Shown here in pieces: positions 1-63,849 of a stretch of DNA of 63,849 nucleotides (positions within the stretch are counted from its first letter, which is position 1; each line of letters opens with the position of its first letter). Position numbers and translations under genes: made by a program. The DNA comes from an uncultured Spirochaetia bacterium (GTDB lineage: Bacteria; Spirochaetota; Brachyspiria; Brachyspirales; Brachyspiraceae). The stretch spans positions 1 to 63,849 of the forward strand of contig CAMQVF010000002.1 of assembly GCA_947038115.1 (NCBI GenBank), in the 5' to 3' direction. A model generated the notes under the pieces. The model saw only the letters and a list, made by a program, of their open reading frames with translations, made no database searches and was not told the origin of the DNA.

Positions 1-67
1 TTCTGACAAAAAAAACGACAAACTGGCTCAATTGAGTTGACTTAAGTCGCACTCCCAGTCAATAAGT

Positions 68-116
68 AAATTAATTTTTTAAAAACTATTGACAAATTAA
101 TTTTTTACTGTATTAT
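68..116 (+). promoter_or_regulatory. Promoter and candidate operator of the arsR-arsP unit
   Basis: A TTGACA box at 89-94 and TATTAT at 111-116 are 16 bases apart, a good housekeeping promoter. The 14-base sequence aaattaatttttta occurs twice as a direct repeat, at 68-81 and 94-107, and the second copy fills the spacer between the two boxes. ArsR-family repressors commonly bind AT-rich sites overlapping their own promoter, so these repeats are a plausible operator. That is inference; no binding data are visible. Confidence 0.6.
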
Positions 117-156
117 ACAACTATAAAATTAGTTTTGTAATTATGAGGTTATAGAA

Positions 157-420
157 ATGGAAAATAAGCATAAGATATTCAAAGGGTTGAGTGACCCTAG
201 TAGGATTTTAATACTAGGACTTGTTAAAAAAGGTGAAATATGTTCATGTGATTTATGTAGTCAATTAGATATACCACTTTCCACGTTAGCTCATCATATG
301 AAAGTTTTGTGTGAGTCTGGACTTGTGAATCCGAGAAAAGAAGGCAAATGGATATATTACTCAATTTGCATAGAACAGTTTGAAAAAGCAGTTAATATTA
401 TAACTCAATTTATAGTATAA
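157..420 (+). CDS. arsR: ArsR/SmtB-family metalloregulatory repressor
   Basis: This 87-residue winged-helix repressor would block transcription until it binds arsenite, antimonite or a related thiophilic ion. The sequence shows the winged-helix region at about residues 12-75 and the family's metal-binding motif EICSCDLC, with Cys29, Cys31 and Cys34 in the recognition helix, the arrangement known from classical ArsR. Further cysteines lie at 51 and 71. The recognition helix reads STLAHHMKVL. A gaggt ribosome site precedes the ATG. The protein is somewhat short for the family but ends cleanly before a terminator. The ArsP-type permease gene about 200 bases downstream supports a metalloid-response role. 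Which ion is sensed cannot be told from sequence. Confidence 0.9.
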   Translation: MENKHKIFKGLSDPSRILILGLVKKGEICSCDLCSQLDIPLSTLAHHMKVLCESGLVNPRKEGKWIYYSICIEQFEKAVNIITQFIV

Positions 421-430
421 TACTATAAAT

Positions 431-463
431 AAAAAGGTCACTATTTGAAAGTGACTTTTTTTT
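431..463 (+). terminator. Intrinsic terminator after arsR
   Basis: A 9-bp stem (434-442 pairing with 450-458, one G-U pair) with a 7-base loop is followed by a run of T. It lies between arsR and the permease gene, so it may attenuate read-through into the permease. Confidence 0.8.
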
Positions 464-516
464 AAGAATTACAATTCGACTAAATTAGTTATATAGTTAT
501 AAAAAAGGGAGCTATT

Positions 517-558
517 ATGTGTAGTTGTGGACGGAAATATTTTTGCAGATCTCAGTAG
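517..558 (+). CDS. Possible 13-residue cysteine-rich leader peptide
   Basis: An ATG at 517 preceded by aaaaaaggga opens a 13-codon frame reading MCSCGRKYFCRSQ, which ends at TAG 556-558. It lies between the arsR terminator and the permease gene and carries three cysteines, two as CxC. It could be a translated leader, a remnant of a cysteine-rich small protein, or chance. Evidence is limited to the start context and composition. Confidence 0.25.
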   Translation: MCSCGRKYFCRSQ

Positions 559-615
559 TGTATAGATTTTTACAATATTCGGATTAAATAATTTAATTTT
601 AAAAGGAGAATTTAT

Positions 616-1668
616 ATGCAAGAATCAATTATAAAAATTGTGTCAAATTTTTTATCGAAGTTTGAGATATCAGAACCGCTGGTTGGAATTGTCATTGGAA
701 AGTTTTTGTTTCTTTTTAGTGAATTAGTGTTACTCTTTATCGTAATTAGCTTTATTGTAGCACTTTTGCAAATTTATATATCAAAGGATAAAATACAAAA
801 AATACTTACAACAAAATCTAAATTTCTTAATAGTATTTTAGGGGCATTACTTGGGTCAGTAACACCATTTTGCTCATGTTCAACTATTCCGCTTTTAGTA
901 GGACTTATCAAAAGCAAGGCCCCTTTTTCTGGAACAATGTCATTTTTATTGACATCTCCAGTTCTAAACCCTGGGATTATAATATTATTTCTCACATTTT
1001 TTGGTATAGTACCAACCATTACATATGCAAGTATCGCGTTTATTTTTGCTGTTATCGTAGGTTATTGCTTAGATGTAAAAGGGTTTGCACGTTACATTAA
1101 AATCGAAGCTTTTGGTAGTAAGAATGAAAGCAAATCATGTGCTTGTCAAACAAGTAACACTAGTTCAGAGGCGAGTTGCTCAGAAAGCAAGGCTTGTGAT
1201 TCAAATAAGGAAATATCTTATTCAAATTTTACAGGGAGCTTTTTAGAAAAAAACATTACGGCTTCAAAGTATGCATTAAAGGACTCAATTAAACTCTTTA
1301 GAAAAGTTCTAATTTTTTTAATTTTTGGAGCAGGTATAGGTTCGTTTATTTATGGCTTTGTACCTGAGGAATTATTCAGACAGTTTGCCGGTGCAAATAA
1401 TTTCTTTTCAGTACCTTTAGCGGCACTTTTAGGAATTCCTATGTATATCAGAACAGAAACAATGATTCCCATCGCAAGTGTTCTTGTTTCGAAAGGTGTA
1501 GGGCTTGGAACTATGGTCGCACTTATTATTGGTGGTGCGGGTGCGAGTATACCTGAAGTTTCATTGCTTGGATCTATATTTAAAAAGGAGCTTGTAATTA
1601 CTTTCTTAATCTGTATTTTCACAGTGGCTGTTCTTACGGGATATGCATTTAACATATTTTTAGGTTAG
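616..1668 (+). CDS. arsP: ArsP/COG0701-type permease, probable metalloid exporter
   Basis: A 350-residue polytopic membrane protein of the COG0701 permease family. Characterised ArsP members export trivalent organoarsenicals. The hallmark motif TPFCSCSTIPLL is at residues 83-94 with Cys86 and Cys88, and the second half carries the related region around RTETMIP and GGAGASIPEV, as expected for an internally duplicated fold of eight or more helices. The cytosolic loop at about 170-197 holds four more cysteines (175, 177, 188, 194) and looks like an additional soft-metal site. An aaaaggag ribosome site precedes the ATG. Neighbouring arsR supports metalloid export. Exact substrate (inorganic, methylated or other) is unresolved. 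Confidence 0.85.
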   Translation: MQESIIKIVSNFLSKFEISEPLVGIVIGKFLFLFSELVLLFIVISFIVALLQIYISKDKIQKILTTKSKFLNSILGALLGSVTPFCSCSTIPLLVGLIKSKAPFSGTMSFLLTSPVLNPGIIILFLTFFGIVPTITYASIAFIFAVIVGYCLDVKGFARYIKIEAFGSKNESKSCACQTSNTSSEASCSESKACDSNKEISYSNFTGSFLEKNITASKYALKDSIKLFRKVLIFLIFGAGIGSFIYGFVPEELFRQFAGANNFFSVPLAALLGIPMYIRTETMIPIASVLVSKGVGLGTMVALIIGGAGASIPEVSLLGSIFKKELVITFLICIFTVAVLTGYAFNIFLG

Positions 1669-1734
1669 TATAAAATAACTTTTCAAGTTGTCTAACAGAT
1701 TTTGACTATTTGAACGATTAAATAGACAGAACGA

Positions 1735-1790
1735 AAACACCTATCAACTGATATATTAATATCTAATAAATTGATGGGTGTTTTTTATTT
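1735..1790 (+). terminator. Terminator after the ArsP-type permease
   Basis: A 13-bp stem (1735-1747 with 1771-1783, one G-U pair) overlaps a T-rich tail. It closes the ars unit. Confidence 0.85.
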
Positions 1791-1824
1791 TAAAATAGAA
1801 CTCAAACAAACATACACTAAAAAA

Positions 1825-1920
1825 TTAAAGCAAGAAAACTCCACCATTATCATAAACGCTTGAGCCATTTTCTGAATTACGAACAGCCGAATGAATCGCC
1901 ATGATGCTAGAAACTAGCCA
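1825..1920 (-). pseudogene. Degenerate C-terminal fragment of an SUMF1-like protein
   Basis: On the minus strand one frame reads about 32 codons to a TAA at 1825-1827 and contains SAVRNSENG followed by YDNGGVFLL. This resembles the C-terminal signature of formylglycine-generating-enzyme-like (SUMF1) domains: a tryptophan, then a loop with SA-RN, then a closing xxGFRL strand. An in-frame TGA lies just before the tryptophan codon and the expected GGSW is broken, so this looks like a remnant. The match is short and is my pattern reading only. Confidence 0.3.
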
Positions 1921-1946
1921 TCAAGCGTAATACAACTTCACTTTTA

Positions 1947-2741
1947 TCATTTAGATATTAAGTGAATGGATATCTCATCCATAAAACAGTTGCATATTAT
2001 ATTTTTCTTTTCATTGCCTAATTGCACTTTTGTAGTGTATATATATTCTATTTCAGTTATTTCTTCTGATAAAAGATTTCCTTGATAATCAATAATAAAA
2101 CTATTCCCTAAAAAATTAGCATTTATATTATTTGATTTTTCTTTACCAATTCTATTGCATAAAACAATGGGAGTGAGGTTTTCGATAGCTCTTACTTTGG
2201 TAATTTTTGTAGTAATGTCACTACCAAAATTGGCAAGCACAAAAATAATATCAGCTCCATTTAATATTTGCTTTCTCGAAATTTCATTAAACCATATATC
2301 AAAACATATTTGCAAAGCAATTTTTGTTTCACCTAATTCAAATATATTTGTATCCTCTACCAAACCTCTGCTAAATAATTTTTTCTCATAATCGCTAAGA
2401 TGTATTTTTCTATATCGACCAATATATTTTCCATTACTAACAACGACAGCACTATTATATAAGTGCTCATCATCTTTTTCAGCAATACCCGCTATTATCG
2501 ATATATTTTTCTTCAAAGATAAATCTAATAATAATTTTGTAGTATCTCCATTTGGGATATTTTCAGCTAATGAATATAATTGATTTTTACAATCGAATAA
2601 ATAACCAGTATTACAAAGTTCTGGAAAAACAATTATATCTGTATCTACTTTATCTATTATAGAGGCTATTTTATCAAGATTTTTTGATTTATCTTTATGT
2701 ATAATATCAATTTGAGCAAAAGAAATATTTTTTATATGCAT
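1947..2741 (-). CDS. Carbon-nitrogen hydrolase (nitrilase superfamily amidase)
   Basis: A 264-residue cytosolic enzyme of the nitrilase superfamily, which hydrolyses C-N bonds in amides or related compounds through a Glu-Lys-Cys triad. All three are visible: Glu41 in FPELCNTGY, Lys112 in RYRKIHL and Cys146 in LQICFD. Length fits the omega-amidase/N-carbamoylase-like branches. It starts 6 bases downstream of the stop of the DUF1232 gene on the same strand, so the two are probably co-transcribed. The substrate cannot be assigned: neighbours are a tRNA synthetase subunit and a small membrane protein, neither informative. Catalytic assignment is secure; specificity is open. Confidence 0.85.
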   Translation of the reverse strand: MHIKNISFAQIDIIHKDKSKNLDKIASIIDKVDTDIIVFPELCNTGYLFDCKNQLYSLAENIPNGDTTKLLLDLSLKKNISIIAGIAEKDDEHLYNSAVVVSNGKYIGRYRKIHLSDYEKKLFSRGLVEDTNIFELGETKIALQICFDIWFNEISRKQILNGADIIFVLANFGSDITTKITKVRAIENLTPIVLCNRIGKEKSNNINANFLGNSFIIDYQGNLLSEEITEIEYIYTTKVQLGNEKKNIICNCFMDEISIHLISK

Positions 2742-2747
2742 AATAAA

Positions 2748-3149
2748 TTATTCATCATTCTTTTTCCACGCAACATATTTCTTTAAATCATCAGCCACAA
2801 GTTTAAGACAAATACCTATGACGGTGGCGTCGTCTAAAAGACCCACAATTGGAATAAAATCAGCTACCAAATCTATTGGTGAAAATACATAAATCAAAGC
2901 AGCAGTCATTCCAGCAATAATTCGCCAAGGCACATTTGTATATTTTCCACTCATAAAATCTTTAAGCATAGAAAACATATATTTTATATCAGACAAATAT
3001 TCAAGCAACTTTTTGGATGATTTTACCTTTTTATTAATATCAGCTTCTTTATTTAATATATTTTCGATATCATCTTTAGAAATACTTTCACTTTCTTTTT
3101 GAAATTCAGCTTCAAATATTTTTTCATTATCATCATCATTATTATTCAT
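2748..3149 (-). CDS. YkvA-family (DUF1232) membrane protein
   Basis: A 133-residue protein. An acidic, charged N-terminal half (1-60) is followed by a hydrophobic segment at about 75-120 containing the DUF1232 signature, SPIDLVADFIPIVGLLDD. The family is widespread and has no established biochemical role. It lies 30 bases downstream of glyS and directly upstream of the nitrilase gene on the same strand, so a three-gene transcript is likely. Confidence 0.8.
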   Translation of the reverse strand: MNNNDDDNEKIFEAEFQKESESISKDDIENILNKEADINKKVKSSKKLLEYLSDIKYMFSMLKDFMSGKYTNVPWRIIAGMTAALIYVFSPIDLVADFIPIVGLLDDATVIGICLKLVADDLKKYVAWKKNDE

Positions 3150-3179
3150 AAAAATATCTCCAAAATAATATAGAATTTA

Positions 3180-5279
3180 TTATTTAATTAAAACAGAAAA
3201 ATCTAACATCGTCTTAAATAATTTATCTATAGAAGCGAGTAGGGCTATTCTATTATTTTTTATAGTCTCATCTTTATCCATGACCATAACATCGTCGAAA
3301 AACTTACCCAGTGGCTCATAAATTTCTGATAATTCTTTAAATGCATTTTCATAATTTTTTGAGTTTATAAAATCATTTACAGTTTTCAATTTTGTTTTAT
3401 ATACGCTATAAAGATTTTTTTCAGCATCTTCTTTTAGTATGGTTTCGTTAATACTGCCAGCGTCAGACTTTTTAATTATATTATTTATTCTCTTAAATAT
3501 TGTGAGTAGATTGTCAAATAAATCTTTATTAGTTTGTCTAAAACTATCAACAGCGACAATTTTTAGATAGCTATCATAAATATCATTAACGCCAGTGGCT
3601 AAAACTCCATAAATTGCATCATGTGAGAATTTATTATTCAACTCATTTTCAAAACGAGATTTAAAGAATACTAAAATATCATCGACTAAATTTTTAGAAT
3701 CATTTTTTAGTGCTTTTTCAGGCATAGTCGAAATCATATTCTCAATTAACACTCTAATATCAATATGTTTTTCTGAGCTTATTAAAATATTTATAATGCC
3801 CAATGCTTGACGTCTAAGCCCGTTAGGATCTTGCGAACCTGTAGGAATATCGCCAACATAAAACCCAGAAATAATATTATCAAGTTTATCTAGTATTGAT
3901 GCCGTTTTTCCTAAATCATTTGAAGGCATAATATCGCCTGAAAAAATCGGTTGATAATGTTCTTTAATCGATAATGCTATTTCACTTTTAAATCCACTAT
4001 ATGTCGCGAAATAAGAACCCATAATACCTTGAAGTTCTGGGAAGTTGTAAACCATATTGCTTACTAAGTCAGACTTCATATAGTTTAGAGTTGTTATGAC
4101 ATCATCTTTTTTATCTTCTATACCAAGCAATTTTATAAGTAGAGGAGTATTTTTTTTAAGCCTTTCAACTTTATCTAAAACACTGCCCATATTAGCTCTA
4201 AATAAAAGCATAGACAAACGCTTGTTCATTTCATCTAATCCATTTTTAAGATCTTCTTGATACAGAAAACGACCATCTGAAAGACGAGCCGCGAGCACTC
4301 TAATATTACCAGCGATAATAAAAGGAGTTTCTGGCTGATTGGCTGTTATAATAAAAATATTAGTAAGTTTACCATTTTTATCTTTCAAAGGGAAGTATTT
4401 TTGATGTTCAATCATTTCACTAATCAAAACCTCATCAGGCACTTCTAAAAACTTTTCATCAAATTCGGTAGAAAGTAAATAAGGATATTCAACCAAATCG
4501 ACAACGATATTAGCCACCTTGTTTTTATCAACTGCTGAAGCATTATATTTTTTTTCTATTTCGTCAATTGAATTTTTTATATATTCAAGTCTTTTATCAC
4601 GATTAACCATGACATTCTTTTTCATCATCATATCTTCATAATCAGATGGATTTTTTATCACTTCAAATTCTGGTGAAAGAAGTCGATGTCCTGTAAGTTT
4701 ATTGCCTGTTTTTATGCCAGCAACTTCTGCGTCAATAACAGTGCTTCCATATAAAAGAGTGATTCCTCGAATTGGACGAACAAATGGAAAATCTTTATCT
4801 GCCCAACGCATTTTTTTATTAAAATTTATTTCACTCAAAATACGTTCTAAATTTGCTCTAATTAATTCTTCTGTAATTTCACCTTTTTTTTCTTTTTTTA
4901 TGAAAATATATTTCTTGCCATTAATCTCTTTTAAAAATGGTTTTTCTATAGATTCATTTTCGTCTAGGTTTTTCAATGTGTTTATATCTAAATTATTAGC
5001 CGAGAAAAATCCAATGCCCACTTTTGTAGGTTCGCCATTATTAAAAGCCACATCATACATTGGGCCTTTTGTTTCGATTAATTCGTCTTTAGCATTTTCT
5101 GATAATTCAGTAATAAGTAAAGCGAGCCTTCTTGGTGTAGTAAAGTTTGTACAATTTTTATATGTGATGCTATTATTTTTAAGTAGGGTTTCAAAAATTT
5201 TCTGAAAACTAACTATAGCAGGGACAGCAAAATTAGCGGGTATTTCTTCTACTAGAATTTCAATTAATAAATCTTTCAC
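3180..5279 (-). CDS. glyS: Glycine--tRNA ligase beta subunit
   Basis: The 699-residue beta subunit of the bacterial alpha2beta2 glycyl-tRNA synthetase; it contributes tRNA recognition while the alpha subunit makes glycyl-adenylate. Length matches the family (about 690). The start MKDLLIEILVEEIPA is the conserved N-terminus, and GSQDPNGLRRQALG together with the C-terminal helical region (about 590-690, resembling a DALR-type anticodon-binding domain) are typical. Its obligate partner glyQ is not upstream: the preceding gene on this strand is adhE, separated by a terminator. The alpha subunit must therefore be encoded elsewhere, since glyQ and glyS are usually adjacent. Confidence 0.93.
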   Translation of the reverse strand: MKDLLIEILVEEIPANFAVPAIVSFQKIFETLLKNNSITYKNCTNFTTPRRLALLITELSENAKDELIETKGPMYDVAFNNGEPTKVGIGFFSANNLDINTLKNLDENESIEKPFLKEINGKKYIFIKKEKKGEITEELIRANLERILSEINFNKKMRWADKDFPFVRPIRGITLLYGSTVIDAEVAGIKTGNKLTGHRLLSPEFEVIKNPSDYEDMMMKKNVMVNRDKRLEYIKNSIDEIEKKYNASAVDKNKVANIVVDLVEYPYLLSTEFDEKFLEVPDEVLISEMIEHQKYFPLKDKNGKLTNIFIITANQPETPFIIAGNIRVLAARLSDGRFLYQEDLKNGLDEMNKRLSMLLFRANMGSVLDKVERLKKNTPLLIKLLGIEDKKDDVITTLNYMKSDLVSNMVYNFPELQGIMGSYFATYSGFKSEIALSIKEHYQPIFSGDIMPSNDLGKTASILDKLDNIISGFYVGDIPTGSQDPNGLRRQALGIINILISSEKHIDIRVLIENMISTMPEKALKNDSKNLVDDILVFFKSRFENELNNKFSHDAIYGVLATGVNDIYDSYLKIVAVDSFRQTNKDLFDNLLTIFKRINNIIKKSDAGSINETILKEDAEKNLYSVYKTKLKTVNDFINSKNYENAFKELSEIYEPLGKFFDDVMVMDKDETIKNNRIALLASIDKLFKTMLDFSVLIK

Positions 5280-5394
5280 AATACTACTCCTTCAGTATAA
5301 ATCAAATATATTATAGTTCTATAGTGGAAAAAATTCAAACAGTTTTATTTAAATAATTTTATTGTTGAAAAGTGAAATTGAAAATATTTGATAT

Positions 5395-5445
5395 AAAAAA
5401 AGGTAAAACACGATTCTTAAATATTATAAGTTTCGTATTTTACCT
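5395..5445 (-). terminator. Terminator of adhE (minus strand)
   Basis: A hairpin formed by 5401-5414 and 5432-5445 is followed on the minus strand by six T (5395-5400). It separates adhE from glyS. Confidence 0.8.
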
Positions 5446-5474
5446 AGTATATAAAAATATCTAATTTAATCTAA

Positions 5475-8075
5475 TTAACAAACACCATTATATGCATCTA
5501 ATAATATCTGTTTTAAATCACTCATCAAAGGATAAGCAGCATTCGCACCAGTACATTGGTCATCAAATGCATTCTCAACGATGTTGTCAAGTTTAGCCAT
5601 GAAGTCTTCTTCTTTTATACCATATGCTTTTATAGATAATGGAATATCGATAGAAGTTTTTAATGCTTCAACAGCTTTGATTAATCTGTCAAGTTTATCG
5701 TCGTCATTACTACCACCCAAGTTCAACAATTCAGCAATTTCAGCATATCTTCTTTTTGCATTTGGATAATGATATTGAGAAAAAGCACCTTGTTTATGAG
5801 GGCAGTCATTTGAGTTATATCTCATAACTTGAGAAATTAGTAAAGCATTAGCAAAACCATGAGGAATATTAAATGCACTTCCAAGTTTATGCGCCATAGA
5901 GTGACATATTCCTAAAAATCCATTAGCGAAAGCCATACCAGCAAGTGTTGCTGCATAATGCATTTTTTCACGAGACTCTGGGTTATTCGCACCATCTTTA
6001 TATGAATTTGTCAAATGCTTAAATACTAAAGTAATAGATTCTTTTGAGTTACACTGAGAAAACTCGGTAGCTAAAACAGAAGTGTATGACTCCATAGCAT
6101 GAGTGAATACGTCAATACCGCTTGCCGCACATAGCCCCTTAGGCATGCTCATAACAAAATCAGCATCTATGATAGCCATAGAAGGAGTTAAAGCATAGTC
6201 AGCAATTGGGTATTTAATATGAGTAGCATCATCAGTAATAACAGCAAAAGGAGTAACTTCACTACCAGTACCACTAGTAGTAGGAATAGCAACAAGTTCT
6301 GCTTTTTTACCTAATTCAGGAATATCACAAATACGCTTTCTTATATCCATAAAACGCATAGCGATATCTTCAAATTTAGTTTCAGGCTGTTCAAATAATA
6401 ACCAAACTATTTTAGCAGCGTCCATAGGAGAACCACCGCCTAATGCGATAATAAGGTCAGGATTAAATGAATTAGCTTGTTCTACTGCTGCTCTAATTGT
6501 AGATAGTGTTGGATCAGGCTTAACATCAAAGAAAGTATGATGTGCTAAATGCATTTCATCCAATATATCTGTAATCTTTTTTACAATACCTAAATCATAA
6601 AGTGATTTATCTGTAATAATCATAGCACGTTTTCTGTCAGAATACTCGCGTAAAGCAAGTCCAACAGAGCCTCTTTTGAAGTATATTTTTTTTGGAACTC
6701 TATACCAAAGCATATTTTCTCTCCTATAAGCGACTGATTTTACGTTTAGTAAATGTTTTACACCTACGTTTTCACTAGTAGAATTTTTACCCCAACTTCC
6801 GCAACCAAGAGTCAAAGAAGGTTCTAATCTAAAATTAAATAAATCTCCTATAGCACCTTGAGAAGCAGGTGTGTTTATAAGTATTCTACCTGTTGGCATT
6901 TTTAAGTAGAATTTCGCAATTTTTTCTTTATTATTATTTTCATCTGTGTATAAAACAGAAGTATGACCAAATCCACCGAACTCGATAAGTTTATAAGCTT
7001 TATCAACGGCATCATCAAAGTCATTCGATTTATACATAGCCAAAACTGGTGATAGTTTTTCATGTGCGAATTCTTCTTCACGACAGATATTCTTAACTTC
7101 ACCTATTAAAACTTTAGCATCAATTGGCACATCAACACCAGCCATTTGTGCTATAGTATGTGCTGATTGTCCTACTATCTTAGCATTTAAAGCACCATTG
7201 ATGATAATTACTTTAGCAACTTTTTCACGTTCAGAGTTGTTTAATAAATAAGCACCTCTATAAGCAAGCTCTTTTTTAACTTCATCATAAATGTTTTTAT
7301 CAACGATAATACTTTGTTCACTTGCACAAATAACACCATTGTCAAATGTTTTACTAAGTATAATTGAACTTACAGCAAGTTTGATGTCGGCATCTGAATC
7401 GATTATAGCTGGAGTATTACCAGACCCTACGCCTAAAGCAGGTTTGCCTGATGAATAAGCGGCTCTAACCATACCAGGTCCGCCAGTAGCAAGTATTAAA
7501 CTAGTATCAGCATGATTCATAAGCCCACCAGATAATGCTATAGTCGGTTCTTCAATACAAAGAATAAGCCCGTCTGGAGCACCAGCTTTTACTGCCGCAT
7601 CATTTACTATTTTACAAGCAGCTGCAGTACATTTTTTAGCCCTAGGATGGGGTGAAAATACTATAGCATTTCTTGTTTTAAGAGTGATTAATGCTTTAAA
7701 TATAGCTGTAGATGTAGGGTTAGTAGTTGGTACTACGCCTGCAATAACTCCTATAGGTACAGCAACTCTCTTAATACCGTTTGCTTCATCGCATTCGATT
7801 ACGTCACATGTTTTTGTATTTTTATACTTGTTGTATATATACTCTGAAGCAAAGTGGTTTTTTATAACTTTGTCTTCAACTATTCCCATACCTGTTTCTT
7901 CACAAGCCATTTTAGCTAAAGTAATACGATTTATATTTGCTGCTATTGACGCTGCCCTAAATATGTCGTCAACTTTTTCTTGACTAAATGTAGCATATAT
8001 AGCTTGTGCTTTTTTTGCTTTAGATACAAGCTCATCTAAAACTTTAAACTCTAAGTTTTCTTGTTCTTCTGACAT
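5475..8075 (-). CDS. adhE: Bifunctional acetaldehyde-CoA/alcohol dehydrogenase
   Basis: An 866-residue fermentative enzyme that reduces acetyl-CoA to acetaldehyde and then ethanol, regenerating two NAD+; family members assemble into cytosolic filaments (spirosomes). The N-terminal aldehyde dehydrogenase half carries the catalytic cysteine in GVICASEQ (about Cys250). The C-terminal iron alcohol dehydrogenase half carries GGGSPMDAAK, GTGSEVTPFAV and the metal-binding histidines in DVFTHAMES and GICHSMAHKLG. I start at the ATG at 8075, which has an aaggag ribosome site 7 bases upstream. A longer frame reaches 8180 but would run through the likely -10 box, and its extra 35 residues do not resemble AdhE. 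Single-gene transcript ending at the terminator near 5400. Confidence 0.96.
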   Translation of the reverse strand: MSEEQENLEFKVLDELVSKAKKAQAIYATFSQEKVDDIFRAASIAANINRITLAKMACEETGMGIVEDKVIKNHFASEYIYNKYKNTKTCDVIECDEANGIKRVAVPIGVIAGVVPTTNPTSTAIFKALITLKTRNAIVFSPHPRAKKCTAAACKIVNDAAVKAGAPDGLILCIEEPTIALSGGLMNHADTSLILATGGPGMVRAAYSSGKPALGVGSGNTPAIIDSDADIKLAVSSIILSKTFDNGVICASEQSIIVDKNIYDEVKKELAYRGAYLLNNSEREKVAKVIIINGALNAKIVGQSAHTIAQMAGVDVPIDAKVLIGEVKNICREEEFAHEKLSPVLAMYKSNDFDDAVDKAYKLIEFGGFGHTSVLYTDENNNKEKIAKFYLKMPTGRILINTPASQGAIGDLFNFRLEPSLTLGCGSWGKNSTSENVGVKHLLNVKSVAYRRENMLWYRVPKKIYFKRGSVGLALREYSDRKRAMIITDKSLYDLGIVKKITDILDEMHLAHHTFFDVKPDPTLSTIRAAVEQANSFNPDLIIALGGGSPMDAAKIVWLLFEQPETKFEDIAMRFMDIRKRICDIPELGKKAELVAIPTTSGTGSEVTPFAVITDDATHIKYPIADYALTPSMAIIDADFVMSMPKGLCAASGIDVFTHAMESYTSVLATEFSQCNSKESITLVFKHLTNSYKDGANNPESREKMHYAATLAGMAFANGFLGICHSMAHKLGSAFNIPHGFANALLISQVMRYNSNDCPHKQGAFSQYHYPNAKRRYAEIAELLNLGGSNDDDKLDRLIKAVEALKTSIDIPLSIKAYGIKEEDFMAKLDNIVENAFDDQCTGANAAYPLMSDLKQILLDAYNGVC

Positions 8076-8572
8076 TATTTTCTCCTTGATTAATATAATA
8101 CCGTCACTTACGCACATTATATAGCACGGTATGTGTTTTAAAGCAACATAAATATCTATTTTTATCGCTTTATTTTTCACTATATCGACTTTGATAGGTA
8201 ATGAGTAACTTTAATACTGTATCGAGTATCTTTTTTTTTAGTAATTTCTTTACGAGATGTGAACTATTAAGTGAAGCTTGTTTCTATATAATGGTATAAT
8301 TGTAGAATATAAACTAGTGATTATATAAATTCTAAAAATATTTTAATGTGCCTAGATGGTTTTCTTGTTGTTAAATTTTGTGAAAATATGAATATATAGA
8401 ATTTAAATGAGATTTTATTTCGACATGGTTTTATATAATCGTCTTTAGTAATCAAATAAAAAAATTATATTCTTTTATTAATTAATATTTTTTTTGAAAA
8501 AAGTATCACTTGAAAAATACCGAAAATGTTATATTATTTTATAATCAAAAGACATTATTAGGATATTTTAAA
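8076..8572. other. Divergent intergenic region between adhE and the DegT gene
   Basis: About 500 bases without a convincing gene. On the minus strand a TATAAT (8116-8121) about 40 bases before the adhE ATG is a likely -10 element, with no clear -35. Plus-strand TATAAT motifs are at 8295-8300 and 8434-8439, also without good -35 boxes. I looked for a Rex-type redox operator and found only a non-palindromic partial match near 8370. The rest is plain AT-rich sequence. Confidence 0.4.
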
Positions 8573-9625
8573 TTGATACAACATTCAAGACCGACAATAA
8601 GAAAAAAAGAACTAGAAAGTGCATTAACTGTTATGATGAGCGACAATTTAGCTAATGGCGATGTTATTTATGAATTTGAGCGTACATTCGCTTCATATTT
8701 CGATAAATCATTTTCATCGCTGTTTGTTACAACGGGGACTCATGCTCTTGAACTTATTTTAAGACATCTTAATATAGGTGAGGGTGATGAAGTTATTTTA
8801 TCATCGTTTTTAAATGTTTCGCCTTTGCAAGTTATAACTTCTTTGGGAGCTACACCTGTTTTGGTTGATATTAACGAAGATTCATATCAAATTTGTATGG
8901 ACTCTGTTATCGATGCGGTTAATGAAAACACTAAAGCAATTATTGTTTCGCATATGTTTGGAAATTGTGCTTTAATCGATGAGCTTTCTGATTTAAAAGT
9001 TCCAGTAATTGAAGATGCAAGCCATGGACTTGGAAGTACATATAGAGATAGACCTATAGGTAGCTTTGGTGACTATGCTTATTTTTCTTTATCTGCCACA
9101 AAAATGATAACATCTGGTGGTGCTGGTGGTATGATTATTACAAAAAAAAGAGGCATTGATAATATAAAAGATTTAAGGCATTATGATAAAAAAGATAATT
9201 TTATAAAAAGATTTAATTATTATCCAACCGACCTTCAAGCATCTATTGGTATTGAAGAGCTTAAACATTTGCCACGTATGGTGAAAGTGAGAGCAGACAT
9301 TGCTTCTTATTATGATAATGCAATCGTAGAAAGTGCATTGGCAAAGCCTTATAGTCATGATTCTGAATGCAGTTCTAATTATCGATATGTATGTTCGTTA
9401 AAGGGTAGTATGAATATTCATGAATGTATAAGCATGTTTGAGCGATATGAAGTTCAAGTGGCAAGACCCGTTTATAAACCGCTTCATCATTATTTAGAGC
9501 TTGATAAAAATGACTTTCCAAATACAGAAAATGCTTATCTTAAGTCTATATCGATACCAATTTATCCGACACTTCAAAAGGCGCAAGCAGATTTAATTTG
9601 TAAACTTATTAAAAGAATTAGATAA
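8573..9625 (+). CDS. DegT/DnrJ/EryC1/StrS-family PLP aminotransferase
   Basis: A 350-residue PLP enzyme of the family that typically aminates keto-sugars attached to nucleotides for surface glycans. The conserved start HSRPTI, cofactor-binding EDASHG (Asp148) and Schiff-base Lys177 in SLSATKMITSGG are visible. I choose the TTG at 8573: it gives the canonical family N-terminus and has agga 8 bases upstream. An upstream TTG at 8510 would add 21 atypical residues and lacks a ribosome site. No sugar-nucleotide genes adjoin it, so the pathway is unknown. Its end overlaps the convergent gene by 8 bases. Confidence 0.8.
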   Translation: MIQHSRPTIRKKELESALTVMMSDNLANGDVIYEFERTFASYFDKSFSSLFVTTGTHALELILRHLNIGEGDEVILSSFLNVSPLQVITSLGATPVLVDINEDSYQICMDSVIDAVNENTKAIIVSHMFGNCALIDELSDLKVPVIEDASHGLGSTYRDRPIGSFGDYAYFSLSATKMITSGGAGGMIITKKRGIDNIKDLRHYDKKDNFIKRFNYYPTDLQASIGIEELKHLPRMVKVRADIASYYDNAIVESALAKPYSHDSECSSNYRYVCSLKGSMNIHECISMFERYEVQVARPVYKPLHHYLELDKNDFPNTENAYLKSISIPIYPTLQKAQADLICKLIKRIR

Positions 9626-10469
9626 TTTTATAAGCAAGTGACGCTGTTATATCGAAATATAGCCTGCCTGTTAGGTTGAAATATGAAAAGTATTGCCCAA
9701 CATGGCTTTCGACTTTTGTATATAATCTTTGATTAACGAATGCATATTCAAATTTTAAATATGCTCCCAATCTCTGTGCTAAAATATCTGTATTTTGCAT
9801 GTATACTAATATATGTTGAACACCGACGGCTATAGGTTTCATATCGAATACGGCTCTTGAATCAAGTTCATATGATATATCACTTTTCGCACGTGGCAGA
9901 AGCAAGTCATAATCATAATAAAAATCGGCATTTTTTAAAAAGGCATATTTAATTGCAACGCCTGACTCTATATAAAGCCCAGTAGTTTTAAATACTAACT
10001 CTCTTAAATCGAGCCTAAGTGTAGGTTTTACTTCAAATTCAAAGCTTGATCCATTAGCACCTTTTCCTTTTATCATTTCATCTATAGATTGCGCATTATA
10101 TTCTTCATTACTGTCAAAAATAATAAGCCCTCTGCCAGCTGAATTATAGTATGCTATGCCTGATGCTCTTGCTTTAATATTAAAAAAACTAGCTATTGTA
10201 GAGTTAACATATATGGAGGTTTTATTTAGCGACATCATTGATTCGTTTTTTATGCCAACATCTGTTTTAACTCTATTATTTCTATAAAGATCAGGAACTG
10301 CTCCGCCCGTGAACCTATAAAATAGATTAAGATCAAAGTCAAAGTCGGAAGTTGGTGTAGCATACCAAGATATTGCTGTTTCTATAAAAAGGCCACTATT
10401 AGTAAAGTCGGCAGCTTGTGAGTATATAGATATTGATGTAATAAGAAAAAGTATTACGACATTCTTCAT
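9618..10469 (-). CDS. Putative exported (outer-membrane) protein of unknown function
   Basis: I do not recognise this 283-residue protein. It has a signal peptide (about 1-19, ending near YSQAA). The rest is rich in alternating polar/aromatic segments such as FDLNLFYRF, TLRLDLREL and LYFDITASLAY, which fits a beta-barrel or beta-rich outer-membrane protein. It lacks the terminal phenylalanine typical of many barrels. The start has no strong ribosome site. It is convergent with the DegT aminotransferase and divergent from proS, so it is probably transcribed alone. Confidence 0.6.
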   Translation of the reverse strand: MKNVVILFLITSISIYSQAADFTNSGLFIETAISWYATPTSDFDFDLNLFYRFTGGAVPDLYRNNRVKTDVGIKNESMMSLNKTSIYVNSTIASFFNIKARASGIAYYNSAGRGLIIFDSNEEYNAQSIDEMIKGKGANGSSFEFEVKPTLRLDLRELVFKTTGLYIESGVAIKYAFLKNADFYYDYDLLLPRAKSDISYELDSRAVFDMKPIAVGVQHILVYMQNTDILAQRLGAYLKFEYAFVNQRLYTKVESHVGQYFSYFNLTGRLYFDITASLAYKII

Positions 10470-10756
10470 TTAAATTTAAACTTATAAAACATATTCTTCT
10501 TTTATTATAACAGTAAATGAAAAAAATACAAATAGACTTTATATTGTTTATTGTGATAGTTTTTACTAAAATTTTAGGCTTATTGTTCTTATAGTGGGTG
10601 TTTAAAACAAAAATTATAACAAATAAGTTACCACTATGTGTGTAAAACCATAGAAATATCATATATTTTATTACTATCAGTAAATAATATGCTTGAAATT
10701 ATACTATAATTATATTAAAATATAGGAAAATGTATTTAATATAAAAGGATTTGTTT

Positions 10757-12493
10757 ATGCGTATTAAGAATTTGTTTATGCCTACTGTGAAAGAAGCACC
10801 AAGTGACGCCCAAATTGTATCAAACATACTAATGATTAGAGCTGCACTAATGAGGAAAATATCAAGTGGACTTTTTGCGTATTTGCCGCTAGGTTTACGT
10901 TCAATTAATAAAATATCTAATATAACAAGAGAAGAGATGGAAGCTATAAGTGCATCTGAATGTTTAATGCCTTTACTTGTTCCTAAAGAATTACTTGACT
11001 ATGCCGACAGATGGGTTGCATTTAAGAAGGAGCTTTTTAGAGTAAAAGATAGACATGATATTGATTATGGTTTGGCTCCTACTCATGAAGAAGATTTTAC
11101 TGAAATTGTTAAAGGTGCTGTGCAGTCTTATAGAGACTTGCCTTTAAGCGTTTATCATATAAGCACTAAATTTAGAGACGAAATTCGTCCACGTTTTGGT
11201 GTAATAAGAAGTCGTGAGTTCACAATGAAAGATGCTTATTCTTTTCATATGGACGAGGCTTGTTTGGATAAAACTTATAAAGATATGAGTGTTGCTTATA
11301 GCAGAGCATTTAAAAGAATGGGTCTTGATACTGTGTCAGTTAAAGCTGATTCGGGTGCTATAGGTGGGGACAATAGTGAAGAATTTATGGTCTTATCTAA
11401 TGTTGGGGAAGAAGAAATAATTTTTTGCGAGAAGTGTAGTTATCGGTCAAATGTAGAGAAGGCTGTTATTAAGCCTGAACCTAAAGCTGAAACTTATACT
11501 AGCGAACCTTTTGTTGAGCTTCATACTCCTGATATTACTAGTGTAGACCAATTGGTGCAAACATATGGTTTCAAAGAGATTAACCTTATCAAAACTCTTC
11601 TATATACAATGGATACTGGCGAGACGGTTGCTATAGCTATTCGTGGAGATGTTGCTGTTAATGAAAAAAAGCTTTCTAACTACTTGAATGGTTGTGATGT
11701 CGAGCTTGCAGACGAAGCTACAGTAAGAGCGGTTTCAGGTGTTAGAGTAGGTTTTGCGGGTCCTATTAATCTTAAAAAGAAAGTAAGAATAATTGCTGAC
11801 TATTCAATAAAAACTATTCATGCTGCGGGTATGGGAATTAATAAAGACAATACTCACATAACATCTGTAAATATCGAGAGAGATTTTACTGTTGATGAAT
11901 GGGCTGACTTAAGACGTGCTAAAGAAGGCGATTTATGTCCTGAATGTTCTGCTAAAATGTATTCGAAAAGAGGACTTGAAGTTGGTCATATATTTAAACT
12001 TGGAGAGAAGTATAGTAAAGCATTTGATTTTACAGTATTAGATGAAAATAATAAACCTGTAACACCGACAATGGGTTGTTATGGAATTGGTATTAACCGT
12101 GCTCTTGCTACTGTAATTGAGCAGAACTATGACGACAAGGGAATAATTTTTCCTATTACTGTTGCTCCTTATGAGGTTATTATTGTGCCTGTCGAAGATG
12201 AGAGTACTGATTCATTCAAGCAAGCAGAGTTGATCTATAATGACTTGCGAGCTTGTGGTGTTGATACTTTGATTGATGACAGAGATGCTCGTTTGGGTGT
12301 TAAACTTAATGATGCCGATTTAATTGGTATTCCTATCAGAATAGTTGTTGGTAAACGTTCACTTGAAAATGGCTTTGTTGAAGTGAAGCTTAGAAGAGAA
12401 ACTGAGATGAGAGAAGTTTCGCCTAGTGATGTTAAAGACTATATTCTTAATCTTAAAAAACAATTGTTTGATGAGATTAATAATTGCCTATAA
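10757..12493 (+). CDS. proS: Proline--tRNA ligase
   Basis: A 578-residue class II synthetase that charges tRNA-Pro. The N-terminal catalytic core holds LAPTHEEDFTE and the motif 2 region FRDEIRPRFGVIRSREFTMKDAYSF. A central insertion domain of the YbaK-like editing type spans about 225-385, and a C-terminal anticodon-binding domain starts near 475 (PYEVIIVPV). This is the standard long bacterial form. I start at ATG 10757 (aaaagga 7 bases upstream) rather than the in-frame TTG at 10751. The last codons overlap the start of the GNAT gene, implying translational coupling. Confidence 0.95.
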   Translation: MRIKNLFMPTVKEAPSDAQIVSNILMIRAALMRKISSGLFAYLPLGLRSINKISNITREEMEAISASECLMPLLVPKELLDYADRWVAFKKELFRVKDRHDIDYGLAPTHEEDFTEIVKGAVQSYRDLPLSVYHISTKFRDEIRPRFGVIRSREFTMKDAYSFHMDEACLDKTYKDMSVAYSRAFKRMGLDTVSVKADSGAIGGDNSEEFMVLSNVGEEEIIFCEKCSYRSNVEKAVIKPEPKAETYTSEPFVELHTPDITSVDQLVQTYGFKEINLIKTLLYTMDTGETVAIAIRGDVAVNEKKLSNYLNGCDVELADEATVRAVSGVRVGFAGPINLKKKVRIIADYSIKTIHAAGMGINKDNTHITSVNIERDFTVDEWADLRRAKEGDLCPECSAKMYSKRGLEVGHIFKLGEKYSKAFDFTVLDENNKPVTPTMGCYGIGINRALATVIEQNYDDKGIIFPITVAPYEVIIVPVEDESTDSFKQAELIYNDLRACGVDTLIDDRDARLGVKLNDADLIGIPIRIVVGKRSLENGFVEVKLRRETEMREVSPSDVKDYILNLKKQLFDEINNCL

Positions 12494-12912
12494 GAAAAGC
12501 TGAAAAAGAGGATATCAAATATTTATTAAAAATAGCGAATGAGTCCTCTTTTATTACTTTGAATGAAAGCCATATAGATTATTATATTGAAAATGATATT
12601 TACTCGGTAGATTTAATTTTTGATAACGGTAATATATATGGCTTTATTATATATTCGATAATTGCTCCTGAAATAGAGATTATAGATATTGTCATAAAAG
12701 AAATATCTAAAAAATCTGGGCTTGGTTCTATTTTATTAAATCATTTAAAAACTCAAGATAATATAGAAAAAATTATTTTGGAACTGCATGAAAAAAATAT
12801 TATAGCATTTAATTTCTATAAAAAACATGAATTTATAATTGTATCAAAAAGAGAAAATTACTATCAAAAACCTTGTCTAGGTGACGCTTTAATAATGGAG
12901 CTTTTAATTTAG
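12484..12912 (+). CDS. GNAT-family N-acetyltransferase (RimI-like)
   Basis: A 142-residue acetyltransferase with the GNAT fold: N-terminal IRKAEKEDI, the acetyl-CoA loop KKSGLGSILL at about 78-87 and a C-terminal NFYKKHEF region. The start is a TTG lying inside the last codons of proS (4-codon overlap), so it is probably made by re-initiation. RimI-like enzymes acetylate ribosomal protein N-termini, but small GNAT proteins vary widely in substrate, so only the family is assigned. Confidence 0.75.
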   Translation: MPIRKAEKEDIKYLLKIANESSFITLNESHIDYYIENDIYSVDLIFDNGNIYGFIIYSIIAPEIEIIDIVIKEISKKSGLGSILLNHLKTQDNIEKIILELHEKNIIAFNFYKKHEFIIVSKRENYYQKPCLGDALIMELLI

Positions 12913-12952
12913 TTTATTAATTATATATATTGAATATAGAATAAAATATTAT

Positions 12953-12980
12953 TTGTATTTAAAAATGTTTAATATATAAT
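12953..12980 (+). promoter_or_regulatory. Promoter of gpmA
   Basis: TTGTAT at 12953-12958 and TATAAT at 12975-12980 with a 16-base spacer, about 40 bases before the gpmA start. Confidence 0.55.
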
Positions 12981-13017
12981 AATATTATGCGGTATTTTTT
13001 ATTTTAGGAGTTTTTTT

Positions 13018-13770
13018 ATGACTAAAGTTGTTTTAATTCGTCATGGTGAAAGTGTTTGGAATAAAGAAAATCTTTTCACTGGCTGGGCTGATGTTAATCT
13101 CTCGGACAAAGGTGTTATCGAGGCTAAAAATGGTGGTATTGCCTTAAAAAAAGAAGGTTTTGAATTTGATATAGCATATACTTCAATGCTTACAAGGGCT
13201 ATAAGAACATTAAACTTGGCTTTAGAAGAACTTGATGAGCTTTGGATTCCTGTTGAGAAGTGTTGGCAATTAAATGAACGACATTATGGCGCTTTGCAGG
13301 GTTTGAATAAATCGCAAACTGCTGATAAATATGGCGAAGAACAAGTTAAAATATGGCGAAGAAGTTATGACACGCCTCCGCCTGCATTGGATAAATCGGA
13401 TGAGAGATATGCTGGACATGATAAACGTTATAGCTCTTTAGATGAAAAAGATTTGCCGTTAACTGAATGTCTAAAAGACACTGTTGAAAGAGTAGTTCCT
13501 TTTTGGGAGAATACTATTCTTAAAACTATAAAAAGCGGTAAAAAAGTAGTTATCGCTGCACATGGAAATAGCCTAAGAGCATTGGTTAAACATTTGGATA
13601 ATATTTCTGATGATGAGATTGTTGAAATAAATATTCCTACTGGTATGCCTTTGGTTTATGAGTTGGATGAGAATAAAAATTATCAGGTTATAAAAAAATA
13701 TTATTTGGGTGATCCTGAGGCTGTGAGAGCTGCTATGGAGGCTGTTGCTAATCAAGGTAAAAAGAAATAA
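13018..13770 (+). CDS. gpmA: 2,3-bisphosphoglycerate-dependent phosphoglycerate mutase
   Basis: A 250-residue glycolytic enzyme interconverting 3- and 2-phosphoglycerate through a phosphohistidine. The nucleophilic histidine lies in [10 protein letters not shown] near the N-terminus, the family signature [10 protein letters not shown] follows, and the second catalytic histidine is in [10 protein letters not shown]. Full length for the family (about 248). An aggag ribosome site precedes the ATG. The radical SAM gene begins 24 bases downstream and may share the transcript. Confidence 0.96.
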
Positions 13771-13794
13771 ATATTTTTTGAAGTTTATAAATAT

Positions 13795-14754
13795 ATGAAT
13801 GAAAGTCCTATTTTTTCGGTAGTCAAGCCGTATTTTTCCTTTTCTAATTATGTAAAAGAGAAATTTGGTGTGAAGGTTGGCAAAATATCAATCGATACAA
13901 ATTTCGGTTGCAAGCATAAAGAAAATAACAAGGGTTGCACTTTTTGTAATCTCTCAAGTTATCGAGGCTCTTATATCGATTCAAGCTCCGAAGCGACTGC
14001 ACAATGGCTTCAGGGTGTTGAAAACTATAAAAATAGTAGATATCAAAAATACTATGCTTATTTTCAGCTTGGCACACCTCTACAAAAAGACGTCGCAAGT
14101 CATTCGATTAAGGCAGCATCAGAAATAATTAAATATGATGACTGCGTTGGGCTTATGTTCGGTGCTCGTTCTGACATGACTGATTCTAGCACTTTAGAAA
14201 TATTAAATGACTTGGCTTCTAAAACTGATAAAGAAATATGGCTTGAAATGGGGCTTCAATCGATTCACAAACAAACTCTCGATTTTATTAATAGAGGGCA
14301 TGATTATGATTCATTTGTTGAAAAAATAAATGAAATATCTAAAAATTATAAAAATATTAAAATATCTGTTCATGTAATATTTGGTTTGCCTAAAGCTAGT
14401 GGTGAAATCGAAACCGAGGAAGAAATGCTCGCAACCGTTAGAGCAATGAGTTTACTGCCAATTCATGCGGTGAAATATCATCATTTACAAATTGTGAAAA
14501 ATACAAACTTGGCATTACAATATAAAAAAAATCCTTTTAATACATTAAGTGAAGAATATTATATTTCTTTAATGTGCAAGGTTATATCACTCACAAATAA
14601 AAATATTATAATTGCACGTCTCATCGGCGACAGCAGTTCATCAACATTAATAGCACCGATTTGGGAAAGAAGAAAAACTATTTTGCTTCAAAGCATAGAA
14701 AAAGATCTTAAATATTTTTCTATCACACAAGGTTCAGCTTTTTATACAAATTAA
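13795..14754 (+). CDS. TIGR01212/YhcC-family radical SAM protein
   Basis: A 319-residue radical SAM protein of the YhcC-like family. The iron-sulfur cluster cysteines are in FGCKHKENNKGCTFC (a wide first spacing and then CxxC, typical of this family rather than CxxxCxxC). Further conserved stretches are YAYFQLGT, WLEMGLQS and HVIFGLP. Its substrate is not firmly established in general. It sits close behind gpmA with no visible terminator between them. Confidence 0.85.
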   Translation: MNESPIFSVVKPYFSFSNYVKEKFGVKVGKISIDTNFGCKHKENNKGCTFCNLSSYRGSYIDSSSEATAQWLQGVENYKNSRYQKYYAYFQLGTPLQKDVASHSIKAASEIIKYDDCVGLMFGARSDMTDSSTLEILNDLASKTDKEIWLEMGLQSIHKQTLDFINRGHDYDSFVEKINEISKNYKNIKISVHVIFGLPKASGEIETEEEMLATVRAMSLLPIHAVKYHHLQIVKNTNLALQYKKNPFNTLSEEYYISLMCKVISLTNKNIIIARLIGDSSSSTLIAPIWERRKTILLQSIEKDLKYFSITQGSAFYTN

Positions 14755-14892
14755 CACTCAGTTTTTTATATTATCTATTAAACTTGAAAAATCTCTATAT
14801 TTATACTTAAATATATATATCATATTTCCGACAATGTCCATAAGTCAACAAAATATAATAAATATTGACTATATTAACTAAAGAGGCAGTTT

Positions 14893-15813
14893 GTGATATC
14901 AAATAAACAAATGAACGATAGTGATTTATTGTCAAAATATTTAATTTATGTGAATGTTGAGAAAGGGCTTTCTAAAAATAGCTTAGATTCTTATAAGCGT
15001 GATTTATTAATTTATTTAGCATATCTTGAAGGAAATAATAAAACTGCTCTAAAAGCCGTTAGACAAGATATAGAAGCATTCTTATCGGAGCGAACAAGAA
15101 CTGGGTCGAAGCTTAGAACTGTTGCACATAATAAAGTGAGTATTTGTAATTTTTATAAATTTTTAGTGAAAGAGGGAATAATAAATAAAAACCCTACTGA
15201 TAATCTTGAGGTTATAAGACTTAAAAGAACATTGCCTGAATACTTGACTGGTGATGAAGTTGAACGTCTTCTTGCTGTGCATGATGAGGCTACTGATAAA
15301 GGCTTTCGTGATAAAACTATATTTGAACTTATATATTCATGCGGGCTTAGAGTGAGTGAGCTTTGTGCATTAAAAGTGACTGATATCTTCATAGAAGGTA
15401 AACATTTAAAGCTTTATGGAAAAGGCAATAAAGAAAGAATTGTGCCAATTAATGACAAGGCATTAGAATTACTTAAATTATATATTGTTGGTAGCCGAGC
15501 ATCTTTACTTAAAAATAAAACGTCTAAAGAGCTTTTTTTAAACTTTAGAGGCGATAAAATATCACGTGTAGGAATTTGGAAAATAGTAAAAGAAACTATG
15601 AAGAAAAGTGGAATTGAGAAAAATGTTTATCCGCATACATTAAGACATAGTTTCGCCACTCATTTAATTCAAAATGGAGCGGATTTGCGTTCGGTACAAC
15701 TTATGCTCGGGCATTCAGATATTACAACAACAGAGATTTATACTCATGTTGACTCTAATCACTTGAAAAAGCAAATTAGTAAACATCCTAAGCATATAAG
15801 GCAGAATAATTAG
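14893..15813 (+). CDS. xerD: Tyrosine recombinase XerD-like, chromosome dimer resolution
   Basis: A 306-residue site-specific recombinase resolving chromosome dimers at dif. An N-terminal core-binding SAM-like domain (about 10-95) precedes the catalytic domain, with all active-site residues visible: Arg153 (GLRVSEL), Lys177 (GKGNKER), His248 and Arg251 (HTLRHSF), His274 (LGHSD) and nucleophile Tyr283 (EIYTHV). The start is a GTG with agagg 6 bases upstream. Length and housekeeping context (followed by a conserved-size operon with trmL) argue against a phage integrase; XerC versus XerD cannot be fully resolved. Confidence 0.85.
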   Translation: MISNKQMNDSDLLSKYLIYVNVEKGLSKNSLDSYKRDLLIYLAYLEGNNKTALKAVRQDIEAFLSERTRTGSKLRTVAHNKVSICNFYKFLVKEGIINKNPTDNLEVIRLKRTLPEYLTGDEVERLLAVHDEATDKGFRDKTIFELIYSCGLRVSELCALKVTDIFIEGKHLKLYGKGNKERIVPINDKALELLKLYIVGSRASLLKNKTSKELFLNFRGDKISRVGIWKIVKETMKKSGIEKNVYPHTLRHSFATHLIQNGADLRSVQLMLGHSDITTTEIYTHVDSNHLKKQISKHPKHIRQNN

Positions 15814-15828
15814 AATTGAAGGTCTTTA

Positions 15829-18084
15829 ATGAAACATAGCATTATTACAACTGTTGTATTATTATTGGTGTCTATCGCTTCTATCACATTTATTTTTGGT
15901 TTAGGCGAGAGATTGAGTGTCATTAATCACTCTAGTGATAGGGGTATTGTTGTCGATTTTTCCGACAGCCTTAGAATTGATATGTCAACTCCCGATGCGT
16001 TAAGATTATTTCCTGCTCAAAAAATTTCAGGATATAATTTAGCCGTAGATTTAGATGATCTTGACATGCAAGCAAATGTTGACGCTAATAATTCTATACG
16101 TTTTTATGATGATGAATTACTTTTATCATCTAGTAAATTATCATATGGAATGCCTGACCCGAGTGTTCAACCTTCATTGGCAATGCCTAAAAAAATCGAT
16201 AAAAAAATAGCTAAGTTGTCTGATACTGTTAATACTGCAATAGTAAAATCGAGAGAAAAACTGTCTCCAAGAGTGGCTATTAATTTATCTAAAATGTCTG
16301 CATATAGATACGAACCTATAGTTATTAACACTTCTATATATACAGATGATACAGTTACGGGCATTAGCATGTATGTTCGTGATAAACGTAGTGGCATGGT
16401 GCGTGTTAATGGTGATAATAGATATCCTATAAATGTTTTTAAAGTTGATAGCACTGGTTATAAAGGAACATATTTACATCCATTTGGTGCTGATATAGGA
16501 ATATATCAAGCTATTGTTTTAGTCCAGACAAAAAATGGTTTATATGGTTATACTCAAGACTTCACAATGAAAGGTAGACAATCAGCACCTGCTGGGAAAA
16601 CTAAAAAAATTGTCGCTTTAGAATATGTAATAGACCTTTCAAAAAAGACTATACCTTCATTAAAACCAAATGGTGGCGGTACTTCATATGATAATTTATA
16701 TGACTGGGTACGATATATGAAGTGTGATACATTTTGGGTCATCGGTGGACAGACTACAGGTTGGACTGGGGGTATTACGCCTGAGACGCCTTGGAGTCCT
16801 GCTGCCATTAAAAATATCGATAATTTATCGAAAAGCCCAGCTCAAAAAGATATTAAACTGGGTGCTTATTTAATGAGTTATTTCGCTGCTGGTGGCGGTC
16901 AGAAAAAAGCTGGTTATGATATTGCTGTTGGTTATAGCTATGAAACTAAGAGTTTAGTTGAAAGCCGACATATATCTTTAAATGATACTAAAAGAATTGA
17001 AGATATGATATCACTATTTAAGTATTATGATGCTAACCCTAATGTGCATTATCTAGGACTTGACTTCATAAGAACAGGTGAACGTGATGGTTATGAAATG
17101 GTTGACGAGTTGGTTGCATTAACAGGTATTTATACTCCATCTGGTTGGAATAATATGAGCAAACAAGCACGTATGCGTTGGCTTGCTTCAAACAGAGGAC
17201 GTAATGAGATTAGCATGAAATGGCGTTGGTTTAGAGCACAAAAAGAGTCACAAATCATTAAATCTATAAAAGATTCTGGTATAAAAAAACCTCTTTGGGC
17301 ATTTACTTTGGGCTGGGCACAGGGTACAGAACATGGTCAAGACCCTTATATGTTCTTTGATGCGGGTATTGATTATGACGCTATTATGATATATGAAGCA
17401 AATAGACCTCAACATGTGGGAATGCTTTCAAGCTGGCCTCGTTATTTGAGTGGTGAATATAATGTTTTAGTCGGTAATATGGTTGATAATAGACTTCAAG
17501 ATGGAAGTTTACGACCTGAACTTGAGTATATGAAACGTATATATGAGTCGGAAGCTAAATTTAATAGAACAAGCCGTATTCGAGGTGTATTCTTTTTTGA
17601 TATTTCGAGAATGCTTTGGTCGAAAGCTAGAGGCAATCAAAATGGTATTAGAGAGTGGGCAAATATTAATGCATCTGTTGTTTCTCGTATAGAAGAGAAG
17701 TATTCTGAAAACCCATTCACTGTAACTGTTGAATTAAATGAAAGAAAAACAGAGGGGGCTCTTACTATTGTTAATCGCACATCGAGAAAACTTAATAATG
17801 TAACTGTGAGTACCGATTTATCTGGGGCATTAGGAACTATAGATATTGAGAATAATATTGTTTCGATTGATGCAGGTGAGACTATTATATTGCCTTTTAA
17901 ATATAGATATAAAGGTTCAAGATATTCATCGCTTATGTCGTTTAGAGTAAGTTCTGATAAGGGTGATGAAAATGTTACCATTGCTTATACATTGCTTCAT
18001 ACTTTAAAAGTTTCACCGACAAGAAAACCTTCGGGTGTTATTGCCTCTGATAATAAAAAAGAAACAACGGTTAAAGTTAATTAG
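15829..18084 (+). CDS. Membrane-anchored putative glycoside-hydrolase-like protein
   Basis: A 751-residue protein with an N-terminal membrane anchor or signal (about 5-27), then an extracytoplasmic region. Residues about 115-250 look like an N-terminal beta domain. Residues about 260-620 contain aromatic, glycine-rich segments (WVIGGQTTGWTGG, YLGLDFIRTG, DYDAIMIYEA, RGVFFFDISRMLW) resembling a TIM-barrel glycosidase of uncertain family. The last about 110 residues look immunoglobulin-like. No confident catalytic pair can be named: candidates are Asp in LGLDF and Glu in MIYEA. It lies 15 bases after xerD and 6 bases before trmL, so it is in a housekeeping operon. Envelope glycan processing is inference. 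Confidence 0.6.
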   Translation: MKHSIITTVVLLLVSIASITFIFGLGERLSVINHSSDRGIVVDFSDSLRIDMSTPDALRLFPAQKISGYNLAVDLDDLDMQANVDANNSIRFYDDELLLSSSKLSYGMPDPSVQPSLAMPKKIDKKIAKLSDTVNTAIVKSREKLSPRVAINLSKMSAYRYEPIVINTSIYTDDTVTGISMYVRDKRSGMVRVNGDNRYPINVFKVDSTGYKGTYLHPFGADIGIYQAIVLVQTKNGLYGYTQDFTMKGRQSAPAGKTKKIVALEYVIDLSKKTIPSLKPNGGGTSYDNLYDWVRYMKCDTFWVIGGQTTGWTGGITPETPWSPAAIKNIDNLSKSPAQKDIKLGAYLMSYFAAGGGQKKAGYDIAVGYSYETKSLVESRHISLNDTKRIEDMISLFKYYDANPNVHYLGLDFIRTGERDGYEMVDELVALTGIYTPSGWNNMSKQARMRWLASNRGRNEISMKWRWFRAQKESQIIKSIKDSGIKKPLWAFTLGWAQGTEHGQDPYMFFDAGIDYDAIMIYEANRPQHVGMLSSWPRYLSGEYNVLVGNMVDNRLQDGSLRPELEYMKRIYESEAKFNRTSRIRGVFFFDISRMLWSKARGNQNGIREWANINASVVSRIEEKYSENPFTVTVELNERKTEGALTIVNRTSRKLNNVTVSTDLSGALGTIDIENNIVSIDAGETIILPFKYRYKGSRYSSLMSFRVSSDKGDENVTIAYTLLHTLKVSPTRKPSGVIASDNKKETTVKVN

Positions 18085-18090
18085 TAAATT

Positions 18091-18588
18091 ATGGCTAGAA
18101 AAACGACTATTGATGTAGCATTGTTTAGACCAGAGATTCCAGCTAATACTGGAAATATTGGACGACTATGTGTGGGTAGTAATTCTACTTTGCATATAGT
18201 CGGACGTCCCGCTTTTTTAATGCGTGATAAAGACTTAAAAAGGGCAGGGCTTGACTATTGGGATAAATTATCATTCATAAAGCATGAAGATGAAAATAGT
18301 TTTTTAGAGTATTCAAAGGAGTTTTCAAAAGAAATAGTTGTAATTAGTAAGTTTGCTAAAACTAGATATGACTTATTCGACTATAAAGATAAAGATATAA
18401 TATTACTTTTGGGTCGTGAATCGGACGGACTTGAGGCATCTAGTAATTTTAATAAAGAAATGTTTGACAATTACGAAAGTGTTTATATTCCTATGTCTGA
18501 AAATATTCGCTCTCTAAATTTATCAAATAGTGCCGCTGTCGTTTTATACGAGGCATTAAAGTTTAATTCTTTTACTCAAATTACATAA
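18091..18588 (+). CDS. trmL: tRNA (cytidine/uridine-34-2'-O)-methyltransferase
   Basis: A 165-residue SPOUT methyltransferase that 2'-O-methylates the wobble base of certain leucine tRNAs. The three knot motifs are clear: PEIPANTGNIGRLC near the N-terminus, LLLGRESDGL in the middle and IPMSENIRSLNLSNSAA at the end. Length agrees with TrmL (about 155). Six bases follow the preceding stop, so it is co-transcribed. Confidence 0.92.
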   Translation: MARKTTIDVALFRPEIPANTGNIGRLCVGSNSTLHIVGRPAFLMRDKDLKRAGLDYWDKLSFIKHEDENSFLEYSKEFSKEIVVISKFAKTRYDLFDYKDKDIILLLGRESDGLEASSNFNKEMFDNYESVYIPMSENIRSLNLSNSAAVVLYEALKFNSFTQIT

Positions 18589-18604
18589 TAATTTAATATA
18601 ACCC

Positions 18605-18632
18605 TTGATTTTAATAAATATAGTAGTATAAT
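18605..18632 (+). promoter_or_regulatory. Promoter of the lipoprotein/LysM pair
   Basis: TTGATT at 18605-18610 and TATAAT at 18627-18632, spacer 16, about 40 bases before the lipoprotein start, whose ribosome site is an unusually strong ggggggt. Confidence 0.65.
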
Positions 18633-18670
18633 CTAATACTAAATGATTTAATAACCTACTGGGGGGTAAA

Positions 18671-19288
18671 ATGCGAATTAAAAATTTTACGTTTGTGAGC
18701 TTTCTAAGTTTAAGCGTATTTTTTATCATTTCCTGTACTGCTATACCACAAAAAGAGTATGAGAGAGTTACTACTTTGAGAGACAAGGCGATTAAGTATG
18801 ATGCTATACAAACTTACGCACAGCCAGAGTTTAATATCGCTGAAGATAATTATACTAAAGCACAAGTTATAGTTGTAGCAGAGAATGAAGAAGAAGGTCA
18901 AAATGCAATGTCGATGTTGCTTATTTCTCAGACTAATTTTAATATAGTTGTTGATACTGGTTATCCAAATTATGCTAATGATTTAAAAGATTTGACTGAT
19001 AAAGAAATAGCTAGCAATACTGAGATTAAATCTAGTGTACTTTTTGCAACGAATATTGATCAAGCCAATCTAGTTTATCAAGAAGGGCTAACAAGCCTTA
19101 AGGCTTTAGACTATGATACTGCCATTTCAAAACTTCTTATAGCGAAAGAGCAATATACAACTATTTACAATATGACAAAAGAGAAACTCGATAAAAGTGA
19201 TTCTACTTTGACTGATGTAAAAAACAAACTTAATGATCTTGAAAAACTAACAAAAGAGCTTGACGAACTTAAAAAGTCTAGTCAATAA
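18671..19288 (+). CDS. Helical lipoprotein of unknown function
   Basis: A 205-residue lipoprotein: the signal peptide ends in the lipobox FIISC (Cys about 21). The mature part is alpha-helical with repeats reminiscent of tetratricopeptide-like or DUF4398-like helical bundles (FNIAEDNYTKAQ, LDYDTAISKLLIAKEQY) and ends in a coiled coil (about 175-205). It has its own promoter and lies 19 bases upstream of the large LysM protein, suggesting that the two act together at the peptidoglycan. No enzyme motif is visible. Confidence 0.75.
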   Translation: MRIKNFTFVSFLSLSVFFIISCTAIPQKEYERVTTLRDKAIKYDAIQTYAQPEFNIAEDNYTKAQVIVVAENEEEGQNAMSMLLISQTNFNIVVDTGYPNYANDLKDLTDKEIASNTEIKSSVLFATNIDQANLVYQEGLTSLKALDYDTAISKLLIAKEQYTTIYNMTKEKLDKSDSTLTDVKNKLNDLEKLTKELDELKKSSQ

Positions 19289-19307
19289 TATATTAGGAAT
19301 ATAAACT

Positions 19308-21341
19308 ATGATTACAATGAAAAAAATTATTTTATCGATGGCACTTTTTTCTTTCACCTATTCGATGGCATTGCCTCAAACATATGAGCAGGCTGTTACA
19401 ACTACAGAAACGGCTGAAACTCTTAAAGATGAGGGTGAGTATGATGCTAGCTATGATAAATCGCTTGAAGCATTAACTCAAATAGATTCTGCTACTTCTG
19501 AACTATTTCATCAAATTATGCAAATTAAAGTAGCTACAGATAAAGCTTCGGCTGATAGTGCAATTGCTTCGACTAGAGAGTCTGGAGCGGCGGCTGATGC
19601 TCAGTTTAAACCTGCTTTTGATAGCGCTATTGTATTATATGGTAATGCTATAGCTTCAAATCAGTCGGGTGTTAATAATATCACTAATTTTATTATGGCG
19701 TCTAATAATTATAATTATGCGTTGAGTACATTTACTGGTGTTGTTGGAACTGTTGATACTATTAAAGCTGATTATCTAACTCGTGAACGTTCGACTACTT
19801 CTACAGTTATAGAAGGTGTTCGAGAAAGTTATAATGCTGCGGTTACTAGCAAGGCTATTGTGAATGGTGATGCTAATGATACTCAAGTAAATAATGCATT
19901 AAATCAAGCGACTACTCAACTTGGTGAGGACGCTTTTCAAAATGCTATAGCTCAAGCAAATACTGCTAAAACAACAATTGATGCAGCGATTGCGGCACAT
20001 AATAATCTTATGAATGAGGCTCGTACTGCTTTAGAGGCGACTCAAGGCAAATATAATACAACATTGGCTGACAGTACAATAGTTCAAGGGGACGTTAATG
20101 ATGTTTTAGTAACTTCTATAATTGCTGAAGCGACTACAGCTATTGAAGGTAATGATGCGAATGTTGCTATAGATAAATCTCAAGAGGCTGATCTTGCTAT
20201 TGATAATATTATAAAATCAAATGCTGAACTTAAAAATTCTAATATGCTTTTGCTTGAAAATGTTACAAATACTTATAACACACTTATTTCAAATAACACT
20301 ATAGTGAAAGATACTACTGATGATATTTCGGTCTCAAGTGAAATCAATGATGGTCAAACGGCTTTTAATGAGAATAAACAGTTGTTAGCGAATGAAAAAC
20401 TTTCACTTGCTCAGACAAACTTAAATGATATTTTAAATAAATCTCAAGAGGCACAGTCAAATAATATGATTATGCTTGAAGATCTTAATAATAGATATAA
20501 TAAATTGGTTAATGATGGCAACTTGGTAATGGATTCTGAAGAAGATACTTTGATAAGTACTAATTTATCTAATGCTAAAACAGATATTGATGAAAATAAG
20601 CAAACTCAAGCGAATGATAAACTTATAATTGCTCAAGATGCTATAAATAAAGCGGAGTTACAAGTTACTCGTGTTACTGAAGATGGTGCGAATGCAGAAG
20701 ATGGTGATGTAGTTATCAATGCGGTGACACCAGCGGAAGAAAATCCTGCTAATATGGAAGTAATTCCACCTCCTACTGGGGACGTGATTGTTGTTGATAA
20801 TGATCAGCCAGAAGAAGAGCCAATAGTAGCTGAAGAACCGATAGTTGCTGAAGAGCCAGTACCAGTGGATACTGAGGGCAAGATAACAACTCTACCTATG
20901 TATTATACTGTTGTGAGTCGAACAACTTTGACGGATTCTATTTGGAGAATATCAGGCATGAGCTTCATATATAATGATCCTCTTTATTGGGAGCGAATTT
21001 ATCTTGCTAATAAAGATGTATTAAGAGACCCTAATAATCCTCATTTAATATATCCAGGTCAAGTTCTTACTATACCTAGTATAAGAGGCGAGGTTCGTTC
21101 TGGTACTTATATTGAAGGCGCTAATTATATCACATTTGAAGAGTCTTTAGCTTTAATGAGTAATAATTCTCTTGCTCCAGTTATAGAAACTAACGATATG
21201 ACAGCACCAATTGTTGAAACTAACGATATGGCGACACCAATTGTTGAAACTAACGATATGACAACACCAATTGTTGAAACTAATGAGACAGTGACACCAG
21301 TTGTAGTAACTAATAATATGCAGGTGCAGATGAATAGATAA
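19308..21341 (+). CDS. Secreted helical-repeat protein with C-terminal LysM domain
   Basis: A 677-residue exported protein. After a signal peptide come about 450 residues of helical repeats with recurring blocks (a helix, then NxxIVxxDxxD, then a QAxxAI-type helix), then an acidic proline-rich linker (PIVAEEPIVAEEPVP, about 500-525). A LysM peptidoglycan-binding domain follows at about 530-592 (YYTVVSRTTLTDSIWRIS through PGQVLTIP), and then a ten-residue tandem repeat. The ATG at 19308 is chosen for its aggaa site 8 bases upstream; an internal ATG three codons later is too far from it. Probably a periplasmic fibrous protein tethered to peptidoglycan, paired with the upstream lipoprotein. Confidence 0.8.
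   Translation: MITMKKIILSMALFSFTYSMALPQTYEQAVTTTETAETLKDEGEYDASYDKSLEALTQIDSATSELFHQIMQIKVATDKASADSAIASTRESGAAADAQFKPAFDSAIVLYGNAIASNQSGVNNITNFIMASNNYNYALSTFTGVVGTVDTIKADYLTRERSTTSTVIEGVRESYNAAVTSKAIVNGDANDTQVNNALNQATTQLGEDAFQNAIAQANTAKTTIDAAIAAHNNLMNEARTALEATQGKYNTTLADSTIVQGDVNDVLVTSIIAEATTAIEGNDANVAIDKSQEADLAIDNIIKSNAELKNSNMLLLENVTNTYNTLISNNTIVKDTTDDISVSSEINDGQTAFNENKQLLANEKLSLAQTNLNDILNKSQEAQSNNMIMLEDLNNRYNKLVNDGNLVMDSEEDTLISTNLSNAKTDIDENKQTQANDKLIIAQDAINKAELQVTRVTEDGANAEDGDVVINAVTPAEENPANMEVIPPPTGDVIVVDNDQPEEEPIVAEEPIVAEEPVPVDTEGKITTLPMYYTVVSRTTLTDSIWRISGMSFIYNDPLYWERIYLANKDVLRDPNNPHLIYPGQVLTIPSIRGEVRSGTYIEGANYITFEESLALMSNNSLAPVIETNDMTAPIVETNDMATPIVETNDMTTPIVETNETVTPVVVTNNMQVQMNR
21181..21320 (+). 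repeat. 30-base tandem repeat in the tail of the LysM protein
   Basis: Nearly five head-to-tail units of 30 bases (starting near 21181, 21211, 21241, 21271 and 21301) encode variants of IVETNDMTTP. The central units differ by only a few bases, so copy number may vary between strains by slippage while staying in frame. Confidence 0.85.
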
Positions 21342-21404
21342 ATAATTTAGTAAATTAAAAATATGCTACATAATGATAATTAACTGATAAAGTTTTCATT
21401 TTAA

Positions 21405-21446
21405 TAAAACATGTTTAAGAGCAATCTTACACATGTTTTATTTTGT
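21405..21446 (+). terminator. Terminator after the LysM protein gene
   Basis: A perfect 10-bp stem (21405-21414 with 21431-21440) is followed by ttttgtt. Confidence 0.8.
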
Positions 21447-21544
21447 TAAATGCTGATAATAGCATTTTAAAAGTGGTTATTTTAAATATATTTCTATGTA
21501 TAATTTATAGATAAAAGTGATTTTTATCTAAAGGAGAATTTATC

Positions 21545-22027
21545 ATGGAAGTATTCAATTATATTATGAGCAATGATTTTGAAAAAGTGAAGGAGTTTAT
21601 TCAATCTAAAGATATAATAAACATTTGCGATAAATATGGAAATACAGCATTATTTTTCGCGGTTAGGATAAATAATATTGATATTATAAAATATTTAATT
21701 GAAAATGGAGCAGATCTAAATGCTAAAAATGAAGATTATGAGTCAGTTTTGCATTATGCTGCCTACAAAAAGAATAATTTAGAAACCGTAATATCTTTAG
21801 TCGAAAATGGAGCAGATATAAATGCTATTGGATTATATGGGATGAGTATCTTGCATTATGCTTCCTACAAAAAGAATAATTTAGAAACCATAAAATATCT
21901 AATTGAGAATGGTGCGGATACAAATATTCTTGATTATTCTGGTCGTACGCCATTATCTTGCGCTATTGAAATTTCTGATAATTCAGAAACAATAAACTAT
22001 TTCACAGAATATCTACAAACTCTATAA
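21545..22027 (+). CDS. Small ankyrin-repeat protein
   Basis: A 160-residue cytosolic protein (no signal) consisting of about four ankyrin repeats, recognisable by GNTALFFAV, IKYLIENGAD and ILHYASY patterns at roughly 33-34-residue spacing. Ankyrin repeats mediate protein-protein contact; no catalytic domain is attached. Two adjacent repeats are nearly identical at the DNA level (see repeat entry). An aggag ribosome site precedes the ATG. The partner is unknown. Confidence 0.85.
   Translation: MEVFNYIMSNDFEKVKEFIQSKDIINICDKYGNTALFFAVRINNIDIIKYLIENGADLNAKNEDYESVLHYAAYKKNNLETVISLVENGADINAIGLYGMSILHYASYKKNNLETIKYLIENGADTNILDYSGRTPLSCAIEISDNSETINYFTEYLQTL
21749..21889 (+). repeat. Near-identical duplicated segment inside the ankyrin gene
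   Basis: The roughly 38-base segments beginning at 21749 and 21851 differ at one base and are 102 bases (34 codons) apart, one ankyrin unit. This indicates a recent in-frame repeat duplication. Confidence 0.75.
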
Positions 22028-22034
22028 ATCTAGT

Positions 22035-22086
22035 CCGTGGGGAATATTTTAAGCGAGTTAATATTAGAATATTCTCTACGGTTTTG
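22035..22086. terminator. Terminator between convergent ankyrin and AarF genes
   Basis: A 14-bp stem (22035-22048 with 22068-22081, two G-U pairs) is followed by gtttt on the plus strand. It may serve both convergent genes. Confidence 0.75.
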
Positions 22087-22099
22087 TAAATTAATGGAT

Positions 22100-23797
22100 T
22101 TATTTGTTTCTATTCATATAAGCTCTTACAAATCTCGCAATAATCATTAAAAAACCAAATAGGGCAGATAATCCAAAGCCTATCATGCCTATAATTGGTA
22201 TTCCATTAAAGAGTGGTGGTATTTTAGCGACAATTATCAGTGCACTTGAAATTATTAGAGAAGCCAAAACGATTGAATAGCTTAGCCTGTCGGCGAGTTT
22301 ATCGAGCGTATTTGACAATGCATCAAGCCCTTTATGCTCTAAAATTATTTTCATTCCGCCTTTTTTTATAATAGAAATCAAACCACTAATATCTGAAGGC
22401 ATATTTTTTAATACGGTACTATAGTCTAAAAGTATATTTTTAAACTGCTTGACCATATTATTTGGGCTAATTTGCTCTTTCATATATTTTTGAGTGAATG
22501 GTTTTAAGTGTTCCATTATCTTGAAATCTCTATTTAGCGTTCGTCCAAGACCCTCCAAAACAATGAGCGATTTAAATATCATCATTAAATTTGACGAGAT
22601 TGATAAATTATAATCTCTCAAAATTGTTATTATTTCATTAAAAATCTGCTCGATATCTATATCAGAAAGTGGCATATTAATATAGCTATTAACAAATAAA
22701 AATATTCTGTCTTCAAAATCTTCAAAGTTTGCTATTTCTTTATTCTCACATAACTCAAGTATAGAATATGCAAGTTTCGAATAATTATCAGACGACAATG
22801 ATGATATAATATTAAGTAAAGATTCTTTAATACTCGGAGGCACAGCCCCCACCATTCCAAAATCTATATAACAAACTACATTGTTTTCCAAAATAAAAAT
22901 ATTTCCGGGGTGCGGATCTGCATGAAAAAAATTAATCATGAAGATTTGCTCAAGCATACTCGAGGCTATTTCTGACACAATTTCTACATTATCAAATTTA
23001 GGATTATCTTTAACCTCAGCAACATTAATACCTTTAATAAATTCCATTGTCAGAATATTTTTAGTAGAATAGTCTTTGTAGACTTGTGGTATTTTTATTT
23101 TTGGATTATTAATAAAATAGTTATAAAATTTTAATAAATTATTTTTTTCATAAGTAAAATCTAATTCTCTTTGAAGTTGAATGCTAAATGTACGAATGAG
23201 TTTACGAGGTTTAAGCAAAGCAAAATCTTCAGAATACTTTTCTATAAGTTCAGTTATCCACGAAATAATTTCAATATCGACTAATACTTTAGAGTCAATA
23301 TTTGGACGTTTAACTTTTATAGCGACTTCCGTGCCATCATGTAAAACAGCTTTATGCACTTGCGATATCGATGCACTTGCAACGGGTTTATATTCAAAGC
23401 TCTGAAAAGCCTTACTTATTGGTAATTCGAGTTCTTCTTCTATAATTCTAACAGATTCTTTTTCGTCAAAAAATGCGACATTGTCTTGCAGTTTACTAAG
23501 TTCATCAATTATATCTTTAGGAATTAAATCTTTTCTGCTCGATAGAATTTGTCCTAGTTTTATAAAAGTTGTGCCAAGCTCCTCAAAGGCGTATCTTATT
23601 TTTTCACCTCTTGTGAGCTCATTGATATATTTACCCTTATGTTTTATTTTAACTTTACTTAATGGGCGACCAATAATATTTAATATAGGCGTTACATATA
23701 GCAAATCATTAAAACCATAAGCGATAAGAATGGATATAATTTCTTTAGTGCGTTTTAATTTCGAGTATCTTTTGTTTTTGTGCAAAGCAATTCTCAC
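22100..23797 (-). CDS. ABC1/AarF/UbiB-family atypical kinase
   Basis: A 565-residue protein kinase-like membrane protein. The UbiB-family signature near the N-terminus is present (AFEELGTTFIKLGQILSSR), with the KxGQ motif as KLGQ. The ATP-binding lysine is in VAIKVKRP, the catalytic loop in ADPHPGN and the metal-binding aspartate in YIDFGMVG. Two C-terminal hydrophobic helices (about 505-555) anchor it. Characterised relatives support ubiquinone synthesis or lipid homeostasis; here no quinone genes adjoin it, so the role is open. Confidence 0.88.
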   Translation of the reverse strand: MRIALHKNKRYSKLKRTKEIISILIAYGFNDLLYVTPILNIIGRPLSKVKIKHKGKYINELTRGEKIRYAFEELGTTFIKLGQILSSRKDLIPKDIIDELSKLQDNVAFFDEKESVRIIEEELELPISKAFQSFEYKPVASASISQVHKAVLHDGTEVAIKVKRPNIDSKVLVDIEIISWITELIEKYSEDFALLKPRKLIRTFSIQLQRELDFTYEKNNLLKFYNYFINNPKIKIPQVYKDYSTKNILTMEFIKGINVAEVKDNPKFDNVEIVSEIASSMLEQIFMINFFHADPHPGNIFILENNVVCYIDFGMVGAVPPSIKESLLNIISSLSSDNYSKLAYSILELCENKEIANFEDFEDRIFLFVNSYINMPLSDIDIEQIFNEIITILRDYNLSISSNLMMIFKSLIVLEGLGRTLNRDFKIMEHLKPFTQKYMKEQISPNNMVKQFKNILLDYSTVLKNMPSDISGLISIIKKGGMKIILEHKGLDALSNTLDKLADRLSYSIVLASLIISSALIIVAKIPPLFNGIPIIGMIGFGLSALFGFLMIIARFVRAYMNRNK

Positions 23798-23969
23798 TTA
23801 AATATTTTTAATTTTACGATGATTATAATTGTATCATTTAAATATTTTAAATCAATGTAATTATAATACCTGTAGATGTTATAATTAAATTGATATTAAT
23901 CAATTATCTTTAAAATATTTTAATATAAGTCCTTTTATTATATATTTTAAGGATAATTGCAAAAATAAA

Positions 23970-23997
23970 TTGTATAAAACAATAGAAATAGTATAAT
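23970..23997 (+). promoter_or_regulatory. Promoter of the ankyrin lipoprotein gene
   Basis: TTGTAT at 23970-23975 and TATAAT at 23992-23997, spacer 16, about 30 bases before the start codon. Confidence 0.65.
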
Positions 23998-24027
23998 GAA
24001 CTATACAAATTTATATGGAGGAATGCA

Positions 24028-25401
24028 ATGATAAATAAAGGATTATTACTGGCTATATTATTTTTATCTGTTATAAGTTGCGGCGATATGGAAACAAAAA
24101 CTCAAAAAGAGAGCAGTGATGAAAGTATTATAGAAACAACTTCACTAATAGAATATGCGATAGAAGGAAATATCAATGGTGTGAAATCTATTGTAGAAAA
24201 CGGCGGAGATATTGACATTAGAGACGGGGAAGGAAATTCCGTTTTGATGATAGCATCCAGTCTTGGGCATATTGAAATTGTCGAATATTTAGCTAATGCA
24301 GGATTAGATATAAATGCTGTAAATGAGTGGTCTCAAACAGCTGTAATGGGAGCTGCTGGAGGAGGACACTTAGAAGTTGTAAAATACTTGGCTGATAATG
24401 GAGCTGATATTAATCATGAAGATAATTTTCAGTTTTCAGCTTTAAAGTTAGCTTCAGAAAATGGACATTTAGAAGTTGTAAAATACTTAGTTATAAATGG
24501 TGTGAATATTAATTCTCAGAGTGATTTTGGCTACACTGCTTTGATGATGGCATCAGAAGATGGCCACTTGGAAGTTGTCAAATATTTGGTGGAAGCAGGA
24601 GCATATATTACTCCTAAGGCAGAAAATGTATCCACAGCATTAGACTTAGCTACTGAGAATGGGCATACAGAAATTGCTGAATATCTTGAGAGTGTAGAAA
24701 TAACGCCTGCCGAATTATCTGCTGGGGATATTTTAGCAAATAAAGACGCTTTCATAAAAGCAAATAATTTTTACGGCTATAAAGGCGATATTAAAATAAC
24801 AGTAGATTGGTATGAAGAAGATTATGCCGCAGAAGGTGGCAGTTCAAATATAGGTGTTGTTTATAATGCTTATATTGATTTTGTTTCTCCTGAAAATCAA
24901 AAAGTTATTTTTTATGAATCAGAACATGCTCAAGAATTAGAAATAAATATAGTAAACAATGGCTCGCCTACATTTAATGAAACCAATACAACAGCCATGG
25001 TGTTTTATGAAAAAAAGAAAATATATGAGAGTGCCATGAGCAGTGAAGAAAAAAACGAGCTTACTCAAAATGTTCCTCTATATAAATATCCTTATAATTT
25101 TTGGGGTTATATCTATTATGGTGGCGAACCTACATCATTACAGGATCTTATTAGTCCAGAAAAGTCAGCCCAAAGCTATCTAAGTTGTGCAGAAACCGAT
25201 GGATACGATCCTTATGATGATTATTCCGTGAAAATTGAAACAGATGAAGAGCTAAGAATCACCGCAGAATATATGGGTGATAATGGCGATAGTTTTACAT
25301 GGAAAAACGGTGTTGTACATAAAAAGTTTATAGGAATTATGGGTGAAGGGATAACTATTGAATTCCTTAATGATAAAGGCTGGTTTAGAAGAAGTGAATA
25401 A
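24028..25401 (+). CDS. Ankyrin-repeat lipoprotein with unknown C-terminal domain
   Basis: A 457-residue lipoprotein: signal peptide with lipobox VISC (Cys about 18), then about six ankyrin repeats (residues about 45-230), recognisable by HLEVVKYL and NGADIN motifs. A C-terminal domain of about 225 residues (230-457) starts at NNFYGYKGDIKITVDW and is rich in aromatic and acidic residues. I do not recognise this domain. Exposed ankyrin lipoproteins are rarer than cytosolic ones and suggest a periplasmic or surface binding role. It has its own promoter. Confidence 0.8.
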   Translation: MINKGLLLAILFLSVISCGDMETKTQKESSDESIIETTSLIEYAIEGNINGVKSIVENGGDIDIRDGEGNSVLMIASSLGHIEIVEYLANAGLDINAVNEWSQTAVMGAAGGGHLEVVKYLADNGADINHEDNFQFSALKLASENGHLEVVKYLVINGVNINSQSDFGYTALMMASEDGHLEVVKYLVEAGAYITPKAENVSTALDLATENGHTEIAEYLESVEITPAELSAGDILANKDAFIKANNFYGYKGDIKITVDWYEEDYAAEGGSSNIGVVYNAYIDFVSPENQKVIFYESEHAQELEINIVNNGSPTFNETNTTAMVFYEKKKIYESAMSSEEKNELTQNVPLYKYPYNFWGYIYYGGEPTSLQDLISPEKSAQSYLSCAETDGYDPYDDYSVKIETDEELRITAEYMGDNGDSFTWKNGVVHKKFIGIMGEGITIEFLNDKGWFRRSE

Positions 25402-25564
25402 TTAATATTGTTATATAAGGATTTAGTATGGAAAGAGGAGAATAGCAATTAAGAATATAGAAATATTATTATTTTATAGTGTAAAAAAACTAAATTAAAT
25501 AAAAACTCTGCGTCTATCTACCGAGAAAGATAGCCTCACTGTGTTTAATGATGGATGTTTTCAT

Positions 25565-26188
25565 TTATTCTTGCACACCTTTTTTAATAATTTTTTTAAT
25601 TCTTTCATCAAGTTCATCGTGTTTTAATTGTTCCAATATTTTTTCAAGGAAATCTTGATTAACATTAGGAAGAGTCCTACAATATAGAGAGGGTTTTATA
25701 CTAGACAACCTATTATTTTTGTCCCATATAGCGATACCTGAAAATTCTACTTCACAGTTAGTTTCTATATTTTGATACTTTGCTACTATTATCCATGAGT
25801 TTAGAGTCATTCTCTTTAGTATCTTATACAATAAAATTTGTTCTTTTTCATCTAAAAAATATTTTTCGGCCATAAAAGATAGGATGATAGATATTATATC
25901 TTCTTTATCAATATCTTGCATTTTATTTCCTGTTTTAATAATAAGTTCAAATTTCAAATCTTCTAAAGAATATTCTATATTGTCTTTAGTATCTACTGTA
26001 TATCTAATCTTATTTTGTTTATGATAATAGATAAGCTCTTCTAAACATTCTTTAGCGTATTTTTTATATAGTTTGAATAGTTCATTTGCTTCTTTTTCTT
26101 TATTATTATTGTCATACCAACGAATCCAGAGTGTAAAAGCTATTGATGCTACTATTGCTAATACGGCTGTTAAAATTTCTGATATCAT
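25565..26188 (-). CDS. Membrane-anchored protein of unknown function
   Basis: A 207-residue protein with one N-terminal transmembrane helix (about 4-23) followed by a charged cytosolic region (WYDNNNKEKEANELFKLYKKY) and a mixed alpha/beta C-terminal part. No family recognised. It is convergent with the ankyrin lipoprotein gene and divergent from the ATP synthase locus, so it is probably a single-gene transcript. Confidence 0.6.
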   Translation of the reverse strand: MISEILTAVLAIVASIAFTLWIRWYDNNNKEKEANELFKLYKKYAKECLEELIYYHKQNKIRYTVDTKDNIEYSLEDLKFELIIKTGNKMQDIDKEDIISIILSFMAEKYFLDEKEQILLYKILKRMTLNSWIIVAKYQNIETNCEVEFSGIAIWDKNNRLSSIKPSLYCRTLPNVNQDFLEKILEQLKHDELDERIKKIIKKGVQE

Positions 26189-26318
26189 CTTATTATCCTA
26201 ATTAATTATTGAATACATATTATAAACTCTTAAAGAATTTAATCAATTAAAATAATTATAATATAGAAAAGTCTATCTTTGAATATTATGCAATATTTAT
26301 AAAGATTATCAATAAATC

Positions 26319-26346
26319 TTGCTATTTTCCGATAATACGATATAAT
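26319..26346 (+). promoter_or_regulatory. Candidate promoter of the ATP synthase locus
   Basis: TTGCTA at 26319-26324 and TATAAT at 26341-26346, spacer 16, upstream of the small membrane protein gene at 26430. It would give a leader of about 75 bases. Confidence 0.5.
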
Positions 26347-26429
26347 GTGAAATGTCTTGTGTTGATTACACTTTTTATTAACTAAATATTTTCACAATAT
26401 TATTTCTAATCACTAATAGGATGCTGTCT

Positions 26430-26579
26430 ATGGATAAAATGTATAATAAAATGACGCCGAAAGAGAAGAAAAAAGAAAAATTTACCTATGCAGTCAAGCT
26501 CGGCATTACTATAGTTGCTGCAGTAATTGCATTGCAGGCTATTATAGTTCTTGTCATTTTTGCTTTTAAATCTTTTTAA
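26430..26579 (+). CDS. Small single-helix membrane protein heading the ATP synthase locus
   Basis: A 49-codon frame with a lysine-rich start (MTPKEKKKEKF) and one hydrophobic helix (about 24-46). An agga ribosome site lies 8 bases before the ATG. Many F-type ATP synthase operons begin with a small accessory membrane protein (AtpI, AtpZ) before atpB, and this occupies that position, with about 200 bases between it and atpB. It has no recognisable sequence identity with AtpI, so homology is not claimed. A second in-frame ATG at 26421 lacks ribosome-site spacing. Confidence 0.6.
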   Translation: MDKMYNKMTPKEKKKEKFTYAVKLGITIVAAVIALQAIIVLVIFAFKSF

Positions 26580-26776
26580 TAGGTGTACATTAATTTTATG
26601 GGTCTATAGTCAATATAGATTCATTTTTGAACTATTAAAGAATACTGAAAATAGTATTTGATTTAATTATTCTATATATACGCAATAAATGTATAAATTA
26701 TAAAAATAAGTTTTTAATGACTTGATTTTTTTATCTTTGAAAAGTAGAATGGGCATTAGAATAAAGGCAGGCATTT

Positions 26777-27682
26777 ATGAAAGTAGTTCCTCGTTTTTTT
26801 GTTTTAATTATATTGATAGCCTTATCTATATCTACATTATGTTATTCTGCTTCAGATGATATTGGTATTAATGAACTTATTATGGAAGAGATTACCGACA
26901 ATGTCGATAACCCCTATCTTAAAATACCTATAAACTTAGGCTTTTTTACATTCAATCTTAAAGTAACAAAGCATGCTATACTCATTTTTTTAGCAGCGAT
27001 ATTCACAATTGTTTCTGTTAAATACTTAGAACATAAATTAAAGCGTCCATTTAATAAACCTACAATATTGCAGGGTATATTAGAAGTTTTGGTTGATTAT
27101 ATGTCGCGAGATGTTCTTGAACCCACTTTGGGCGAAAAAGCAAAAAAATATTTACCATTTTGTTTGACAATATTTTTATTCGTGCTATTTTCAAATTTAA
27201 TAGGTATCATTCCATTATTAATTAAAATAAAAGCACAAGATAGCAATCACTTTTATTATTTGTCGGGTAGTGTTGGTGCTAATTTAGGCTTTACACTTGC
27301 CGTATCTATTATAGTATTTTTTGTTTATAATATCGCAGGAATGAGAAAAAAAGGCATTATTAAATATTGGCTTCAACTCGCACCCAGCAATTTACCAATA
27401 ATTCTTGTTCCATTTTTATGGCTCATCGAGTTTATAACATTGCTTAATCGTGCTTTGGCTTTGTCGATACGTTTATTTGCGAATATGGCTGGTGGGCATA
27501 TTATGATTATAGTAATACCTTATCTTATAATTATGTCACAAACTTTAGTCATCTCGCCATTTATTTTATTGTTTTTATGCTTTATTTATATTTTAGAAAT
27601 TTTTGTTGCAGTTTTGCAGGCCTATGTATTTGCATTGCTTTCGTCGGTTTATATTGGGCTTGCTGTTAATGAAGATCATTAG
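26777..27682 (+). CDS. atpB: F-type ATP synthase subunit a
   Basis: The 301-residue proton-channel subunit of Fo. It begins with a signal-peptide-like segment (1-24) and a periplasmic stretch before the first core helix, an N-terminal extension seen in several bacterial lineages. The essential arginine is in RALALSIRLFANMAGGH, within the conserved penultimate helix. It is followed 34 bases later by atpE. Confidence 0.93.
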   Translation: MKVVPRFFVLIILIALSISTLCYSASDDIGINELIMEEITDNVDNPYLKIPINLGFFTFNLKVTKHAILIFLAAIFTIVSVKYLEHKLKRPFNKPTILQGILEVLVDYMSRDVLEPTLGEKAKKYLPFCLTIFLFVLFSNLIGIIPLLIKIKAQDSNHFYYLSGSVGANLGFTLAVSIIVFFVYNIAGMRKKGIIKYWLQLAPSNLPIILVPFLWLIEFITLLNRALALSIRLFANMAGGHIMIIVIPYLIIMSQTLVISPFILLFLCFIYILEIFVAVLQAYVFALLSSVYIGLAVNEDH

Positions 27683-27713
27683 ACTTTTGGTTTGAATATA
27701 TATTAGGAGATAA

Positions 27714-27935
<222 letters not shown>

Positions 27936-27957
27936 AATACTTTAAGGAGTCATGTAA

Positions 27958-28461
27958 ATGCCACTTTTGAGAATCGATCCGGGTATTATGATATGGACTT
28001 GGATTTCTTTTGGCTTAGTTATTGCAATTTTGGGTGCAACCAGTTGGAAGCGAATAATTAAGGCTCTAAATTCTCGTGCCGATAAAATTAATAGCGACTT
28101 GCTTGCCGCCGAAAAAACTAAAGAGGATGCTAAAAATTCTTTGGCCTCTTATAGAGAAAAAATCGATAGTGTAAAAGAAGAAGCTAGAGTTATTATCGAA
28201 AGTGCGAAGGTCGAAGCTAATCTAGCAAAAGATAAAATTATCAAAGATGCCAATGAAAAAGCAGAACAAAATAGGATGACTATTATTGCGGATATTAATG
28301 CGTCGAAAGAAGAGGCATTGTCGAGTCTTAAAAATGAGTCAGTCGAGCTTGCTGCATATATTGCCGAGAGAATTCTTAAGCGGAATATACAAAAAGAAGA
28401 TCATAACAAGCTTATAAGTGAGTTCATTAGCGATACAGCTAAAACTAAAAATAAGGCATGA
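27958..28461 (+). CDS. atpF: F-type ATP synthase subunit b
   Basis: The 167-residue peripheral-stalk subunit: one N-terminal membrane helix (about 8-28, PGIMIWTWISFG) followed by a long charged coiled coil (about 35-140). Length and layout are normal. Its stop lies 4 bases before the start of atpH. Confidence 0.92.
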   Translation: MPLLRIDPGIMIWTWISFGLVIAILGATSWKRIIKALNSRADKINSDLLAAEKTKEDAKNSLASYREKIDSVKEEARVIIESAKVEANLAKDKIIKDANEKAEQNRMTIIADINASKEEALSSLKNESVELAAYIAERILKRNIQKEDHNKLISEFISDTAKTKNKA

Positions 28462-28465
28462 TGAT

Positions 28466-29152
28466 ATGGATTCTAATAATTTCGATCCAAATTTAATAGA
28501 AACTATTACTTCAAAACTCAAAGAAGAAGTTAGGAATGAATCTATCAAAAGCAAGATAAGAGATATTCAAGAAAAATTTCAGCATAATTCGACTTCATTG
28601 CAATATGCAAATGCCATGTTTCAAGTGGCGAGTGAGCTTAATATTGTAGATAAAGTTAGAGATGATTTTGTTATTGTATTTGATACTTTGTTACAAGATG
28701 AAGATATTAAGACTTTTTTGAGTTCTCATTTTATAAATATTAAATCGAAAATCGAGATATTAAACAAGGCATATAAAAATAAAATTGAGCCTGAAACACT
28801 TAATTTAATATCGATTATTGTCGAACGTAATTTAATTAATATACTTTCGAGTATAATAATAGAATATGAAAATGTTATTGATGATTATTATAATATTGCA
28901 CAAGTGGTTATAACAACGGCTTATCCAATTGATAATACTGAGATAATAGAAAAAGCGATAGTTGGTATGATTGATCGCGAAATAAGTTTGACAGTTAAAG
29001 TCGATGAAAGACTTATCAGTGGAATTATTGTTGATATTGGCGGGACAGTTTACGATTATAGCATGCTTAATGAGCTTAAAAAAATGAAAGAGATAGTACT
29101 TAATTGCGATGTAAGTGATACTATGACAATTAAGAGTGATAATATTAGTTGA
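28466..29152 (+). CDS. atpH: F-type ATP synthase subunit delta with N-terminal extension
   Basis: The 228-residue delta (OSCP) subunit joining F1 to the peripheral stalk. The conserved start of the family (SLQYANAMFQVA) does not occur until about residue 44, so there is an extra charged, helical N-terminal segment of about 40 residues compared with the usual 175-180-residue protein. The C-terminal conserved region (VDERLISGIIVDIGGTVYD) is present. The ATG at 28466 is the first reasonable start after atpF; an upstream non-ATG extension would overlap atpF by 40 bases. Confidence 0.88.
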   Translation: MDSNNFDPNLIETITSKLKEEVRNESIKSKIRDIQEKFQHNSTSLQYANAMFQVASELNIVDKVRDDFVIVFDTLLQDEDIKTFLSSHFINIKSKIEILNKAYKNKIEPETLNLISIIVERNLINILSSIIIEYENVIDDYYNIAQVVITTAYPIDNTEIIEKAIVGMIDREISLTVKVDERLISGIIVDIGGTVYDYSMLNELKKMKEIVLNCDVSDTMTIKSDNIS

Positions 29153-29163
29153 AGGACTTGTTG

Positions 29164-29823
29164 ATGCTTGAAAAAAGAAAATTTATATTGTCCTATAGTG
29201 CAGGTAAAGACTCGACACTTGCTTTATATAGAATGATAAAAATGGGGCATGAACCTCTGGCACTCATAACAACTATGAATGGCAAAGAGGAGCGTTCTTG
29301 GTTTCATGGCGTTACCGAAAAAATGCTTGAAAAAGTATGTGAAAGTCTCGATATACCAATTCGTTTTATTGATACCACTGCTGACGAATATACCAAATGT
29401 TTTTCGAAAGTGATATCAGAGCTTAAAGATGATGGGGCTACAGCCTGTGTTTTTGGAGACATTGATATTCAAGAACATAAAGATTGGTGGTTAAAAATTT
29501 GCGATGATGTTGGAATTGAAGGGCTTTGGCCATTATGGAATGAAGATAGAGAGGCGTTGGTTCGTGAATTTGTCGATGAGGGTTTTAAAGCTAAAATTAA
29601 AGTTGTAAATACTAACTTTCTTGACGCTTCCTACCTATCGAGAATTCTTGATAATAATTTAATAGATGAAATTAAAAATAAGGGAGTTGATCCGAGTGGC
29701 GAAGGTGGCGAGTTCCACACATTCGTTTATGACGGGCCTTTATTTAAAAAGAAAATTGTGATTACTCAAAGTGAAATTGTTTATAAAGACAATTATGCGA
29801 TGATCGATTATTTTTTTGTATAA
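29164..29823 (+). CDS. COG2102/DUF71 ATP-binding protein (diphthine--ammonia ligase family)
   Basis: A 219-residue PP-loop ATPase. The nucleotide loop SYSAGKDSTLAL is at the N-terminus and the C-terminal GEGGEFHTFVYDGP motif is diagnostic of COG2102. Archaeal and eukaryotic members amidate diphthine; bacteria lack diphthamide, and bacterial members have been linked by gene context to cobalamin salvage, without firm proof. It begins 12 bases after atpH with a gaagga site, i.e. inside the ATP synthase operon, where it has no obvious role. A frame from 29149 (TTG) is possible but lacks a ribosome site. Confidence 0.85.
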   Translation: MLEKRKFILSYSAGKDSTLALYRMIKMGHEPLALITTMNGKEERSWFHGVTEKMLEKVCESLDIPIRFIDTTADEYTKCFSKVISELKDDGATACVFGDIDIQEHKDWWLKICDDVGIEGLWPLWNEDREALVREFVDEGFKAKIKVVNTNFLDASYLSRILDNNLIDEIKNKGVDPSGEGGEFHTFVYDGPLFKKKIVITQSEIVYKDNYAMIDYFFV

Positions 29824-29852
29824 GATGTACTTTATTTTAGGAAATATACTTT

Positions 29853-31352
29853 ATGAATATTAACACGGGTGAAATAACTGAAATACTAAAAAGTCAGATT
29901 AAAAATTATAAATCTGATTTCAATCCAAGTGAAGTCGGCACTGTAATAGATGTTGGTGATGGTATTGCTCATGTACTTGGGCTTCATCATGTAATGTCAA
30001 ATGAAATGCTAATGTTTGAATGTGGTGTCACAGGCATTGCTTTCAACTTAGAAGAGGGCAGTGTTGGCGTAATAATTTTGGGTGATTATGTGCATGTAAA
30101 AGAAGGCACAAAAGTCAGCCGATTAAATAAAATTTTAGAAGTACCTGTGGGTGACGCTTTAATTGGGCGTGTTGTTAATCCTTTGGGTATTCCTATCGAT
30201 GGGCTTGGCGAGATAGAAAGTTCTGAAAGCCGAGTTATCGAATTTGAAGCTCCTGGCATAGCTGACAGACAGTCAATTTTTGAGCCCATGCATACAGGTA
30301 TTAAAGCTATTGATTCTATGACTCCAATTGGACGAGGACAAAGACAGCTTATTATCGGGGACAGAAAAACAGGAAAAACTACAGTAGCACTTGACACTAT
30401 AATAAATCAAAAGGGTAAAGATATCATTTGTGTTTATGTAGCAATTGGGCAGAAGGCGTCAACTGTTGCAACGGTTGTTGATATTTTGAGAGAGCATGGA
30501 GCTATGGAGTATACCATTATTGTTACGGCATCGGCTTCTGAGCCAGCGTCACTTTTATATATTGCACCTTATGCAGGTTGTGCTATTGCTGAATATTTTA
30601 TGTATAGTGAAAACAAACATACATTGGTTGTATATGATGACCTTTCAAAGCAGGCAAATGCTTATAGACAAATATCATTATTGCTTCGTCGTCCACCGGG
30701 TCGAGAGGCTTTTCCTGGGGATGTTTTTTATATTCATGCTAGGTTATTAGAAAGATCAGCCAAATTGTCAGATAAACTTGGCGGAGGATCTCTGACTGCA
30801 CTTCCTATAATTGAAACTCAAGAAGGTGAAGTTGCTGCTTATATACCAACGAATGTCATATCTATAACAGATGGGCAGATTTATTTAGTGCCTTCCTTGT
30901 TTATGGCTGGTGTGCGTCCTGCTATTGATGTAGGTGTTTCTGTCTCACGTGTTGGAGGCAAGGCTCAGACTAAGGCTATGAAGGCTGTAGCGGGTTCTTT
31001 AAGGCTTGATTTAGCTTCTTATCGTTCGCTTGAGGCTTTCTCTAAATTAGGTATTGGGCTTGATAAAGTAACACTTTCACAGCTCGACAGGGGTGCTAAA
31101 ATGGTTGAGTTATTAAAGCAAGCGCAATATAGCCCCATTCCTTTTGAAGAGCAGGTTATTGTTTTATTTGCGGCAACTCAAGGGTTTTTAGATAATGTTG
31201 AAGTTGAGAGAATTAGTGAATTTGAGTGGCGTATAATCGACTATATCAAAAAGCATAATCCTGATATTTTAGGCATTATTAAAACAACGAAAGAACTTCC
31301 TAAAGATGATAGTATTACAAATTTATTAAAGTCATTTAAGGATAAATTTTAA
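29853..31352 (+). CDS. atpA: F-type ATP synthase subunit alpha
   Basis: The 499-residue regulatory nucleotide-binding subunit of F1. The Walker A loop [10 protein letters not shown], the arginine-finger region [14 protein letters not shown] and the N-terminal [12 protein letters not shown] are all present. Full length. One base separates its stop from the glycosyltransferase start. Confidence 0.95.
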
Positions 31353-31353
31353 T

Positions 31354-32187
31354 ATGAAAATTGCTATATTAATATTTGCACATAAAAATGAAAGTCAATT
31401 GAAAAAGCTAATTGAGCATTTGAAAGTTGATTTTGATTTATATATTCATATCGATAAAAAGTCTAAATTTAAAATGGACAGTTTTGATAATGTTTCTATA
31501 TATAAAAAATTTAATGTAGCTCATGGTGGATATAGCCAGATAATGACAAGTATTTTTTTACTGAAAGAAGCATTTCAAAAAAAGTATGACAGATATATTT
31601 TTATAAGTGGGCAAGATTTACCATTAAAAAGTAATAATTATATAATAGATTTTTTTAATAATGCTCAAAATAAAGATAAAGAATTTATATTAGCAGAAGA
31701 AGTCTGCTCTAATGATGGGCTTTATAGTAACATGTGTAGACGAATGAATACTTATAATTTTGGTTTTTGGTACAGAAAATTTACACATCAATCAGTTAGA
31801 ATGGCGGTTTCAAATTTACCTTTGCTTAGAAGGACATTGGCTAAAAATATGTATTTTGGATCTAGTTGGTTTAATATTACTCATAGTGCTTTAAATTATA
31901 TTTTAGAGTATATCGAGGAAAATATAGAATTCTTAAAAAGATTTGAACATACTTGGGGCGGTGATGAGTTATTTTTTAATACAATATTAATGAATAGTGA
32001 TTTCAAGAATAATTGTGTGAGCGATAATGTTTTAAGGTTTATGGCTTGGAATGGCGGAGTACCTAATACACTATTAATTAATGATTATGAAGTTCTTAAA
32101 AATAGTGATGCTTTATTTGCTCGTAAATTTGACGAAAAAATTGATAATGAAATAATAGAAAAATTATATTTTGATATAAAGGCTTAG
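31354..32187 (+). CDS. GT14-family (core-2/I-branching-like) glycosyltransferase
   Basis: A 277-residue glycosyltransferase whose N-terminus (IAILIFAHKNESQLKKLIEHL, then DLYIHIDKKS) and motifs VAHGGYSQI, FISGQDLPLK and HTWGGDELFFNT match the GT14 family. This family transfers sugars such as GlcNAc or xylose from nucleotide donors. It has no signal peptide and probably acts in the cytosol on a surface-glycan precursor. It lies one base after atpA and 7 bases before atpG, so it must be co-transcribed with ATP synthase genes, an odd place for it. Acceptor unknown. Confidence 0.8.
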   Translation: MKIAILIFAHKNESQLKKLIEHLKVDFDLYIHIDKKSKFKMDSFDNVSIYKKFNVAHGGYSQIMTSIFLLKEAFQKKYDRYIFISGQDLPLKSNNYIIDFFNNAQNKDKEFILAEEVCSNDGLYSNMCRRMNTYNFGFWYRKFTHQSVRMAVSNLPLLRRTLAKNMYFGSSWFNITHSALNYILEYIEENIEFLKRFEHTWGGDELFFNTILMNSDFKNNCVSDNVLRFMAWNGGVPNTLLINDYEVLKNSDALFARKFDEKIDNEIIEKLYFDIKA

Positions 32188-32194
32188 AAGTGAT

Positions 32195-33082
32195 ATGGGT
32201 AAACTTAATTTAATAAAATCACGAATAAAATCGGTGTCATCAACTTTGAAGATAACAAAAACTATGGACATGGTTGCTCGTTCGCAGGCTTCTAAATTGC
32301 TTGTTTATGAACAAGGTATGCGTCCTTATACTCAAAAAATGAATCGAATAGTTGAAGAATTGTCTATGGGTAATAAAGATGATTTGCATATACTTCAAAT
32401 TCCTAAGTCAAATATTAAACGAGTGGCTATTTTTATAATTACATCGACACGTGGTCTTTGTGGTTCATATAATAGTCGTGTTTTCGACTTAGCACTTGAG
32501 CGAATTAGACATCATAAAAGAAGAACTGATAATCGTGAAATCGAACTGCATATTATTGGGCGTAAGGGTGAGGTTTATTTTGAAAAACAGGGATTCGATA
32601 TTTATAAGGCATATAGTGATATTGATGAGAATGTAACTTTTGATTATTGTGAAGATATAATGGAAAACTTTATGAAAGATTATGCTCATGATAGACTTTC
32701 ACGGGTTGAAGTTATATACACCAGATATTACACTCGTGTGGTTCATATTCCTAAAGTTCAAAGTCTTATTCCTATAGTTGATGATGAAGAGGATGTTGAA
32801 GTTCTTAATCAAAAAATTGCCACTAATTATATTGTCGAGCCTAATGCTCGGTCTATACTTGATGAGGTTATTCCTGTTGCTATAAAAAATTCATTTTATT
32901 TTATGATTATAAACTCGATTTTATCTGAAAATGCTGAAAGAGCTGTTGCCATGCGTAATGCCACAGAGAATGCTCAAAAAATGCTTTTAGAATTAAAAAA
33001 GAAAGCGAACAAGGCTCGTCAAGAAAATATTACAAATGAGCTTCTTGATATTATTGGTGGTAGTGAGGCTTTGAGTAAATAG
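32195..33082 (+). CDS. atpG: F-type ATP synthase subunit gamma
   Basis: The 295-residue central-stalk subunit. The N-terminal helix (LIKSRIKSVSSTLKITKTMDMVA) and C-terminal helix (RAVAMRNATENAQKMLLELK) that form the rotary coiled coil are conserved. It is the last ATP synthase gene here: atpD and atpC, which normally follow, are absent and a convergent aminotransferase gene comes next. Confidence 0.95.
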   Translation: MGKLNLIKSRIKSVSSTLKITKTMDMVARSQASKLLVYEQGMRPYTQKMNRIVEELSMGNKDDLHILQIPKSNIKRVAIFIITSTRGLCGSYNSRVFDLALERIRHHKRRTDNREIELHIIGRKGEVYFEKQGFDIYKAYSDIDENVTFDYCEDIMENFMKDYAHDRLSRVEVIYTRYYTRVVHIPKVQSLIPIVDDEEDVEVLNQKIATNYIVEPNARSILDEVIPVAIKNSFYFMIINSILSENAERAVAMRNATENAQKMLLELKKKANKARQENITNELLDIIGGSEALSK

Positions 33083-33089
33083 ATTTTTA

Positions 33090-34091
33090 TTATTTATCTT
33101 GATATGATTTTATAAAATATTTTATTTTGCTAATTAAAATAGAATTGTCTTTTTCACTGCCAACACTGATTCGTAACCAATCTTTAAGGGTTGACTCTTC
33201 AAAATATCGAATAAAAATATTTTCTTTTTCTAAATATTTAAACAACTCAAAACTTGGTATCGATACAGATTTAGCCAAAACAAAATTAGATTTAGAAGGC
33301 ATAACGATAAAACCCAATTTGCTTAAATTAGATATTAACTCTTTTCTCATATTTATTATATGCACTGTATTGTTAAACGTATTTTTTGTATCTCTTAGAG
33401 CTTCAATTGCTATAATTTCTGCGAGTGTCGATATATTATATGGCGTTTTAACTTTATTTATTTTTTTTATTGTCTCTTCATTTGATATTATAAAACTAAG
33501 TCTCACACCGGGAAGCGAATGCGATATCGATATTGATCTTGTTATAATTACATTATTATATTTTTTTATTAAATTTATTGCAGTCTCGCCTGAAAACATT
33601 GTATATGTTTCATCGATTATTAAAAGCCCTTGATATTCCGAAAGAAAATCATCAATTTCTTTTATGCTAATAGACATTCCAGTAAGTGAACTTGGGTTTG
33701 TAAGAATTAATACAGAATTTTTAGCATTAATCGCCTTACTTAAATTTAGTGTATAGTCATCTTCATGCTCTAAAATATGACATTTATTTCCAAATTTTTT
33801 CGTTATATTCTCATACATTTTTTGAGTTGGCGATGGTAAATAGACATTTTTACTCTTACTTATTAAGGCATTAAATATATATGTAAAAGCTTCGTAAGTT
33901 CCATTTGTAGGCAAAATATTTTCTAGATTAAGTCCTAAATTATATGCTAAAGTTTCACTAAGTAAAGTTCTATTTATATTTTGGTAGAATCTCAAATTTT
34001 CTAAATTGAACTTATCCAATGCTTTTAAGATATTTTTAGAAATGGGGTAGGGGTTTTCATTTTTATGTAGATTAATACTATTTTTAATTAT
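33090..34091 (-). CDS. Histidinol-phosphate-aminotransferase-like PLP enzyme
   Basis: A class I/II fold-type I aminotransferase of the HisC/CobD-like group, about 333 residues. Conserved features are NLHKNENPYP at the N-terminus, PTNGTYEAF, the TNPSSLTG cofactor loop, IIDETYTMF and Schiff-base lysine equivalent in the SISHSLPGVRLSF region. The expected lysine before SLPG is replaced: the sequence reads TRSISISHSLPG, so the PLP lysine is not in its usual SKxxxLAGLR place. The start is uncertain: the only long-frame start (TTG at 34157) lies in a -35 box, so I place it at an ATA (34091) 7 bases after agggag, a non-standard codon. It follows the lytic transglycosylase gene on the same strand. 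A histidine or cobalamin role cannot be chosen from context. Confidence 0.6.
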   Translation of the reverse strand: MIKNSINLHKNENPYPISKNILKALDKFNLENLRFYQNINRTLLSETLAYNLGLNLENILPTNGTYEAFTYIFNALISKSKNVYLPSPTQKMYENITKKFGNKCHILEHEDDYTLNLSKAINAKNSVLILTNPSSLTGMSISIKEIDDFLSEYQGLLIIDETYTMFSGETAINLIKKYNNVIITRSISISHSLPGVRLSFIISNEETIKKINKVKTPYNISTLAEIIAIEALRDTKNTFNNTVHIINMRKELISNLSKLGFIVMPSKSNFVLAKSVSIPSFELFKYLEKENIFIRYFEESTLKDWLRISVGSEKDNSILISKIKYFIKSYQDK

Positions 34092-34128
34092 AGCGATACT
34101 CCCTAAAAACAGATAGAAATGATTATAT

Positions 34129-34157
34129 ATTTTAATACAACTAGACGAATTTGTCAA
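34129..34157 (-). promoter_or_regulatory. Promoter of the HisC-like gene (minus strand)
   Basis: On the minus strand TTGACA (34152-34157) and TAAAAT (34129-34134) are 17 bases apart, followed by an agggag ribosome site at 34099-34104. Confidence 0.65.
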
Positions 34158-34159
34158 AT

Positions 34160-34681
34160 TTAGTTAGCTGTTAATTCTATAAGTTTATTACGCTCTTTAA
34201 ATATATTTCTAGCATAACGTTGAGTCTTTTTAGAATATCTCCTTGAGTCGTAAATATTACCGCCATTATAATATCTTAAAGTTGTAACCAAATCACCATT
34301 GAAGCGGACAAGGAGTTTTTTCAAAAATAAAATAGATATTAAAATATTATCATAAGTATTATGTCGATTAAGTTCTATATTAACATCAATATTAGCAATT
34401 CGACTAATTTGTGAAGTGCCGTAAGCACCAACACTCGAGACGGCATGTTCGACAAAGTCACTTTCAATTTTTATCAAAGCAATTATTAAAAGTGGATCCA
34501 TATCAAATTCATTAGCAATATTAAATATATATTCTACAAGTTCTTTATTTGTATTATATCTAACAAGTATTTTTTGTACTTTATTTTCTCTTTCAGCATC
34601 TATATACTTTTTAATATACATATATTCAGTTTCTAATGTAAATGAACATGCTAAAAATAATAACAATGCAATTTTTTTCAT
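34160..34681 (-). CDS. Lytic transglycosylase (SLT domain)
   Basis: A 173-residue exported peptidoglycan-cleaving enzyme. The start at 34681 gives a clean signal peptide (MKKIALLLFLACSF); the frame extends upstream to 34729 with 16 less typical residues. The transglycosylase domain spans about 45-165, with catalytic Glu73 in ALIKIESDF. The usual GLMQI motif is changed to GAYGTSQIS, and LRYYNGG near the end is conserved. Non-hydrolytic cleavage between MurNAc and GlcNAc is expected in the periplasm. Confidence 0.82.
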   Translation of the reverse strand: MKKIALLLFLACSFTLETEYMYIKKYIDAERENKVQKILVRYNTNKELVEYIFNIANEFDMDPLLIIALIKIESDFVEHAVSSVGAYGTSQISRIANIDVNIELNRHNTYDNILISILFLKKLLVRFNGDLVTTLRYYNGGNIYDSRRYSKKTQRYARNIFKERNKLIELTAN

Positions 34682-34820
34682 AAGCAATAAAACAAACCTA
34701 TAAGTAATACTATTGACAATACGAATCATTGTATATTATATTAAAAAATAGTAAATATTAAAACAATAAAAATAGTTAAATATTTTCTAATAAATTCCGA
34801 TAATGGTGCTTTAAAAGAGA

Positions 34821-35372
34821 TTATCTTCTTTTTTTTATTCTGAAAGTATCAGTTAAGATATATTTGTCGTCGAAATAAAGTTTTACAAACATATTTTGTG
34901 AATTAGTCCAATTTTGATATTTAAATCTTGTGCTAAAACCTATTGCCGATTTTTTTTCAAATGAAATATTATTAAACACATGCACATTAGAAGCGATGAT
35001 ATCTTCACCACTATACAAAAGAACATCGGCGATTAGCATATCAATTTTGCTATGTTTATAGGTTAAATTTTCAAGTTTGATGTTTATATCTACGAAATTA
35101 TTACTATCGACAACATTTTCAACAGTTAAAAGCATTGTCTTATTTTTTATAAAGTGTTTTATTATAGGCAGATTATGAAGCCCATTATTTTTATATGCGG
35201 TAATGCCCATAACGGCAATAATAAGAAATATCCCGTATCCAAAAATAAACATTCTATTCGAGAATATGCTTTTTCTTCGCACATAAGGTGTGTAATATCT
35301 TCTTTTATTAGGGTCTTCTTTTAAGCTATAATATTCATTCTTGCGGTCATTCGGATCAAAAGTTTCAGGCAT
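34821..35372 (-). CDS. Single-pass membrane protein of unknown function
   Basis: A 183-residue protein if started at the ATG at 35372 (MPETFDPNDRKNEYYS); an in-frame ATG at 35405 would add 11 residues and has a comparable ribosome site. A basic cytosolic region (about 20-40) precedes one membrane helix (about 40-61), then a beta-rich extracytoplasmic domain of about 110 residues. I recognise no family. It lies between the HU-LysM gene and the lytic transglycosylase gene on the same strand, which suggests envelope work. Confidence 0.6.
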   Translation of the reverse strand: MPETFDPNDRKNEYYSLKEDPNKRRYYTPYVRRKSIFSNRMFIFGYGIFLIIAVMGITAYKNNGLHNLPIIKHFIKNKTMLLTVENVVDSNNFVDINIKLENLTYKHSKIDMLIADVLLYSGEDIIASNVHVFNNISFEKKSAIGFSTRFKYQNWTNSQNMFVKLYFDDKYILTDTFRIKKRR

Positions 35373-35450
35373 ATTTATTATTTTCCTTACATACATGAAC
35401 TTCATATCCGTCTTTTTTTAGAAAATGATTGACAGAAAGCTCAAAGCCGA

Positions 35451-35491
35451 AAACTTATGAATATATAAATGTTATTATTTTTCATAAGTTT
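35451..35491. repeat. Perfect 11-bp inverted repeat upstream of the membrane protein gene
   Basis: 35451-35461 (aaacttatgaa) and 35481-35491 (ttcataagttt) are exact reverse complements 19 bases apart. There is no T-run on either side, so it is not a standard terminator. The position, about 80-120 bases before the downstream minus-strand start, would fit an operator or an RNA hairpin. Confidence 0.5.
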
Positions 35492-35591
35492 ATGATGTCT
35501 ATTAATTAAGTTCAAAATACTTGCTATTATCAAAGTCGAATTAATTTTATGACAGTTAAATACTCTATAGATTAGTCATTATAAATATTTA

Positions 35592-37535
35592 TTAATTTCC
35601 TAAGCCATTAGTATTTTTTATAATATTGTCATATAAACTAGATGGAATTCTTTTTTTCCATTTTTTAAATGTATCTTTATCAAAATAGGCTGATAATCTT
35701 GCAACCCAAACTGCATGTTTAGGGCGTCTTTCATTTGTAAGAATTTCATATAAATAAAGGTATGACTTTGAGAGTGTTGTATTTATCGAGTCATTTTTCA
35801 AGAATTTCTTTTTAGTTTCAGGTATATTTTTATAGAAAACTTGCGTCCCTTTTTTTACGATATCAGTCGATTGAAGCTTTTCTGTATTAAGAGCAAATAT
35901 TAAAGGCCAATAAAGAGATTCCCCGTAAATAGATTTAGATATTTCCCAAAAATACATATCTTTATCTGTTGTATATCTCAATTTAGGATTTTCACCAGCA
36001 GATGAAAAATAATTATCCACCGTGTCTGATAAAGTTTGCTTCAACTCAACTGTAGGAACTTGAGCGACAGTAGGGGCTTTGAAACGCTTAAATGTTACAC
36101 TTGTCATATAGATAATAATTAGAGCAACAGATAATCCAATAATAATGGGCAAGATTTTAGAATTTTTTTCATTTTTTTGTTTTTGAAGCATACCCACAAC
36201 CTCTTCTTTAAGTGTATTTTTATAGTTTCTATTTTTTTTGAGTTTTCGAAATTTCGCCATATTCGTTTGTTTTAACTTATCTTCTTTTGCCTGAAAAATT
36301 TCTTTTATCATTTTTTCTTCCAATAGTTGATTTTCTTTATCTTTTAAGTGAATATTTCTTTCTCTTCTAAAACGTCTTTCTTCTTTTTTTAGTTCTTCCG
36401 TTTTCAATGTATCTTCTTCTATTTGACTTTGTTTAGGCTCATTATTTATCTTGTTTTCAATTTTTTTATATCTATTTTCTCTTCTAAAATCTTCCATACG
36501 CTCGAGTTCTATTTCTGCCAACTCTTTCTCTTTTAGCAATCTACTTTTTTCTATTTTTCTATTTTCACTTTCTGTAGCTTCTTTAATTTCTTTTTTATGA
36601 TTTTTTCTATTATTACTCTCTGTAGCTTTTTTCTCTATAGCTTTATTATCGATTTCTTCCACATTTTTTTTATCAATTTGTTTATTGTCTTTTTCTTTCT
36701 CTACAGTTTTATTATCGAGATTATTTGATTTTCTTTCAATATTATCTAAAAAATTTGGAATTGTATTTTTAGTTAAATTATCAACTATGTCATCAATTTC
36801 GCTTGTTTTATTATCTAAAAAATCTTCCTCAACATTTGGTACAATATATTCTTCATACTCTTCAATTAATTCTTCAATTAGTTGAACCGAAGAGTCATTG
36901 TCTTCTGATGAGACATTATCTGTTTTTTGATTTTTATTTGTTTTAGTATTTTCACTATATGTCGTGAGCATTTTTTTTATTATATCATCAATATCCGACT
37001 TCGTATCTTTTTCAACAATTTCTTCAGTGATAGAGTTATCATCATCTTTTTTTAGCAATTTATTATTATTTTTAATATCGATATCATTTATATCTTCTAT
37101 TATTTCATTATTTTTAGATGCATTAAATTTTTTATTTATTTTGTCTTGTAAGTTTTTACTCGCCACAAATAATTTATCTTCATCGTCGTAAAACACTCCA
37201 AAATCTTTTATGTTTATATTATCGCTTTCGATTAGAATATATTTTAATGTTGAGATTATAGCTTTGTAATATTTTTTGATACCAGCATCGGTTTCAAGAT
37301 TTTCAATATATTTTATTTCAATTGAGTTTTTCTTTTTTTCTTTCTCTATTAATAATGAGTATTGATTGTCATGTTTTTTTATAAAAAGTGTACCTACACC
37401 ATCTATATAGAAAGATTTATTATTTAATATTAAATCTGCTATTTTTTGAAATAAGCTATGAACTGCATCGCTTGTTTTGTCATAATCTGTAGCAAGTAGC
37501 TCAGATACTCTTTTTATTAATACGTTTTCTTCCAT
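35592..37535 (-). CDS. HU-like DNA-binding, transmembrane, LysM fusion protein
   Basis: A 647-residue protein with an unusual layout. Residues about 3-68 (LIKRVSELLATDYDKTSDAV through FYIDGVGTLFIKK) resemble an HU/IHF half, and about 72-135 (YYKAIISTLKYILIES, then NIKDFGVFYDD) look like a second one, as in tandem CCDC81-type HU domains. Residues about 140-455 are highly charged and coiled-coil-like. A membrane helix lies at about 461-482, then a LysM-type domain at about 523-570 (MYFWEISKSIYGESLYWPLIFALN). This puts the N-terminal DNA-binding-like part in the cytosol and LysM in the periplasm. I infer a nucleoid-to-peptidoglycan linker; that function is not shown. It has its own strong promoter. 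Confidence 0.72.
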   Translation of the reverse strand: MEENVLIKRVSELLATDYDKTSDAVHSLFQKIADLILNNKSFYIDGVGTLFIKKHDNQYSLLIEKEKKKNSIEIKYIENLETDAGIKKYYKAIISTLKYILIESDNINIKDFGVFYDDEDKLFVASKNLQDKINKKFNASKNNEIIEDINDIDIKNNNKLLKKDDDNSITEEIVEKDTKSDIDDIIKKMLTTYSENTKTNKNQKTDNVSSEDNDSSVQLIEELIEEYEEYIVPNVEEDFLDNKTSEIDDIVDNLTKNTIPNFLDNIERKSNNLDNKTVEKEKDNKQIDKKNVEEIDNKAIEKKATESNNRKNHKKEIKEATESENRKIEKSRLLKEKELAEIELERMEDFRRENRYKKIENKINNEPKQSQIEEDTLKTEELKKEERRFRRERNIHLKDKENQLLEEKMIKEIFQAKEDKLKQTNMAKFRKLKKNRNYKNTLKEEVVGMLQKQKNEKNSKILPIIIGLSVALIIIYMTSVTFKRFKAPTVAQVPTVELKQTLSDTVDNYFSSAGENPKLRYTTDKDMYFWEISKSIYGESLYWPLIFALNTEKLQSTDIVKKGTQVFYKNIPETKKKFLKNDSINTTLSKSYLYLYEILTNERRPKHAVWVARLSAYFDKDTFKKWKKRIPSSLYDNIIKNTNGLGN

Positions 37536-37605
37536 AAGAGGGCATTAAACCTTATCAAATTAATTTATTTTTGGCAATTAAGCATTAGGCATGGAGCTTG
37601 CTCTG

Positions 37606-37633
37606 ATTATAACATAATAGAATAGTTTGTCAA
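37606..37633 (-). promoter_or_regulatory. Promoter of the HU-LysM gene (minus strand)
   Basis: TTGACA (37628-37633) and TATAAT (37606-37611), both consensus on the minus strand, spacer 16. Confidence 0.75.
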
Positions 37634-37662
37634 AGGATTTTAAATTCTATTATTGACTAAAT

Positions 37663-37689
37663 TTGACAAAAATTATAAAGAAGTATAAC
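37663..37689 (+). promoter_or_regulatory. Candidate promoter of selC
   Basis: TTGACA at 37663-37668 and TATAAC at 37684-37689, spacer 15 (short), about 30 bases before the tRNA 5' end. It diverges from the HU-LysM promoter. Confidence 0.45.
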
Positions 37690-37717
37690 ATTAAACGAAC
37701 TATAAAAAGTTCAGCTT

Positions 37718-37806
37718 GGAGGTAGATGGGGTCCGGTGTCCCCCGCGCTCTTCAAAAGCGTTGGATGCCCTAAAAGCATCGGCAGGTTCGACTCCTGCCT
37801 CTTCCG
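37718..37806 (+). tRNA. selC: Selenocysteine tRNA (anticodon TCA)
   Basis: The RNA has the selenocysteine layout: 15 bases from the 5' end to CCGGT as in E. coli selC, a long D stem (37728-37733 with 37738-37743, one T-T mismatch), anticodon stem-loop with loop CTTCAAA and anticodon TCA, a long variable arm (GATGC paired with GCATC) and a T arm with TTCGACT. The 3' end is discriminator G without encoded CCA. The acceptor is irregular: GGAGGTAG faces CTCTTCC, one base short of a perfect 8-bp stem, leaving a bulged T at position 6. It implies selenoprotein synthesis in this organism; selA, selB and selD are not in the window. Confidence 0.85.
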
Positions 37807-37918
37807 ATTTCTAATAAAATACTTTATATAATTTAATAGTTAACCTATTGTAACTATTACCGATAATTAACAATGTTAGTCTATTGTACTTGATAACATG
37901 TAAGGTAGTTATAATTTT

Positions 37919-38665
37919 ATGAAAATAATATTTTTAGTTTGTTTTATTCTAGTCTCTATTTTTAGTGTAGACCTTCACTCTCAAAATGATACAGATTATA
38001 TATATGATAGAGGTTCTTATCTTGAGCCTGAGAGTTTTGACGGTAATATATCTCAAGAGCCTCCTAAGGTTTTAAAATTTCCATTTTCATTAGGTCCTAA
38101 AGTTGGTGTACTTACAGGCGGTAGTTATGTTGAAGGTTTCAGTCCTTATATAGGGCTTTTTATGGAATTTCCATTTAACCGCTGGGTTGGGCTTCAAGTT
38201 AATGCGGCTTATCATCAATATAATCTTACAATGGAAGATTTTAGATGGGTACGCCCTAATATAGGTTCTGCTACAATTCCTATTAGCAGTGAAGCTCGTG
38301 GTGGTAATGCAGTAGTAAATTATTTGGAAACTCAATTATTTGTTAAGTTTTATATAGATAAGTTTTGGATTGGAGCTGGTATTGGTATTAATATATTTTT
38401 AGGTGGAACAATAAAAAAGTGGTACACTGTCACTCCTCCAACCGATTTTGGTGGGGTTATTGATAATATTAGAATATTCTCTGAAGAGGTTCGCTCTGAA
38501 ACACCACTATATTTATATTTCTCGCTTGGATATGTAACTCAGCTAACAGATACTGTATTTTTGTTTCCTGAACTTTATGCGAATATTTATGCTTTTTCTG
38601 GATTTTTCTTGAATCAGGATATATTTACTATTGGTGGCAATTTATCTATAGGATATAGATTTTAA
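37919..38665 (+). CDS. Outer-membrane beta-barrel protein
   Basis: A 248-residue exported protein with a signal peptide (about 1-22, ending LHSQ), then alternating strands such as LGPKVGVLTGG, YIGLFMEFPF, WVGLQVNAAYHQY and FWIGAGIGINIFLGG. It ends in SIGYRF with the C-terminal phenylalanine typical of barrel proteins inserted by the BAM machinery. It resembles the general OmpA/porin-like barrel group (about 8 strands). Function unknown; its own transcript follows selC. Confidence 0.72.
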   Translation: MKIIFLVCFILVSIFSVDLHSQNDTDYIYDRGSYLEPESFDGNISQEPPKVLKFPFSLGPKVGVLTGGSYVEGFSPYIGLFMEFPFNRWVGLQVNAAYHQYNLTMEDFRWVRPNIGSATIPISSEARGGNAVVNYLETQLFVKFYIDKFWIGAGIGINIFLGGTIKKWYTVTPPTDFGGVIDNIRIFSEEVRSETPLYLYFSLGYVTQLTDTVFLFPELYANIYAFSGFFLNQDIFTIGGNLSIGYRF

Positions 38666-38735
38666 AATAAATTTTATATGCTTTTTTACGATAATTAGAT
38701 TAGTTATTTTTATAAAAAATTAGAGAGGTTATTTA

Positions 38736-39890
38736 ATGATAAAAAATATAATGTTGATGATTCTTACTTTAGTAATTTCATCTCAAGTATCGTTTGGTAA
38801 AACAAGTCAAAAAATATCTGTATATCTTACAGATGTTCAAGCACCTTATACGCTTGTTATTGATGGGAAATATAAGGCATATAATTATATGTATGAAAGT
38901 GAAATTGTATCTGCTTTAGAAGGTCAAAATTCAGTAGTTCTTAATGCGCATGAACTTGGTCTTAAAATAGATGAAGTTGGCGTATATAAAGAAGGAATTG
39001 TTTTTGAGACAAGCGAGAATGGTTTTAATCTAAATGGAATTGATTATTATGGTGATATAATGTTTGTACCTTATGAGGGTAAACTTATTCCTATAAATAC
39101 TTTGAAAGTTGAGGATTATGTAAAAGGTGTGCTTCCTCATGAAATGTCACCTGATTGGCCAGTTGAGGCATTAAAAGCTCAAGCGGTTGCTGCTCGTACT
39201 TATGCTATGTTTCATATATTAAATAATGATGGCAAGAAGCCTTTTGATGTTGATGATACAACAAAATATCAAGTTTATAATGGTAAAGTGAAAATAAATT
39301 GGACAGTAACTCAAGCAGTTGATAGCACTAAATATGAAATTGCTACTTATGAAGATAGAGTTATTGCTTCTTATTTCTTTGCTTTATGTGGCGGACATAC
39401 TGATAGTGCCTTGAATGCATTTGGTGCTTCTGTGCCTTATTTAGGTGGAGTTGCTTGCCAATATTGTAATGCTAAAATAACAGTATGGACGAATGCTGTA
39501 ACTTATGATCATCTTAATAGTACATTTGGTAAGGATTATAATTTTAATGCTACTCCAGATAGTAAAATTATTACTAAAAAAGCAGATTTATCTTCAGGCA
39601 AAGTGTCTAGTGTTGCCATAGAGGCGCATGATATTAATGCTCGTGATTTCAGATCGGCTTTAACTCCTTCGGTTGTTCCTTCACTAAACTTTTCTATTAA
39701 GCAAATTGGTAATGGATTAGTTGTTACTGGCGTCGGTAATGGGCATGGTGTTGGGTTATGTCAGTGGGGTGCTTTTGGAATGGCTCAAGTTAAGAAAGAT
39801 TATAAAGAGATTTTAAATTTCTACTATAAAGGAATTGATATTCAAGACTACACAACTATGGATGTTGAATTAGTTCCAGATGTTTGGTAG
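38736..39890 (+). CDS. SpoIID/LytB-domain peptidoglycan lytic protein
   Basis: A 384-residue exported protein with a signal peptide (about 1-21) and a SpoIID domain. The hallmark VEDYVKGVLPHEMSPDWPVE, with its catalytic glutamate, is at about residue 128, then ALKAQAVAARTYA, and at the end GNGHGVGLCQWGAFGMA. SpoIID proteins are lytic transglycosylases acting on denuded glycan strands; outside spore-formers they are widespread envelope remodelling proteins. A strong terminator follows. Confidence 0.88.
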   Translation: MIKNIMLMILTLVISSQVSFGKTSQKISVYLTDVQAPYTLVIDGKYKAYNYMYESEIVSALEGQNSVVLNAHELGLKIDEVGVYKEGIVFETSENGFNLNGIDYYGDIMFVPYEGKLIPINTLKVEDYVKGVLPHEMSPDWPVEALKAQAVAARTYAMFHILNNDGKKPFDVDDTTKYQVYNGKVKINWTVTQAVDSTKYEIATYEDRVIASYFFALCGGHTDSALNAFGASVPYLGGVACQYCNAKITVWTNAVTYDHLNSTFGKDYNFNATPDSKIITKKADLSSGKVSSVAIEAHDINARDFRSALTPSVVPSLNFSIKQIGNGLVVTGVGNGHGVGLCQWGAFGMAQVKKDYKEILNFYYKGIDIQDYTTMDVELVPDVW

Positions 39891-39913
39891 CCTTTAGTTT
39901 TTAATTATTTATT

Positions 39914-39947
39914 AAGCCTCATTTATTTATATAAGTGGGGCTTTTTT
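39914..39947 (+). terminator. Terminator after the SpoIID gene
   Basis: A stem of about 11 bp (left arm aagcctcattt, right arm aagtggggctt, two G-U pairs) runs into a T tract. A close copy occurs after the DUF1177 gene at 50467. Confidence 0.85.
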
Positions 39948-39950
39948 GTA

Positions 39951-39978
39951 TTTACAATATTTTATATAGTAGTATAAT
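39951..39978 (+). promoter_or_regulatory. Promoter of the amidohydrolase pair
   Basis: TTTACA at 39951-39956 and TATAAT at 39973-39978, spacer 16, then aggag before the ATG at 40012. Confidence 0.55.
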
Positions 39979-40011
39979 TAATATAATAAGTATTTTTTAG
40001 GAGCTTAGATT

Positions 40012-41166
40012 ATGATTTTTAAAAATGCTAATGTATTTTTGTCAGATAAAAATGCATTTGTTAAAACAGATATAGAAATAAAAGATGGTAAAATTATTAC
40101 TATCGAAGAGAATATAAATAAAAGCGGTATAAAAATAATAGACTGCTCTGGTAAATATATACTGCCGGGTTTTATTGATGCTCATAGTCATGCAGGGCTA
40201 ATCGAAGAGGGCATACGTTGGGAAGGCGATGACATGAATGAGGCATCGAGAAATACTACTCCTGCATTAAGAAGTATAGACGGCATAAAACCTACAGACT
40301 CATCTTTTAATGAATATATCGAAGCAGGAGTAACGACTATTTCTGTTGACCAAGGAAGTGCGAATGTCGTCGGTGGGCTTTGTTCTGTCATTTCTACTCA
40401 TGGTATTGTTATTGATGATATGATAATAAAATTGAATTCGGCAATGAAATGTGCCTTGGGTGAAAACCCTAAAAATGCTTCAGCCTCGCCTGCAAGCAGA
40501 AAACCTTTTACACGAATGGCTATAGCGGAGATTTTAAGAGAAACAATACTTAATACTAGAATATATATTGAAAAAAAAGAATATTTCAAAAAGAGTGGGG
40601 ATTATTTTGAATTGAATTTTGACTATGAGGCATTAATTCCTGTCATAGAAAATAAAATACCTTTAAAGATTCATGCACATAGAGCAGATGATATAATGAC
40701 GGCTATCAGGTTATCGAAAGAGCTTGATGTTAAAATTATAATTGTCAATGCTACGGAAGCTCATTTAATAGCCGACTACATAAAAAAATCTAATGTTTCT
40801 ATTATAAATGGTATCAGCTTTTCAGGCAAAATTAAATATGAAACTATAAATGAAAGCTTTGAAACTGCATCTGTTTTATCTAAAAATAATATTGATTTTG
40901 CTATAACGATAAATCATTCATTAATGCCTTCGTACTCGCTTAATATGGCTGTTATGCTTGCTTGTCGGCATGGTTTGGATGAAATTGAAGGCTTGAAATC
41001 GATAACTATTAATGCCGCTAAAATACTTGGAATCGATTCTTTTAAAGGTAAAATAGCTTTGACTTATGATGCCGATTTTGCTATTTGGGATAAACACCCA
41101 TTGGATATTATGGCTAAGACAGAGATGGTGCTAATTAAAGGCGATATCGTTAGGGGGCAATTATGA
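40012..41166 (+). CDS. Amidohydrolase-family protein, first copy, altered metal site
   Basis: A 384-residue member of the imidazolonepropionase-related amidohydrolases. It aligns without gaps through most of its length to the next gene. The first metal ligands, His58 and His60 in FIDAHSH, Lys146 and the AHR segment (His221, His223) are retained. However, two positions conserved in the second copy differ: His246 is Asn (VNATEAH for DHCTEGH) and the catalytic aspartate in TDHP is Asn301 (INHS). It may be a non-catalytic partner or bind differently. Its stop overlaps the next start as ATGA, implying coupled, stoichiometric translation. Substrate unknown; peptide-import genes nearby suggest a dipeptide-derived or cyclic amide substrate. 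Confidence 0.8.
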   Translation: MIFKNANVFLSDKNAFVKTDIEIKDGKIITIEENINKSGIKIIDCSGKYILPGFIDAHSHAGLIEEGIRWEGDDMNEASRNTTPALRSIDGIKPTDSSFNEYIEAGVTTISVDQGSANVVGGLCSVISTHGIVIDDMIIKLNSAMKCALGENPKNASASPASRKPFTRMAIAEILRETILNTRIYIEKKEYFKKSGDYFELNFDYEALIPVIENKIPLKIHAHRADDIMTAIRLSKELDVKIIIVNATEAHLIADYIKKSNVSIINGISFSGKIKYETINESFETASVLSKNNIDFAITINHSLMPSYSLNMAVMLACRHGLDEIEGLKSITINAAKILGIDSFKGKIALTYDADFAIWDKHPLDIMAKTEMVLIKGDIVRGQL

Positions 41167-42305
41167 TTTTAAAATCTGCTAATGTTTTTTTATCTGATGA
41201 AAATGCTTTTAAGACGGCTGATATAAAAATAGAAAATGGTAAAATTATAGCCATTGAAAATAATATTAATGATAGTAACGAAGAAATAATTAATTGTGAT
41301 GAAAAATATTTGATGCCCGGTTTTATCGATGCTCATAGTCATATAGGTCTTTCTGAAATTGCACATCGTTGGGAGCTTGATAATACGAATGAAATTACAA
41401 ATAATACTCGTCCTACAATTAAGGCTATTGACGGCTTTTGTCCTAATAATCTTGATCTAAAAAATGCTCTTAACGGCGGAGTAACCACTGTCTGTATGGG
41501 GCCAGGAAGCACTAATGTCTTGGGTGGTATTTATGCGATAATGTCTACTTATGGCAATTCGGTTGAAGAATGTGTTATTAATCCTCATTATGCTATGAAG
41601 TGTGCTTTTGGTGAGAATGTCAAACAACAATATGGTCAGGTTAGAGGGGTGAGTCCTAGCACTAGAATGGGTATAGCTGAAGTTTTACGACGGTCTTTAT
41701 TTGACACTATTGTTTATAAAGATAAAAAAGAATTTTATAAAAATAAAAATAAATTTTTTGATGTAAATTTTTATTATGAATCTTTAATTCCAGTAATAGA
41801 AAAAAAAATACCCTTAAAAGCTCATGCCCATAGAGCAGATGATATAATGACTGCGATAAGAATAGCCAAAGAATTTGATTTGAATATTACTATTGATCAT
41901 TGCACGGAAGGTCATTTGATAGCTGAATATATTAAAAAAGCAAATGTACCTGTTATTAATGGACCTACTTTGATGTCTAAATCGAAATATGAATTAACTA
42001 ATAAATCTTTTGAAACAGCGAAAATTTTATATGAACATGATATATTATTTTCAATTATGACTGATCATCCATGTATCGCACAAGAAAATATAAATATAGC
42101 GGCAATGCTCGCATGTAAAGCAGGGCTTTTAGAGACAGAAGCGTTGAAAGCTATCACTATTAATGCAGCGAAAATACTTGAAATAGATTCTTTTAAAGGT
42201 AAAATAGCTTTAGGATATGATGCCGATTTAGTGTTATGGAGTAATCATCCACTTAACATAATGGCTAAGCCTGAAATTGTTATTGTAAAAGGAAAAGTTG
42301 TATAG
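41163..42305 (+). CDS. Amidohydrolase-family protein, second copy, intact metal site
   Basis: A 380-residue paralogue of the preceding protein, with the full expected ligand set: His58 and His60, Lys146, His223, Asp245-His246 and Asp301 in TDHP. Sequence type is COG1228-like (imidazolonepropionase and related). A real imidazolonepropionase (hutI) lies 9 kb downstream, so this pair probably acts on another cyclic or acylated amine. It begins within the stop of the first copy and ends before a hairpin shared with the convergent M20 gene. Confidence 0.85.
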   Translation: MILKSANVFLSDENAFKTADIKIENGKIIAIENNINDSNEEIINCDEKYLMPGFIDAHSHIGLSEIAHRWELDNTNEITNNTRPTIKAIDGFCPNNLDLKNALNGGVTTVCMGPGSTNVLGGIYAIMSTYGNSVEECVINPHYAMKCAFGENVKQQYGQVRGVSPSTRMGIAEVLRRSLFDTIVYKDKKEFYKNKNKFFDVNFYYESLIPVIEKKIPLKAHAHRADDIMTAIRIAKEFDLNITIDHCTEGHLIAEYIKKANVPVINGPTLMSKSKYELTNKSFETAKILYEHDILFSIMTDHPCIAQENINIAAMLACKAGLLETEALKAITINAAKILEIDSFKGKIALGYDADLVLWSNHPLNIMAKPEIVIVKGKVV

Positions 42306-42319
42306 TCTTTAAATTAAAA

Positions 42320-42355
42320 TACAGACTACTTTAATTATGTTTAAAGCAGTCTGTA
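42320..42355. terminator. Hairpin between convergent amidohydrolase and M20 genes
   Basis: 42320-42334 pairs with 42341-42355 except one position, which is a G-U pair when read on the minus strand. AT-rich sequence follows on both sides, so it probably ends both transcripts. Confidence 0.6.
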
Positions 42356-42364
42356 AAGTGTAAA

Positions 42365-43636
42365 TTATAAAGTTATATCAAGCAAGTCAACCATCATTGT
42401 AATATAAACTTTAGAGCAGTTTACAATATCAATGACGTCAACATCTTCATTATAAGAATGAATGCCTTCTGTGTTCGCAGGCCCATATTGTATTGTTGGT
42501 ATATTTTTAAGTCTGTAATACCGTGCATCACTTGAAGCCCACTGATAAGCAGGGATAGTTTTAGCATTCCATATATAGTCAGCATTTCTTACAACAGCTT
42601 TAACTAATTCTGTATCAACGTCTGTATAATTAGCTTCTGAATTCCAAGTATAATCATATTCAATACCTTTAAGACCAAGCTCATTTATCAAAGATTTTAA
42701 TTTGTCTAACATGAATGGAAGCTTAATACCAATTGGAATTCGCATATCAACTGATGCTTCACAGTAATCTGGAACTGAATTAGTGTTAGTGCCTCCATTA
42801 ATTGTTCCAATATTAACAGTTACATGATCAATTACATTATCGACTCCCTCAACTTTTAGGGATTCACGAGCAATTTTTTTAGAATCTTCAAGTACAGGCA
42901 ATTGTTTTTCTTCATATTTACCTTCGATAGTTCTAAAATCTTCCAATCGATTTAGTAATTTAAGAAGTTTTGTTATAGCATTTTCGCCAACATAATTTCC
43001 AATACTACCATGTGCAGGTATTCCGTATGATTTAAATTTAAACCATAATGAACCCTTTTGACCCACTTCGCAATTATTACTAGAAGTAGGCTCAGCGATT
43101 ATGCAGGCAGCTCCATCTTCAAAGTAATTATTTTCATAAAGCCATTTAGTTCCAAATTCTCCACCTGTCTCTTCATCAGACACAATATGCAAAACGATTT
43201 CACCATTAAGTTTGGCTTCATTTTCTTTAAGAACTTTCATCATAAACATTAATCCACCAAGTCCACATTTCATATCAGAAGTTCCACGTCCTAGCATTTT
43301 TCCATCTTTAATTTCACCGCTAAAAGGGTCAAAATTCCATTTTTCAATATCGCCAATAGGAACAACATCGCAATGTCCATTTAGAAATATAGTTTTTCCA
43401 TTCTCTTTTTTTTCGCCGACTCTAGCTATAATAATAGGAAATTCTTTACTATTTCTATCGATTAATTCATATTCAATATTCGACTTGTCTAAATACTCTT
43501 TTATTACATTTATGGCAGAATAAATATCGCCATTTGGGTTAACACTTTTAGCCTTAATAAGGTTTGAACATAAATCAATTAGATCATTCTCTTTTTCAGC
43601 TGCTAGTTTTAATAATTTATTTTTTATTTCATTCAT
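42365..43636 (-). CDS. M20-family metallopeptidase (ArgE/DapE type)
   Basis: A 423-residue dinuclear zinc hydrolase of the ArgE/DapE/dipeptidase group. Visible motifs are NGHCDVVPIGD (first zinc histidine and following aspartate), GRGTSDMKCGLGG (bridging aspartate) and SDEETGGEFG (catalytic glutamate pair). A dimerisation domain fits at about 190-310. The gene lies 23 bases downstream of the last importer ATPase gene on the same strand, so it probably cleaves an imported dipeptide or acylated amino acid. The exact substrate is not determinable. Confidence 0.85.
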   Translation of the reverse strand: MNEIKNKLLKLAAEKENDLIDLCSNLIKAKSVNPNGDIYSAINVIKEYLDKSNIEYELIDRNSKEFPIIIARVGEKKENGKTIFLNGHCDVVPIGDIEKWNFDPFSGEIKDGKMLGRGTSDMKCGLGGLMFMMKVLKENEAKLNGEIVLHIVSDEETGGEFGTKWLYENNYFEDGAACIIAEPTSSNNCEVGQKGSLWFKFKSYGIPAHGSIGNYVGENAITKLLKLLNRLEDFRTIEGKYEEKQLPVLEDSKKIARESLKVEGVDNVIDHVTVNIGTINGGTNTNSVPDYCEASVDMRIPIGIKLPFMLDKLKSLINELGLKGIEYDYTWNSEANYTDVDTELVKAVVRNADYIWNAKTIPAYQWASSDARYYRLKNIPTIQYGPANTEGIHSYNEDVDVIDIVNCSKVYITMMVDLLDITL

Positions 43637-43659
43637 AATTTAAATCCTTAAATATTAAT

Positions 43660-44631
43660 TTACATATTTTCCGCAAAATGACAAGCTACAAATCTATTAG
43701 GTTTTATTTCTCTAAAATCTGGATTTTCATTATAGCAAATATCTTTAGCAAAGTTACATCTCTCAGCAAATCTACAAGCATTTTTTGGCTCGATAGGGGA
43801 GAAGATTTCACCTTTAATAAATTCAGTTTTTTTCTTTTCGCCTATTTCTGGAATTGGAATAGCCGATATCAATGCCTTTGTATATGGATGATATTGATGT
43901 TTAAATAGCTCATCAGCATCACATTTTTCAACGGTTTCACCCAAATACATGACAACAATATCGTCTGAAATATGCTTTACAACCGACATATCATGTGTTA
44001 CAAAAAGATATGTAAGTTTAAGTTTGTCTTGTAAATCCTGCAAAAGATTAAGTATTTGAGCTTGAACCGACACATCTAAAGCAGATACAGGTTCATCGCA
44101 TACTATAAATTGAGGATTAAGTGATAATGCTCTTGCAATTCCAACACGTTGTCTACGTCCACCATCTAGCTCATTAGGATAAGCATTATATACTCTTGCC
44201 GAAAGCTCAACCATATCCATTAATTCTCTGACTTTCTCTTCTATTTTTTTTCTGCCTATAACTGTTTTATGTATAATTAAAGGCTCTGCAATATTTTTTG
44301 CTATAGACATACGTGGGTCTAGTGAAGAATATGGGTCTTGAAATATTAATTGCATTCTTGAACGCAAATCTCTTAATTTATTACTCGGTAATTTTGTTAT
44401 ATTTACACCATCAAAAATAATTTCACCATCTGTAGGTTCTAATAATCGAAGTATTGTACGTCCTGTTGTACTTTTTCCACAGCCAGATTCGCCGACCATG
44501 CCTAATGTTTTTCCTTCTTCTATTGTGAATGAAACATTATCTACAGCATGAAGATTACCTGTTGGGGTTGAAAAATATTTTTTAAGATTTTTAACTTCCA
44601 ATAAAATTTTATTATCTTTATTTTCAGACAT
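43660..44631 (-). CDS. dppF: Peptide ABC importer ATPase (DppF/OppF type), unusual signature
   Basis: A 323-residue ATPase of a dipeptide/oligopeptide importer. Walker A is GESGCGKSTT and Walker B VCDEPVSALD; the C-terminal CRFAERCNFAKDIC region is the iron-sulfur-like cysteine cluster of this subfamily. The ABC signature is altered: LDGGRRQR at about 155-162 in place of LSGGQRQR. It overlaps the start of the next ATPase gene by one base. Pairs with DppD to form the nucleotide-binding heterodimer. Confidence 0.88.
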   Translation of the reverse strand: MSENKDNKILLEVKNLKKYFSTPTGNLHAVDNVSFTIEEGKTLGMVGESGCGKSTTGRTILRLLEPTDGEIIFDGVNITKLPSNKLRDLRSRMQLIFQDPYSSLDPRMSIAKNIAEPLIIHKTVIGRKKIEEKVRELMDMVELSARVYNAYPNELDGGRRQRVGIARALSLNPQFIVCDEPVSALDVSVQAQILNLLQDLQDKLKLTYLFVTHDMSVVKHISDDIVVMYLGETVEKCDADELFKHQYHPYTKALISAIPIPEIGEKKKTEFIKGEIFSPIEPKNACRFAERCNFAKDICYNENPDFREIKPNRFVACHFAENM

Positions 44632-45635
44632 TATAACACCACCTTATCAATAGCAAAACATGCCACTTTATGTTCATCGCTTCCTTTCATATCAGGTTTT
44701 TTTTCACTACAAATATCTAGTTTCTCACTGCATCTGTCTTGAAAAGAGCAACCGATAGGAAGGTTAGCAGGGTCTGGAATTAACCCGGGTATAGATTTTA
44801 AGCGACGCATTTTTTTATGTAAGTTTGGTATAGCCTCAAATAATCCACGAGTATATGGATGTTTAGAATTTGTAAATATGTCTTTAATATCACCAAATTC
44901 AATTATCTCACCTGCATAAATTATGGCTACTTTATCGCAAACTTGAGCGACAACACCTAAGTCATGAGTTATTAACATTAAAGACATGTCCAGCCGTTTT
45001 CTCAAATCACTTATCATAGAAATTATTTGAGCTTGTATTGTTACATCAAGAGCCGTAGTTGGTTCATCTGCCAAAAGAATTTTAGGAGAACAAGCTAATG
45101 CTATTGCTATTACTACTCTTTGTTTCATTCCGCCAGAAAATTGATGAGGATAGTCATTCATTCTAGTTCTTGGAATACCAACCATCTCTAACATATCGGC
45201 AGCTTTTTCTATAGCAGCTTTTTTATCCAAGTCTTCATGTTCTTCAATAACTTCTGATATTTGTTCGACTACAGTTAGTATCGGGTTTAGTGAAGTCATT
45301 GGGTCTTGAAATATCATAGAGATATGATCCCCTCTAACTTTTCTCATATCTAATTCTGATGATTTTAGTAAGTCTTTGCCATCGTAGAATATAGAACCAT
45401 TTTCTATTTTGCCTGTTTCTTTTGGTAGAAGTCCCATTATCGATAAAGCTAATGTAGTTTTTCCAGCCCCAGTCTCACCTACAATTCCAATACTCTCACC
45501 TTTTGATATTGATAAATTTATGTTATTTACTGCTTTAACAACTTCTTTTTCTGTACGATAATATACGGATAAATTTTCAATAACAAGTTTATCAGTATAT
45601 TTTATATCTTTATTAATTATATCTTTTTTCACCAA
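44631..45635 (-). CDS. dppD: Peptide ABC importer ATPase (DppD/OppD type)
   Basis: A 334-residue ATPase with Walker A GETGAGKTTL, a conventional signature FSGGMKQRV, Walker B LLADEPTTALD and the C-terminal oligopeptide-transporter motif ending GCSFQDRC with cysteines. Unlike its partner it has a normal signature motif. Part of the five-gene importer plus M20 transcript. Confidence 0.93.
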   Translation of the reverse strand: MVKKDIINKDIKYTDKLVIENLSVYYRTEKEVVKAVNNINLSISKGESIGIVGETGAGKTTLALSIMGLLPKETGKIENGSIFYDGKDLLKSSELDMRKVRGDHISMIFQDPMTSLNPILTVVEQISEVIEEHEDLDKKAAIEKAADMLEMVGIPRTRMNDYPHQFSGGMKQRVVIAIALACSPKILLADEPTTALDVTIQAQIISMISDLRKRLDMSLMLITHDLGVVAQVCDKVAIIYAGEIIEFGDIKDIFTNSKHPYTRGLFEAIPNLHKKMRRLKSIPGLIPDPANLPIGCSFQDRCSEKLDICSEKKPDMKGSDEHKVACFAIDKVVL

Positions 45636-45643
45636 AAAACTCC

Positions 45644-46561
45644 TTAACGTCTCAACTTAGGATCTAAAGCATCACGAATACCATCACCCGCCAAATTAAA
45701 TGCCAATATAACTATCATAATAGCAAGCCCCGGTAAAATTAATGTATGAGGTGCTAAAGTTAAATATGGGCGAGATTCAGATAGCATATTACCCCATTCA
45801 GGAGTGGGTGGTTGTATACCAAGTCCTAAAAATGAAAGTGATGTAGCTGATAAAATTGATTGTGCAACACCTAAAGTCGCTTGTATAATTATTGGTGCTA
45901 GGCAGTTTGGTATAACATGAAATAATATTATACGAAAATCATTAGCACCTATAGCTTTTGCAGCTTCTATAAATTCTTGATCTTTTACTGTAAGCACAGA
46001 TGCCCGCACTATTCTTATATATGTAGGTATCGCTGTAATTGCTATTGCTATCAGCAGGTTTTTAAAGCTAGGCCCTAATGCCGCAACAATTGCCAAAGCA
46101 AATAATATATTAGGAATTGCTAAAAGAATATCAGCTAGTCGCATTATAAGAACTTCTATAATACCGCCGTAATATCCAGCGATTGCACCCAAAGTTCCGC
46201 CTATTGCGATAGCGATTGATACTGTAACAAAACCTATTATTATCGATATACGTGTTCCATAAACTATTCGTCCGAGAATATCTCGTCCAAAATTGTCAGC
46301 CCCTAGAATATAAACATGTTCTGATTTTACCAAATTTTCATCTTCTATTATTCCAACCGACATAGGTTTTAAGAATGCATTTGATATATGATTTCTTGTT
46401 ATATCATCATAATCATAAATAACACCCGATAATATCGCAAGTGTGATAAAAAATATTATGATAAAAAGACCAATCACTGCTAATTTATTTCTTCTAAATT
46501 GAATCCAAAAGTCATACATGCCACTTTGTTTTTTATGTTGTATTTTATTATTTGACTGCAT
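45644..46561 (-). CDS. dppC: Peptide ABC importer permease (DppC/OppC type)
   Basis: A 305-residue inner-membrane permease with about six helices, starting with a helix at about 28-50 and the coupling motif region EAAKAIGANDFRIILFHVIPN (the EAA loop that contacts the ATPase). It overlaps the 3' end of dppB by 14 bases, indicating translational coupling. Confidence 0.93.
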   Translation of the reverse strand: MQSNNKIQHKKQSGMYDFWIQFRRNKLAVIGLFIIIFFITLAILSGVIYDYDDITRNHISNAFLKPMSVGIIEDENLVKSEHVYILGADNFGRDILGRIVYGTRISIIIGFVTVSIAIAIGGTLGAIAGYYGGIIEVLIMRLADILLAIPNILFALAIVAALGPSFKNLLIAIAITAIPTYIRIVRASVLTVKDQEFIEAAKAIGANDFRIILFHVIPNCLAPIIIQATLGVAQSILSATSLSFLGLGIQPPTPEWGNMLSESRPYLTLAPHTLILPGLAIMIVILAFNLAGDGIRDALDPKLRR

Positions 46562-47567
46562 TCTTTTTGCTCCATTTGAATAAATTTATAGATTTTCTTT
46601 TTTTGGTATATTGACTTTTAATACGTGGATCTATAAATGCATATATAATATCTACCATTAGATTAACCAAAGCAAACATGAGAGCAACAAATACTACTGA
46701 TGCTAATATTTGAGGTATATCATTTTTTTGAATTGCGTCGACCATTATGCTACCTATACCAGGATATGAAAAAACTGTTTCTGTTAGAACAGCACCTACA
46801 AGTAAATATCCAACCTGAAGTCCTATTACTGTAACAACAGGAATGAGAGCATTACGCATTGCATGCTTTCTTATTACTATTTTCTCGGATATCCCTTTAG
46901 AGCGTGCAGTTCTTATATAATCTTGTTTGATAACTTCAAGCATAGCAGACCGAGTCATTCGAGCTTGCACAGCGGTATTCATAGCACCCAAAGTTATTAT
47001 TGGAAGTATTAAAGATTTCCAATTACTTGGTGTTGCTAATGACGGAAATATACCAAGATTAATAGAAAACACATAAATAAGCATCATCCCAAGCCAAAAA
47101 GCAGGAATAGATATTCCTATAAGTGATGCTATACTTACAAGCATGTCTGTAACAGTATATTGTTTTGTTGCCGAAATTATACCAAATGGAATTGATAATA
47201 CGATGGATAGTATTAATGATCCAAATGCTAATATTAATGTATTTGGAAAACGTTCTAATATGGTTGCAAATACAGGTCTATTTGTAATATATGAGCGTCC
47301 GAAGTCTAAAAATATAAGCCCTTTATAATCGAAAGAATCTCCAGGCCCATCATATCCAAATAAAAAACTCAAATATTGATTAACAAATGGTCTATCTATA
47401 CCCATAGCAGATCGCATTTCTATAACATCTTCGTCTGTAGCTTCTTGAGGAAGTAAAGTTCTCGCAGGGTCGCCTGGGGCTATATATGTTAAAAAGAAAA
47501 CTATAAACGTAACCCCTATCAAGACGGGGACGAGCTGAAGTACTCGCCCTAAAAAGTATCTTATCAT
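46548..47567 (-). CDS. dppB: Peptide ABC importer permease (DppB/OppB type)
   Basis: A 339-residue permease; the N-terminus MIRYFLGRVLQLVPVLIGV and YIAPGDPARTLLP are typical of DppB, and the EAA loop is in RTARSKGISEKIVIRKHAMRN. Six predicted helices. The second gene of the operon, just after the binding protein. Confidence 0.94.
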   Translation of the reverse strand: MIRYFLGRVLQLVPVLIGVTFIVFFLTYIAPGDPARTLLPQEATDEDVIEMRSAMGIDRPFVNQYLSFLFGYDGPGDSFDYKGLIFLDFGRSYITNRPVFATILERFPNTLILAFGSLILSIVLSIPFGIISATKQYTVTDMLVSIASLIGISIPAFWLGMMLIYVFSINLGIFPSLATPSNWKSLILPIITLGAMNTAVQARMTRSAMLEVIKQDYIRTARSKGISEKIVIRKHAMRNALIPVVTVIGLQVGYLLVGAVLTETVFSYPGIGSIMVDAIQKNDIPQILASVVFVALMFALVNLMVDIIYAFIDPRIKSQYTKKRKSINLFKWSKKNAVK

Positions 47568-47599
47568 AAAATTACCTTTTTTATTTTATACTAATATTA

Positions 47600-49333
47600 T
47601 TATTTTTTTACTATATCATCAATCATTAAAGAGCCAGAAGGTGACATCTTTAAATTTTCAATAGTTTTTTGGCTTGCCGCTAAAGGTCTTGCTGCCACTA
47701 AAGGCACACGAGGCATAGCTTTAAGTATTTCTATACTTGCTTTTCTATATGCTTCGTTTCTAGCTTCACCATTTGCTAGCATATTACCACGCTCTATAAA
47801 TGCTTGAGCTTTTTTATCATAATATTTAGTGTCATGTCCTACAGAAGTATCGAAACCATTGTAAGCAACAAAGATATAATAAGAGTCATCTGTGCTAGTA
47901 TCGCCAATGTATAAATCCCAAACATTAGGATCACTAGTCGAACGTCTTGTAATAATTTCAGAGAATGCGACTTGTTGTATAGTTATTAAATCTACACCCA
48001 AAATCTTTTTCACTTGATCTTTTATAATTATAGCTTCTTTTAAGAATAGACTATCAGCTCTAATTGTTAACTTTAGAGAATCTTTCTCTTTTAATTCTGC
48101 TGGTAATGAAGCGAAAATTTCACGTGCTTTTTCAGGATTATAATAACCAGTCTCATCATTTCCTTCTTCAAGTCTAGTGCCTTTAGGGTCAATGATTTTA
48201 CCAAAAGGAAGTGATATAATAAATTGTCTTGTTATTTCACCTTGTTTGTTCATTATATCTATAGAATTATTTATATCGGCAGGATTTATTGCATATATAA
48301 TAGACATTCTAAGTTTAGTTTGGTCGCTAGTAAGGTCATATTCCCCGTCTAAGTCTGGAGTTTTATCAGCATTAACTTGACCAACTTTAGGTGATTTCAT
48401 GTTGAATGATAAATAATGATATCCATAAAAACCTAGAGGAGTTAATATTTTTCCACCTTGACCTTCTATTTCAGATGCATCTAAAGGCATAATTGCTGCC
48501 AATATATCAACTTCTTTTGTTATGAAAGATGTTTTTAATGCAGAAGGGTCTTTGATAGTTTTGAATACCAATTTTTCTACATTTGAATTTGTATTATAAT
48601 CAAAATAATTAGTGAATCTAGTTAAAGTTACAGTATCACCTTGTGCCCATGAATCGAATGAATAAGGGCCTGTTCCCTGTGCCCAAGTTGAACCATAATC
48701 TTTGATAGTGCCATCTGTTTGAGCTTGTTCCATAGTTTCTTTATCTAATATTGATGCACCAACCCAAGTTAATTGATTCACTTGAGAGCCAAATGATGTT
48801 GGTTGATAATATTTAGTTCTTGCTTCGAAAGACTTTAAATCTTTATTTTGAACATTAATATTTTTTGGTAAAGTTCCTGTTCTAAAGCTAAATGTATAGT
48901 TGTCTATTTTTTTTAGATCATACATCATCGCATAAATAGATTTCATTTGTGACTTCTCATGGAAAGCACTTCTTGTGAATGAATAAATTATATCATCTAC
49001 AGTAAGATCATTTCCATTATGAAATTTTACATTTTCTTTTATTTTAATAGTATATTTAGTACCGTTCTCTTCTATTAGAGGCATGTCGATTGCTAAGTCT
49101 GGAGAAACTATTCCTCTCTCTGATAAATCATAAAGTCTATTATATAATGCTAAATTGATATTATGTGTTACGACTTCTGAATACATTGGCGGATCTAAAG
49201 AAATTGGGTCTATTGGAAGACCTATAATAACAGTGTTCTTTTCTTCTAAGCTATTATTTCCATTGTCCGAGCAGCTTGTAATTACAACAGATATTGCGAT
49301 AAATATCAGTGTCGAAAGTAATATTTTCTTCAT
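47600..49333 (-). CDS. dppA: Peptide-binding lipoprotein of the ABC importer
   Basis: A 577-residue periplasmic solute-binding protein of the SBP family 5 (peptide/nickel group). The start at 49333 (ggagg 8 bases upstream) gives signal peptide MKKILLSTLIF and lipobox ITSC at about residue 21; an ATG 15 bases upstream is less likely. Features such as VIGLPIDPISLDPPMYSE and YSFTRSAFHEKSQ, with length over 530, fit oligopeptide binding. It is first in the operon and has its own strong promoter. Confidence 0.9.
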   Translation of the reverse strand: MKKILLSTLIFIAISVVITSCSDNGNNSLEEKNTVIIGLPIDPISLDPPMYSEVVTHNINLALYNRLYDLSERGIVSPDLAIDMPLIEENGTKYTIKIKENVKFHNGNDLTVDDIIYSFTRSAFHEKSQMKSIYAMMYDLKKIDNYTFSFRTGTLPKNINVQNKDLKSFEARTKYYQPTSFGSQVNQLTWVGASILDKETMEQAQTDGTIKDYGSTWAQGTGPYSFDSWAQGDTVTLTRFTNYFDYNTNSNVEKLVFKTIKDPSALKTSFITKEVDILAAIMPLDASEIEGQGGKILTPLGFYGYHYLSFNMKSPKVGQVNADKTPDLDGEYDLTSDQTKLRMSIIYAINPADINNSIDIMNKQGEITRQFIISLPFGKIIDPKGTRLEEGNDETGYYNPEKAREIFASLPAELKEKDSLKLTIRADSLFLKEAIIIKDQVKKILGVDLITIQQVAFSEIITRRSTSDPNVWDLYIGDTSTDDSYYIFVAYNGFDTSVGHDTKYYDKKAQAFIERGNMLANGEARNEAYRKASIEILKAMPRVPLVAARPLAASQKTIENLKMSPSGSLMIDDIVKK

Positions 49334-49386
49334 AAAGAGTGCCTCCAATTAATTTAAGTTATTTTATAGATTACTACATAGCTGTA

Positions 49387-49415
49387 AGTATATTATTTGT
49401 TTTGTTATTTGTCAA
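49387..49415 (-). promoter_or_regulatory. Promoter of the dpp operon (minus strand)
   Basis: TTGACA (49410-49415) and TATACT (49387-49392) with a 17-base spacer, about 50 bases before the dppA start. Confidence 0.75.
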
Positions 49416-49460
49416 TATATATGCTGTATTTGTTATTTTTTTACTCTATATTTATTGCTA

Positions 49461-49489
49461 TTGAAAAATATTATTTTAAGTAATATAAT
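49461..49489 (+). promoter_or_regulatory. Promoter of the DUF1177 gene
   Basis: TTGAAA at 49461-49466 and TATAAT at 49484-49489, spacer 17. Its location rules out the earlier ATG at 49455 as the start of the gene, since transcription would begin after it. It diverges from the dpp promoter, the two -35 boxes being about 45 bases apart. Confidence 0.75.
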
Positions 49490-49523
49490 TAACAAGCATG
49501 AAATTATATTTAGGAGAGTCGAA

Positions 49524-50459
49524 ATGTTGTTAAAACAAGTTATAGAAATTTTTGATATTACAGATAGAGCGAATGCTAGTGGAAATCTTGTCAAAGATTA
49601 TTTCGAAAAATTAGGCGCTAAAGATGTTGTAGTGAGTGAAGTTAAAGGTGCTAAAGGGAAAACCGACTTTGTAAAAATAAGGATTTCTGGAACTAATGGC
49701 AAGTCTAAAGGTGGCACGGCGAAGACATTGGGTATACTTGGGAGACTAGGTGGACTGGGTGCACGTCCAACGATGATAGGTTTTGTTTCTGATGGAGACG
49801 GTGCAGTATCTGCATTGTCGGTTGCAGCAAAATTAGTGGATATGCAAAACAAGGGTGATTTTTTAGAGGGTGATGTTGTTGTATCAACCCATATTTGTCC
49901 AGATGCACCAACTCAACCACATGATCCAGTGCCTTTCATGGGGTCACCTATAACGATGGAGCAATGTAATGCTGAAGAAGTTGATAGTGAATGCGATGCT
50001 ATTTTATCTTGCGATACAACTAAAGGTAATAAAGTAATGAATATCAGAGGTGTTGCAATAACTCCTACAGTAAAAGAAGGTTATATTTTAAAAGTTAGTA
50101 ATGATTTACTTGATATTATGCAAATAACTACAGGCAAACTACCTAATGTTCTTGCGATAACCACTCAAGATATAACTCCTTATGGAAATAAATTACATCA
50201 TATAAATAGCATTTTACAGCCAGCAACAGCAACCGATGCCCCTGTAGTTGGAGTAGCTATTACTGCCGAGAGTACTGTTCCGGGTTGTGCAACTGGTGCT
50301 AGCCATTTTGTAGATATAGAAATGTCTGCGAGATTCATGCTTGAAGTTGCTAAAAATTTTGGACGAGGTACTTGTAGTTTTTATGATGAAGAGGAATTTA
50401 CCGAGATAACTAATAGATATGGTTCTATGAAGCATTTGCAAACTCAAGGAAATAATTAA
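49524..50459 (+). CDS. DUF1177-family protein
   Basis: A 311-residue cytosolic protein beginning MLLKQVIEIFDITDRANASG, with conserved blocks STHICPDAPTQPHDPVPFMGSP, HHINSILQPATATDAPVVG and GCATGASHFVDIEMSARF that mark the DUF1177 family. No biochemical function is established that I know of. The histidines and aspartates in the blocks above could bind a metal. The start at 49524 has aggaga at good spacing and lies downstream of the promoter. Next to the peptide importer, M20 peptidase and amidohydrolase pair, a role in metabolism of an imported peptide-like compound is inferred. Confidence 0.85.
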   Translation: MLLKQVIEIFDITDRANASGNLVKDYFEKLGAKDVVVSEVKGAKGKTDFVKIRISGTNGKSKGGTAKTLGILGRLGGLGARPTMIGFVSDGDGAVSALSVAAKLVDMQNKGDFLEGDVVVSTHICPDAPTQPHDPVPFMGSPITMEQCNAEEVDSECDAILSCDTTKGNKVMNIRGVAITPTVKEGYILKVSNDLLDIMQITTGKLPNVLAITTQDITPYGNKLHHINSILQPATATDAPVVGVAITAESTVPGCATGASHFVDIEMSARFMLEVAKNFGRGTCSFYDEEEFTEITNRYGSMKHLQTQGNN

Positions 50460-50466
50460 TTAATTC

Positions 50467-50499
50467 AAGCCTCATCTATGTATATAAGTGGGGCTTTTT
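50467..50499 (+). terminator. Terminator after the DUF1177 gene
   Basis: A 9-bp stem with aagcctcat and right arm ending in tggggctttttc, nearly the same sequence as the terminator at 39914. Confidence 0.8.
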
Positions 50500-50590
50500 C
50501 ACAATTGGCAATATTTTTTGTTATATATGTAAGTATAGACGCTTTGTAGTTGAAAATTTAAGTATAAATTTTTATATTGATTCAAATTAA

Positions 50591-50618
50591 TTGACATTAT
50601 GTATTAATTTGTTATACT
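50591..50618 (+). promoter_or_regulatory. Promoter of the hutI-hutU unit
   Basis: TTGACA at 50591-50596 and TATACT at 50613-50618, spacer 16; aggagt lies 7-8 bases before the hutI ATG. Confidence 0.75.
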
Positions 50619-50665
50619 GATATTAGAGTTATATAAGTATTTAACGACTTTCATAGGAGTTCTTT

Positions 50666-51901
50666 ATGTATGATTTAGTTATTGATAATATAGGTGTGCT
50701 TGTAACAGCAGAAGGTAATAAACCTTTAAAGGGAAAAGATCAGGGAAAAGTTAGAACATTAGAGAATGCTTCTATTGCTATAAACGGTGAAAAAATTGTA
50801 TCTATAGGTAATAGTGGGGACTTTAAAGAAGCTAAAAAAACTATTGATGCTGAAAAAAAATTAGTGACAGCAGGCTTAGTTGATGCTCATACCCATTTAG
50901 TTTTTGGTGGTTATAGAGAATATGAAGTGCCACTCAAACTTGCTGGTGCAAGCTATTTAGATATATTAAATGCAGGTGGTGGAATACTCTCGACAGTTAA
51001 AAGCACTAGAGAGGCAAGTAAAGAGAGTTTATATAATAAAGCATATAATTTTCTTGATGAGATGATGAAACATGGCACAACCACAGTTGAAGCCAAAAGT
51101 GGATATGGACTTAATTTAGAAACAGAAATAAAACAGCTAGAAATAGCAAAAGAGCTTAACGCAAAACACCCAGCCGATTTAGCATTCACCTTCATGGGTG
51201 CTCATGCAATACCCCCAGAATATAAAGAAAATAAAGAAGAGTTCCTTCGTATAATATGCGAAGAGATGATACCTAAAGTTGCTGAATTAAAATTGGCAGA
51301 CTTCTGTGATATCTTTTGTGAGACAGGAATATTCTCGCCTGAAGAGACAGAGCGTATTCTTACAACTGCAAAAGAACATGGCTTTAGAGTTAAACTGCAT
51401 GCCGATGAAATTAAACCGATTGGTGGTTCTCAATTGGCAGGTAAGATTAAAGCAATTAGTGCAGAACATCTTATCGAAGCTCCAGATGAAGGCATTGAGT
51501 CGATGGCTAAGGGTGGCACAATAGCAGTATTACTTCCTGCGACTTCTTTTAATTTGGGTAAAAACTTTGCTCGTGCTAAAAAGATGATTGAATGCGAAGT
51601 GCCTGTAGCTATTGCGACAGATTTTAACCCAGGTTCTTGCCCAAGTTTTAATATGCAATTTGCAATGACACTAGGATGTTCGAAATATAAAATGACACCT
51701 GAAGAGGTTATAGTGGCTGTTACTTTAAACTCGGCATGTGCTATAGAGAAATCTGAAATTCTTGGAACTTTAGAGACTGGTAAGCAAGCCGATATCATCA
51801 TTTGGGATGCTCCAAATTTGAATTATATTTTTTATAGATTTGGTAATAATCTAGTTGATAGGGTTATAAAAAAAGGAAAACTTGTTGTAGAAAACAAATA
51901 A
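50666..51901 (+). CDS. hutI: Imidazolonepropionase
   Basis: A 411-residue metal-dependent amidohydrolase that opens 4-imidazolone-5-propanoate to N-formimino-L-glutamate, the third step of histidine breakdown. The signature AHTHLVFGGYREYEVPLKLAGASYLDI (metal HxH plus substrate-binding segment) is at about 75-100; AHAIPPEY, KLHADEI and ATDFNPGSCPS carry the remaining metal and catalytic residues. Full length (about 405-420 in the family). hutU follows after 23 bases. Confidence 0.96.
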   Translation: MYDLVIDNIGVLVTAEGNKPLKGKDQGKVRTLENASIAINGEKIVSIGNSGDFKEAKKTIDAEKKLVTAGLVDAHTHLVFGGYREYEVPLKLAGASYLDILNAGGGILSTVKSTREASKESLYNKAYNFLDEMMKHGTTTVEAKSGYGLNLETEIKQLEIAKELNAKHPADLAFTFMGAHAIPPEYKENKEEFLRIICEEMIPKVAELKLADFCDIFCETGIFSPEETERILTTAKEHGFRVKLHADEIKPIGGSQLAGKIKAISAEHLIEAPDEGIESMAKGGTIAVLLPATSFNLGKNFARAKKMIECEVPVAIATDFNPGSCPSFNMQFAMTLGCSKYKMTPEEVIVAVTLNSACAIEKSEILGTLETGKQADIIIWDAPNLNYIFYRFGNNLVDRVIKKGKLVVENK

Positions 51902-51930
51902 TTATATTTTAATAAAAAGGAGATATGTTT

Positions 51931-53955
51931 ATGAGTATTGACAATAATGTCATATCAAATGCTATGGAGATAAAACTTACAATTGAAGATGTTCCTTCGG
52001 TAGCTCCTAAAATGGACGCTTCTATAAGAAGAGCACCTAAGCGTGTTGTGCATTTAGAGGAAAATGAAATAGAATTAGCACTAAGGAATGCATTGCGATA
52101 TGTTCCTTATGAATTACATGAAGAAATAGCACCCGAGTTTTATGCGGAGCTTATGACGCATGGTCGTATTTATGGTTATAGATTTAGACCAGAAGAAAAA
52201 TTATACGGCAAACCCATCGATGAATACAAGGGTAAATGTATTGAAGGGCGAGCAATGCAAGTTATGATTGATAATAACTTAGACATTAATGTTGCTTTGT
52301 ATCCTTATGAACTTGTAACTTATGGTGAGACTGGGCAGATTTGTCAAAACTGGATGCAGTATAGACTTATAAAGAAATATTTAGAGCAGTTAGATAGGCA
52401 TCAAACTTTAGTTGTTGCATCGGGTCATCCTTGTGGTTTATTTAGATCACATGAAATGTCGCCTCGTGCTATTATTACAAATGCATTAATGATTGGTGCT
52501 TTCGATGATTATGACAACTGGGCAAGAGCTGCTGCAATTGGCGTTGCTAATTATGGACAAATGACGGCTGGTGGTTGGATGTATATAGGCCCTCAAGGAA
52601 TTGTTCACGGCACTTATTCTACAATACTTAATGCAGCGAGATTATTCTGTGATGTCCCTAATGATGGAGACCTTGCTGGTAAATTATTTATAACATCAGG
52701 ACTTGGTGGCATGAGTGGGGCACAAGGCAAGGCAACTGTTATTGCTAATGGTGTTGGAATTATTGCTGAAGTTGATATGTCGAGAATTGATACTCGTTTA
52801 GAACAGGGTTGGATTGATAAACTTGCTAAGACACCTAAAGAAGCATTTGAATTAGCTAAGGTAAAAACTTCGGCGAAAGAGCCATGTGCCATAGCATTTC
52901 ATGGTAATATTGTTGATTTGCTTGAATATGCTTTTGAAAATAATGAAAATATAGATTTGCTTTCTGATCAAACTTCTTGTCATGCAGTTTATGATGGTGG
53001 TTATTGTCCACAAGGAATTTCGTTTCAAGAGCGAACTCGTCTTTTGGCTGAAGATAGAAAGACATTTAATGAATTAGTTAATAAAACATTAAGAGCTCAT
53101 TATGAGGTTATAAAAAAACTCACAGCTCGTGGTGTATACTTTTTCGACTATGGTAACAGTTTCTTAAAAGCTATTTATGATGTAGGTATTATGGAAATTG
53201 CTAAAAATGGTCGTAATGATAAAGAAGGGTTTATTTTTCCTTCGTATGTTGAAGATATTTTAGGGCCTGAGTTATTTGACTTTGGATATGGTCCTTTTAG
53301 ATGGGTTTGTCTAAGTGGTAAAAAAGAAGATTTGCTTAAAACAGACAAGGCAGCTTTAGATTTGGTTGACCCTAATAGACGTTATCAAGATAGAGATAAT
53401 TATATGTGGATTAAAAATGCCGATAAAAATGCATTGGTTGTTGGTACTCAAGCTAGAATATTTTATCAAGATGCTGAAAGTAGAACTGCTGTTGCGCTTA
53501 AATTTAATGATATGGTAAGAAATGGTGAGATTGGCCCTGTTATGCTTGGGCGTGATCATCATGATGTGTCAGGAACTGATTCGCCTTTTAGAGAAACTTC
53601 TAATATTAAAGATGGAAGTAATATTATGGCTGACATGTCGACACATTGTTTTGCAGGAAATGCCGCTCGTGGAATGACTATGATAGCACTTCATAATGGT
53701 GGTGGCGTTGGAATTGGTAAATCGATCAATGGTGGTTTTGGTATGGTTTTAGATGGCTCTAGTAGAGTTGATGAGATATTAAATTCTGCCATGCGTTGGG
53801 ATGTTATGAGTGGTGTTGCTCGACGTGCTTGGGCTCGTAATGAAAATTCTATTACTACAGTTATAGAATATAATAACAACAACAAGTCGACCGATCATAT
53901 TACTTTGCCTTTCTTGGTAAGTGATGAGTTGATTAAAAAAGTTATGAAGAAGTAA
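51931..53955 (+). CDS. hutU: Urocanate hydratase, long form
   Basis: A 674-residue NAD-dependent enzyme converting urocanate to imidazolonepropionate, the second step of histidine degradation. Typical stretches are SGHPCGLF, GLGGMSGAQGKA, the CHAVYDGGYCPQG segment and GRDHHDVSGTDSPFRETS. It belongs to the long class (about 675 residues, like the animal enzyme) rather than the common bacterial form of about 555. I use ATG 51931, 8 bases from aaggag; the ATG at 51925 is too close to it. hutH is not adjacent. Confidence 0.93.
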   Translation: MSIDNNVISNAMEIKLTIEDVPSVAPKMDASIRRAPKRVVHLEENEIELALRNALRYVPYELHEEIAPEFYAELMTHGRIYGYRFRPEEKLYGKPIDEYKGKCIEGRAMQVMIDNNLDINVALYPYELVTYGETGQICQNWMQYRLIKKYLEQLDRHQTLVVASGHPCGLFRSHEMSPRAIITNALMIGAFDDYDNWARAAAIGVANYGQMTAGGWMYIGPQGIVHGTYSTILNAARLFCDVPNDGDLAGKLFITSGLGGMSGAQGKATVIANGVGIIAEVDMSRIDTRLEQGWIDKLAKTPKEAFELAKVKTSAKEPCAIAFHGNIVDLLEYAFENNENIDLLSDQTSCHAVYDGGYCPQGISFQERTRLLAEDRKTFNELVNKTLRAHYEVIKKLTARGVYFFDYGNSFLKAIYDVGIMEIAKNGRNDKEGFIFPSYVEDILGPELFDFGYGPFRWVCLSGKKEDLLKTDKAALDLVDPNRRYQDRDNYMWIKNADKNALVVGTQARIFYQDAESRTAVALKFNDMVRNGEIGPVMLGRDHHDVSGTDSPFRETSNIKDGSNIMADMSTHCFAGNAARGMTMIALHNGGGVGIGKSINGGFGMVLDGSSRVDEILNSAMRWDVMSGVARRAWARNENSITTVIEYNNNNKSTDHITLPFLVSDELIKKVMKK

Positions 53956-53961
53956 ATATTA

Positions 53962-54011
53962 ATTATGCCTCAAATGTTTATTGTAAAAAATGACAATGAG
54001 GCGTAATTTTC
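53962..54011 (+). terminator. Terminator after hutU
   Basis: An 11-bp stem (attatgcctca with tgaggcgtaat, one G-U pair) leads into tttt. It splits hutIU from the downstream folate genes. Confidence 0.75.
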
Positions 54012-54043
54012 TTAAAAATCAGTTTTAAAAGGTTTTTTTATTA

Positions 54044-55345
54044 ATGTATAGTAATTTGAGTCATTTATTTTCTATTAGTGATAATTTTGATGGTTTGAAT
54101 ATTGAGTATATAAAAGAGAAACTCGCCGAAAATGATACATTCACTATTGTTGAAATTAGAGATCTTGACGAAAGCGAATATACAAATAAAAAAAATTTGA
54201 AAGAAATTTATCTAAAACTTCATTATTTGCCATTTATTTTCGAAGAAGAAGATGATAGTTTATTGGGTTCTTATCCTGAAAAAGAAGATATATTAGAATT
54301 TTATGTGGCGATAATTGAGAGTTCTGAATTAAGATATACGCTTAAAGAAACTTTCACTATTTCTGGTTTAGAGGATAAAGATATTGAAGAAATATTTAAG
54401 ATAAAAAATGCTTTATCTTTGGCTACAGAATATAAAAATTTTGCGATATTAGATTATCAAAGGCATATAAAATTGTTGTCTTTATTATCTATTTCGCCAT
54501 TGATTTTTATTGATATCTCTACTTTTGTTGTGAGAAGTGGTAGTTGCCTTGAATATATATCGAGGTTTGATTTGCCACCTTCGCTTGATTATTTATATTC
54601 GATACATGGTGGTTATAACGAGAAAACTTCTACAAAAGAATATTGGCTTCATACTCATGGTCTTTCACGAATATCTCTACCTGAACTTGAGATTCCTGCC
54701 GTAAATGATAGCGAGATTTTATATTCTTTATCTATGCTTCTAAGTAGTTTGGCTAAAAGGTCAATAGAATTTGGTGGTATAGAAAAAAATAAAGTTATAG
54801 AAGTTATGGGTATATCTTTAGCACTTACAGATTTTGCTGAATACAAAAAAAACAAAGTCTTTTCTAATATAGAGTTGCATAAAAAAAACTCCTTGGCAGT
54901 AGTCCCCTATATTGATGGTAATATATGTACCTTCGATATTTATAAAGAAATTATGACGGAAAATAATATTTTTTCTTTGAGTAGTTTTGAAACTAATCTT
55001 ATACGTGATTGTGCGAGGGCTACAATAGGTTACTTTTTCGATATTTTTGATAATCATAAAGATGATGCGGAGTTTAAGTTTTTAATCAAACTCGCTTATG
55101 CTAAAGATGAAGATAGTTATGCAGAAGGTGAGATAGAGCATTTGTGGTTTGAGGTTAGTAATTTTTATGAAGATGATTTTGAGATTGAAGGTACTTTACT
55201 TAATGAGCCTTATTATGATTTAGGCATGCATGAAGGTGATGTATCGAGGCATGAAATTATAAGACTTACAGATTGGAAATTAAGTATTAAAGATAATTCT
55301 TATAATTCATCTAATTTATATTTATTATTTGAGGATGATGATTGA
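54044..55345 (+). CDS. Protein with a DUF2314-like C-terminal domain, function unknown
   Basis: A 433-residue cytosolic protein with no signal. The C-terminal about 75 residues (EHLWFEVSNFYEDDFEIEGTL through GDVSRHEIIRLTDWKL) match the DUF2314 pattern; the N-terminal part may be the DUF4026-type region found with it. These are uncharacterised, and I see no catalytic motif. It follows the hutU terminator and precedes ftcD by 35 bases, so it is probably on the ftcD transcript. Whether it belongs to histidine catabolism is unknown. Confidence 0.65.
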   Translation: MYSNLSHLFSISDNFDGLNIEYIKEKLAENDTFTIVEIRDLDESEYTNKKNLKEIYLKLHYLPFIFEEEDDSLLGSYPEKEDILEFYVAIIESSELRYTLKETFTISGLEDKDIEEIFKIKNALSLATEYKNFAILDYQRHIKLLSLLSISPLIFIDISTFVVRSGSCLEYISRFDLPPSLDYLYSIHGGYNEKTSTKEYWLHTHGLSRISLPELEIPAVNDSEILYSLSMLLSSLAKRSIEFGGIEKNKVIEVMGISLALTDFAEYKKNKVFSNIELHKKNSLAVVPYIDGNICTFDIYKEIMTENNIFSLSSFETNLIRDCARATIGYFFDIFDNHKDDAEFKFLIKLAYAKDEDSYAEGEIEHLWFEVSNFYEDDFEIEGTLLNEPYYDLGMHEGDVSRHEIIRLTDWKLSIKDNSYNSSNLYLLFEDDD

Positions 55346-55380
55346 TATTTTGTTCGATAAATAAAAAAATGGAGTATATT

Positions 55381-56277
55381 ATGACGAAAGTTGTTCAGTG
55401 TGTACCTAATTTTAGCGAAGGTGTCGACCTTACAGTTGTTGAAAAGATAGCCGATGTTTTTAAAAACAAGCCGGGTATAACTTTAATGAGTGTTGAGCCA
55501 GACAAAGATTATAATAGAACGGTTGTGACTGTTTTAGGTGAGCCTACTGCTGTATCTAATGCAGTGGTTGAAGCTATTGGAGTTGCTACTAAATTAATTG
55601 ATATGCGTAAACAGAAGGGTGAGCATCCAAGAATGGGCGCTACTGACGTTGTTCCTTTTATTCCAATTAAGGGCATGACTACAGATGATTGTATTGAAAT
55701 ATCTAAAAAAGTAGCTAAAGAAATTAATGAAAAGTTTGGAGTACCTATTTTCTTATATGAGGCTTCTGCTAGTGCTCCTAATAGAGTATCTTTGCCTGAA
55801 ATTAGAAAAGGTCAATTTGAGGGAATGGGCGAGAAGATTAAACTTCCTGAATGGGCGCCTGATTTCGGTGCTGCTCAAATTCATGAAACAGCGGGTGTTA
55901 CTGCAGTTGGTGCTCGTATGCCTTTAGTCGCTTATAATATTAATCTTGACACACAAAATATTGACATAGCTAAAAAAATTGCTGTTGCATTACGTGGATC
56001 AAGCGGTGGATTTAAATTTATTCAAGCGGGTCCTGCTGAAATTAAAGAGAAAAATATTGTGCAGGTTACTATGAATATTAAAGATTATAAAAAGAATCCT
56101 ATTTATAGAATGTATGAAATGGTGAAAATGGAAGCTAAAAAATATGGCGTTAATGTTTTAGGGTCTGAAATAATTGGTGCTTTACCATTAGAGGCAGTTA
56201 GTGAGTCTTTAGAATACTACTTGGGACTTGAAGAAGCATTAGAGCCTAAAATAATTGAAACTAAACTTATCGATTAA
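55381..56277 (+). CDS. ftcD: Glutamate formimidoyltransferase
   Basis: A 298-residue enzyme transferring the formimino group from formiminoglutamate to tetrahydrofolate, yielding glutamate. The N-terminus VVQCVPNFSEG is diagnostic, and the catalytic histidine is in GEHPRMGATDVVPFIP. In animals this domain is fused to the cyclodeaminase; here the second activity is the separate fchA downstream. The ATG at 55381 has ggag 6 bases upstream; the frame extends to 55342 without a site. Confidence 0.95.
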   Translation: MTKVVQCVPNFSEGVDLTVVEKIADVFKNKPGITLMSVEPDKDYNRTVVTVLGEPTAVSNAVVEAIGVATKLIDMRKQKGEHPRMGATDVVPFIPIKGMTTDDCIEISKKVAKEINEKFGVPIFLYEASASAPNRVSLPEIRKGQFEGMGEKIKLPEWAPDFGAAQIHETAGVTAVGARMPLVAYNINLDTQNIDIAKKIAVALRGSSGGFKFIQAGPAEIKEKNIVQVTMNIKDYKKNPIYRMYEMVKMEAKKYGVNVLGSEIIGALPLEAVSESLEYYLGLEEALEPKIIETKLID

Positions 56278-56313
56278 ATTGGTTTAGTTTTATAATATGG
56301 TGAAAATAATAAA

Positions 56314-56883
56314 ATGAAATCTTTAACACTTATATCAATGCTTATTTTTTATGGGGCATATTTTATAAAGGGATCGTTACTTAAAAAAGATGGTATAAGT
56401 GTTAATCGTTTGGGTCGTGGCATGAAAAAAAACTATACTAGATTGTTAGAAAAGGCTTTGATTATTACGACATATAGTATGGCAGTATTACAATTATTTA
56501 GTATTTTTAGAATATTTCCAAGTATCTATATTGGTCAATATAATGACATAATTGGAGTTACAATAGCGTTGATAGGTAATTTGTTTTTAATTATGGCGTT
56601 AATTGCGATGAAAAATAGTTGGCGTGCTGGTGTTGACAGTTCACAAAGAACTCGTCTTCAAACAGGTGGAGTTCTTAAACTAAGTCGCAATCCTGCTTTT
56701 TTAGGTTTCGATTTGTTTTATATTGGAATTTCTGTGGCTAACCCAAATATTGTATTATTTATAACTGTGATAATTGCTTTGTTACTGTTTCATTTGCAGA
56801 TTTTAGAAGAAGAAAAATTTCTTGCTATAACTTTTGGTGATGATTATTTAGATTATAAATCAAAAGTTCGGCGTTATATTTAG
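56314..56883 (+). CDS. Isoprenylcysteine-methyltransferase-family membrane protein
   Basis: A 189-residue polytopic membrane protein with about five helices and the ICMT/PEMT signature LKLSRNPAFLGFDLFYIG plus EEKFLAITFGDDYLDYKSKVRRYI at the C-terminus. Such bacterial proteins are usually annotated as methyltransferases, with lipids or other small targets; substrates are rarely known. It is set between ftcD and fhs on the same strand, with no evident link to folate chemistry. Confidence 0.78.
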   Translation: MKSLTLISMLIFYGAYFIKGSLLKKDGISVNRLGRGMKKNYTRLLEKALIITTYSMAVLQLFSIFRIFPSIYIGQYNDIIGVTIALIGNLFLIMALIAMKNSWRAGVDSSQRTRLQTGGVLKLSRNPAFLGFDLFYIGISVANPNIVLFITVIIALLLFHLQILEEEKFLAITFGDDYLDYKSKVRRYI

Positions 56884-56927
56884 TTAGTGATATATAAAAA
56901 TTTTAAAATAAAAGGAATAATTAGATT

Positions 56928-58592
56928 ATGAAAACTGATATTCAAATAGCACAAGAATGTAAGATGCAACCTATAGCAGACATTGCTAAAAAAATAGGTT
57001 TGGGTGAAGATGATTATGAGTCTTATGGTAAATATAAAGGTAAAGTAAATTTAAGTTTATTTAAAAAACTTGAAGGTAAAAAAGACGGTAAACTTATTCT
57101 TGTAACAGCGATTACTCCGACTCCTGCAGGCGAGGGAAAGTCGACAGTAACAGTTGGTCTTACTCAAGCTTTAAATAAATTGGGTAAAAGCTCTATTGCA
57201 GCTTTAAGAGAACCTTCTTTAGGGCCTGTTTTTGGTGTTAAGGGTGGAGCTGCTGGCGGTGGTTATGCACAAGTTGTTCCTATGGAAGAGATTAATTTAC
57301 ATTTTAATGGCGACTTTCATGCAATAGGTGTTGCTCATAATTTGGTATCTGCTTGTATTGACAATCATATTAAACATGGCAATACTTTAAATATCGATAT
57401 TACAAAAATAACTTGGAAACGTGTAATCGATATGAATGACAGATCATTAAGAAAAATTGTCATAGGTATTGGCGGTAAAGAAAATGGTAACCCTCGTGAA
57501 GATTCTTTTCAAATTACAGTTGCTTCAGAGATTATGGCGGCATTATGTCTTTCTAATTCTTTGATGGAACTAAAAGAAAAAATTTCTAGAATGGTATTTG
57601 CTTATGATACAAAAGGTGAGGCATTAAAAGTTGGCGACTTGAAAATTCAGGGTGCTGTAACTGCATTACTTAAAGAAGCTATCAGACCTAACTTTGTTCA
57701 AACACTAGAAAATACTCCAGTATTTATCCACGGCGGGCCTTTCGCTAACATTGCTCATGGATGTAACTCTATACTTGCAACTAAACTTGCACTCAAACTT
57801 TCAGATTATGCCATTACAGAAGCAGGTTTTGCTGCCGATTTGGGTGCTGAAAAGTTTTTAGATATTAAATGTAGAATGGGAAATATCGAGCCTAGTTGTG
57901 TTGTTATTGTTGCTACTGTTCGTGCGTTAAAACATCATGGTGGTGCTAAAGACCTTAGTGTTGAAAGTGTTGAAGCTGTAACTAAAGGGCTTGAGAATTT
58001 AGATAAACATATTGAAAACATGCATAAATTTGGGCTTCCAACTGTTGTTGCTATTAATAGATTTGTAACTGATTCTGACAAAGAATTGGAAATTATAAGA
58101 ACTCATTGTGAAAAACTTAATTCACCAGTTGCTTTATGTGATGTTTGGGCTAATGGTGGTGAGGGTGGTAAAGAATTGGCTAATGCTGTTTTGGCACAAA
58201 TCGAGACAAAAAAATCACCTTATAAACCTTTGTATCCACTTGAGATGGCTATTGATGAGAAAATTAAAACTATTTGTACAGAAATTTATGGTGCGGATAA
58301 TGTTGAGTTTACTCCTTCAGTTAAAAAGATGATGGTTAAACTTAATGATATGGGCTATTCTAATTTGCCTATTTGTATGTCAAAAACTCAAAAGTCGATT
58401 TCTGACAACCCTGCATTAATTGGACGTCCTAAAAACTTTACAGTTAAAATTGAAGAGCTTAAACTTGCAGCTGGTGCTGGTTTTATCATCGCTATGGCTG
58501 GTGGTATAATCGACATGCCTGGTTTGCCTAAAGTGCCTTCTGCAGAAATTATTGATATTGATGAAAATGGTGTAATATCTGGATTGTTCTAG
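56928..58592 (+). CDS. fhs: Formate--tetrahydrofolate ligase
   Basis: A 554-residue ATP-dependent enzyme interconverting formate and 10-formyl-THF. The nucleotide loop [20 protein letters not shown] is near residue 65, and [25 protein letters not shown] follows. In this gene group it can run backwards, giving ATP and formate from the formimino carbon. An aaagga site precedes the ATG. The fchA gene starts 26 bases downstream. Confidence 0.96.
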
Positions 58593-58618
58593 TTATAAAA
58601 AAGTAAATGGAGATTATT

Positions 58619-59260
58619 ATGAAATTGGTAGATTATAAAGTTATAGATTTTATTAATGAAGTTGACTCGCCTTCGGCTGCACCCGGTGGTGGTTCTGTTT
58701 CAGCATTGGTGTCGGCACTTGGTGCTTCTTTATGTAGAATGGTGGGGCATCTTACTATTGGCAAAAAAAAGTATATGGAATTTGATGATTCTATTAAGGC
58801 TAAATTTGAAGACGCTTTCGCTAAGATGCAAGTTTTAGAACATGAGCTTGTTCGTTTAGTTGACGAGGACACTGATAATTTTAATTTGGTTATGGCTGCT
58901 TTTAAGTTGCCTAAAGATAGCGATGACGACAAAGCTAAACGTTCTAAAGCTATCGAAGAGGCTACAATTAAGGCTACAAAAACACCTTTTAGAATGGTTG
59001 AGCTTTCATGTGAAGTGTTAAGACTTCTTAGTATATTTGTCGAATATGGCAATAAGAATGCTTTGTCTGATGTTGGTGTCGCTGGACTTCTTGCTTTGGC
59101 AGGTGCTAAGGGTGCTATTTATAATGTAAGAATTAACATTCCTTCTATTAGTGATGAGGTTTTGGTTAAAGATCTTAAAGAGAAGTGTGATAGTTATTAT
59201 AATGAAGCGGTGAAGATTTCAAACGAGATTGAAAAAAGCGTTTTGAATAGCTTAGGTTAA
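58619..59260 (+). CDS. fchA: Formimidoyltetrahydrofolate cyclodeaminase
   Basis: A 213-residue helical enzyme that releases ammonia from 5-formimino-THF to give 5,10-methenyl-THF. The conserved N-terminal SAAPGGGSVSALVSALGASL and VDEDTDNFNLVMAAFKLPK motifs are present. The ATG at 58619 has ggag 6 bases upstream; the ATG at 58607 overlaps that site. It completes the FtcD step and feeds Fhs (via a cyclohydrolase, FolD, not seen here). Confidence 0.93.
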   Translation: MKLVDYKVIDFINEVDSPSAAPGGGSVSALVSALGASLCRMVGHLTIGKKKYMEFDDSIKAKFEDAFAKMQVLEHELVRLVDEDTDNFNLVMAAFKLPKDSDDDKAKRSKAIEEATIKATKTPFRMVELSCEVLRLLSIFVEYGNKNALSDVGVAGLLALAGAKGAIYNVRINIPSISDEVLVKDLKEKCDSYYNEAVKISNEIEKSVLNSLG

Positions 59261-59267
59261 TATATTT

Positions 59268-59310
59268 AGGGCATTTCTTTATATTATATTTAGGAATGCC
59301 TTTAATTTTT
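59268..59310 (+). terminator. Terminator after fchA
   Basis: A stem of about 10 bp (agggcatttct with aggaatgcctt) leads to a T-rich tail. Confidence 0.75.
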
Positions 59311-59339
59311 CTTTCGTGTCAATATCTAGTGTTTAATAT

Positions 59340-59375
59340 ATAAAAGAAAAACCCCACCAGTTATGGCGGGGCTTT
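59340..59375 (-). terminator. Terminator of the triplicated-repeat lipoprotein (minus strand)
   Basis: Read on the minus strand, aaagccccgcc pairs with ggtggggtttt using two G-U pairs, followed by a T-rich run. On the plus strand the same positions are A-C mismatches, so it acts mainly on the minus strand. Confidence 0.8.
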
Positions 59376-59401
59376 ATTATTTTTAAAATTAAAGTTTATT
59401 C

Positions 59402-60337
59402 TTATGGCAAATAACCAACATTAATACCATTTATTATTACTGCAGTAGGTGTGCTAACAGTATACGTAGTTTGATTATCTTTATATATGGCATCTTGGTG
59501 AGAGCTAGCTTTTACAAAAGTAGCTACTATTGGATTGATTTGATTACCAGTTTTAAAAGTAATAGTTCTTCCATCAGGACTAAATTTAGCATATTTAGCG
59601 TCTTCTTCTTTCCCTGCCGTTTGCCCTTTTATTCTATCTAAAAATGCATCATCAACTGTATCTTTTAACTTTTCCAAGTCAAGTTCTGGTGTGTTTGGCA
59701 AAGTAATATACAGATTTCCATTCCCAATTCTAAAAACAGCCTCTACTGCTCCAGCAGTATATATAGCTTTTGTACTAGACTGTGCTGACTTAAATGTGTA
59801 AGTGATGCTAACACCAGAAGCTTTATTCTGAACAGTTCTTCCATCAGCACTGAAGAAAAAACCATTGTCTGGTGATTTTGTTCCAGTATATTTGCCTCTT
59901 ATACTGATTAAAAAAGCAGTATCATTTGGATTAGTTTGTCCACCGCCATCATTACCACCGCCATCATTACCACCTTCTAACTTTCCTAAGTTAATTTCTG
60001 GTGCTGTTGGCAAAGTAATATACAGATTTCCATCTCCAATTCTAAAAACAGCTTCTATTGTCCCAGCAGTATATATAGCTTTTGTACTAGACTCTGCTGA
60101 CTTAAATACGTAAGTGACGCCAACACCAGAAGCTTTATTCTGAACAGTTCTTCCATCCTCACTGAAAAAGAAACCAGCTTCTTGCGGTGTTTTTATTCCA
60201 GCATATTTACCTTTTACATTGTTTAAAAAAGCAGTATCACTTGGATTAGTACTACCATTATCTGGATCTGTATTGCCAGAACAAGAAACCATGAAAACAA
60301 ACATCAAACTTAAAAAAATCAATCCAATTTTTTTCAT
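59402..60337 (-). CDS. Lipoprotein with three internal repeats
   Basis: A 311-residue lipoprotein: lipobox FMVSC (Cys about 19). The mature part contains two near-identical units of about 100 residues (DTAFL, then FFFSxDGRTVQNKASGV, then STKAIYTAG, then FRIGxGNLYITLP) and a third, more diverged unit (AKFSPDGRTITFK). The first two are separated by a GGNDGGGNDGGG linker. No family recognised; each unit looks like a small beta domain. Repeat structure and lipid anchor suggest a surface or periplasmic binding protein. Single-gene transcript with its own terminator. Confidence 0.75.
   Translation of the reverse strand: MKKIGLIFLSLMFVFMVSCSGNTDPDNGSTNPSDTAFLNNVKGKYAGIKTPQEAGFFFSEDGRTVQNKASGVGVTYVFKSAESSTKAIYTAGTIEAVFRIGDGNLYITLPTAPEINLGKLEGGNDGGGNDGGGQTNPNDTAFLISIRGKYTGTKSPDNGFFFSADGRTVQNKASGVSITYTFKSAQSSTKAIYTAGAVEAVFRIGNGNLYITLPNTPELDLEKLKDTVDDAFLDRIKGQTAGKEEDAKYAKFSPDGRTITFKTGNQINPIVATFVKASSHQDAIYKDNQTTYTVSTPTAVIINGINVGYLP
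59697..60237 (-). repeat. Long direct repeat inside the lipoprotein gene
   Basis: Equivalent positions of repeat units 1 and 2 are 312 bases (104 codons) apart, e.g. the ggcaaagtaatatacag stretches at 59697 and 60009, with only scattered differences, so the duplication is recent or kept alike by recombination. Confidence 0.75.
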
Positions 60338-60476
60338 AATAAACTCCTTAAATTTATTTATATATAGTACATTTATATATTAAAATAGCAATATAAAAAC
60401 ACCTAAAAAATATTTATTTGACTTTAATATCAAATTAAAATACCATTCATGTGTATTTTAAATAGGACTTTTATAT

Positions 60477-61778
60477 ATGGCTAATAAGTATAGAATATTT
60501 AAGTATTTGCTTTATAATTTTATAGGTATATTTGTATTTTTTGTTCCTATAACAATCAATGGCAAAAGTAGTATTGTGCTTGATCATATTACAAGTTTTA
60601 CTATAGCTTCATTAAAAGGTCATACAGCCTATCATATAATAACCATGATGATAGTGGGGCTTATACGCACATTTTTTATTAAAAAAGATTGGAATAAGTC
60701 GGCTACTGGTATATTTTTCACAATTTCAAAAATAGCTGGGCTTATAAGTGGAATATGCATGTTGTTTAAAATAGGGCCTGCATTTTTGTTTGAGCCTAAT
60801 GTCTTGCCATTTCTATTCGATAAACTCGCTGTTCCTTTGAGTATTATCATACCATTGGGTGGAATGTTTATAACATTTATCATTTATTATGGATTTCTCG
60901 AATTCATGGGTGTTATAATGGAAGGAATTATGCGTCCTATATTTAAGACCCCAGGTAAATCATCAATTGATGCTATCGCTTCTTTTGTGGGTTCATATTC
61001 AATAGCTCTTCTTTTAACAAATAGAGTTTATACCGAAGGAAAATATTCTCTTAAAGAGGCAGTAATAATTGCTACAGGTTTTTCTACAGTATCTGCAACT
61101 TTTATGGTAGTCGTCGCAAAAACACTTAATTTAATGGATATGTGGTTATTTTATTTTTTAAGTTGTATCAGTATTACATTTATAGTAACAGCTATTACGA
61201 CAAGGCTTTATCCTATAAAATCAATTCCTGATTCTTATTATAACGACTTTAAATTTGAAGAGCCTGAAATTGAAGGTGGAGTATTTAAGCGTGCAATGTC
61301 ATCGGCTTTATATGCGGCTAATAGTAATAAACAACCAGTATATAAATTAGTTTTAAGTAACCTTAGAGATGGTTTTTTTATAGCATCAGGAGTTGTGCCA
61401 TCAGTTTTATCAATTGGTTTACTTGGGCTATTACTCGCTACATACACTCCTGTTTTTGATTATATTGGATATATATTTTTGCCACTCACAAAGATTTTAG
61501 GTTTTGGCGACGATGCATTTTTGGTTGCGAAGGCAGTATCTACAAGTATTGCTGAAATGTTTTTACCTGCTATGTTGTCGACAGGGCTTAACTTGCAGGC
61601 TCGCTATATTATTGCTGTTGTTTGTGTGTCAGAGATATTATTTTTCTCGGCTTCAATTCCATGTATATTATCAACAAAAATTAAAATCAAATTACATCAT
61701 ATATTAATTATATGGTTTGAACGTGTAGTTTTTTCGCTTATTATTGCTAAATTAGTGGCGATGATATTCTTAAATTAA
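60477..61778 (+). CDS. YjiH-family polytopic membrane protein (Gate-domain type)
   Basis: A 433-residue inner-membrane protein with about ten helices, of the YjiH group within the nucleoside-recognition (Gate) domain family. FVGSYSIALLLTNRVYTEGKYSLKEAVIIATGFSTVSATFMVVVAKTL is the first Gate-like block (about 175-220), and the last third repeats a similar arrangement (DDAFLVAKAVSTSIAEMFLP). Substrates of YjiH proteins are not established. Lying near the histidine-degradation genes, it could import a substrate such as urocanate, but that is speculation. aggac lies 9 bases before the ATG. Confidence 0.75.
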   Translation: MANKYRIFKYLLYNFIGIFVFFVPITINGKSSIVLDHITSFTIASLKGHTAYHIITMMIVGLIRTFFIKKDWNKSATGIFFTISKIAGLISGICMLFKIGPAFLFEPNVLPFLFDKLAVPLSIIIPLGGMFITFIIYYGFLEFMGVIMEGIMRPIFKTPGKSSIDAIASFVGSYSIALLLTNRVYTEGKYSLKEAVIIATGFSTVSATFMVVVAKTLNLMDMWLFYFLSCISITFIVTAITTRLYPIKSIPDSYYNDFKFEEPEIEGGVFKRAMSSALYAANSNKQPVYKLVLSNLRDGFFIASGVVPSVLSIGLLGLLLATYTPVFDYIGYIFLPLTKILGFGDDAFLVAKAVSTSIAEMFLPAMLSTGLNLQARYIIAVVCVSEILFFSASIPCILSTKIKIKLHHILIIWFERVVFSLIIAKLVAMIFLN

Positions 61779-61797
61779 TATTTTATGGAGACAAATA

Positions 61798-62478
61798 ATG
61801 ATTGATAACGGACTTGCTGAATGGGAAACAAATGCAGAATATTGGGATGATGCAATGGGTGATGAATCTAATTTTTTCCATTGTGATATTGTAAGACCAC
61901 GTACAGTAGAATTATTAGAAATAAAAGAAAATGATTTGATATTAGACGTCGCTTGTGGAAATGGAAATTTTTCAGAATATATGGCTAAACTCGGAGCTAA
62001 AGTTATTGCTTTTGATTATAGTCCAAAAATGATTGAGCTTGCTATAAAACGTAGGTCAGCAGTTTTAGACGCTGTCGAGTTTAAGGTTTGTGATGCCACA
62101 GAATATGAAGAATTATTAAGTTTGAAACAGGAGCGCCATTTTGATAAAGCAGTTGCCAATATGGCTATTATGGATATTTCGAATATAGAACCTCTTTTTA
62201 AAGCTGTTTATGAAATGCTTGCAGATAATGGAATTTTTGTTTTCGCCACACATCATCCTTGTTTTACATATTCTAATAATGATTATTTTAAAAGTTATAT
62301 GCATAAAGGTGAAGCCATTGCAGGTCAGCCAGTGTTGCAAAATTATTATCATCGTTCAATTACTGAAATATTAAATATATCGTTCAATATGGGTTTTATC
62401 TTAGATGGTTTTTACGAAGTTTCATTTCCAAAAAAGAAATTACCTGTTATCATGGTTATTCGTTTACGCAGACGCTAG
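61798..62478 (+). CDS. Class I SAM-dependent methyltransferase
   Basis: A 226-residue soluble methyltransferase. Motif I is LDVACGNGNFSEYMAKLGAKVIAFDYSPKMI at about 43-73, with acidic FDYS binding SAM ribose; later blocks are FKVCDATEYEE and ANMAIMDI. Starts 20 bases after the YjiH gene with a ggag site, so the two are likely co-transcribed. The substrate is unknown. Confidence 0.85.
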   Translation: MIDNGLAEWETNAEYWDDAMGDESNFFHCDIVRPRTVELLEIKENDLILDVACGNGNFSEYMAKLGAKVIAFDYSPKMIELAIKRRSAVLDAVEFKVCDATEYEELLSLKQERHFDKAVANMAIMDISNIEPLFKAVYEMLADNGIFVFATHHPCFTYSNNDYFKSYMHKGEAIAGQPVLQNYYHRSITEILNISFNMGFILDGFYEVSFPKKKLPVIMVIRLRRR

Positions 62479-62831
62479 AATCTATGAATATAATTATAAT
62501 TTTGTATGATAATAAAAATGAGTATTAACAAAGAATTAAAAATACTTTATAAAACATATTGGAGTAGTGCAGGCTGATGTTTTAGAAAAATTATCCCACA
62601 AGATATGGATATGCAGTTGATGATATAAATAATATTTTAGGCTGGAATATAAAACTATAATTAAATTATCAGAAATTTTATAGCAATTTTTTATACTTTA
62701 AGATAGTAAATTATCTAACTTTACAGCATATTTCATTGAAAATAATACCTTGCTATTATATAATATTTATAAAGTAGTTTATCTATGAATTATCTAGTTT
62801 TTTATTATAATTATGGAACTAATTTAAGAAA
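62479..62831. other. Gene-poor stretch before the alpha/beta hydrolase
   Basis: About 350 bases without an intact gene. It contains a decayed reading frame (see separate entry) and AT-rich sequence. I see no tRNA or strong hairpin. Confidence 0.5.
62518..62660 (+). pseudogene. Decayed short gene with in-frame TGA and frameshift
   Basis: An ATG at 62518 opens 19 codons (MSINKELKILYKTYWSSAG) to a TGA at 62575-62577. In another frame, from about 62586, a further 24 codons (NYPTRYGYAVDDINNILGW) run to TAA at 62658-62660. Both pieces look protein-like, with tyrosine and tryptophan rich composition, and together suggest one small gene broken by a stop and a frameshift. Family not recognised. Confidence 0.35.
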
Positions 62832-63767
62832 ATGGCAATGAAAACAATTTATAAAACTAAAGAAAGTCTAAAAGCTACAATTGAATTATATGATATGCAA
62901 TTATCAAAACTTGATTGCGATTATAAAGATATTTATATTAACACTTCTTTTGGCAAAACACATTTAATTGAAATAGGAAACTTTACAGGCATTCCATTAC
63001 TTGTTTTTCATGGAGGCAATTCTACATCTGCTTATAATCTTTTAAGATATGAATTTTTATTAAAAGATTTTCATATATATGCTGTCGATATTATAGGACA
63101 TCCTGGGAAAAGTGCAGAAGTCGATCTTTGTCCAATTGGATATGACTATGGTAAGTGGGCAAACGAAGTTATTGATATACTTGGTTTTAAGAAAATTAGT
63201 TGTTTAGGGTCTTCTTTTGGTGCGGGAATCTTAGCAAAATTAATGTGTATCGAAGCAGATAAAATTAATAAAAGTGTATTATTAACTCCTTCAGGAATAA
63301 AAAATTCATATCCTCTATGTTTCTCAACGATGATAATTCCTGTTATAAAATATATCTTCACTAAAAATACTAAATATCTTACAGAAGAAGTGCAGATGAC
63401 TATACTTTTGAAATGGATATATAACCGCACTAAAGGTGATAAATACACAATAGAAACAGCTTTATTTATTGCAGTTATGGAAGATATTTTAGATAAAGAC
63501 ACACTTGATGCAATAAAAAATAGTTTTGATCATGTGAAACTAAAAATAGGAATGCCTTCAAATGCGAGTAAAAAACTAATTAAAAAATGCAATGCTCAGA
63601 CACTTGTAATTGCAAGTGAGTATGATTGCTTATTTCCTGCAAAAAAAATTTTAAAAAGAGCTAAAAATATAATCCCAAATTGCACGGTACATGAATTAAA
63701 GGGCAGGGGGCATATGCATTTATTAACTAATCAAGAAAAAAATATGATAATAGAATTTTTAAAGTAG
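62832..63767 (+). CDS. Alpha/beta-fold hydrolase
   Basis: A 311-residue serine hydrolase. The oxyanion-hole segment is LVFHGGNST (about 57-65), the nucleophile elbow is GSSFGAG at about 132-138, and the terminal catalytic histidine is probably in GRGHMHLL; the acid is likely Asp in ASEYDCLFP. No signal peptide. The ribosome site is weak. Substrate unknown. Confidence 0.85.
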   Translation: MAMKTIYKTKESLKATIELYDMQLSKLDCDYKDIYINTSFGKTHLIEIGNFTGIPLLVFHGGNSTSAYNLLRYEFLLKDFHIYAVDIIGHPGKSAEVDLCPIGYDYGKWANEVIDILGFKKISCLGSSFGAGILAKLMCIEADKINKSVLLTPSGIKNSYPLCFSTMIIPVIKYIFTKNTKYLTEEVQMTILLKWIYNRTKGDKYTIETALFIAVMEDILDKDTLDAIKNSFDHVKLKIGMPSNASKKLIKKCNAQTLVIASEYDCLFPAKKILKRAKNIIPNCTVHELKGRGHMHLLTNQEKNMIIEFLK

Positions 63768-63812
63768 ACATCTTAAGTAGAAAATTAAATTTGAATAAAT
63801 CGGAGGGTCATT

Positions 63813-63849
63813 ATGAAAAATATAGTACTATTATTATTGTTGTTAAGCA
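63813..63849 (+). CDS. Start of an exported protein, truncated by the window edge
   Basis: After a strong cggaggg site, the ATG at 63813 opens MKNIVLLLLLLS, the beginning of a signal peptide. The frame runs off the window end, so nothing more can be said. Confidence 0.6.
   Translation, partial: MKNIVLLLLLLS

Follow-up and report, generated by a model that had tools for sequence, protein, structure and literature searches.

A candidate wall-anchored adaptor with tandem HU modules and a LysM domain in Brachyspirales and other Spirochaetota

Bacteroidetes are said to possess HU-CCDC81 proteins with a SPOR domain (reportedly described by Burroughs et al. 2017), for which a role in chromosome partition was predicted. 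Their HU module is joined to a peptidoglycan-binding domain, as it is in the 647-residue spirochaete protein that we analyse here. In the latter, however, a LysM domain with a helical tail replaces SPOR—a Pfam scan returned no SPOR match for this protein, where LysM is found instead—and the host belongs to Spirochaetota, where the relatives outside Brachyspirales additionally have a coupled free HU gene. A second comparison is offered by Rv3852 of tuberculosis, a membrane-anchored nucleoid protein that binds DNA and is held in the membrane through a C-terminal transmembrane (TM) helix; it is annotated as H-NS-like rather than HU, and the accessible part of the source describes no periplasmic wall domain (PMC8233713). 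As far as that part goes, neither Rv3852 nor the Bacteroidetes HU-SPOR proteins share the HU-HU-TM-LysM layout.

At the level of individual modules, both N-terminal units have the same fold as the HU/IHF superfamily (PF00216) and the CCDC81-like HU domains (PF18175), and the tandem arrangement is shared with CCDC81-type proteins. Compared to these, the 647-residue protein adds a fused TM helix and LysM domain, and its HU pair differs from HU/IHF in being acidic across Brachyspirales and devoid of the DNA arm. The closest solved fold to the tandem is GliD of the Mycoplasma mobile G1-ATPase (PDB 9io5), which touches the alpha subunit and, unlike the present protein, docks on an F1-like ATPase (PMC11864180). 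CCDC81b, in turn, is an axonemal microtubule-inner protein (PMC11961760). Given these two cases, tandem HU is probably already known as a protein-docking module. The LysM proteins Kbp (YgaU) and TsaP have LysM fold and profile similarity in common with our protein, yet their partners differ and they carry no HU. In a literature search largely without subscription papers, we found no published description of the HU-LysM combination and nothing relevant on HU together with LysM or SPOR.

Domain architecture and membrane topology

The window—the whole 63,849-nucleotide stretch of DNA analysed, from an uncultured Spirochaetia bacterium of the Brachyspiraceae—contains the gene on its minus strand (Table 1), as the single copy in a genome of 1.77 Mb that is 99% complete. 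A sequence-only reading of this stretch had proposed two HU/IHF-like modules at about residues 1-135, a membrane helix at 461-482 and a LysM-type domain at about 523-570. Its boundaries proved accurate to within a few residues, and the helical tail following LysM (helices at about residues 580-642 in the AF2 model) is an element absent from its domain list.

Table 1 Features of the HU-LysM gene and its conserved or possible operon neighbours in the window.
Feature	Position	Strand	Basis or remark
HU-HU-linker-TM-LysM-tail protein, whole ORF	35592..37535	(-)	647 aa, ATG start
HU module 1, residues 1-72, hairpin without RNP tip	37320..37535	(-)	PF00216 28.4 bits, AF2
HU module 2, residues 73-142, armless	37110..37319	(-)	AF2; IHF match of second profile half
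Long charged linker, predicted cytoplasmic, residues 143-460, probably disordered	36156..37109	(-)	Composition
Single TM helix, residues 461-482	36090..36155	(-)	Hydropathy and flanking charge, window protein and relatives
LysM domain, residues 518-569	35829..35984	(-)	AF2, Foldseek, PDB profile search, sister-family Pfam
Conserved helical tail after LysM, residues 570-647	35595..35828	(-)	AF2 helices; remote-tail homology
Partner, 194 aa single-TM protein, next gene downstream, no Pfam family	34821..35405	(-)	Conserved linkage
SLT lytic transglycosylase, next gene, same orientation	34160..34729	(-)	PF01464 E 1.3e-10

When the full-length protein was scanned against Pfam, HU-CCDC81 was the only HU match, below threshold (E 0.0015), probably because the low-complexity middle lowers the score. 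Residues 1-145 scanned alone exceeded the PF00216 cut-off of 22.4 bits (E 1.9e-6), and PF00216 matched all 28 aligned family sequences (28/28, E up to 0.1). AF2 modelled the region as two tandem HU units with a mean pLDDT of 91.1 and a pTM of 0.85, so that the first 140 residues are predicted to have an HU fold. A profile of the HU region searched against the PDB matched HU chains through its first half and IHF through its second (2iie, E 3.1e-5, positions 89-120), and Foldseek returned HU matches to the tandem model with probabilities up to 0.98 (1riy), tandem HU-like proteins ranking higher. A phmmer search of the PDB with the full-length protein gave no match. Weak full-length Pfam/NCBIfam matches to ornithine cyclodeaminase and LWR-salt were discarded as chance or composition.

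In the PDB, the tandem model came closest to M. mobile G1-ATPase chains (TM-score, normalised by query length, of about 0.7 and at most 0.75) and to doublet-microtubule proteins; DNA-binding HUs ranked lower. We infer that the G1-ATPase chains, R-W, are GliD, six chains fitting the copy number, and the matched microtubule chains would be of CCDC81 type. Searching the PDB with the HU-region profile revealed no sequence similarity to GliD.

The linker of the window protein is acidic in its first part and basic thereafter, and its length varies strongly among relatives. The TM segment (core 461-479, mean hydropathy 2.38) is the sole hydrophobic segment. Flanking charges in the family obey the positive-inside rule with the N-terminus inside, the window protein itself having +3 on both flanks; the protein is accordingly predicted to cross the membrane once, with a cytoplasmic N-terminus and a periplasmic C-terminus, its two ends on opposite sides. 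For the window protein itself LysM stays below the Pfam cut-off, but two sister-family members match at E 2.7e-8 (L033) and 3.3e-6 (L034). AF2 predicts the beta-alpha-alpha-beta arrangement of a LysM fold at about residues 519-568, the best Foldseek LysM match is Kbp (7pvc, probability 0.99, rmsd 1.6 Å), and a PDB profile search with this region matched LysM proteins. LysM and tail would bind peptidoglycan, although another ligand is conceivable.

Distribution and neighbourhood in Brachyspirales

Homologs were present in all Brachyspirales genomes (31/31), among them Brachyspira hampsonii, B. pilosicoli, B. innocens and B. alvinipulli; the window genome belongs to the same family as most such relatives and to a different genus. 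Related loci were recovered with an alignment as query, a single-sequence query having returned no matches. Some Brachyspira carry four HU modules (L025/L054, L027/L051), and a sister-family genome (G159) encodes HU-HU-TM-LysM with both HU and LysM at Pfam level. All Brachyspiraceae genomes in which the gene is complete retain the HU pair. In two genomes the gene appears broken into two ORFs by a frameshift or stop, through either a sequencing error or a real loss (L056 in G078, 5743-7532; L026 in G132).

A PF00216 scan of the order detected no free-standing HU/IHF gene in any of 29 Brachyspiraceae genomes (29/29), where the HU-LysM protein is the only detectable HU fold. Within Brachyspirales, free HU genes were confined to the sister species G144, whose LysM protein keeps TM, LysM and tail and has no HU.

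In 23 of 24 other loci from Brachyspiraceae, the HU-LysM gene is followed, immediately or with nnrD in between, by the gene of a single-TM partner of roughly 185 aa; some species appear twice in this count, and the single exception stops at a contig edge. No nnrD separates the two genes in the window. The SLT lytic transglycosylase is a possible member of the same operon in the window, a linkage that is not conserved in the Brachyspira loci examined. Just upstream, in divergent orientation, lies a selenocysteine tRNA at 37718-37806 (+) (ARAGORN; Rfam tRNA-Sec, 62 bits). The window further holds an F-type ATPase cluster (a, b, delta, alpha, gamma) at 26777-33082 (+), which is broken up by two other genes, one diphthamide-synthase-like (29149-29823) and one for a Core-2/I-branching glycosyltransferase (31354-32187); more alpha/beta-type ATPase subunits are encoded on other contigs of the genome. 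These F1 ATPase genes lie close by, and the best fold match is an accessory of an F1-like ATPase; we considered a link and dismissed it, since the HU-LysM gene sits between thioredoxin and nnrD in the examined Brachyspira loci.

A two-gene HU unit in other Spirochaetota

A search for the same layout across Spirochaetota, a check suggested by the sequence-only reading, recovered HU-TM-LysM proteins in six further families: f13 (G012), f23 (G025, G036), f4 (G002), f12 (G011), f19 (9 of 118 genomes searched) and f56 (6 of 26). PF00216 was unambiguous in several of these proteins (1.3e-19 in L190), and several had LysM in the same chain at E down to 1.1e-10, as illustrated by L093 (PF00216 7.5e-13, LysM 1.2e-10) and L064 (3.9e-14 and 1.7e-9). 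The LysM of L086, L190 and L191 falls under the Pfam cut-off and was assigned from motif and profile similarity. By hhalign, the LysM and tail of Brachyspirales aligned to those of f19/f56 over 113 columns (probability 96.8, E 2.9e-10), and the Brachyspirales HU region to the remote HU region with a probability of 92.

In 20/20 genomes of the six families, the HU-TM-LysM gene is directly preceded by a free HU-like ORF, which runs a few bases into its start and encodes 72 to about 106 aa, with an uncertain start codon in some cases. The overlap suggests translational coupling, and its constant presence makes the ancestral unit look like a two-gene HU pair with a wall anchor. G025, G036 and several f19 genomes have additional free HUs elsewhere, suggesting that the coupled HU is a dedicated partner. 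No separate HU gene overlaps the gene start in Brachyspirales; the second HU sits in the same chain. The Brachyspirales HU1 profile scored the HU of most TM proteins above small HUs, and the HU2 profile gave its top scores to the small armless HUs of f13/f23—a preference that is suggestive only, since ordinary free HUs reach similar scores, and that hints at tandem modules resembling the two partners of the pair in reversed order. That the upstream free HU was simply fused, in that order, to the HU of the TM protein is unsupported, the small upstream HU being HU2-like.

Beyond these units, other spirochaete families have short proteins, either secreted or with a TM segment, whose LysM and helical tail are similar and which have no HU (L046, L047, L048 and L049). 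In a TM-LysM protein of G075 (L108:814-1785 (+)), N-terminal repeats that by eye resemble the helix-hairpin-helix type replace HU, possibly constituting another nucleic-acid-type module on a wall anchor.

DNA or protein as the ligand of the HU pair

The HU domains of the remote TM proteins are basic (pI 8.1-10.5), and 11 of 16 checked carry the arm tip [RK]NPx[TS][GN], with a variant in the remainder. Their free HU partners are mostly basic, L086 being an exception, and free-standing HUs of other spirochaetes have a pI of at least 8.9. The Brachyspirales HU region, in contrast, has a pI of 4.4-6.7; that of the window protein is nearly uncharged (net charge about 0, pI 6.1), with most relatives acidic. 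The RNP arm motif was found in 0/27 Brachyspirales sequences, and the conserved HU columns consist of structural glycines and hydrophobic residues, four columns holding at least 60% K/R as against ten with at least 60% D/E. Overall charge is a weak proxy for DNA binding, as a local basic patch could remain, and the HU1 hairpin of the window protein does carry several lysines (IKK...EKEKKK). Direct DNA binding by the window HU pair seems unlikely to us, and a protein ligand somewhat more likely. The sequence-only reading had proposed that one polypeptide might connect nucleoid and cell wall. For the family this is plausible, because the remote HU domains are basic, mostly RNP-armed and accompanied by a coupled free HU gene, and DNA is most simply the cytoplasmic ligand there; the window copy itself draws no support for such a link from its sequence, given its pI, missing arm, few conserved basic columns and protein-docking closest folds.

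Our preferred reading, with a rough probability of 0.5, is a single-pass wall-anchored adaptor whose window copy docks a cytoplasmic protein more probably than it binds DNA. From the inner membrane, the HU pair would extend into the cytoplasm at the end of a long, flexible linker, and the periplasmic LysM and helical tail would hold peptidoglycan. In the related Spirochaetota unit, the small free HU and the HU-TM-LysM protein would pair their modules into an HU pair at the membrane that most likely grips DNA and tethers the nucleoid to the wall. Brachyspirales would have gathered both modules in one chain and lost positive charge and DNA arm, losses that make protein docking the likelier function of the window copy; it may thus dock a cytoplasmic protein, or a nucleoid-located one, to the wall.

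A direct tether in the window species too, in which the HU pair would bind DNA, possibly in a distorted form and with little regard to sequence, and would link chromosome to peptidoglycan, appears unlikely, although the HU fold is present, canonical arms and a coupled free HU occur in relatives, and the HU1 hairpin offers lysines. The lack of any other detectable HU in 29 Brachyspiraceae genomes also speaks for this tether, since the HU-LysM protein could then do the nucleoid job. Set against it are the acidic to neutral HU region without RNP arm, the excess of conserved acidic over basic columns and best structural neighbours that are not DNA-bound. HU folds are dimeric, and the pair might instead merely dimerise or multimerise, clustering LysM at the wall with no cytoplasmic cargo tethered. 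The four HU modules of some Brachyspira would suit multimerisation, and the linked membrane partner gene, the HU-less LysM-tail proteins of other spirochaetes and the HU-less protein of G144 fit an envelope role as well; we nevertheless consider it improbable, as the long cytoplasmic linker and the HU pair kept in complete genes suggest cytoplasmic reach. That HU and LysM are both unreal, as the lack of an above-cut-off match in the full-length Pfam scan might suggest, is hardly credible in light of PF00216 in every aligned family member, confident AF2 folds and remote homologs with unambiguous PF00216, several with LysM in the same chain.

A bolder reading is a tentative one, and we hold it to be rather doubtful: spirochaetes may own a dedicated trans-membrane chromosome-wall tether, with free HU and HU-TM-LysM pairing on DNA at the inner membrane and LysM on peptidoglycan, and the Brachyspiraceae tandem may have become the cell's only HU, leaving all HU-fold function wall-anchored. 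How chromosome copies are held and spaced in long, thin spirochaete cells is poorly understood, and one chain uniting an HU pair with a wall-binding domain, which in several families comes with an HU subunit of its own, offers a concrete candidate that can be deleted. That Brachyspiraceae apparently lack any free HU is in itself unexpected. Should the HU pair of the window copy indeed be a protein dock, it would join GliD and CCDC81 as a further example of a chromosome-packaging fold turned mechanical scaffold.
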